Below, one piece after another: positions 1 to 32,939 of a stretch of DNA of 32,939 nt (position 1 is its first letter; the number at the start of each line of letters is the position of its first letter). The stretch spans positions 1-32,939 of the forward strand of contig CAJANN010000242.1 in the NCBI GenBank assembly GCA_903941095.1, read 5' to 3'. The position numbers and the translations under genes were made by a program. Source of the DNA: an uncultured Rhodospirillaceae bacterium (GTDB lineage Bacteria > Pseudomonadota > Alphaproteobacteria > Rhodospirillales > Magnetospirillaceae). The notes beneath the pieces were generated by a model. That model did not search any database, had not been told where the DNA came from, and saw only the letters and a list, made by a program, of their open reading frames with translations.

Positions 1-172
1 CAGCAACCCCGCCGGGCTGGTCCGCTATATCAGTCAACAGGCCGGAGCGGCCAAGATGCGGCCCGACCACAAGATCGTCTTCATCCGCGATTGGGACGAT
101 CCCAAGCGCCGGGTGGGGGCAATGCAGAAGCTGGTGGGAAAATTGGTGGAGATCGCCGCCGCATCGTCCTGA
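1..172 (+). CDS. mfd: Transcription-repair coupling factor Mfd, C-terminal end (partial)
   Basis: Only the last 56 codons are present, read in the frame starting at base 2 and ending with TGA at 170-172. The fragment contains NPAGLVRYISQQAG, then RPDHKIVFIRDWDD, then a short amphipathic tail. This matches the C-terminal TRCF domain of Mfd as it appears in alphaproteobacteria, where a line of the type 'NPAGLV..I..Q.G..K.RPDHK.V..RDW' precedes the last helix. Mfd is the ATP-dependent translocase that removes stalled RNA polymerase and recruits UvrA. The helicase motifs lie outside the window, so the call rests on the tail alone. The gene ends 2 bases before the convergent oxidoreductase gene. 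Confidence 0.75.
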   Translation, partial: SNPAGLVRYISQQAGAAKMRPDHKIVFIRDWDDPKRRVGAMQKLVGKLVEIAAASS

Positions 173-174
173 GA

Positions 175-822
175 TCAGGACAGCGCGGCTTCAGCCTCTG
201 TCTCGCGGACAATATCGATCAGACGCAGAAGAACGTCGGGTTCCTGGGCTCCGGCGACCGCATACAATCCATCCAGGATCAGGCACGGCACACCGTTGAC
301 ACCCTGGCGGTGCGCGCGGGCATTGTCGTTCAGAATTGTCGAGACGTCGGCGTCGGAACGCAGATAGCGTCCCAAATCTTCGACGGAAAGACCGACCCGG
401 TTGCCGATTCCCACCAGATCGTCGATGGCGCCGATATCGATGCCCTCGCAAAAATATGCCGCGTACAAGGCCTCGACGGTTTCCGCCTCCAGCCCGGATG
501 CACTGGCGAACCGGATCATGCGGTGAGAGTGCGTGGTATTGGGCGCACGGCTGATCCGGTCGAAATTGAACAGGATTCCCTCGGCCTCTCCCGCGGCCGC
601 AACGGCGGCGTTGATGCGTTGGACCCGGGCCGCGCCACCAAATTTACGATCAAGATACTCGTTGCGATCGATCCCCTCTGGCGGAATGTCCGGGTTAAGC
701 AGGAACGGGCGCCAGCGGATATCGATCCGCAAGCCCGGGCGCTGGGCCAAAGCGCGCTGAAAGCGACGCTTCCCGACGTAACACCAGGGGCAGACAGTAT
801 CGAAAATAAAATCGAGTCTCAC
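175..822 (-). CDS. DsbA-family (FrnE-like) thiol oxidoreductase
   Basis: This is a 215-residue protein with a thioredoxin-fold active site CPWC at residues 11-14, in the context FDTVCPWCYVGKRRF. That context and the length are typical of the FrnE/2-hydroxychromene-2-carboxylate isomerase-like branch of the DsbA superfamily. There is no signal peptide, so a cytoplasmic location is expected. The C-terminal half carries the GVNGVPCLILDG segment with the cis-proline-type 'VPC' expected next to the active site. I chose the GTG at 822 because the family homology begins immediately there; the open frame continues upstream to 1017 but that part overlaps the neighbouring gene and looks like antisense composition. 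No strong ribosome binding site is visible. The physiological substrate is unknown; FrnE proteins have been linked to oxidative stress and to polyketide pathways. Confidence 0.8.
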   Translation of the reverse strand: MRLDFIFDTVCPWCYVGKRRFQRALAQRPGLRIDIRWRPFLLNPDIPPEGIDRNEYLDRKFGGAARVQRINAAVAAAGEAEGILFNFDRISRAPNTTHSHRMIRFASASGLEAETVEALYAAYFCEGIDIGAIDDLVGIGNRVGLSVEDLGRYLRSDADVSTILNDNARAHRQGVNGVPCLILDGLYAVAGAQEPDVLLRLIDIVRETEAEAALS

Positions 823-871
823 AGAAGTCGGACCAACAGGGATCAGAATGGGAACGTGTTTGCGGCAGGGC

Positions 872-2185
872 TCAGTCCTGACTGCGCCGTGCCCGTGCCA
901 GGAGCGATTCCAGATCATCGTCCTCGCGCACATCGGTGCTGCCCACCTGAACCCATACCTTGACCGGCTGGTAGACGTCGCGGACGGCAAAGTCGGTATA
1001 GGCCAGCACGCCGGCAATCCGGTGCATCACCACTTCGGCCTCGACCAGGGGAGTGTCGGGAAGAACGACACAAAATTCGTTCGGCTTGTAAGCGGCGGTG
1101 ATGTCCTCTGCCCGCAACAGGCCGGTGATCCATTGCCCCAGCTGCTGGGTCAGGTGCAGGGCTGCGTCAACGCCGAACTGACGGCGCACCTCGTCGATAT
1201 TGGGGGCCGAGAAGACTATGACCGCAAGATGGCGGTTCTGGCTTTTGGCCACATCAAGGCGGCTGCTCAGATAGGATTCCAGGAAGGCGCGTCCGTAAAC
1301 TCCGGTCAGGGAGTCCCGGGTGGATTCCTGCAGGCTGTCGTTCATGGCCGAACGGATGGCCCACCGCAGCTGTTGACGGCGTTCAAGGGTGATCACGGCG
1401 GCCCGCAGGATCCCCGCCTCGATCGGACGATGCAGGACCCGGGTCGCACCGCGGCGATAGGCCTCGCTGGTATCGGTGGCCATCCCGGACAGCAAAATCA
1501 TCGGCAGGTTGAACAGCCGGGGATTGTTGCGCACCTGGGTGCAGAAACCGAGAATGCCTTCGGGCTCCTCGGCGAAGCTTAGAACTGCGGCATCGAAATT
1601 ACGCTTGGTGAGCGTTTCTTCCGCTTCGTAAAGGGTTGAGACGACACTTATTTCCCCGGCGTCAGCCAGAATCGCCCGGACTGTTTCGATATCGTCGCCG
1701 ATGATCAGAATGGCCGCCTGGTTGCTTCCGGACGTTTCGGAGACGCGATCCCGGGCGTCGATTCCAAATTTCTGTGCCGTTTCAGCCCGATGACGCAATT
1801 CGGCATGCATGGTCGCCAACCGCACCAACGGGCGCATCCGGGCGTATAATTCCATGTCGTCGCAACCGAAGGCGAAGACGTCGTCCAAATCCGCATCCAG
1901 GACACGCAGACATAATTCGCTGTTTGGCCGATCAGCATAGACCACCACAGGAATGTCGCTGGTGGCCGGGTCTTTTTTCAAGCCCAGCCCGAAGGCCACC
2001 GGATCGACTCCGGTCGGCTCTCCCACCAGAATCAGGTCGGGGTGTTCGGCATGCGCCGACTGGGTGCCATCGGCAAAGCCTTCCGCCAGACCGGCGTGGT
2101 AGCCGCCCCGGCTCAGACGATCCCGCAACGAGGCGGCCCGGGCCTGATTGCCGTCAACGATAAGGACATTCGCAAGCCGGATCAT
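872..2185 (-). CDS. PleD-like REC-REC-GGDEF protein with degenerate signalling sites
   Basis: This 437-residue protein has the domain order of PleD: receiver 1 (about residues 3-120), receiver 2 (about 150-270) and a GGDEF-like domain (about 290-430). Receiver 1 starts ANVLIVDGNQ, so one of the paired acidic residues is Gly, and the phospho-acceptor region reads LILVGEPTG where PleD has a DVMMPG-type motif. Receiver 2 reads AAVLSFAEEPEG at the same position. The cyclase signature is YKPNEF instead of YGGEEF, so both glycines are lost, although DSLTGVYGRAFLESYL at the domain start is clearly GGDEF-family. Diguanylate cyclase activity and classical phosphorylation are therefore unlikely; a binding or scaffold role is my inference. 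ATG 2185 is chosen because the receiver fold begins there; an upstream extension to 2311 would overlap the next gene. Confidence 0.8.
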   Translation of the reverse strand: MIRLANVLIVDGNQARAASLRDRLSRGGYHAGLAEGFADGTQSAHAEHPDLILVGEPTGVDPVAFGLGLKKDPATSDIPVVVYADRPNSELCLRVLDADLDDVFAFGCDDMELYARMRPLVRLATMHAELRHRAETAQKFGIDARDRVSETSGSNQAAILIIGDDIETVRAILADAGEISVVSTLYEAEETLTKRNFDAAVLSFAEEPEGILGFCTQVRNNPRLFNLPMILLSGMATDTSEAYRRGATRVLHRPIEAGILRAAVITLERRQQLRWAIRSAMNDSLQESTRDSLTGVYGRAFLESYLSSRLDVAKSQNRHLAVIVFSAPNIDEVRRQFGVDAALHLTQQLGQWITGLLRAEDITAAYKPNEFCVVLPDTPLVEAEVVMHRIAGVLAYTDFAVRDVYQPVKVWVQVGSTDVREDDDLESLLARARRSQD

Positions 2186-2267
2186 GTGCGCCCCGATCTC
2201 TTGGCCGATCAATGGTCGGTCAGGATAGTACGGAATGGTCGATATCATAAGAGGAGATGTGCATCTT

Positions 2268-3959
2268 TCATGCGCTCTGTGCGTTATTTGCCTTCTGATG
2301 AGCTGCGGCACGGATGGCCGACAGGGTGGTTCGTGTCGTGATGGCCTCGGGGTCCAACCGCAAATGCAACAGGGCCAGCCTGCCGGATCGGCTGGCGGTC
2401 AGCGCCTCTGCGAAGACGGTCGAGAAATCTTCTGTCCGTCCCACCGTTGCCGTCCAGGCCCCATAGGCTGCCGCCAAGGCACAGAAATCCGGATTGGCAA
2501 GGTCTGTCGCCAGAGCCCTGCCCGGATTTGCCGCCTCCTGATGCATCCGGATGGTTCCGTACATCCCATTATCGACGATCACGACCAATGGCGACAATCC
2601 GTGCAGCTTGGCCGTTGCCAGTTCCTGGGCGGTCATCAGAAAGCACCCGTCCCCGGCAAATGCCAACACCGTCCGGTCGGGGTAAAGCGCCTTGGCGGCA
2701 AGGGCTGCGGGCAGGCCGTAGCCCATCGAACCGTTAGCGGGGGCAAGCTGGGTGCCGAACCGGCGGAACCGGCGAAACCGTTGAACCCAGCCGGTATAAT
2801 TACCGGCTCCGGTGCAGATGATGGCATCGTCGGGCAAGGCGGAATCGATGCTCACCATGACGGCCCCCATGTCGAGTGGCCCAGGGCAGGGATGGGGGAT
2901 CAGATTTTCCAGATATTCCTGGCGCAAGTCGTGCGTCCAATCCTGCCACCCATGCCGGGATGGCGGCGTCAATGCGGCCGCTCGACGGGAAAATGTCGTC
3001 GGGGAGGCGGGAATCGCCAAGGAGGGACGAAACACCCGCCCCAGTTCCTCGGGGGCGGGAAAAACATGAACCAGGGTCTGCGTCGGTTCCGGAGATCGGA
3101 TCAGGGTGTAGTTTCGGGTGTCGATCTCGCCCAGTCGGGTCCCCACAGCCAGGATCAGGTCTGCCTCACGGACGCGGCGTTCAAGCTTTGGGCTGATGGA
3201 AAACCCAAGCTCTCCCACATAGGACGGACTGGCATTGTCGCACAGGTCCTGACGGCGGAATGCAGCGGCAACCGGGATCTTCCAGGATTCGGCGAAGCGC
3301 CGCAGGGATTCGGTCGCATCCTGTGACCAGCCGCCCCCTCCGACGATGACCAATGGCCGTTCAGCGGCTTCCAGCAAATCCCGAAGACGATCCATATGGC
3401 AATCGCCGGGATGCGAGTGCGCTGCCGGAACCAGACCGACATTGGCGACCTGTTTCCGTTCCGCCAGAATGTCTTCCGGCAAAATCAGGACAACCGGGCC
3501 AGGGCGGCCGCCGCAGGCGCAGGCAAAAGCCCGCGCCACGGCTTCGGGAATCCGGGAGGCATCTTCGATCTGCTCAATCTGCTTTGCGAGTGGAAGAAAC
3601 ATCACCCGAAAATCGACTTCCTGAAAGGCCTCACGCCCCAGATTGGGGCGGTCAACCTGACCGATCAGCAGCACCATCGGCGTCGAATCCTGGAATGCCG
3701 TATGCACCCCCACCGCGGCATGGCTGGCTCCCGGCCCGCGAGTGACGAAACAGACCCCCGGCCGTCCGGTCAGCTTTCCGATGGCTTCCGCCATGTAGGC
3801 GGCTCCGCCTTCGTGGCGGCAGGTCAACAGGCGGAGATGGTCCCGGCGATCCCAGGCGGCATCGATAAAAGGCAGAAAACTCTCGCCCGGTACCAGGGTG
3901 ACCAGAGAACAGCCCTGGGCGACCAGGGAATCGGCCAGAATCTCACCGCCGGTGCGCAT
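2268..3959 (-). CDS. Thiamine-diphosphate-dependent enzyme, acetolactate synthase large-subunit-like
   Basis: This 563-residue protein has the three-domain TPP enzyme layout. The N-terminal PYR domain carries the catalytic Glu50 in TCRHEGGAAYMAEA and the RGPGASHAAVG loop; a central domain includes PLVIVGGGGW; and a C-terminal PP domain has GDGCFLMTAQEL followed by VIVDN (about 433-462), the TPP/Mg2+ motif. Length and motifs fit the IlvB family. No small regulatory subunit (IlvH-type) is adjacent, and the region between the PYR and PP domains diverges, so this is likely one of the many IlvB-like paralogues (acetolactate synthase, benzoylformate decarboxylase or sulfoacetaldehyde acetyltransferase type), not the housekeeping enzyme. 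The substrate cannot be told from the sequence. The start has a clear GAGGAG box 7 bases upstream. The 3' end lies close to the degenerate PleD-like gene, 82 bases from its start. Confidence 0.85.
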   Translation of the reverse strand: MRTGGEILADSLVAQGCSLVTLVPGESFLPFIDAAWDRRDHLRLLTCRHEGGAAYMAEAIGKLTGRPGVCFVTRGPGASHAAVGVHTAFQDSTPMVLLIGQVDRPNLGREAFQEVDFRVMFLPLAKQIEQIEDASRIPEAVARAFACACGGRPGPVVLILPEDILAERKQVANVGLVPAAHSHPGDCHMDRLRDLLEAAERPLVIVGGGGWSQDATESLRRFAESWKIPVAAAFRRQDLCDNASPSYVGELGFSISPKLERRVREADLILAVGTRLGEIDTRNYTLIRSPEPTQTLVHVFPAPEELGRVFRPSLAIPASPTTFSRRAAALTPPSRHGWQDWTHDLRQEYLENLIPHPCPGPLDMGAVMVSIDSALPDDAIICTGAGNYTGWVQRFRRFRRFGTQLAPANGSMGYGLPAALAAKALYPDRTVLAFAGDGCFLMTAQELATAKLHGLSPLVVIVDNGMYGTIRMHQEAANPGRALATDLANPDFCALAAAYGAWTATVGRTEDFSTVFAEALTASRSGRLALLHLRLDPEAITTRTTLSAIRAAAHQKANNAQSA

Positions 3960-4070
3960 GGTGATGCTCCTCTGCTATGCTACTGGATCTGATGGTCCGG
4001 TGATGCCGTCAATCCGTCAATCGTTTGCGCGTGCAATGGGGGCACAAAGGCCCGAGACAAGGAAAAAGTC

Positions 4071-4379
4071 ATGTCCATCTGGGGGGATTTGCTTGATCGC
4101 CTGATGTCCGTTTCCGGGGGCGACCAGGACATCGATCAGGCTGTGGCTGCGGCATTCGGGCGGCCTGCCGCCGATTTCACCGAATCGGCCGAAACCGCCA
4201 GGGGGCTGATTCGCGACGTCTTGCCGGATTGGCACCTGCATGTCGGTTTTGACGCATCCGGGCTTTTCCCCTATGCCGCATTGAGCCGGAACGACATCCA
4301 CATCGACGCAGCCGCCCCCAGCCTGCCCCTTGCCCTGCTGCGGGTCCTGGTCAAGACTCGCGGGATACTTCCTGAATGA
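4071..4379 (+). CDS. Small hypothetical protein (102 aa)
   Basis: This is a 102-residue acidic protein with a good AAGGAAAA ribosome binding site just before ATG 4071. It has no signal peptide, membrane segment or cysteine cluster. The pattern 'ESAETARGLIRDVLPDW' followed by a short strand-rich part and an 'APSLPLALLRVLVKTR' helix faintly recalls small proteins annotated as phage ABA-sandwich/DUF2591-like, in which an alternating helix-strand-helix ends with a 'P.LAL..A...' helix. This is a weak resemblance only. It is divergent from the TPP-enzyme gene across a 111-base gap and its last 29 bases overlap the convergent cinA 3' end. Function unknown. Coding status is supported by the ribosome binding site and plausible codon use. 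Confidence 0.6.
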   Translation: MSIWGDLLDRLMSVSGGDQDIDQAVAAAFGRPAADFTESAETARGLIRDVLPDWHLHVGFDASGLFPYAALSRNDIHIDAAAPSLPLALLRVLVKTRGILPE

Positions 4380-4854
4380 CCAGTTCCAATGCCGTCCGAA
4401 CCGCCTGGGTGCGGACGGTGTCGCGGTCCCCATCGAACACGGCATGGTACGTGTAAGCGGAACGCCCCCGCAGGCATACGGCAAAATGGACCAGGCCAAC
4501 CGGCTTCTCCGCCGATCCTCCGGACGGGCCGGCGATGCCGGTGACGGCGACTGCCATATCTGCAGGGGAATGGGCCAGGGCCCCGGCAGCCATCGCTCCG
4601 GCCACGGCCTCGCTGACGGCTCCTTCCTCGGCGATCAGCGAGGGGGGGACACCCAGCATTTCGGACTTGGCCAGGTTGGAATAGGTAACGAACCCTCTTT
4701 CCAGAACCGCGGAAGAACCGGGCAAAGCGGTAATGGTCCCGGCCACCAATCCGCCGGTACAGGATTCCGCCGTCGTCAGGGTCAGTCCGCGGGCAGAGCA
4801 GACGTCAAACACCCGGCGGGCAATCGTCAGCAGATCATCGGACGCTATGGTCAT
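4351..4854 (-). CDS. pncC: CinA-family nicotinamide-nucleotide amidohydrolase (PncC domain)
   Basis: This is a stand-alone 167-residue PncC/CinA C-terminal domain protein. Visible family motifs are TTAESCTGGLVAGTIT near residue 27, ERGFVTYSN-AKSEMLGV near 52-69 and AVTGIAGPSGGSAEKPVGLV near 103-121. PncC deamidates nicotinamide mononucleotide to nicotinate mononucleotide and so recycles NMN made by the NAD-consuming DNA ligase. ATG 4854 overlaps the TGA of pgpA by the ATGA tetranucleotide, so the two are very probably translationally coupled; pgpA-cinA is a common alphaproteobacterial pair. The open frame runs upstream to 5313 but that part is antisense to the pgpA reading frame. The 3' end overlaps the small convergent gene by 29 bases. 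Confidence 0.88.
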   Translation of the reverse strand: MTIASDDLLTIARRVFDVCSARGLTLTTAESCTGGLVAGTITALPGSSAVLERGFVTYSNLAKSEMLGVPPSLIAEEGAVSEAVAGAMAAGALAHSPADMAVAVTGIAGPSGGSAEKPVGLVHFAVCLRGRSAYTYHAVFDGDRDTVRTQAVRTALELVIQEVSRES

Positions 4855-5393
4855 GGCAAGCTCCACCACAAAGACGCAAGCGCCAGAAGGAATGCGCCGT
4901 AGAGGGCCGCCAGAATATCGTCGGCCATCACCCCCAATCCTCCCCCCAGATGCTGGTCGGCCCATGAGGCCGGCCACGGCTTCCAGATGTCGAGAAGACG
5001 GAACGCCATGAAGCCGATCAGATAGGGCAGGGGCTCGGGCGGGACCGCGGCCAGAACAAGCCATTGCCCGGCGACTTCGTCGATCACCACCTCTTGCGGA
5101 TCGTCCCGGCCGGACTTGCGGACATATACCGACGCCGCCCACCACCCGATGAAAGCGCAGGCGGCAGCGGCGGTCAGCAGGGCGGGTGTGCCGCCCCAGT
5201 TCGCCAGGCCCCAGGCGAACGGTATCGCGGCCAGGGATCCCCACGTTCCCGGCGCCTTTGGCAGCAGACCGCAGCCGAACCATGTCGCCAGCCAAAAAGC
5301 GGGGTGCCAGCAAGGCAGATTTCGAGGCTGTGAAATGGCGTTTCCTCCGTGAAGACGCAGATCCCAGCCTATCCCCGATAAGGCTTGGGCCAT
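4851..5393 (-). CDS. pgpA: Phosphatidylglycerophosphatase A
   Basis: This 180-residue integral membrane protein matches PgpA. The diagnostic stretch HPAFWLATWFGCGLLPKAPG followed by TWGS is near the start, VVIDEVAGQWL supplies the acidic metal-binding motif in the middle, and FRLLDIWKPWP follows. Several hydrophobic stretches alternate with these motifs. PgpA dephosphorylates phosphatidylglycerophosphate to phosphatidylglycerol at the inner membrane. I chose ATG 5393 because GGAAAGG sits 5 bases upstream; ATG 5414 and the longer start at 5495 have no such site. It is divergent from the histidine kinase gene across about 120 bases and coupled to cinA by an ATGA overlap. Confidence 0.88.
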   Translation of the reverse strand: MAQALSGIGWDLRLHGGNAISQPRNLPCWHPAFWLATWFGCGLLPKAPGTWGSLAAIPFAWGLANWGGTPALLTAAAACAFIGWWAASVYVRKSGRDDPQEVVIDEVAGQWLVLAAVPPEPLPYLIGFMAFRLLDIWKPWPASWADQHLGGGLGVMADDILAALYGAFLLALASLWWSLP

Positions 5394-5512
5394 TAATACC
5401 TTTCCGTCAATCATCCACCATTTGCAGGTATTGGTCCATTTTCCCGTCCATGTGACACTTGATTCTGGTTTAGGCATCGTTCCCGCCCGGGCCATTCGCG
5501 ATAGGGGGAGGC

Positions 5513-8026
5513 ATGTCGGGCAATGCGTTCCTCTGGCTAAGGCTGGTATTCCGCTTTCTGGCGGGAGGCATGATTGCCACGGGGGCTTTGTGGTGGGGCC
5601 TCGATGCCCGCCTGTCCTCCGATATCGAGACCATTACCCGCCAGGCCCTTGAGCGCGAACTGGAAGACGAATCCCGACAGGATCGCATCCGGTTGGACCA
5701 ATCGGTCCGTTCGCATCTGGCCCTGGCGCGGCTGCTGGGCGGCCAGACTTCCATCGCAGGCCATGCCGATGGCGTGTTGAGAACCCCGGCCTCGTCGCCT
5801 TCGGTCGTCGCCGGAGAGCCCGGATGGTTGCCGCCAAGGGGAGAGCGCGGGACGTTTCCCCCGATCAGTTTCGTCCTGATCGCCAACCGCTCCGGTCAAG
5901 TGCATGAAGTGGTGTCCTTGGCCGGAGACGCCATTCCGGTTTCCTTGGGCCAGGTCGACCGGGACGTGATCGTTCCGGCCCTCGGACAGTCCCGTATCGT
6001 GTCGTTGGGCGATGCCGTCTTCATCGCATCGGCGGCTGAAACGGGGGATAACGGGGCAACGTTGGTTTTGTTGTCCCGCCTTGATTCCCGGTTTCTGTCT
6101 TTCAACCACCAATCAGGATTTCAGACCGGGCACGTCATCGCCGTCGGCGACCGTGGGCAACGGGCCATCGTCGCCAGCAGCAATACTGGACTGGTTGTTC
6201 CTGGGACCGCCATCCCCGAATTGTCCCGGGATTGGCTGGTGGTCGGAGTGGGATCGCTGGATCTGGGAGGAGCCGGGGTCGAAGCTTATTTCCTGACACT
6301 GGTGTCCCGCAAGATGGCCGCGGACCGGGTGCGTCCGATTCTCGAGCAGGAACGGAGCCAGAGAATCGTTCTGGCTGCCGCCATGAGCGGTTTGATGCTG
6401 CTGATGCTGCTGTTGGTCGCGTGGCGATTACGCACCCTCATTCGGCAAGTAGGACGTGCCGTCGGGCGTGTCTCCGGCGTGGCGGTTCCGAAGTTCGTGG
6501 GAGGGGATGAACTCTCGGAATTACTGTCGCGCATAGAGGGATTGACCGATGAGGTTCTCAAATCGCGCGATCTTCTGCAGGCGGAAAAGGCCGAACATGT
6601 TCGCTTGGTGACCGAGCGGGTGGCTATCGAGTCCGAAAACGAGCGGTTGCGCCTGCTGTTCTCCATTACCGATCTGCTGGGCGTCGGCGTCCTGCGTATT
6701 TCCCCAGCCGGCCCGATCTCCGAGAACGCGGTGATGGACCTTTATGTCCAGTCCTGCGGCGGTCCCGACGTCCTCATCAATGCCCGAACCGGGGTGGACA
6801 GACAGACAGTGCCGATCAATTGCCACGGGCAGACGCGATTTTTCGAATTGCGGGAACCGGCGATTCCGGATGGAAATATTCTGCTGGTCACAGACGTGAC
6901 AGATCGTCGGCAGACCGAGGAAACCGTGAAGGAATTTGCCTTGTTTCCGGCTCAGAACCCCTGTCCTGTACTGCGCATCGGTTTGGACGGGACAATCTTG
7001 CATGCCAACCGCGCCAGCGCGGGCCTGCTGGAAGAATGGAAAACCGAGACGGGGGGGCTGCTTCCCGAATTGTGGCGCAAGCGTGTCGGAGACATATCCC
7101 TGGGGGAACGGAGCCGGGTTATCGAGTGCGACATTGGTGAAAGGACCTTCGCGCTGAGCTTCGTCCCGATTCCCGGTGCCGATTATGTCAACGTCTATGC
7201 CTCGGATATCACGGCCCGTCTTGAGGCCGAGCGTCTGCTGGCGGCGGCCAATGAAGATCTGGAAATTCGGGTCGCCGAGCGGACCCAGGATCTGTTAAGG
7301 GCGAAAAACCTGGCAGAAGAAGCCAATCGCGCCAAGACCGAATTTCTGGCGATGGTCAGCCATGAACTGAGAACCCCACTGAACGCCATCATCGGCTTTT
7401 CCGAGATCATGCAAGGCGGTCTGTTCGGTGCGATGGGGAACCCGCGCTACGAAAGTTACGTCGAGGACATCATCGGTTCGGCGCGCCATCTGCTGAACGC
7501 GATCAACGATATATTGGACATGGTGAGAATAGAGTCCGGCGAAATGGTTCTGTCGTTTGAACAGGTCGGCGTCGCACAGACCATAGAAACCGCCTTGCGC
7601 CTGATCGCAGAGCCCGCCCGAATGGAAGGCGTGCAGGTCATCGCAACACCTATTTCCCCCTCTTTGACCATTCCGGCGGACCGGCGGCGGCTTCTGCAAA
7701 TTCTGCTCAATCTGCTGTCCAACGCCGTCAAGTTCACCCCTCGGGATGGCGCTGTGGAGATATCGGCCAGGGCCGATTCCCACTGGGTTTGGATAGCGGT
7801 CAAGGATTCCGGAATTGGGATGGCCGATGATGAAATCGCCGTGGCGCTGCAACCGTTCCGTCAGGTGGATTCATCCCTGGCGCGGCGCCACGACGGAACG
7901 GGCCTGGGCCTGCCATTGGCGCGATCCCTGGCCGAGTTGCACGGGGGAAGCCTGGCCGTCAGCAGCGCACGTGGCATTGGAACCGAGGTCATCGTCACCC
8001 TGCCGTTGATCCGCGGGCATCCTTAA
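5513..8026 (+). CDS. Membrane sensor histidine kinase, PleC/DivJ-like kinase core
   Basis: This 837-residue protein has an N-terminal membrane segment (about residues 10-30), a large periplasmic sensor region (about 31-283), a second membrane segment (about 284-303), a coiled linker, one or two PAS-like regions (about 380-590; the second begins FALFPAQNPCPVLRIGLDG), a coiled coil, then HisKA with MVSHELRTPLNAIIGFSEIM (phospho-acceptor His617) and HATPase_c with LLNLLSNAVKFTP (Asn737), DSGIGM and GTGLGLPLARSLAELHGG (near 795-810). The H-box followed by a 'FG..GNPRY..Y..DI' line resembles the PleC/DivJ family. The ribosome binding site GGGGGAGG lies just before the ATG. No response regulator is adjacent. 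The signal sensed by the periplasmic region is unknown. Its stop codon overlaps the convergent molybdoenzyme stop within TTAA. Confidence 0.9.
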   Translation: MSGNAFLWLRLVFRFLAGGMIATGALWWGLDARLSSDIETITRQALERELEDESRQDRIRLDQSVRSHLALARLLGGQTSIAGHADGVLRTPASSPSVVAGEPGWLPPRGERGTFPPISFVLIANRSGQVHEVVSLAGDAIPVSLGQVDRDVIVPALGQSRIVSLGDAVFIASAAETGDNGATLVLLSRLDSRFLSFNHQSGFQTGHVIAVGDRGQRAIVASSNTGLVVPGTAIPELSRDWLVVGVGSLDLGGAGVEAYFLTLVSRKMAADRVRPILEQERSQRIVLAAAMSGLMLLMLLLVAWRLRTLIRQVGRAVGRVSGVAVPKFVGGDELSELLSRIEGLTDEVLKSRDLLQAEKAEHVRLVTERVAIESENERLRLLFSITDLLGVGVLRISPAGPISENAVMDLYVQSCGGPDVLINARTGVDRQTVPINCHGQTRFFELREPAIPDGNILLVTDVTDRRQTEETVKEFALFPAQNPCPVLRIGLDGTILHANRASAGLLEEWKTETGGLLPELWRKRVGDISLGERSRVIECDIGERTFALSFVPIPGADYVNVYASDITARLEAERLLAAANEDLEIRVAERTQDLLRAKNLAEEANRAKTEFLAMVSHELRTPLNAIIGFSEIMQGGLFGAMGNPRYESYVEDIIGSARHLLNAINDILDMVRIESGEMVLSFEQVGVAQTIETALRLIAEPARMEGVQVIATPISPSLTIPADRRRLLQILLNLLSNAVKFTPRDGAVEISARADSHWVWIAVKDSGIGMADDEIAVALQPFRQVDSSLARRHDGTGLGLPLARSLAELHGGSLAVSSARGIGTEVIVTLPLIRGHP

Positions 8027-8667
8027 CGGTATCGCTCTTCCTGCCAGGGGTCGCCGACATCGTGGTATCCCCGCAGTTCCCAATAACCGGGACTGTCTTT
8101 TTCCATGAAGGTGATGGCGCGAATCCACTTCGCACTTTTCCAGAAATACAGCCGGGGAATAATGGCCCGGACAGGTCCGCCATGCTCGCGCGTCAAAGGC
8201 TCTCCCTGCCACGAGTGAGCCAGCATGACGTCGTCCGCGGCAAAACTGTCCAGCGGTACGTTGGTGGTATAACCGTCAAAGCTGCGCAGCATGACGAAAC
8301 GTGCATCGGCCCGTGGGCGCACCAGTTTCAGCAAATGTCCCGATGCAACCCCGGTCCAGCGGCTGTCGTACAGCGACCAAGTCGTAACGCAGTGAATGTC
8401 GGTGACCAGATCGCTCTGAGGCTGGGATAGAAACTGCTCCCACGTCCATTGCAAGGGGGTTTCGACAGCCCCGCCGACGCTTAGCGACCATTCCCCGGTG
8501 GACAGGTTCGGCTGGATTCCCAGATCCAGGACGGGCCAGTCCCGGGTCAGGCGCTGCCCCGGCGGAAGACGGTCGCGGCCCGGAACGCCGGTCAGTCCCC
8601 GGCCGTCCCGAGCCCATTTTTCCTTGGCCCCGATCAGCTTGTCGCGTCTGTCGCCATCCTCGGACAT
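8023..8667 (-). CDS. Sulfite-oxidase-like molybdopterin-dependent oxidoreductase (cytoplasmic type)
   Basis: This 214-residue protein belongs to the oxidoreductase molybdopterin-binding (SUOX/MsrP-like) fold. The likely molybdenum ligand is Cys93 in VTDIHCVTTWSLYDSRWTGV; other family marks are RSFDGYTTNVPL, 'LTREHGGPVRAIIPRLYFWKSAKW' in part, and GYWELRGYHDVGDPW at the C terminus. There is no twin-arginine signal, unlike MsrP, and no MsrQ-type haem membrane partner nearby, so it probably acts in the cytoplasm. The substrate is not known. It is the last gene of the minus-strand run dapA-smpB-this gene, 7 bases after the smpB stop. Confidence 0.85.
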   Translation of the reverse strand: MSEDGDRRDKLIGAKEKWARDGRGLTGVPGRDRLPPGQRLTRDWPVLDLGIQPNLSTGEWSLSVGGAVETPLQWTWEQFLSQPQSDLVTDIHCVTTWSLYDSRWTGVASGHLLKLVRPRADARFVMLRSFDGYTTNVPLDSFAADDVMLAHSWQGEPLTREHGGPVRAIIPRLYFWKSAKWIRAITFMEKDSPGYWELRGYHDVGDPWQEERYR

Positions 8668-8674
8668 GCCCCGG

Positions 8675-9136
8675 TCATCCTTTATCCCGCAGCAGGCGCG
8701 ACTTCTCGCGGTTCCAGTCCCGCTGCTTGATTGCCTCGCGCTTGTCGTGTGCCTTGCGCCCCTTGGCCAGCCCCAGCAAGACCTTGGCTATGCCACGGGG
8801 GTTGAAGTGGATATCCAGCGGCACCAGCGTCATGCCGTCCTTGGCGATGGCGCTGACCAGCTTGCGCAGTTCCCGCCGGTGCAGCAGCAGCTTGCGCGGA
8901 CGCCGCGTCTCGTGCGGAAACGGCATCTTCGACTGATATTCCGGGATATAGGCGTTGTAGAGCCACAATTCAGCCCCATTGGGGCCGGCGAATGCCTCGT
9001 TGATGTTTCCCTTGCCGGCGCGGAGGGACTTGACCTCGGTTCCGGCCAGCATGATGCCGGCCTCAACCGTGTCGACGATCGTGTAATCGTGACGGGCCTT
9101 GCGGTTCTGGGCGGCAATGTGGTCGGGAAGCGACAT
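8675..9136 (-). CDS. smpB: SsrA-binding protein SmpB
   Basis: This 153-residue protein is SmpB, which binds tmRNA and delivers it to stalled ribosomes for trans-translation. Diagnostic stretches are [20 protein letters not shown] near the start, [18 protein letters not shown], the '[11 protein letters not shown]' strand, and the basic C-terminal tail [20 protein letters not shown] that enters the decoding centre. Length is normal. It lies 35 bases downstream of dapA; the spacer contains a strong GC hairpin and no convincing Shine-Dalgarno sequence before the ATG. Confidence 0.95.
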
Positions 9137-9152
9137 GGCGTGGGGCCGGGAA

Positions 9153-9167
9153 GGGGGGGAGCCCCCC
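9153..9167 (-). terminator. GC hairpin between dapA and smpB
   Basis: Six G (9153-9158) and six C (9162-9167) form a perfect six-pair stem with a three-base loop in the 35-base gap between dapA and smpB. No U tract follows on the minus strand, so it may be a partial terminator, an RNA-stability element or a structure next to the smpB start. The sequence shows only the inverted repeat. Confidence 0.3.
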
Positions 9168-9171
9168 TGCC

Positions 9172-10044
9172 TCAGATCAGCCCGACCTGCTTCATCGCCG
9201 CCTGGACCCTGAGGCGCGCCGCTTCCGTGACCTCGACCAGGGGCAGGCGGACATCGGCGGTCGACTTGCCCAGCAAGCTGGCTGCGTACTTCGCCGGAGC
9301 GGGGTTGGTCTCGCAGAACATGGCGTCGTGCAACGGCATCAGGCGGTCACGGATGGCGAAGCAAGTGGTGAGATCCCCCTTCTGCCAAGCTTCATGCATC
9401 TGGGCGCACAAACGCGGAGCCACGTTGGAACTGACGGAAATGCACCCGACCCCACCCTGAGCCAGGAAGGCCGTAGCGGTGGCGTCCTCCCCGGACAACT
9501 GGCAGAACTCGCTGCCGACGGCGACGCGCACCTGCAGCGGCCGGGCCAAGTCGGCGGTCGCATCCTTGACGCCGACGATGCCGGGAATCCTGGCAAGGCG
9601 GGCAAACGTGTCAATCGAGATGTTCACCACCGAACGGCCCGGAATGTTGTAGACGACGATCGGCAGGTCGACAGCCTTGGCGATCGCCTCGTAATGGCGG
9701 AACAGACCTTCCTGGCTGGGCTTGTTGTAATAGGGGGCGACCACCAGGGCGGCGTCGGCCCCAGCCTGCTTGGCATGACGGGTCAGGGCGATGGCTTCGT
9801 CGGTGCAGTTCGATCCGGTTCCGGCAATGACGGGAACCTTGCCTCCGGCAACCTCGACGCACAGCTCGACCACACGCTTATGCTCGGCATGGGACAAGGT
9901 CGGAGACTCGCCGGTGGTTCCGCACGGAACGACGCCGTGGCTGCCCTCGGCGATCTGCCAGGCGACGAAATCCTGGTACGCCTTCTCATCCACCTTGCCG
10001 TCGCGGAAGGGGGTGATGAGGGCGGTGATCGATCCCTTGAACAT
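9172..10044 (-). CDS. dapA: 4-hydroxy-tetrahydrodipicolinate synthase
   Basis: This 290-residue TIM-barrel enzyme condenses pyruvate with aspartate semialdehyde, the first committed step of lysine and diaminopimelate synthesis. The catalytic set is in place: Schiff-base Lys160 in [12 protein letters not shown], Tyr132 in VYNIPGRS with Arg137, Thr43-Thr44 in [11 protein letters not shown], and Tyr106 in APYYNKP. Length is typical. An AGGGAT element lies 7 bases before the ATG. It leads the minus-strand run dapA-smpB-molybdoenzyme and is divergent from the lytic transglycosylase; linking cell-wall precursor supply with a wall hydrolase is a common arrangement in alphaproteobacteria. Confidence 0.95.
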
Positions 10045-10131
10045 GGCCTTATCCCTGAAAAATATATCGGTGGGCGTGAACCGAAGACATTACAGACAAG
10101 CCCTGCGCCACACAAGACCCGCCATCCGGCC

Positions 10132-10161
10132 TTGCGAAAGCAGTCTGCCCGTCCCTAATAT
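10132..10161 (+). promoter_or_regulatory. Sigma70-type promoter for the lytic transglycosylase gene
   Basis: TTGCGA (10132-10137) and TAATAT (10156-10161) are separated by 18 bases, a good match to a housekeeping promoter. Transcription would begin near 10168, about 26 bases before the TTG start codon at 10194. The call is from consensus similarity only. Confidence 0.45.
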
Positions 10162-10193
10162 GCCCTCCTCGGGACTGCACGATTGGAGCGGCA

Positions 10194-12161
10194 TTGAGGG
10201 GGATCATATATTCAGCATTGGCGGCGGTGCTGCTGCTGACGGCGCAGCCGGCCGCCAGCCGGGCCGAAGTTCCCGCAGCTGAACGCCACACCTATCAGCA
10301 GGTGTTCGCCGCTGCCCGCAAGGATCGCTTCGCGGAGGCCGAACGGCTGGCCATGCAGTCGAAAAACCGCCTGCTGGCCAAGCTGATCCGCTGGATGACA
10401 TATGCCAGCCCCCGGTCTGGAGCCAGCTTCGAGGAAATCACCTCATTCATCGAGACCTCTTCCGACTGGCCGCTGATGGCATCCATCCAGCGCCGGGCCG
10501 AGGAATCGATCTCTGCCGCTACCCCGGCCGACCGTATTCTGGCCTGGTACCAGGGACGGGAACCGGTGACATCCGATGGCAGCATGGCCCTGGCCAAGGC
10601 CTTGATCGGTACGGGACAGGTTGATCGCGCGGTTGCCGTCCTGCGCAAAGCCTGGATCGAGGGAGCCTTCGGAGCCATGCAGGAGCGTCAGTTCCTGACC
10701 CAGTTCTCCGATTACCTGCAACCCGACGATCACTGGCGTCGCCTGGACCGCCTGCTGTGGGACAAGCAGGATGGCCCGGCGGGGAACATGCTGCTGAAGG
10801 TCTCCGTGGGGCAACGCCAGTTGGCGCAAGCCCGTCTGGCCTTGCAGAACGGCAAGGCCAATCCGGAACCGGCAGTGGCGGCGGTTCCCAAGGAATTGCG
10901 CGATGATCCCGGCCTGATTCTGGATCGTGTCCGCTGGCGTCGGCAGAAAGATCAGGACGAGGATGCCATCGATCTGCTGTCGCATCCGGCCCGCAATCGG
11001 GTCCGTCCGGATCTGTGGTGGCAGGAACGCAGCATCCTGGCCCGTCGGGCGCTGCAGAAGGGTTTGATTTCGCAGGCATATCAGGTTGCGGCCGATCATG
11101 CCCTGGATCCCAAGGCGGCGCAGTTCTCGGATGCCGAGTTTCTGGCGGGGTGGATCGCCTTGCGCTTTCTTGACGACCGGGAAACCGCCCTGGCTCATTT
11201 CCAGCGTCTCTGGGATGCCGTTTCGACCCCGCTTTCGCGGTCGCGGGCGGCCTATTGGGCCGGGCGGACGGCGGAGATGCTGAAGGACGACCGCGGTGCC
11301 CGCGACTGGTACACTCGCGGCGCACGGTATTTCACGGCCTATTACGGTCAACTGGCGGCGTCGCGACTGGACGACCATCATTGGCCGCTGCCCCCGGATC
11401 CGCAGCCGACCACGGATGATCGCAAACGATTTGAAAACCGCGAACTGGTTCGCGCCATCCGGATCATGACCGAGATGGGGGAAAGCGAACATCTGCGGGC
11501 ATTCTTCATCCGTCTCAACGAGGTGGCGCAAAGCCCGGGAGAGCGTACCCTGGTGGGTAAGCTTGCCCTGGAAGGTGGCCGCAATGATCTTGCCGTGGCC
11601 GTCGCCCGGCGCGCCGATCGCGACAGCGTGTTCCTGGTCGATGCCGGATGGCCGGTTCCATCGGTTTCCGGCGACGACAGTCCGGAAAAAGCCTTGGTTC
11701 TGGCCTTGATCCGTCAGGAAAGCGGATTCATCACCGATGCCCATTCCCCCGTCGGCGCCCGTGGTCTGATGCAACTGATGCCGGCTACGGCCGAAAAGGT
11801 TGCCAAGGGGATCAAGGTTGCGTTCAATGCCCGCAAGCTGGACGATCCCGACTATAATGTCCGCCTGGGGCGGGCCTACCTGTCCGACATGATTTCCGAT
11901 TTCGGCGGTTCCTATATCCTGGCCCTGGCGGCGTACAATGCCGGCCCGTCGCGGGCGCGGCGCTGGATGCGCGATTATGGCGACCCCCGCGACCCCCGCG
12001 TCGATGTGGTTGACTGGATCGAGATGATCCCCTTTACCGAGACGCGGGGATACGTGCAAAGGGTCATGGAGAGCGTGTCGATCTATCGACGCAAACTGGG
12101 CCGCAACAACGGCATGTCGTTCGAAGATGACCTGAAACGCTGGGCCCGGCGGACGGAGTAG
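10194..12161 (+). CDS. slt: Soluble lytic murein transglycosylase
   Basis: This 655-residue periplasmic enzyme has an N-terminal signal peptide (hydrophobic run to about residue 20 with an AAS-R-A region), a long alpha-helical superhelical U/L-type region with tetratricopeptide-like repeats, and a C-terminal SLT domain. The catalytic Glu509 lies in ALIRQESGF, followed by SPVGARGLMQLMPATAEKVA and a YILALAAYNAGPSRARRW motif, which are the classical Slt70 motifs. It cleaves peptidoglycan glycan strands to 1,6-anhydromuropeptides. The start is TTG, supported by GGAG six bases upstream and by the signal peptide beginning at once. dnaE starts 8 bases after the stop, and its ribosome binding site overlaps the end of this gene. 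Confidence 0.9.
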   Translation: MRGIIYSALAAVLLLTAQPAASRAEVPAAERHTYQQVFAAARKDRFAEAERLAMQSKNRLLAKLIRWMTYASPRSGASFEEITSFIETSSDWPLMASIQRRAEESISAATPADRILAWYQGREPVTSDGSMALAKALIGTGQVDRAVAVLRKAWIEGAFGAMQERQFLTQFSDYLQPDDHWRRLDRLLWDKQDGPAGNMLLKVSVGQRQLAQARLALQNGKANPEPAVAAVPKELRDDPGLILDRVRWRRQKDQDEDAIDLLSHPARNRVRPDLWWQERSILARRALQKGLISQAYQVAADHALDPKAAQFSDAEFLAGWIALRFLDDRETALAHFQRLWDAVSTPLSRSRAAYWAGRTAEMLKDDRGARDWYTRGARYFTAYYGQLAASRLDDHHWPLPPDPQPTTDDRKRFENRELVRAIRIMTEMGESEHLRAFFIRLNEVAQSPGERTLVGKLALEGGRNDLAVAVARRADRDSVFLVDAGWPVPSVSGDDSPEKALVLALIRQESGFITDAHSPVGARGLMQLMPATAEKVAKGIKVAFNARKLDDPDYNVRLGRAYLSDMISDFGGSYILALAAYNAGPSRARRWMRDYGDPRDPRVDVVDWIEMIPFTETRGYVQRVMESVSIYRRKLGRNNGMSFEDDLKRWARRTE

Positions 12162-12169
12162 GTCGCGAC

Positions 12170-15100
12170 ATGCCCGCCCATGCCGATTTCATCCATCTTC
12201 GGGTCCATACCGCCTATTCGTTGTCGGAAGGGGCGATCAAGCTCAAGCAGCTGGTCAAGATTTGCGAGAAGTCGGCCATGCCGGCGGTGGGAATCGCCGA
12301 TACCGGCAATCTGTTCGGCGCACTTGAGTTCTCGACATCATGCGCCGACGCGGGAATTCAGCCGATCATCGGCTGCCAGGTGGCGGTTCGGCGTGACGAC
12401 GGAATCCCCAGCAAGGACGGGCGCAGGCCACCGCCCGACTGGGTCGTGCTGCTGTGCCAAAGTGAAGTCGGTTACGCCAACCTTCTGAAGCTGGTATCCA
12501 AGGCCTATCTGGAAACCGACGCCGGCGAGACGCCCCAGATCCGGATACTCGACCTGGAAAGCTTGTCGACCGGGCTGATTTTGCTGACGGGCGGGCCGGG
12601 TGGCCCCGTCAACCGCCTGCTGACGGACGGACAGGCGGACAAGGCCGAGATATTGCTGGTCCGGCTGGCCCAGGCTTTTTCCGGACGGACCTATGTCGAA
12701 TTGCAGCGCCACGGTATCGAGGCCGAAGATCGGGCCGAACCGGGGCTGATCGAACTGGCCTACAAGCACGAGCTTCCGTTGCTTGCCACCAATGAGCCTT
12801 TCTTCGCCGACCGCGGCATGTATGAGGCTCACGACGCCCTGATCTGTATTGCAGAGGGAGCCTATGTCAGTCAGGAAGAGCGCCGCCGGCTGACTCCGGA
12901 GCATTATTTCAAATCTCCCGCTGAAATGCGGGCCCTGTTCGCGGATTTGCCGGAAGCTTGCGACAACACTCTGGTGGTGGCCAAAAGGTGTGCCATCATG
13001 GTGTCGAAACGCAAGCCTATTCTGCCGCCCTACCGTATGGACGGCATGACCGAGGCCGATGTTCTGCGTGCCAAATGTCTGGAGGGGTTGGAACTCCGCC
13101 TGGAAAAACACGTTTTTCAGCCTGGGATGACCGAAGAGGAACGGGAGCATGCCGCCCGGCCCTATCGTGAGAGAATCGAGTATGAAATCGGTGTGATCGA
13201 GCAGATGGGCTTTCCCGGCTATTTTCTGATCGTGTCCGATTTCATCCAATGGTCGAAGGCTCACAATATTCCCGTGGGGCCCGGGCGTGGGTCCGGTGCC
13301 GGTTCGGCTGTCGCCTGGGCCTTGACCATCACCGATCTCGACCCCCTGCGCTGGGGATTGCTGTTCGAACGCTTCCTCAATCCCGAGCGCGTTTCGATGC
13401 CCGACTTCGACATCGACTTCTGCCAGGACCGGCGCGAGGAAACGATCCGCTACGTCCAGGAAAAATACGGTTTCCGGCAGGTGGCACAGATCATCACTTT
13501 CGGAAAGTTGCAGGCCCGTGCCGTCCTGCGTGATGTCGGCCGGGTGTTGCAGATGCCTTACGGTCAGGTCGACCGTATCTGCAAGCTGGTCCCCAACAAT
13601 CCGGCCAACCCGGTTACCCTGGAACAGGCTCTTGAGATTGAGCCCCAATTGAAAGAAGCCCGGGAGCGGGACGAGGCCGTCGCCCATCTCCTGGATATCG
13701 GCATGAAGCTGGAGGGCTTGTACCGTCACGCTTCGACCCATGCCGCAGGCGTGGTCATCGGCGACCGCTCGCTGGACGAACTGGTCCCGCTGTACCGCGA
13801 TCCCCGGTCCGACATGCAGGTTACCCAGTTCAATATGAAATGGGTGGAAGCGGCCGGGCTGGTAAAGTTCGACTTTCTCGGCCTGAAGACCCTGACGGTG
13901 ATGATCACCGCCGTCGAACATATCCGCAAATCAGCGGGAATCGCCGTCGACCTGTCGGCGTTGCCCTTGGATGACACGGCGTCTTATGACCTTCTTGCTC
14001 GCGGCGACACCGCCGGGGTGTTCCAGCTGGAAAGTTCGGGGATGCGCGATGTGTTGCGCAAGATGCGGCCGAACCGGCTGGAAGACCTGATCGCGGTAGT
14101 CGCCCTGTACCGGCCGGGTCCGATGGATCAGATTCCTCGCTACATCGCCTGCAAGCATGGGCAGGAGGAGCCGGACTACATGCATCCGCTGCTGGAGCCG
14201 ATCCTGAAGGAAACCTTCGGAATCATGGTCTACCAGGAACAGGTGATGCAGATCGCACAGGTGCTGTCCGGCTATTCCCTGGGCGGTGCCGACCTGCTGC
14301 GCCGTGCGATGGGCAAGAAGATCAAGGAAGAGATGGAGGCGCAGCGCAAGGCCTTCGTCGATGGCGCCGTCGCCCGTGCCGTCGACGCCGATCAGGCCTC
14401 GATGATTTTCGACAAGGTCGCCAAGTTTGCCGAATACGGTTTCAATAAGTCGCATGCCGCCGCCTATGCGCTGATCGCCTACCAGACGGCGTGGCTGAAA
14501 GCCAATTACCCGGCCGAGTTCATGGCGGCGACCATGACCTACGAAATCAGTTCGACCGACAAGCTGAACGCTTTCCGGCAGGAACTGGACCGCTTGAAGA
14601 TCAAGCTGCTGCCGCCGGATATCAATCGGTCCCGCCATGACTTCACCGTGGAAAAAATGCCTGACGGCACGATGGCGGTGCGCTATGCCCTGGCTGCCTT
14701 GAAAAATGTCGGAGAGGGCGCTTGTCGCTCGATCGCGGAAGAACGGGACCGCAACGGCCCTTATCGGGACCTGTTCGACTTTGCCCGACGCCTTGATACC
14801 AAGCAGCTCAACCGGCGCCAGATGGAAAACATGGTCCGGGCCGGGGTGTTCGACAGCCTGGAAAAGAACCGGGGCAAGGTGTTCCGGAACGTCGAGCCCC
14901 TGATGCGCTTTGCCGCCGCCGAGGCCGAGCAGCGCGGATCGTCACAGATGAGCCTGCTGGGCGGGAATGTCGCGCCGCCTCCGAAGTTGGAAGCCGCCGC
15001 CGACTGGTCGCCACATGAGAAGCTGTCTCAGGAATTCGATGCTATCGGCTTCTATCTGTCGGCCCATCCTCTCGACGCTTTTGCCAAAAGCCTGAAACGT

Positions 15101-15634
15101 CTGGGTGCCTTGAAGGTCACCGAATTGCCCCGCCATCTGCAATCAGGGGGGAAGGGGAGGGTCAAGCTGGCCGGCAATCTTCTGTCCAAGCAGGAACGCA
15201 CGTCGGCCAAGGGAAGCCGCTATGCGTTTCTGTCTCTGTCCGACGCCTCGGGGATGTTCGAAGTCACCTGTTTTTCCGAAGTTCTGGCGGCGGCTCGCGA
15301 TTTGCTTGAGGCCGGTGGACCGCTGCTGCTTGAAGTCGATGCCCGCCTGGAAGACGAACAATTGCGCCTGACCTGCCAGCGCATCGCCTCTCTCGATCAG
15401 GAGGCGGCCAGGGCTGCGGCAGGATTGCGGATCACCATCCGCGACGAATCGCCCATCCAGGCGCTGGCCGGCCTGATCGAAAAAGAAGCGAAGGGACGCA
15501 ATCGCATCGCCCTGGTATCGCAGATCGGCAATCGCGAGGTGGAGGTCGGACTGAGGCAGAACATCCAGCTCAGTCCGGCTTTCATGGGGGCGCTACGCTC
15601 GGTCCCGGGGATCGTCGATATCGAGGAAATCTAG
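12170..15634 (+). CDS. dnaE: DNA polymerase III subunit alpha
   Basis: This is the full-length 1154-residue replicative polymerase alpha subunit, close to the E. coli length. Visible parts are the N-terminal PHP domain (FIHLRVHTAYSLSEGAIKL), the palm region with GPGRGSGAGSAVAWAL and the catalytic aspartates in MPDFDIDFCQDRREE, the YGFNKSHAAAYALIAYQTAW line of the fingers/beta-binding region, and a C-terminal OB-fold (residues about 990-1090). The start follows the transglycosylase gene by 8 bases, with GGAG/TAGG as ribosome binding site overlapping its stop. The stop overlaps the convergent Anbu stop within CTAG. Confidence 0.97.
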   Translation: MPAHADFIHLRVHTAYSLSEGAIKLKQLVKICEKSAMPAVGIADTGNLFGALEFSTSCADAGIQPIIGCQVAVRRDDGIPSKDGRRPPPDWVVLLCQSEVGYANLLKLVSKAYLETDAGETPQIRILDLESLSTGLILLTGGPGGPVNRLLTDGQADKAEILLVRLAQAFSGRTYVELQRHGIEAEDRAEPGLIELAYKHELPLLATNEPFFADRGMYEAHDALICIAEGAYVSQEERRRLTPEHYFKSPAEMRALFADLPEACDNTLVVAKRCAIMVSKRKPILPPYRMDGMTEADVLRAKCLEGLELRLEKHVFQPGMTEEEREHAARPYRERIEYEIGVIEQMGFPGYFLIVSDFIQWSKAHNIPVGPGRGSGAGSAVAWALTITDLDPLRWGLLFERFLNPERVSMPDFDIDFCQDRREETIRYVQEKYGFRQVAQIITFGKLQARAVLRDVGRVLQMPYGQVDRICKLVPNNPANPVTLEQALEIEPQLKEARERDEAVAHLLDIGMKLEGLYRHASTHAAGVVIGDRSLDELVPLYRDPRSDMQVTQFNMKWVEAAGLVKFDFLGLKTLTVMITAVEHIRKSAGIAVDLSALPLDDTASYDLLARGDTAGVFQLESSGMRDVLRKMRPNRLEDLIAVVALYRPGPMDQIPRYIACKHGQEEPDYMHPLLEPILKETFGIMVYQEQVMQIAQVLSGYSLGGADLLRRAMGKKIKEEMEAQRKAFVDGAVARAVDADQASMIFDKVAKFAEYGFNKSHAAAYALIAYQTAWLKANYPAEFMAATMTYEISSTDKLNAFRQELDRLKIKLLPPDINRSRHDFTVEKMPDGTMAVRYALAALKNVGEGACRSIAEERDRNGPYRDLFDFARRLDTKQLNRRQMENMVRAGVFDSLEKNRGKVFRNVEPLMRFAAAEAEQRGSSQMSLLGGNVAPPPKLEAAADWSPHEKLSQEFDAIGFYLSAHPLDAFAKSLKRLGALKVTELPRHLQSGGKGRVKLAGNLLSKQERTSAKGSRYAFLSLSDASGMFEVTCFSEVLAAARDLLEAGGPLLLEVDARLEDEQLRLTCQRIASLDQEAARAAAGLRITIRDESPIQALAGLIEKEAKGRNRIALVSQIGNREVEVGLRQNIQLSPAFMGALRSVPGIVDIEEI

Positions 15635-16365
15635 ATTTTCCACGGTGGGTCGGGCAACACTTGGAACAAATCCCTGATGCCTTGCCCCCAGCAGGTCCGC
15701 ATCTCCCTGAAATAGGGATCGTTGTCATGCACCAGTTGGTGGGTCGCAACCGCGAACTCGTCTCGCCGGTATACCAGCAGGTCGATGGGCAGACCGACCG
15801 TCATGTTCGAACGGATGGTCGAGTCCAGGGAAACCAGGGCACATTTCGCCGCGCTGGTGAGGTCTGTCCCAGTGCTGATCACCCGATCGACGATTGGTTT
15901 GCCGTATTTGGTCTCGCCGATCTGAAAATACGGGGTTTCCGGGGTTGCTTCGATGAAGTTTCCGGCAGCATAGATCATGAACAGACGCGGCGGCTCTCCA
16001 CGGACCTGCCCTCCCAGAATCATCGAAACGCTGAAATCCACCCCAGCCTCACGCAGGGCCTTGGCGTCCTGATGATAAACCTGCCGGATGGCTTGACCGA
16101 CAATGCGCGCACCGTGATGGAGCGAACCGACCTGCATCAGACTGTGTTCCGATTCGGCGGCGCGAACATTCTGGTCAAGGATGGCGACGACCGCCTGGGT
16201 GATGGCAAGGTTGCCCGCACTCAGCAAGACGATCAGACGTTCGTCGGGCTGTTGCCAAACCCGCATCTTGCGGTAGGTCGAGATATGGTCGACGCCCGCA
16301 TTGGTGCGGGAGTCCGAGGCGAAAACCAGCCCCGCATCCAAAGCCATAGCCAGACAATAGGTCAT
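15631..16365 (-). CDS. Anbu-type proteasome-related protease
   Basis: This 244-residue protein is an Anbu (ancestral beta-subunit, COG3484) peptidase. It begins MTYCLAMALDAGLVFASDSR; after removal of Met the Thr is the N-terminal nucleophile. Asp18 in ASDSRTNAGVD and Lys33 in STYRKM fit the other active-site residues of the Ntn-hydrolase family. The C-terminal part, with STGTDLTSAAKCALVSLDST, is also characteristic. ATG 16365 is chosen because it puts the Thr at position 2; an upstream frame to 16422 has no homology. AGGGGA lies 5-6 bases before the start. Anbu genes usually sit with transglutaminase-like, alpha-E and ATP-grasp genes; none is present within this window. Confidence 0.88.
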   Translation of the reverse strand: MTYCLAMALDAGLVFASDSRTNAGVDHISTYRKMRVWQQPDERLIVLLSAGNLAITQAVVAILDQNVRAAESEHSLMQVGSLHHGARIVGQAIRQVYHQDAKALREAGVDFSVSMILGGQVRGEPPRLFMIYAAGNFIEATPETPYFQIGETKYGKPIVDRVISTGTDLTSAAKCALVSLDSTIRSNMTVGLPIDLLVYRRDEFAVATHQLVHDNDPYFREMRTCWGQGIRDLFQVLPDPPWKI

Positions 16366-16522
16366 GAGTTTCCCCTGATTTTCCGGAACACCAAATTCCG
16401 CGACGGTCCTGAGTCCTTGCAACCTTCATGCCTGTCGGGGCATTGGAAAAACACAGGGGGAAACAAGGGAAAACCATCACCATTCCGGCCATCGCTGACC
16501 AGGAAACAGCCAGGGGGGCGGT

Positions 16523-16554
16523 ATCCCCGACCAGCCGGAGAGCCGGACGGGGAT
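16523..16554 (-). terminator. Hairpin after the DUF2892 gene
   Basis: ATCCCCG (16523-16529) pairs with CGGGGAT (16548-16554), and CCGG/CCGG forms an inner stem around an AGAG loop. It begins about 9 bases after the minus-strand stop of the DUF2892 gene. There is no U tract, so a terminator role is uncertain; it may instead protect the 3' end of the RNA. Confidence 0.35.
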
Positions 16555-16563
16555 CGATGGTGG

Positions 16564-16752
16564 CTACTTGGAACGGCAGGTCTTGATCCCCAGCGGCAGG
16601 TATGCCGGGCACCAACCGATCAGGCCGGTTGCCAGGGGGACGACGCCGATGAACCCCCACACCCCGACCACCTCGAAGCCAGCCAGGGCAATCAGTGCAA
16701 TTCCGGCCAGGATACGCAGGATACGGTCGATGCCGCCGACATTCTTGTTCAT
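16564..16752 (-). CDS. DUF2892 (YgaP-type) small inner-membrane protein
   Basis: This 62-residue protein starts MNKNVGGIDRILRILAG and has two hydrophobic segments (about 12-30 and 31-47), then GWCPAYLPLGIKTC. This is the standard DUF2892 pattern, including the two conserved cysteines (48 and 59). The family is often fused to or encoded beside rhodanese domains and sulfur- or redox-responsive regulators; the function is otherwise unknown. ATG 16752 is supported by GGAG 6 bases upstream; the longer frame to 16791 lacks a site. It lies 71 bases downstream of the Crp/Fnr-family regulator on the same strand. Confidence 0.85.
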   Translation of the reverse strand: MNKNVGGIDRILRILAGIALIALAGFEVVGVWGFIGVVPLATGLIGWCPAYLPLGIKTCRSK

Positions 16753-16814
16753 GGGGGACTCCGATATCAGGATTTTCACTGACGGCAACAAACCACATCA
16801 GCCGATACGGCTCA

Positions 16815-16827
16815 GTGACTTGGTCAC
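16815..16827. promoter_or_regulatory. Perfect palindrome GTGAC-TTG-GTCAC, possible operator
   Basis: A perfect 5-3-5 inverted repeat spans the end of the Crp/Fnr-family gene and lies about 63 bases before the DUF2892 start. On the minus strand it reads TGTGACCAAGTCACTGA, similar in half-site (TGTGA/TCAC) to CRP-type sites but with shorter spacing. The encoded regulator could bind here; this is inference. Confidence 0.3.
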
Positions 16828-17486
16828 ATTGCCTCGTTCAGTCGTCCCAGTCCGTGCGGATCATGGATGTCGATCCGCCCGCGATGCAGGCGGACCCAGC
16901 CTCGGCGTTCGAAATCCTTCAATTGCCGGCTGATCACCTCGCGCGCAGTTCCCAATTCGACGGCAATCTCGTGATGGGTGGCCCGGATCTGACCGGATTC
17001 CCCGCCATGCTGACGCAGCCATGTGGACAGACGGACATCGATGCGGCCGAAGGCCACCTCTTCGATCAGCAGCAACAGGTCGGCAATGCGAGAGGCGTAG
17101 GCGGAAAAGACGAAGTCGCGGAAGGTCTCGGATCGGCCCAGCAATGTCCGAAACACCGCCGACGGCATGGTCAGGACACGAACTGCCGTTTCGGCGATAC
17201 CTTCGGCGGCATAATCTTCGTGGGAAATCAGGCAGTTGGTGGTCAGGACGCAGGATTGGCCGGCCTCGACCCTGTACAGAACGATTTCGCGGCCATTCTC
17301 GGCCACCTTCTGGACCCGGATCGCCCCGTCGATGACCAGGACATAGGCCGTGCATTCGCCTCCATCCCGGAACAACGTCGTGCCCGCGGCGATATCGCTG
17401 ATGCGTATGGCACCTTCCAGCAGTCGCGCGGAATCAGGATCCAGCCCGGAGAATGGGGGAAAGACGGCCACAACTTCCGGATTCAT
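16824..17486 (-). CDS. Crp/Fnr-family transcriptional regulator
   Basis: This 220-residue protein has a cyclic-nucleotide-binding-like beta-roll domain (about 1-120, with AAGTTLFRDGGECTAYVLVIDG) and a C-terminal winged helix (about 145-210) containing the helix-turn-helix THHEIAVELGTAREVISRQL. There is no N-terminal cysteine cluster as in FNR, although Cys45, Cys79 and Cys85 occur within the sensor domain (TNCLISHEDY region), so direct Fe-S sensing of the FNR type is not indicated. The ligand is unknown. It is ATGA-coupled to the ACT-domain gene upstream and precedes the DUF2892 gene, suggesting a three-gene operon. Confidence 0.88.
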   Translation of the reverse strand: MNPEVVAVFPPFSGLDPDSARLLEGAIRISDIAAGTTLFRDGGECTAYVLVIDGAIRVQKVAENGREIVLYRVEAGQSCVLTTNCLISHEDYAAEGIAETAVRVLTMPSAVFRTLLGRSETFRDFVFSAYASRIADLLLLIEEVAFGRIDVRLSTWLRQHGGESGQIRATHHEIAVELGTAREVISRQLKDFERRGWVRLHRGRIDIHDPHGLGRLNEAM

Positions 17487-17995
17487 GCGCTTTCGATCTG
17501 GCAGGACAGGTGCAATTCGCCTGCGGTATTGGCCACGGTGGCCAGGCAGGCATCGACACGGTCGGATAGAGATATGGCGAAACGGGTCACATACAGACCC
17601 TGTTCCGGCAACCGTTGGGCATCCATCCGCACGATGTTGGCATTGAACTGGCCGAACACCTCGGACAGGCGGGCGACCAGGCCCGGCCGATCCCCGCCGG
17701 AAACCACCACCCGGTGGGTGATGCGACCCGATGGCCCGTGCCCAGCATCCAGGTCGAAGGAACGGACTCTGATTTGGGCCGCCGCCAGTTCCGGCCGGTC
17801 GGCGAGGGCAGCCTCGACCTCGGTGGCGGCCATGCCGGACGGCAATTCGCAGACCGAGGTGAACTCTGCCCCGGCCCCCAGCATGGCAAAGCTGGTGTCG
17901 CCCAGATTGGCCCCCATGTCGAACAGGGCGCCGGCGATGGCGGCGACCAATCCGGGGCGATCGGAACAGAATACGGAGATCAGCACGGTGCTCAT
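17483..17995 (-). CDS. ACT-domain protein, GcvR-like
   Basis: This 170-residue protein consists of two ACT domains: residues about 3-80 (VLISVFCSDRPGLVAAIAGA) and about 90-165 (HRVVVSGGDRPGLVARLSEV). The repeated 'DRPGLV' motif after the first strand is the amino-acid-binding loop. The two-ACT layout and length match the glycine-cleavage-system repressor GcvR family, which acts by protein-protein contact rather than DNA binding. Its TGA overlaps the ATG of the Crp/Fnr-family regulator, so the two are probably coupled and may function together; that is inference. No strong ribosome binding site is seen before ATG 17995. It is divergent from the cytochrome gene across 112 bases. Confidence 0.85.
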   Translation of the reverse strand: MSTVLISVFCSDRPGLVAAIAGALFDMGANLGDTSFAMLGAGAEFTSVCELPSGMAATEVEAALADRPELAAAQIRVRSFDLDAGHGPSGRITHRVVVSGGDRPGLVARLSEVFGQFNANIVRMDAQRLPEQGLYVTRFAISLSDRVDACLATVANTAGELHLSCQIESA

Positions 17996-18107
17996 TATGG
18001 GTCCGCTGTCGGTGGGAAAGGGAGGGACATCATGCGCCTCGGGCTATGGAATGCAACCCACTACCGCACCGATGGCATGGGGCATATACTCCGCCCCGGA
18101 GGCGAAT

Positions 18108-18557
18108 ATGCGACTTTGGACGACAGCGGGATTGGCCGCCCTGGTCACGGCGGGACTGGGATTTTGGGGATGGCAGTGGATACGCGGCAATCATGCCATC
18201 GATCCCGACGACGCCAAGCGGGTGGCTGTCGGTCAGGCCTTGTACCAAGAGCATTGCGTGTCGTGTCATGGAGCAAACCTGCAGGGGGAACCGGACTGGC
18301 GCCAGCGTAAGCCGAACGGGGAATTGCCAGCACCACCCCATGATGCCTCGGGGCACACATGGCATCATTCCGACGAACAGCTTTTTGCCATGACCAAGCA
18401 TGGCATGGCCCGTTTTGCTCCACCGGATTACAAATCGGCGATGCCGTCCTTTGTCGGCAAACTCAGCGACGACGAAATCCGCTCGGTCCTATCATTCATC
18501 AAATCCACCTGGCCCGCAGAAATCCGGGAACGGCAGCAGTCTCTGGGCCGGCGTTAG
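18108..18557 (+). CDS. Membrane-anchored class I c-type cytochrome
   Basis: This 149-residue protein has an uncleaved-looking N-terminal hydrophobic segment (about residues 5-22), then one cytochrome c domain. The haem site is CVSCH (50-54) and the likely axial Met is Met112 in YKSAMPSF. The 'GANLQGEPDW' and 'APPHDASGHTWHHSDE' stretches are seen in small c-type cytochromes near copper- or oxidase-related genes. It should face the periplasm and carry electrons; its partners are not shown. ATG 18108 is chosen because GGAGG sits 6 bases upstream. The much longer open frame extending upstream is antisense to other genes. A good terminator follows. Confidence 0.88.
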   Translation: MRLWTTAGLAALVTAGLGFWGWQWIRGNHAIDPDDAKRVAVGQALYQEHCVSCHGANLQGEPDWRQRKPNGELPAPPHDASGHTWHHSDEQLFAMTKHGMARFAPPDYKSAMPSFVGKLSDDEIRSVLSFIKSTWPAEIRERQQSLGRR

Positions 18558-18562
18558 GCAGT

Positions 18563-18595
18563 TGCCGCAACCGGGATTAATGCCCGGGCGGCTTT
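18563..18595 (+). terminator. Rho-independent terminator after the cytochrome c gene
   Basis: GCCG (18563-18566) pairs with CGGC (18588-18591) and CCGGG (18570-18574) with CCCGG (18582-18586), around an ATTAATG loop. A TTTT tract follows at once. It begins 5 bases after the cytochrome stop codon and separates this gene from dusB. Confidence 0.65.
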
Positions 18596-18637
18596 TGCCA
18601 TTGCATTGGGCAGCGCCTGCATAATAAATACGCAAAC

Positions 18638-19645
18638 ATGAGCCCGATCCTGTCAGCCCCCCTTTCCATCGGCGACGTCCCTCTCGCCAGTCCGGTCATC
18701 CTGGCCCCGATGTCCGGTGTGACGGATATGCCGTTCCGCCGATTGGTCAAGCGCATGGGCGTGGGATTGGTGGTGTCGGAGATGATCGCCAGCCAGGCGA
18801 TGATCCGTTCCAGCCGCCAAACCATCAAGATGGCGGCCGGCTGCGCTTCGGAACACCCCTTGTCGGTTCAGTTGGCCGGCTGCGATCCCGATGCGATGGC
18901 TGAAGCGGCCCGGATGAACCAGGACATGGGCGCTGCCATCATCGACATCAATATGGGCTGCCCGGTCAAGAAGGTCGCCGTCAAGGGCGAGGCCGGCTCG
19001 GCCCTCATGAAGGACGAGGTGCTGGCCGGGCGTATTCTGGAAGCAGTGGTCAAGGCGGTCCGGTTGCCGGTCACCTTGAAATGCCGGATGGGATGGGACC
19101 TCCATTCCCTGAATGCCCCGCGTCTGGCCCGGATTGCCGAGCAAAGCGGGATTCGCCTGGTGACCGTACATGGCAGGACCCGTCAGCAATTCTACACAGG
19201 GACCGCCGACTGGGCCTTTGTCCGGCAAGTCAAGGACGCCATCTCGATTCCGGTTGTGGTCAATGGCGACATTCATGACGAGGCCGATGCGGCGCAGGCC
19301 CTGGCCGCTTCGGGAGCCGATGGGGTAATGATCGGGCGCGCCACCTATGGGCGTCCGTGGTTGCCGGGGCAGGTGGCCCACTATCTGGCGACGGGAGAAC
19401 ACTTGGCCGATCCGTCCCTGGACAGGCAGCTCGCCCTGCTGCTTGAGCATTTCGATGACATGCTGGCGCATTACGGCCACGAACATGGGGTCCGGGTCGC
19501 TCGCAAGCATATTGCATGGTATTCCAAAGGGTTGCACGGATCTGCTGACTTCAGATCTTCGGTCAACCGGATGGATGACGCCAAAATGGTGCGGCAGGCG
19601 GTTCTGGATTTCTACGCCCCCCTGTTGGAAAGAGCTGCTGCATGA
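18638..19645 (+). CDS. dusB: tRNA-dihydrouridine synthase B (NifR3)
   Basis: This 335-residue flavoenzyme reduces uridine to dihydrouridine in the tRNA D-loop. The FMN-binding barrel starts [17 protein letters not shown]; the catalytic Cys108 is in [21 protein letters not shown] and [14 protein letters not shown] and [12 protein letters not shown] are further family motifs. In Rhodobacter and relatives this gene is called nifR3 and is co-transcribed with ntrBC, as seems true here: its TGA overlaps the ntrB ATG. There is no Shine-Dalgarno sequence before ATG 18638, and an AT-rich ATAATAAATA element lies only 8-17 bases upstream, so transcription may start very close to the codon. Confidence 0.95.
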
Positions 19646-20757
19646 CCGGGGTCTCCGCTCCTCGACGCAAGGCTGCATCCGCCCCTCTTGACCCGTCCAT
19701 CGTGCTGGGGGCACTGGCGGCTGCCGTCCTGGTGGTGGATGGTGCCGACAGGATCGTCTACGCCAATGCCGCGGCAGAACAATTGTTCCAGTCGGGTTCG
19801 CCTTATTTATGCAGCCAGGCCATCACGGCCCTGCTGCCGCCCGACTGCCCGATTCTCTCGCTGATAGAGCAAGCCCGAAACGAATCCCTGGTCGTGTCCG
19901 AATACGGGATCATCCTCGACACGCCGCGAACCGGGCATCGGACCATAACAGTTCAGGTCTCCCCCATCGCCGAAATCCCTGGGGGCGTGGCCCTGTCCCT
20001 GCACGAACAGTCGATCGCGTTAAAGATCGGCGGCTCTTTGGCCAGCCGCAACGCCGCACGATCGGTAACCGCGATGGCGGCCATGCTTGCCCACGAAGTC
20101 AAGAATCCCTTGTCCGGGATCCGTGGTGCGGCCCAGCTGCTTGAACTGGCCGCCTCGGAGGATGATCGGGTTCTGACCAGACTGATCGTTGACGAGGCCG
20201 ACCGCATCGTCGCTCTGGTCGATCGGATGGAGGTGTTCTCCGAGAATCCCCCGGTCGACCGTGCCGCCGTCAATATCCATCAGGTTCTGGAACATGTCCG
20301 CCGTATCGCCGAACATGGCTTTGCCCGACACCTGCGCATTGTCGAAAACTATGACCCATCCCTGCCGCCGGTCTGGGGCAGCCGCGATCAGTTGATCCAG
20401 GTTTTCCTCAATCTGGTCAAGAATGCCGCGGAAGCAGCTCCTGCGGATGGGGGCGAGATCGTCCTGACCACGGCTTATCAGCATGGAATAAGGCTGGCAG
20501 TGCCCGGATCCGAAACCCGGCGTCATCTGCCCCTGGTCGTCAGCATCCAGGACAACGGAGCAGGAATCGCCGACGACCTGCGCCAACACCTGTTCGACGC
20601 CTTCGTCACCACCAAACCGGCCGGTACCGGCTTGGGGCTGGCGCTGGTGGCCAAGATCATCGGCGACCACGGCGGGATCGTCGAATTTGACAGTGTTCCT
20701 CGGCGCACGGTTTTCCGGGTGATGCTGCCGATGGTTCAGGAAGGGGATCAAGCGTAA
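19642..20757 (+). CDS. ntrB: Nitrogen regulation histidine kinase NtrB
   Basis: This 371-residue soluble kinase has an N-terminal PAS domain (about 20-130; [20 protein letters not shown]), HisKA with [20 protein letters not shown] (phospho-acceptor His151) and HATPase_c with [17 protein letters not shown] and [18 protein letters not shown]. It has no membrane segment. NtrB, controlled by PII proteins, phosphorylates or dephosphorylates NtrC according to nitrogen status. It starts within the dusB stop codon (ATGA) and ends 4 bases before ntrC. Confidence 0.95.
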
Positions 20758-20761
20758 CGCC

Positions 20762-22210
20762 ATGACCACCGCATCCACCATTCTGGTCGCCGACGATGAT
20801 CGGGGCATCCGTACCGTTCTGGCACAGGCACTGGGCCGCGCCGGTTACGAAGTGCGCACCACGGGCAATGCCTCGACGCTATGGCGCTGGGTCTCGGAAG
20901 GCGAGGGCGATCTGGTGATCACCGATGTGGTGATGCCCGATGAAAGTGGCCTGGACCTGCTGCCCCGCATAAAGAAAATCCGGCCGGAAATGCGCATCAT
21001 CGTCATGAGTGCGCAAAATACCTTGCTGACCGCGGTCAAGGCGACCCAGCGGGGAGCCTTTGAATATCTGCCCAAGCCGTTCGACATCAGGGAGCTGGTG
21101 TCGGTCGTCAATCGGGCATTGACGACACCGCGTTCGGCGCCCCACGAAGATGGCGCGCCGTCCGACGAGGAAAAACTGCCGCTGATCGGCCGCTCGCCGG
21201 CCATGCAGGAAATCTATCGGACCCTGGCCCGCCTGATGGGAACCGACCTGTCGGTGATGATCACCGGCGAGTCGGGAACCGGCAAGGAACTGGTGGCTCG
21301 GGCACTGCATAATTACGGCAAGCGGCGCAACGGCTCGTTCGTTGCCATCAATATGGCTGCGATCCCGCGAGAACTGATCGAAAGCGAGCTGTTCGGCCAC
21401 GAGAAGGGGGCTTTTACCGGCGCCACGCAACGGGCATCGGGGCGTTTCGAGCAGGCCGAAGGCGGTACTCTTTTTCTGGACGAGATCGGCGACATGCCCC
21501 CCGAGGCCCAAACCCGTCTGCTGCGGGTATTGCAGGAGGGGGAATACACCACGGTTGGTGGACGCACCCCGATTCGGGCCAACGTCCGGATCGTCGCCGC
21601 CACCCACCGCGACTTGACTCAGCTCATCCGGCAGGGGCTGTTCCGGGAAGATCTGTTCTATCGTCTGAACGTCGTGCCGATCCGTCTGCCGCCGCTGCGT
21701 GAACGGTCCGAGGACATCCCCGAACTGGTGCGTCACTTCCTGGCCCAGGCCGGAGCCGAAGGGTTGCCCCCGAAAAGCATCGACGCCCAGGCAATGGACC
21801 GCCTGAAACGACATCGCTGGCCTGGCAATGTTCGCGAACTCGAAAATCTGGTCCGTCGCCTGGGGGCTTTGTATTCCCAGGAAGTCATCGGTGTCGACGT
21901 CATCGAGGCCGAGTTGGCGGGGGGCGCGCCGATTCTCGATTCCGTCGGCGCCATCGAAGGCGAGGGGTTGTCGGCCAGCGTCGAACGTCATTTGCGGGAG
22001 TATTTTTCCAGCCACGGCGATACCCTGCCGCCGCCGGGCATCTATGACCGTGTCCTGCGTGAGGTGGAGCGGCCGCTGATCAGTCTGACCCTGGAAGTCA
22101 CCCGCGGGAATCAGATCAAGGCAGCCCATATCCTGGGGGTCAATCGCAATACCCTTCGCAAGAAGATCCGCGATCTGGATGTTTCCGTCGCACGAGGCGG
22201 CACGAAGTAG
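20762..22210 (+). CDS. ntrC: Nitrogen regulation response regulator NtrC
   Basis: This 482-residue sigma54 activator has a receiver domain (phospho-acceptor Asp55 in [13 protein letters not shown]), a AAA+ domain with Walker A GESGTGKE (near 167-175), the sigma54-contacting GAFTGA loop (near 215-220), a Walker [11 protein letters not shown] and R-finger region, and a C-terminal Fis-type helix-turn-helix with [20 protein letters not shown]. All motifs needed for activating sigma54 promoters are intact. It is encoded directly after its kinase ntrB and 26 bases before ntrY. Confidence 0.96.
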
Positions 22211-22236
22211 CAAGCGGACAAGGACGGAGATATACA

Positions 22237-24480
22237 ATGGCCTGGGAACGCCGACGTCTCGTTCCACGCCTGATGCTCTGGTCACGCAGAATCGCTCTGG
22301 CGCGCAAGCTGGCCCTGGCTCTGGCCCTGGCCACGGTCCCTTCGGTGGTGGCGACCTTTCTGGCCATGACCGTCTCTGGACCCGAGGTTCCGGACCCCCG
22401 GACCGTTCAGTCTCTGCTGGTCCTGGACATCACGCTGCTGCTGGCATTGGGGGCGCTGGTCGCCCTGCGGATCCTGTCGGTCTGGCGTGCCCACCGACGC
22501 GGTGCTTCGGGATCCCGGCTGCACCTGAAGTTCATCTTGCTGTTTTCCCTGGTTGCGTTGACGCCGGCCATCGTCGTTTCCGTGGGATCGACGGTGTTCT
22601 TCCGTTACGGCGTCGAGGGGTGGTTCTCCGACCGTGTCAAGACCGCCTTGCAGGCGTCCCTGCAGGTCGCCAAGGCATATCAGGAGGAGCATCAGCAGGT
22701 CATCGGCGGCGATGCCCTGGCGATGGCCAACGACATCAATCGCGAGGGGCCGGTTCTGACCCGGTCGCAGCAACGGTTCTCAAGCTTTATTTCGACTCAA
22801 ACGGCGATCCGCGGCCTGACGGAAGCCATTGTCTTCGACACCCAGGGTCGGGTTCTGGCCAAGTCGGGACTGGCTTTCTCCATCGAATCCGGCCTGGACC
22901 AGATTCCGTTCTGGGCTTACGAAAAGGCCCGGTCCGGCGAAGTGGCGGTCCTGACCAGTGACGACGACGACCGCATTCGAGCTCTGGTGCTGCTTCAGGG
23001 ATTTTTCAGCGAATCCTATCTGTATGTCGGACGGTTCGTCGACCCCAAGGTCATCGGCCATATGGAACACACATCGGCCGCCGTCGCCGAATACGAGCGC
23101 CTGGAAGGGAAGCGTGCCGGCCTGGAGCGGGCCTTTTCGCTGGTTTTTGCCGTGGTGGCCCTGCTGCTGCTGCTGGCAGCCGTGTGGGTCGGGCTCAGCA
23201 TGGCCATGAATCTGGCAACGCCGATCGTCAAGCTGATCGAAGCTGCCGAGCGCATCCGGTCCGGCGATCTGTCGACCCGGGTCACCGAAGACGCAGCCGA
23301 TGAGATCGGCACCCTGGCCCGCGCCTTCAACCGGATGACGGGCCAGTTGGATCAGCAGCGGCGAGAGCTGATCGACGCCAATCGGGAATTGGACGAACGC
23401 AGCCGGTTTACGGAAACAGTCCTGGCCGGCGTTTCGGCCGGCGTCATCGGACTGGACCGCAATATCCGGGTTCATCTGCCCAATCGCTCCGCCTGCGAGC
23501 TGTTGGGGCAGTCCTCGGACGAGATGATCGGTCGCCTTGTCGTCGAGGTGGTGCCCGAACTGGAAGAGGCCATCGAAGACATGCGGCGCCGGCCGGATCG
23601 CCTGGTTCAGCACGAGGTCAGGCTGTCCCGCGGCGGTCGGGCCAGAACCTTGCTGGTCCGGGCGACCGCCGAGCGTCTGGAAGGCGAAACCATCGGCTAT
23701 GTCATTACCTTCGACGACATTACCGAGTTGGTCTCGGCCCAGCGCAAAGCTGCCTGGGCCGATGTCGCGCGCAGGATCGCCCACGAAATCAAAAACCCAC
23801 TCACTCCGATCCAGCTTGCAGCAGAGCGACTGAAACGTAAATATCTCAAAGAGATACAAAGCGATCCTGAGACGTACATCACCCTTGTCGAAACCATCGT
23901 CCGGCAGGTTGGCGACATCGGACGGATGGTCGACGAGTTTTCGTCTTTCGCCCGCATGCCGGCCCCACAGATGAAGCCGGAAGATCTGTCGGCAATCTGC
24001 CGCGAGGCATTCTTCCTGCAAAAGACCGGCTATCCGGACGTGACGTTCACATCCCAGGTTCCGGAAGGAAGGGTGCCCCTGGTCTGCGATGCCCGCTTGC
24101 TGGGGCAGGCACTGACCAATCTGCTGAAGAATGCTGTCGAGGCGATTCACGGACGTGACGGCACCGATCTTCCCCCTGGACGGGTGACCTTGACCCTGGC
24201 GGTCAGGAACAACGGCACCGCCGTGGTGGAAATCACCGACAACGGGAAGGGCCTTCCCGCCGAGAATCGGGAAAGACTGACGGAGCCCTATGTCACCACG
24301 CGGGTCAAAGGAACAGGATTAGGTCTTGCCATCGTCAAGAAAATCGTGGAAGACCATGAGGGTGAGCTCTACATGGAGGATGCTCCCGAGGGCGGAGCGC
24401 GGATCGGTCTGGTGTTCCGCGGAGCCGAGCCGGCCGCAGAGGAAGTGTCCGCCGATATGACGGCTGAACATGGCGCATGA
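22237..24480 (+). CDS. ntrY: Membrane nitrogen/redox sensor kinase NtrY
   Basis: This 747-residue kinase has several N-terminal membrane segments (two near 25-90, a third near 98-125 and a fourth near 305-330), a periplasmic region between the third and fourth, HAMP (about 330-385), PAS (about 395-500), HisKA with IAHEIKNPLTPIQLAAERLK (phospho-acceptor His516) and HATPase_c with LTNLLKNAVEAI, DNGKGL and GTGLGLAIVKKIVEDHEG. In Brucella and Rhodobacter NtrY responds to low oxygen and nitrogen cues. A GGAG box lies 8 bases before the ATG. Its last 11 bases overlap the start of its partner ntrX. Confidence 0.95.
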   Translation: MAWERRRLVPRLMLWSRRIALARKLALALALATVPSVVATFLAMTVSGPEVPDPRTVQSLLVLDITLLLALGALVALRILSVWRAHRRGASGSRLHLKFILLFSLVALTPAIVVSVGSTVFFRYGVEGWFSDRVKTALQASLQVAKAYQEEHQQVIGGDALAMANDINREGPVLTRSQQRFSSFISTQTAIRGLTEAIVFDTQGRVLAKSGLAFSIESGLDQIPFWAYEKARSGEVAVLTSDDDDRIRALVLLQGFFSESYLYVGRFVDPKVIGHMEHTSAAVAEYERLEGKRAGLERAFSLVFAVVALLLLLAAVWVGLSMAMNLATPIVKLIEAAERIRSGDLSTRVTEDAADEIGTLARAFNRMTGQLDQQRRELIDANRELDERSRFTETVLAGVSAGVIGLDRNIRVHLPNRSACELLGQSSDEMIGRLVVEVVPELEEAIEDMRRRPDRLVQHEVRLSRGGRARTLLVRATAERLEGETIGYVITFDDITELVSAQRKAAWADVARRIAHEIKNPLTPIQLAAERLKRKYLKEIQSDPETYITLVETIVRQVGDIGRMVDEFSSFARMPAPQMKPEDLSAICREAFFLQKTGYPDVTFTSQVPEGRVPLVCDARLLGQALTNLLKNAVEAIHGRDGTDLPPGRVTLTLAVRNNGTAVVEITDNGKGLPAENRERLTEPYVTTRVKGTGLGLAIVKKIVEDHEGELYMEDAPEGGARIGLVFRGAEPAAEEVSADMTAEHGA

Positions 24481-25873
24481 CATCCTGATCGTCGACGATG
24501 AGGCCGATATCCGCGCCCTGATCGCCGGCATCCTCGAAGACGAAGGCTATTCCACTCGCGAGGCGTCCAATTCGGACGAAGCGGCCGAGGCGGTTCGGAT
24601 GCGCCGCCCCAGCCTGATCATCCAGGATATCTGGCTGCAGGGCTCGGCCCTGGACGGGTTGGGGGTTCTTGATCTGGTCAAGCGGGATCATCCCGATGTG
24701 CCGGTGGTGATGATCTCGGGACACGGGACGATCGAGACCGCCGTCGAGGCCATTCACAAAGGGGCCTATGATTTCATCGAGAAGCCGTTCAAGACCGATC
24801 GGCTGCTGATCATCATCGAACGGGCCATCGAGGCGGCGCGGCTGCGCCGGGAGAACCGCGAACTGCGGTTGCGCGTCGGTGGAGCCGTCGCCGTCACTGA
24901 ACTGGTCGGGATATCGGCCTTCGTCCAACAGATCCGGCAAATCATAGAAAAGGCCGCTCCGACCAATTCCCGCGTCCTGATCACCGGCCCGGCCGGATCG
25001 GGCAAGGAAGTCATCGCCCGCATCGTCCACGCTCATTCGCGCCGGGCCGAGGCTCCCTTCGTGGTTCTGAATTGTGCCGCCATGCATCCCGATCGCATGG
25101 AAATCGAACTGTTCGGGTCCGAGCATGGCCATGACGGGTCGGACGGCGCCCGCAAGATCGGAACATTCGAACAGGCGCACGGGGGGACCCTGCTGCTGGA
25201 CGAAGTCGCCGATATGCCATTGGAAACCCAGGGGAAAATCGTTCGGGTTCTACAGGACCAGACCTTTGAGCGGGTCGGGGGGAACGCCCGTGTCGAGGTC
25301 GATGTCAGGGTCATCGCCACCACCAATCGCGATCTGCAGTCGGAAATGGCCGCCGGCAGGTTCCGCGAGGATTTGTATTACCGGCTGAACGTGGTGCCCA
25401 TGCGGGTTCCGGCCTTGCGTGAGCGGAAAGAGGACATTCCCCACCTGTCCCGCCATTTCATGCAACTGGCGGCCCAGGGAGCGGGGGTGCAGCCCCGCGC
25501 ACTCGGCGAGGATGCCCTGGCTGCGCTGCAGGCGTATGACTGGCCCGGAAACGTAAGGCAGCTGCGCAATGTGATGGACTGGCTGCTGATCATGGCCCCC
25601 GGCGACCAGAGCGAGGCGGTTCGGGCCGATATGCTGCCCAACGAAATCGGCGCCATCACTCCTGTCGTCTTGCGCTGGGAGAAATCGGGCGAGATCATGA
25701 GCCTGCCGCTGCGGGATGCCCGTGAATTGTTCGAACGTGAATACCTGCTGGCGCAGGTCAACCGCTTCGCCGGCAATATTTCGCGGACGGCGGCTTTCGT
25801 CGGCATGGAGCGTTCCGCGCTTCACCGCAAACTGAAACTTCTGGGGGTCAATACAGACGACAAGGGGCGCTGA
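24470..25873 (+). CDS. ntrX: Response regulator NtrX
   Basis: This 467-residue NtrC-family regulator has a receiver domain with phospho-acceptor Asp53 (LIIQDIWLQGS), a AAA+ domain with Walker A GPAGSGKE (near 172-179) and Walker B LLLDEVADMP, and a C-terminal helix-turn-helix (NISRTAAFVGMERSALHRKL). The segment that holds GAFTGA in NtrC is instead EHGHDGSDGARKIGTFEQ (about residues 215-232), so the sigma54-contacting loop is missing. This is known for alphaproteobacterial NtrX and suggests action at sigma70 promoters. The start overlaps ntrY by 11 bases, and trkA follows after 42 bases. Confidence 0.95.
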   Translation: MAHDILIVDDEADIRALIAGILEDEGYSTREASNSDEAAEAVRMRRPSLIIQDIWLQGSALDGLGVLDLVKRDHPDVPVVMISGHGTIETAVEAIHKGAYDFIEKPFKTDRLLIIIERAIEAARLRRENRELRLRVGGAVAVTELVGISAFVQQIRQIIEKAAPTNSRVLITGPAGSGKEVIARIVHAHSRRAEAPFVVLNCAAMHPDRMEIELFGSEHGHDGSDGARKIGTFEQAHGGTLLLDEVADMPLETQGKIVRVLQDQTFERVGGNARVEVDVRVIATTNRDLQSEMAAGRFREDLYYRLNVVPMRVPALRERKEDIPHLSRHFMQLAAQGAGVQPRALGEDALAALQAYDWPGNVRQLRNVMDWLLIMAPGDQSEAVRADMLPNEIGAITPVVLRWEKSGEIMSLPLRDARELFEREYLLAQVNRFAGNISRTAAFVGMERSALHRKLKLLGVNTDDKGR

Positions 25874-25915
25874 GCCCATGTCGCTGTTCGCACCCGCCAT
25901 CCAAGGGGAACCAGG

Positions 25916-27292
25916 ATGAAGGTCATTGTCTGCGGAGCAGGGCAGGTCGGCTTCAACATCGCCCATTATCTGGCGGGAGAGAGCAACGACGTCACCGTCA
26001 TCGACCAGCGCCCGGATCTGATCCGCAAGATCACCGATACCCTGGATGTGCAGGCGATTTTGGGGCATGCCTCGCACCCATCGGTTCTGGAGCAGGCCGG
26101 CGCCGGCGATGCCGACATGATCATCGCCGTTACCCACGCCGATGAAGTCAACATGGTTGCCTGCCAGGTTGCTCATTCATTGTTCAATGTCCCGACCAAG
26201 ATTGCCCGGATCCGGTCGCAGACATACCTGCAGCCGATGTGGGCGGCCTTGTTTAATCGTGAACACCTGCCCATCGACGTCATTATCAGCCCCGAGATCG
26301 AGGTGGCACGGGCCATCACCCGCCGGCTTGGCGTTCCCGGCGCCATCGACGTCATTCCGATGGCCGGCGACAAGGTCAGGCTGATCGGTGTCCGTTGCGA
26401 CCAGCAGACTCCCCTGATCAATACCCCGTTGCGGCAATTGACGGTTCTGTTTCCCGACCTGAATATCGTCATCATCGGCATCGTCCGCGATGGCCGGCCG
26501 ATTGTTCCTACGGCGGAAGACCAGATGCTGGATGGCGACGAAGTCTATTTCGTCGTCGACACCCAGCACGTCCCCCGTGCGCTTGACGCCTTCGGCCGCG
26601 AGGGCCAGGAAGCCCGTAAGATCGTCATCTTCGGCGGCGGCAATGTCGGTCTTTTCCTGGCGCAGCAGATCGAGGAAGAACACCCTGCCGCTTCGGTCAA
26701 GGTCATCGAAGCGGATAAGGAGCGCGCCGAATACGTGGCCAAAAGTCTGCATCGGGCAGTGGTTCTGCACGGAGACGTGTTGGATCCGGAAATCCTGACC
26801 GAAGCCGGTGTCGCCCATGCCGAGGCAGTGGTGTCTGTCACCAACGATGATGAGACCAATATCCTGGCCTCGCTGCTGGCCAAGCGATATGGGGCTCGCC
26901 GTTCGATGTCCCTGATCAACAAGACCACCTACAGTGCCCTGATGGGGCCGCTGGGAATTGACGTGGTCGTGTCCCCCCGTGCCATTACCGTATCGAACAT
27001 CCTGCAGCATGTCCGCCGAGGCCGTATTCATGCGGTTCACTCGCTGCACGAGGGATTTGGCGAACTGATCGAGGCAGATGCCCTGGAAACGTCCAGTCTG
27101 GTCGGAAAACCGCTGCGTGAGGTCAAGCTGCCCAACGGGGTGCTGTTGGGAGCGGTGGTCCGCAATGGCGCGGTGATCAGCCCACGCGGAACGACGGTCA
27201 TCCAGGCGGGGGATCGCGTCGTTCTGTTCGCCGCATCAGAGGCTGTCAAGAAGGTCGAAAAAATGTTCTCGGTCCGGTTGGAGTACTTCTGA
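25916..27292 (+). CDS. trkA: Trk system potassium uptake protein TrkA
   Basis: This 458-residue peripheral membrane protein has two RCK units. Each has a Rossmann NAD-binding domain, the first starting MKVIVCGAGQVGFNIAHYL and the second KIVIFGGGNVGLFLAQQI near 235, and each is followed by a TrkA-C domain (about 140-225 and 365-455). It gates the TrkH/TrkG potassium channel. The ribosome binding site AAGGGGAACCAGG precedes the ATG. trkA following ntrYX is a conserved alphaproteobacterial order; no trkH gene is in the window. Confidence 0.95.
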   Translation: MKVIVCGAGQVGFNIAHYLAGESNDVTVIDQRPDLIRKITDTLDVQAILGHASHPSVLEQAGAGDADMIIAVTHADEVNMVACQVAHSLFNVPTKIARIRSQTYLQPMWAALFNREHLPIDVIISPEIEVARAITRRLGVPGAIDVIPMAGDKVRLIGVRCDQQTPLINTPLRQLTVLFPDLNIVIIGIVRDGRPIVPTAEDQMLDGDEVYFVVDTQHVPRALDAFGREGQEARKIVIFGGGNVGLFLAQQIEEEHPAASVKVIEADKERAEYVAKSLHRAVVLHGDVLDPEILTEAGVAHAEAVVSVTNDDETNILASLLAKRYGARRSMSLINKTTYSALMGPLGIDVVVSPRAITVSNILQHVRRGRIHAVHSLHEGFGELIEADALETSSLVGKPLREVKLPNGVLLGAVVRNGAVISPRGTTVIQAGDRVVLFAASEAVKKVEKMFSVRLEYF

Positions 27293-27318
27293 ATGGTGCC
27301 TTCCCGTCGCGGCAGCCC

Positions 27319-27335
27319 CCCCCATCCATCGGGGG
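27319..27335 (+). promoter_or_regulatory. Small hairpin over the HAD gene ribosome binding site
   Basis: CCCCC (27319-27323) can pair with GGGGG (27331-27335) across a 7-base loop; the G run is part of the ribosome binding site of the HAD gene. It could weaken initiation or act as a weak trkA terminator, but no U tract follows. Confidence 0.22.
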
Positions 27336-27345
27336 AGAGCCGCCG

Positions 27346-28020
27346 ATGAGGAGGAGCCTTCCTCGCGCCATCCTGTTCGACTGGGACAACACCCTGGTTG
27401 ATTCCTGGCTGTGCATTCAGGAATCCTATAACAGGACCTTCCGTTATTTCGGTCTGCCCGAATGGAGTCTTGAAGAAACCAGGGCCAATGTCGCCCGATC
27501 GCTGCGGGACACGTTCCCGCACATGTTCGGGACACGCTGGGAAGAGGCCAGAGAGGTTTTCTATCGCGTCTTCGAGGAGATTCATCTGTCACACCTGCGG
27601 CCGTTGCCCGGAGCGGCGGAAATGCTGGCGGACCTGCAGGGACGGGGCATCTACATGGCCGTGGTCAGCAACAAGAGAGGGGCCTTCCTGCGGAAGGAAG
27701 CCGATGCGCTTGGGTGGTCCTCCTATTTCGGGGCATTGGTCGGAGCTGCCGATGCCTCCGCCGATAAGCCTGATACGGCCCCGGTCTTCCTTGCCTTGAC
27801 TTCAGCTCCGGTTGTGGCCGGGCCGGATGTGTGGTTCGTCGGGGATGCCGGAGTCGATCTTGAGTGTGCCGGGCGCTCCGGGTGCGTCCCCGTGCTGATT
27901 CGGCCAAATCCTCCCCAACCGGGTGAGTTCAATCCCTACCCACCTCAGTATTATTTGGAACAATGCCAAAGTTTGACCGCTCTTATGTCAGAACTATGGG
28001 TTCCCAACGCCCCGATTTGA
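27346..28020 (+). CDS. HAD-superfamily phosphatase (phosphoglycolate-phosphatase-like)
   Basis: This 224-residue protein has HAD motifs in order: motif I ILFDWDNTLVDS (nucleophile Asp13, near the N terminus), an all-helical cap (about 25-85), motif II VVSNKRG, motif III Lys in ASADKPDTAP, and motif IV VWFVGDAGVDLECA. The layout is that of cap C1 enzymes such as phosphoglycolate phosphatase; the substrate is unknown. GGGGGAGAG serves as ribosome binding site 7 bases before ATG 27346. A gene of this type sits between trkA and hfq in related Rhodospirillales (recollection, not checked). Confidence 0.85.
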   Translation: MRRSLPRAILFDWDNTLVDSWLCIQESYNRTFRYFGLPEWSLEETRANVARSLRDTFPHMFGTRWEEAREVFYRVFEEIHLSHLRPLPGAAEMLADLQGRGIYMAVVSNKRGAFLRKEADALGWSSYFGALVGAADASADKPDTAPVFLALTSAPVVAGPDVWFVGDAGVDLECAGRSGCVPVLIRPNPPQPGEFNPYPPQYYLEQCQSLTALMSELWVPNAPI

Positions 28021-28103
28021 TGGTAACGACAAGGGCAACAGGGGAGCTTCATCGCATGGGCCGATGATGACTCGACTCGGGCAATAAGAACGGAATCAAG
28101 ATT

Positions 28104-28358
28104 ATGTCCGCCGAAAGATCGCAGAATGTGCAGGATGTGTTTCTCAATCACATCCGCAAAAACAAAACTCCGGTAACCGTGTTTCTGGTCAACGGGGTGA
28201 AGCTTCAAGGTATTGTGACGTGGTTCGACAACTTTTCGGTGCTGTTGCGGCGGGATGGCCACACCCAACTGGTCTACAAGCACGCAATCTCCACCGTGAT
28301 GCCGTCGACGCCGATTCAATTGTTCGAGCCGCAATCCAAGGAAGGCGGCGAGGAATAG
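28104..28358 (+). CDS. hfq: RNA chaperone Hfq
   Basis: This 84-residue protein is Hfq. It contains the Sm1 motif ([20 protein letters not shown]) and the Sm2 motif [11 protein letters not shown], with the conserved Gln and Phe that bind U-rich RNA. The short acidic C-terminal tail (KEGGEE) is normal for alphaproteobacteria. The hexamer pairs small RNAs with mRNAs. It lies 83 bases after the HAD gene. Its stop TAG is immediately followed by the GTG start of hflX, whose ribosome binding site (GAGG) is inside the last codons of hfq. Confidence 0.97.
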
Positions 28359-29681
28359 GTGTCTCGCGGACAGGCTGACAAGCCCCCCGGCCCTGCGTGC
28401 TTGCGTGCGCTGGTCGTTCATCCAGTCCTGAAAGCCGGGGAAGGGGGCGTGCGTGCCCCCGATTCCCGCCTGGGCGAGGCGGTCGGCCTTGCCCAGGCTA
28501 TCGACCTTGACGTGGTTGCGGCAGAACTGGCTCCCGTTGCCAAGCGCCGCCCGGCGACCCTTATGGGCAAGGGGGCCGTGGAACGCCTTGGGGCTGTCGT
28601 CGAGGCGAATGATGTTGCCGTCGTCGTCGTGGACGGGCACCTGTCGCCGGTCCAGCAAAGAAACCTCGAAAAAGCGTGGTCTTGCAAGGTGATCGACCGC
28701 ACCGGCTTGATTCTGGAAATCTTTGGCGCCCGTGCCCGCACCCGCGAAGGGACGCTGCAGGTCGAATTGGCTGCCCTGTCTTATCAACGGTCGCGCTTGG
28801 TCCGGTCATGGACCCACCTTGAACGCCAGCGCGGTGGGTTCGGCTTTCTGGGGGGGCCTGGCGAAACCCAGATCGAAGCCGACCGACGAATGATCGGTGA
28901 ACGGATCGTCAAGCTTAAGCGTGAACTGGAGGAGGTCAAGCGGACGCGAGAACTCCATCGGAGTGCCAGGCGCCGGGTTCCGTATCCGATCATCGCCCTG
29001 GTCGGCTACACCAACGCAGGAAAGTCGACGTTGTTCAACGCGTTGACCCGCTCCGATGTTCTGGCCAGGGACATGCTCTTTGCAACCCTGGATCCCACTA
29101 TGCGTGGCCTGATCCTGCCTTCGGGACGCCGGGTGATTCTCTCGGATACAGTCGGATTCGTTTCCGATTTGCCGCATGAACTGGTCGCCGCATTCCGGGC
29201 CACCCTTGAAGAGGTCCTGGAAGCCGATCTGGTGGTTCATGTCCGGGACATTTCCCATCCCGATGCCGAGGCTCAGGCCACGGATGTCGAGATCGTGCTG
29301 AAGGAACTTGGTCTTTCGGAAACGGTCGATCGTGGTCTGATCGAAGTACTGAACAAAATCGACCGCCTTTCCGATGCCGAAAAGCAGGAAGTTCTGAACC
29401 AGACCTGTCGCCGCCCCGGCAGCTTGGCCATTTCGTCGGTCAGTGGGGAAGGAATCCCCGCTTTGCTGGCCGACCTGGATGAGCGCCTGTCCCACAATCA
29501 GGAAACCATCGACGTTGAATTGCCTTTATCCGATGGTGCCGGCATTGCATGGCTGTATCGGCACGGAGACGTGATCGCGCGTAGCGATGATGATTGCGTC
29601 GCCCGAATCAGCGTCCGCCTTGATCCCGTCAATGCCGAACGGTTCCGCCGGGGACAGGAAAAAGGGAGAACCGCTCCATGA
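28359..29681 (+). CDS. hflX: Ribosome-associated GTPase HflX
   Basis: This 440-residue protein has the N-terminal HflX domain (about 15-190; includes GHLSPVQQRNLEKAW and RGGFGFLGGPGETQIEADRR) followed by a G domain with G1 GYTNAGKS (about 215-222), G3 DTVGF and G4 NKID. HflX splits stalled or hibernating ribosomes, notably under heat stress. It starts with GTG directly at the hfq stop codon and ends in an ATGA overlap with the inositol-monophosphatase-family gene. The hfq-hflX pair is conserved across proteobacteria. Confidence 0.95.
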   Translation: MSRGQADKPPGPACLRALVVHPVLKAGEGGVRAPDSRLGEAVGLAQAIDLDVVAAELAPVAKRRPATLMGKGAVERLGAVVEANDVAVVVVDGHLSPVQQRNLEKAWSCKVIDRTGLILEIFGARARTREGTLQVELAALSYQRSRLVRSWTHLERQRGGFGFLGGPGETQIEADRRMIGERIVKLKRELEEVKRTRELHRSARRRVPYPIIALVGYTNAGKSTLFNALTRSDVLARDMLFATLDPTMRGLILPSGRRVILSDTVGFVSDLPHELVAAFRATLEEVLEADLVVHVRDISHPDAEAQATDVEIVLKELGLSETVDRGLIEVLNKIDRLSDAEKQEVLNQTCRRPGSLAISSVSGEGIPALLADLDERLSHNQETIDVELPLSDGAGIAWLYRHGDVIARSDDDCVARISVRLDPVNAERFRRGQEKGRTAP

Positions 29682-30439
29682 TCGACGCCGTCAAAATTTC
29701 CGAGATTATCCGCGATGTCGCCGAGGAGGAGATCCTTCCCCGCTTCAAGAATCTGCGACGGGAACAGATTCGCGAGAAAAAACCGAACCAACTGGTCACC
29801 GAAGCCGATACCGAGGCCGAACGCGTCCTCAGCCGACGGCTTCAGGATATTATTCCTGGAATGGTCGTTGGGGAGGAGGGTGTCGAAAGCGACAGTTCCG
29901 TTCTAGGGGCGCTGGCGCGTGATGGTATCGTGTGGGTCATCGATCCGGTGGATGGGACGGCTAATTTCGCCAATAACAACCCTCGGTTCGCGGTCATCGT
30001 TGCCCTGGTCGTCGATGGCGTCACCAGAATGGGGTGGATTCATGATCCGGTTCCCAACCGCACTGTCGTTGCCGAGCAGGGGCAGGGGGCCTGGCAGGAC
30101 GGAACTCGCCTCAAGGTCGCGGCCGAGCTGCCCTTGTCTCAGATGACCGGATCGATCAAAAGGACAGGCAGAGTTGCCGAGCAGGCCTTGCACATCGCCC
30201 GTCGCGGCAGCGCCGCCCACGATTACCTGGACTTGGCGACCGGCCGCCAACACTTTGCTCACTTCCGGCGTTTGATGCCGTGGGACCATGCCGCCGGGGT
30301 TTTGATCCATCAAGAGGCCGGCGGGTTCGCCATGATGCTGAACAATTCGCCTTATACCCCGATCCTGCATGCCGATGGACAGCTGCTGCTGACCCCCGGC
30401 GAACAAAGCTGGAGAGAAATTTCCGCCCTGATGGATTGA
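29678..30439 (+). CDS. Inositol-monophosphatase-family phosphatase
   Basis: This 253-residue protein has the metal-binding motifs of the family: 'VTEADTEAE' near 40, GEEGVES near 66, the signature DPVDGTANFANN near 88-99, and MPWDHAAGVLIHQEAGG near 200. Members dephosphorylate inositol phosphates, histidinol phosphate or 3'-phosphoadenosine 5'-phosphate. The neighbourhood does not settle the substrate; a histidinol-phosphatase or CysQ-like role is possible. It starts at the ATGA overlap with hflX and is the last gene of the plus-strand run, 61 bases before the convergent lipoprotein gene. Confidence 0.88.
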   Translation: MIDAVKISEIIRDVAEEEILPRFKNLRREQIREKKPNQLVTEADTEAERVLSRRLQDIIPGMVVGEEGVESDSSVLGALARDGIVWVIDPVDGTANFANNNPRFAVIVALVVDGVTRMGWIHDPVPNRTVVAEQGQGAWQDGTRLKVAAELPLSQMTGSIKRTGRVAEQALHIARRGSAAHDYLDLATGRQHFAHFRRLMPWDHAAGVLIHQEAGGFAMMLNNSPYTPILHADGQLLLTPGEQSWREISALMD

Positions 30440-30500
30440 CGCCTCATGCTCCGGAGATCGGAATGATGCGTTTGGTCCAGTCGCACTCGGCTGGTTGCTC

Positions 30501-31133
30501 TCAGAGTGGGCGGTTCGGGTCCGGATCGCGCAGCATGACCAGGGTCGGCGTGGCCGACAGGGCATTTTCGATCCGCCAGATATAGACCTTGTACAGTCCG
30601 AAGGGGCGAACCTCGGTCGCGTTATGGCGCAACACGTTGGCATCGGTGGTGATGCGGAATTCGCCCTCCATGCCGATCCCCAACTCGGCCATGCGCTGTG
30701 CATCCGACGCCTTTACCCCGTTCGCATCAATGATGATGGTTCCATCTTCGTTGGACTTCAGGGAAATCAGCCGGGCATCGCGCCGCAACAGCGACGTCAG
30801 TTGCACCTTGCCCAGGCGCCCACCACGCTCGTAGCGCAGATGAAAGCGTCCCTTGCCAGTTCGCTTCAGGTCTTTTACGGCGATGTCGCGGACAAGGTCC
30901 TTGTAGATGTTATTGTGCCGTTCCGCCTCGTTCTCGGGCGTGATCTTGCCGTTTGCATATTCGTGCATGATCGGGGCATAGATCACGTCTCCTTCATATG
31001 TAAGCGCCCAATCGCCATATTTTGACAGCCGGAGCTCGCCGCGAAATTTGTCCGGAATATAGCACGACGACACCAGGACGGTGAGGGCGACAACCGACAG
31101 AATGCGGGCCGTACTGTCGATAATCCGCCTCAT
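30501..31133 (-). CDS. Putative lipoprotein of unknown function
   Basis: This 210-residue protein starts MRRIIDSTARILSVVALTVL and has a lipobox-like LVSSC with Cys24, so it is probably a lipid-anchored exported protein. The mature part is mixed alpha/beta, with a central 'GKGRFHLRYERGGRLGKVQL' stretch and no domain I recognise. ATG 31133 is chosen because it gives the signal peptide and overlaps the mazG TGA (ATGA); the frame continues to 31178 only inside mazG. Coupling to mazG suggests co-expression, but nothing shows a functional link. Confidence 0.7.
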   Translation of the reverse strand: MRRIIDSTARILSVVALTVLVSSCYIPDKFRGELRLSKYGDWALTYEGDVIYAPIMHEYANGKITPENEAERHNNIYKDLVRDIAVKDLKRTGKGRFHLRYERGGRLGKVQLTSLLRRDARLISLKSNEDGTIIIDANGVKASDAQRMAELGIGMEGEFRITTDANVLRHNATEVRPFGLYKVYIWRIENALSATPTLVMLRDPDPNRPL

Positions 31134-31930
31134 TTTTCGCGATCCTCCGCTTTTTCCAACCTTTTGGCCCGCAGCCACAGCGCCTCCATTTCATCAAGGG
31201 AAGCCTGATCAAGGCGCCGCCCGCTTTGTCGCAACTGCCCCTCAACGTCGCGAAAGCGCCGGTCGAACTTGGCGTTGGCGCGCTTTAGACAGCGGTCCGG
31301 GTCGATTGTGAGCTTCCGGGCAAGGTTGACGCAAGCAAAGAGAAGATCCCCCATTTCGTCCTCAAGCCGGTCCGGGCCGCCATCGTTTTCAATTTCATAT
31401 TTTATTTCAGATAGTTCCTCGTCGATCTTCTCAATGACTTCGAAGGCTCCGGGCCAGTCGAAGCCCACTCGGGCTGCGCGAGCCTGCAGCTTGAGCGCCC
31501 GGGTCAGCGGGGGCAACGTGCCAGCCACTCCGTCGAGAATACTGTCATTTCCCTTGCTGGCCCGCTCCTCTGCCTTGGTGGCTTCCCAGGCGTGGATTTG
31601 AGCGGGAACGTCACGAGCGGCTTCCTCGGCGAAGACGTGCGGGTGGCGGCGGACCATCTTGTGACAGATAGCCTCGGCAACATCACTGAAGTCGAAACAT
31701 CCGGCCTCATCCGCGAGCTGAGCATGAAACACCACCTGAAACAGCAGGTCCCCCAGTTCTTCCCTTAAGGCGACCATGTCGTTTTGATCGATGGCGTCGG
31801 CCACCTCGTAAGCCTCTTCAACGGTATAAGGCGAAATCGTCGAAAAAGTCTGCTCACGGTCCCAGGGACAGCCTCCTTCCGGAGACCGCAACGTCTTCAT
31901 GATCGCAATCAATCGATTGATAGGGGGCAT
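31130..31930 (-). CDS. mazG: Nucleoside triphosphate pyrophosphohydrolase MazG
   Basis: This protein of about 266 residues has two MazG domains. The first has GGCPWDREQTF, TVEEAYEVADAI and EELGDLLFQVVFHA; the second has EELSEIKYEI and EDEMGDLLFACVNLARK, each carrying the EExxE...ExxD metal-binding pattern. MazG hydrolyses NTPs to NMP and pyrophosphate and clears abnormal nucleotides. ATG 31930 (MPPINRLIAIMKTL) fits the usual N terminus of the family; ATG 31963 is an alternative 11 codons upstream, and neither has a strong ribosome binding site. It is divergent from the phosphoribulokinase gene and coupled to the lipoprotein gene downstream. Confidence 0.93.
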   Translation of the reverse strand: MPPINRLIAIMKTLRSPEGGCPWDREQTFSTISPYTVEEAYEVADAIDQNDMVALREELGDLLFQVVFHAQLADEAGCFDFSDVAEAICHKMVRRHPHVFAEEAARDVPAQIHAWEATKAEERASKGNDSILDGVAGTLPPLTRALKLQARAARVGFDWPGAFEVIEKIDEELSEIKYEIENDGGPDRLEDEMGDLLFACVNLARKLTIDPDRCLKRANAKFDRRFRDVEGQLRQSGRRLDQASLDEMEALWLRAKRLEKAEDREK

Positions 31931-32113
31931 GCTCGGCTTACCGGCCAGTGGAGGGACGGCCATTATACGCCAGCGGTTCCCACCCGTCTGCGTAGAGATT
32001 TCCCTCTCCACATGCGTTGCACATCCACCCCCGCCGGGTGAAGCCGGTGACACCGAAGTTCATGTAGGATTTTTGGGATGTTGGTCCGCAAGAGGCCAGA
32101 AAGGGAGGCAGAT

Positions 32114-32939
32114 ATGTCCATCAGGCATCCCATTATCGCCGTCACCGGCGCTTCGGGGGCCGGTCGCGAGTCGGTTCGTGCCGTATTCGACCGCTTGTTC
32201 CGACGAGAGGGAATTACCGCGGCCTATGTCGCCGGTGAAAGTTTCCATCGCTATGACCGCGCTCAATTCAAGGCCGCCGAAGCAGAGGCGACGGAAAACG
32301 GAAATCCACATTTCAGCCATTTCGGCCCGGACGCCAACCTGTTCGACGAGCAGCAGCAGCTGTATGCCAGCTATGCCCGATCGGGCACCGGGCGCAGACG
32401 CCACTATCTGCACAATGATGAAGACGGCAAGCGTTTGGGCTATCCCGACAGTAAGGCTGGGGAATTCACTCCGTGGGAAGATCTGCCGGCCCAATCGGAC
32501 CTGTTGTTATATGAAGGCCTGCATGGTGTGGTCCGCGGCCCCGGGTTTGACCTTGGACGAGAGGTCGACCTGAAGATCGGCATGGTGCCAATCGTCAATC
32601 TTGAATGGATTCAGAAGGTTCACCGCGACACCGGCCGGCGAGGGTACTCACGCGAAGCAGTGATGAGCCGCATCCTGCATCGTATGCATGATTACACCCG
32701 ATTCATCCTGCCCCAATTTCAGCACTCGGATATCAACTTCCAGCATGTTCCTGTGGTGGACACGTCGGAACCTTTCATCGCCAGAGACATTCCTGCCGTC
32801 GATGAAAGAGTGGTGGTGATCCGTTTCCGGAAGCCAGAGGAGCTTGATGTCGATTTTCCGCTGCTTGTCGGCAAGATCAAAGGGGCGTGGATGACCCGGC
32901 GCAACACCCTGGTCGTTCACGGGGGAATGCGTGACTTGG
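32114..32939 (+). CDS. prk: Phosphoribulokinase, class I (bacterial), 3' end outside window
   Basis: The first 275 codons of an approximately 290-residue phosphoribulokinase are present; the end is cut off. Conserved lines are PIIAVTGASGAG, SHFGPDANLFDE, LLYEGLHG, VDLKIGMVPIVNLEWIQKVH followed by RD, SDINFQHVPVVDTS, and VVVIRFRKP. The Calvin-cycle enzyme phosphorylates ribulose 5-phosphate to ribulose 1,5-bisphosphate. By alignment with my memory of Rhodobacter PrkA, the substrate residues His45, Arg49, His100, Lys168 and Asp172 are kept, but the P-loop reads GASGAGRES in place of GSSGAGTST and Asp42 is Glu. GGGAGG lies 7 bases before the ATG. It is divergent from mazG across a gap of about 180 bases without a clear promoter match. 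Confidence 0.88.
   Translation, partial: MSIRHPIIAVTGASGAGRESVRAVFDRLFRREGITAAYVAGESFHRYDRAQFKAAEAEATENGNPHFSHFGPDANLFDEQQQLYASYARSGTGRRRHYLHNDEDGKRLGYPDSKAGEFTPWEDLPAQSDLLLYEGLHGVVRGPGFDLGREVDLKIGMVPIVNLEWIQKVHRDTGRRGYSREAVMSRILHRMHDYTRFILPQFQHSDINFQHVPVVDTSEPFIARDIPAVDERVVVIRFRKPEELDVDFPLLVGKIKGAWMTRRNTLVVHGGMRDL

Follow-up and report, generated by a model that had tools for sequence, protein, structure and literature searches.

A divergent phosphoribulokinase gene at the end of the contig

The window, by which we mean the whole 32,939-nucleotide stretch of DNA that was analysed, ends within a gene for a divergent phosphoribulokinase (PRK), referred to here as PRK2 (Table 1). Translation from the ATG at 32114 gives MSIRHPIIAVTGASGAGRESVRAVF...VAGESFHRYDR..., and the C-terminus is missing because the contig (C242) stops at position 32939. 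There is an alternative in-frame ATG at 32078; the start at 32114 is the one that aligns with residue 1 of the Rhodobacter sphaeroides PRK (PDB 1a7j). The translation scores 381 bits against the NCBIfam model NF011997 (curated cut-off 362), which places it in the phosphoribulokinase sequence family. It also matches PF00485 (184 bits) and 1a7j (E value 6.8e-87).

Table 1 Features of the window around the PRK2 gene
Feature	Position	Strand	Basis or remark
Divergent class I phosphoribulokinase paralog (PRK2)	32114..32938	+	275 codons present; NF011997, PF00485, 1a7j alignment, tree
Altered P-loop GASGAGRES, residues 12-20	32147..32173	+	T18R and S19E relative to 1a7j (GSSGAGTST)
Codon 42 (gaa), Glu where 69/69 canonical rows have Asp	32237..32239	+	Alignment to 1a7j
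Purine-rich, ribosome-binding-like stretch aaagggagg	32100..32108	+	5' of the ATG; judged by eye
MazG-type gene, divergently transcribed from PRK2	31133..32053	-	Pfam MazG match on the G002 orthologue only

The original prediction, which numbered residues after the PrkA sequence, had described the P-loop GASGAGRES at codons 12-20, glutamate in place of Asp42 and histidine at the equivalent of Arg186. Alignment to 1a7j reproduces all three and shows that the numbering was right. It also bears out the claim that the changes fall at phosphate- and Mg-binding positions and at the base, residue 42, with the ribulose-phosphate residues retained. At the ribulose-5-phosphate (Ru5P) site the protein has the residues of active enzymes (H45, R49, Y98, H100, K165, D169 and R173). 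It departs from the active-enzyme P-loop pattern G-x-S-G-x-G-T-[ST] and has Glu42 instead of the catalytic base Asp42.

The closest full-length relative found is the orthologue in genome G002 (299 aa). Identity to the window protein is 84% for this sequence, 75% for that of G007 and 70% for that of G021. A sequencing error is very unlikely because all three carry the identical GASGAGRES and Glu42. An artefact or misreading of the window gene was rejected, the exact residues being common to four genomes.

PRK2 is a single clade within the order, usually accompanied by a canonical copy

A second, divergent prk copy had been suspected, and a search of the genome for canonical prk and Rubisco genes proposed. 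The window genome (G000, 95% complete) does encode a canonical PRK on another contig (C50:27587), with GSSGAGTST and Asp42 and 59% identity to the window protein, and a form II Rubisco gene directly precedes it.

We searched 61 relatives, 55 genomes of the family and 297 genomes of the order, the window's own genome being included each time. The order sample contains 113 PRK-bearing genomes, defined as those matching the window protein at E values up to 1e-20; G064, G120 and G274 were left unread and G003 was read in part only. PRK2 is present in 25 of these 113 genomes. Its distribution is patchy, as seen in the family search, where 8 of the 46 matching genomes have it. Of the 25 genomes, 24 also contain a canonical class I prk, complete or in part. 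The exception is G042 (76% complete), where neither a canonical class I prk nor, in a separate test, Rubisco was detected. Form II Rubisco is not associated with PRK2 (20/24 genomes with the paralog versus 35/40, with G042 outside the 24). The same holds for nifH scored over its curated cut-off (9/24 with the paralog versus 28/40).

Sequences without Gly12 or Thr18 were labelled as paralogs. In a 92-row tree, calculated without the frameshifted copy of G026 and the later-found copy of G042, the 23 paralog rows form a single clade (support 100/96). This clade is nested in a group of 74 rows (100/99) together with canonical sequences from that order. Outside the order, in a sampling of 385 genomes of the class that does not amount to a full census, none of 18 PRK-bearing genomes has the altered signature and all 18 have a canonical copy; one further partial PRK fragment (G636) is unreadable at the tested sites. 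Thr18, S/T19 and Asp42 occur together in 80/80 named contig loci, the best 80 of a longer list. A plasmid-borne or recently transferred copy was also considered. This was rejected: the 133 plasmid records that match at E values up to 1e-20 are all below 60% identity, and the tree puts the PRK2 clade with the order's own canonical PRKs.

ATP-side and catalytic residues are lost in varied ways and sugar and effector residues are kept

Eight features (G12, G15, G17, T18, S/T19, D42, E131 and R168) occur in 69/69 canonical rows, and each of the 23 paralogs lacks two to five of them. As G12 and T18 served as the row label, losses there are partly by definition. Recounted without both, one to four of the six remaining features are lost per paralog and none in 69/69 canonical rows. 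The comparison with class I PRKs that the original prediction had called for shows the window protein to differ at positions 18, 19 and 42 from all 69 canonical rows. We take Asp42 of the bacterial enzymes to be the equivalent of the plant catalytic-base Asp57/58, and R31, R234 and R257 to be the effector (NADH/AMP) site of class I PRK.

Retention among the paralogs is lowest for S/T19 (4/23), D42 (5/23) and T18 (6/23), followed by G17 (13/23), G12 and E131 (17/23 each) and R168 (19/23); G15 and S14 are kept in 23/23. H45, R49, Y98, H100, K165, D169, R173, R187, R234 and R257 are likewise present in all 23, and R31 in 21/23. The four-member subclade with GAGRES and Glu42, to which the window protein belongs, is strict at 18, 19 and 42. 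Other PRK2 P-loops read GAGRGS, GAGRGI, GAGRDT, GAGRDI, GANRKT, GANRQT, GVKRDS, GSGRSV, GSGRST, GSGRSS, RPSGAATPM, RPSGAATPV, RPSGALTPV and RSSGVGTTQ. The changes vary from subclade to subclade, with G12R in six sequences and E131 replaced by K, Q or G in six.

Where canonical PRK is conserved to 97% or more, the ATP and catalytic set of positions changed more than the rest (Mann-Whitney, p = 0.004 with the label positions, 0.02 without) and the sugar and effector set changed less (p = 0.004); these p values treat positions as independent, the rows are related, and the kinase, sugar and effector sets are our own choice. Overall, 52 of 100 conserved positions are unchanged in all 23 paralogs. 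The roles assumed for the P-loop Ser/Thr, Lys165 and the lid arginines are drawn in part from PMC9978339 and PMC5241800.

One replacement marks the whole clade. Met249 (1a7j numbering), found in about 97% of canonical PRKs, is Lys, Asn, Glu or Arg in 23/23 paralogs, a possible interface or effector-site change.

Selection and predicted fold

PRK2 is under purifying selection and evolves faster than the canonical enzyme. Based on pairwise Nei-Gojobori estimates, dN/dS is about 0.05-0.37 in 14 paralog pairs, well below 1 in 14/14, compared with about 0.04 to 0.21 in 12 comparable canonical pairs; synonymous sites are near saturation in several of the pairs. Mean identity is 0.59 among paralogs versus 0.73 among canonical-type copies of the same genomes, divergent third copies included. 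The 23 reading frames, from several families, run through the aligned region without interruption; that of the window is cut by the contig end.

An AlphaFold2 model, built with an alignment of 14 canonical relatives, has a pLDDT of 82.7 and informs on the PRK fold only. The fold is predicted to be intact because the first PDB match of the model is 1a7j (TM 0.80, E value 1.7e-30, 49% identity in the structural alignment).

Genomic setting

Twelve of the 25 genomes (G041, G049, G050, G051, G086, G089, G103, G115, G137, G203, G220 and G277) have PRK2 3' of a canonical prk, in the same orientation and 0-43 nt away, and the canonical gene comes first in 12/12. The stop codon of the canonical prk directly abuts the PRK2 start in G115. 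The upstream copy is only partial in the stretches from G103 and G277, and that of G277 was classed as canonical because it resembles the canonical PRK of the window genome (80%). A gene for ribulose-5-phosphate 3-epimerase (rpe), assigned by Pfam on the G060 copy, adjoins PRK2 divergently in four genomes (G042, G060, G097 and G110). Tandem and rpe-linked arrangements together account for 16/25 genomes.

In the eight genomes of the window's family, the fetched stretches show no other prk, no rpe and no Rubisco genes next to PRK2; these stretches extend from a few kb to 33 kb around the copies, and "unlinked" is to be understood within them. The operon argument thus rests on other families. The G044 copy is also located elsewhere, without a common partner gene. 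Neighbours in the window's family include no common functional partner, only short shared stretches: the MazG-type gene with presumed hflX and IMPase genes in G000 and G002, blocks in G007 and G013, and a CBS-domain gene in G072 and G074. The MazG-type gene, common to the window and G002 copies, was not seen in the fetched stretches around the other PRK2 copies compared.

PRK2 as a putative regulatory partner of the canonical enzyme

The window gene is an altered second copy of the phosphoribulokinase gene. Related bacteria retain it along with the normal copy and with its ATP-binding site changed, which suggests that its product assists or controls CO2 fixation as a subunit and is not a second enzyme. 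Because PRK2 matches the family but lacks two active-enzyme motifs, we place it as a putative pseudokinase clade within class I PRK. Judged by sequence and model, it has the features expected of a pseudoenzyme, with conserved catalytic motifs lost and with fold and selection retained.

By our estimate the chances are slightly better than even that PRK2 is a PRK pseudokinase, most likely one that assembles with canonical PRK and tunes its activity as a regulatory, non-catalytic subunit. In this scheme the order's own prk would have been duplicated long ago. The resulting paralog, conserved and under selection, would have lost the catalytic base and the normal binding of MgATP phosphates and retained the fold, the Ru5P pocket and the NADH/AMP effector arginines. 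PRK2 may then join the oligomer of the canonical enzyme, an octamer in R. sphaeroides class I PRK, and would tune it in response to Ru5P/RuBP or NADH/AMP. Catalytic inactivity, hetero-oligomerisation and ligand sensing are what we infer for PRK2. A non-catalytic partner role is favoured because the losses at Mg, phosphate and base positions are varied, the sugar and effector sites are kept, the gene is under selection, a canonical copy co-occurs in 24/25 genomes and the tandems are tight. Several findings count against a regulatory subunit, namely that the distribution is patchy, that the gene is unlinked to prk in the window's family, that neither form II Rubisco nor nifH goes with the paralog, and that no canonical copy was detected in G042.

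The original prediction had offered reduced kinase activity or a regulatory role on the one hand and a different phosphoryl donor on the other. The first is favoured by the selection, co-occurrence and operon data. The second is weakened because P-loops across the clade are altered in several unrelated ways, which resembles loss and not one new chemistry; a different donor may still apply to the four-member GAGRES/Glu42 subclade.

A related alternative, which we consider unlikely, is that PRK2 still works as a kinase, with changed kinetics or a changed phosphoryl donor, in which Arg18 would stand in for the Walker A lysine and Glu42 would act as the base, giving a slow or differently regulated isozyme. 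The replacement of Asp42 by Glu is conservative and Arg18 sits where Walker A motifs have Lys, both of which count against a pseudokinase. A slow or altered kinase is conceivable chiefly for the first of these reasons and from the retention of K165 and D169 in 23/23 and of E131 in 17/23, a retention that would also allow residual activity. R173, S14 and G15 are invariant as well, the GAGRES/Glu42 subclade is strict at its three altered sites, and the window protein scores above the NCBIfam cut-off. However, the Mg-side S/T19 is lost in 19/23, the P-loop changes are not the same from one subclade to another, G12R and the replacement of E131 by K, Q or G each affect six sequences, and none of the eight changes occurs in the 69 canonical rows (at G12 and T18 this follows from the labelling).

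We regard it as distinctly improbable that PRK2 works on its own as a sensor or moonlights in another role, binding Ru5P/RuBP or NADH and acting on some other partner, for example a transcription regulator or Rubisco, instead of PRK. The retained ligand and effector residues and the unlinked position of PRK2 in the window's family are consistent with such a role, and PMC4806589 places R. sphaeroides PRK in a signal path from nitrogenase to cbb repression. This is a precedent for a regulatory PRK, in which the signal component is the canonical enzyme. The tight prk-PRK2 tandems in 12 genomes point instead to PRK itself as the partner, and the copies in the window's family have no consistent neighbour. 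A nitrogenase-to-cbb pathway is unsupported for PRK2 because nifH does not go with the paralog.

Finally, a decaying duplicate without function could account for the patchy distribution, the frameshifted G026 copy and the greater divergence of the paralogs, but it is very improbable given dN/dS well below 1 in every pair, 52 invariant positions of 100 and 23 intact frames across several families.

Comparison with known systems and implications

A Calvin-cycle enzyme family with non-canonical homologues has a counterpart in the Rubisco-like proteins, which have other catalytic roles. They differ from PRK2 in their unrelated fold and in those roles, PRK2 being a protein that lacks ATP-site residues. 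Relative to the R. sphaeroides enzyme (CbbP/PrkA, 1a7j), the window PRK2 is alike in fold, Ru5P-phosphate residues, K165, D169 and R31/R234/R257 and unlike it in T18R, S19E, D42E and R186H. As is proposed here for PRK2, an inactive duplicate stands beside its active partner, possibly in a heteromer, in trypanosomatids, which are unrelated organisms with proteins of other folds. There, according to PMC5201418 and PMC3663545, catalytically dead paralogs (the AdoMetDC prozyme and the DHS paralog) activate AdoMetDC and DHS.

PMC5241800 describes Arg59, Tyr98 and His100 of the Methanospirillum PRK as belonging to a Ru5P-phosphate site and the P-loop main chain with Ser31/Thr32 to the ATP side, and reports both groups of residues as highly conserved in PRKs. 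The same paper describes the R. sphaeroides PRK as an octamer under NADH/AMP allosteric control and counts PRK in a pair of enzymes regarded as specific to the Calvin cycle. In plants the catalytic base is Asp57/58 (PMC9978339). Among the matches listed in the open-access literature there is no description of such a PRK paralog, and the parts of PMC10305379 available do not mention a second prk copy.

PRK makes the substrate of Rubisco and is a control point of the Calvin cycle. If our reading holds, the enzyme that channels carbon into this cycle would have a regulatory subunit not described before, and CO2 fixation would gain protein-level control through a conserved family of PRK pseudokinases, whose genes often directly follow that of the active enzyme. 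The broader proposal, that many bacteria of the order have a two-component PRK made up of active CbbP and a dedicated partner which is dead at the ATP site, has kept its sugar-phosphate and NADH/AMP effector sites and sets the flux into Rubisco, we hold tentatively, at a little below even chances. A pseudokinase family would also mean that counts of "phosphoribulokinase" annotations exceed the number of kinase genes, because even with its altered P-loop and base the window protein scores above the curated threshold of NCBIfam.

Further phosphoribulokinase and Rubisco variants

Several other variants were observed in the same genomes. The PRK2 gene of G026 (L252, G026:C73) is split by a frameshift, from either decay or sequencing error. 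The sole detected class I prk of G009 (L121/L173, G009:C96) has canonical motifs and is split into two frames. One in-frame TAG occurs in the form II Rubisco gene at G021:C221:1192-2574. A second PRK near the form II Rubisco gene of G010 (L120, G010:C14) groups with a Thauera sequence outside the PRK2 clade and is a probable horizontal acquisition. A third class I PRK in G060 (L127:8912-9829) and G097 (L167:5554-6627) forms a long branch outside the PRK2 clade. These sequences have a canonical P-loop and Asp42 together with R234H, R257G and R221T, and are possibly PRKs without NADH/AMP control.

Form II Rubisco normally has no small subunit. In G051, a form II-like gene for the large subunit (71% against the CbbM of the window genome) precedes the prk-PRK2 tandem, and form I large subunit gave no match in this genome (63% complete). 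Directly after the tandem, a 109-aa ORF on the plus strand (L116:5677-6003) matches the RuBisCO small subunit (Pfam, 3.5e-18).
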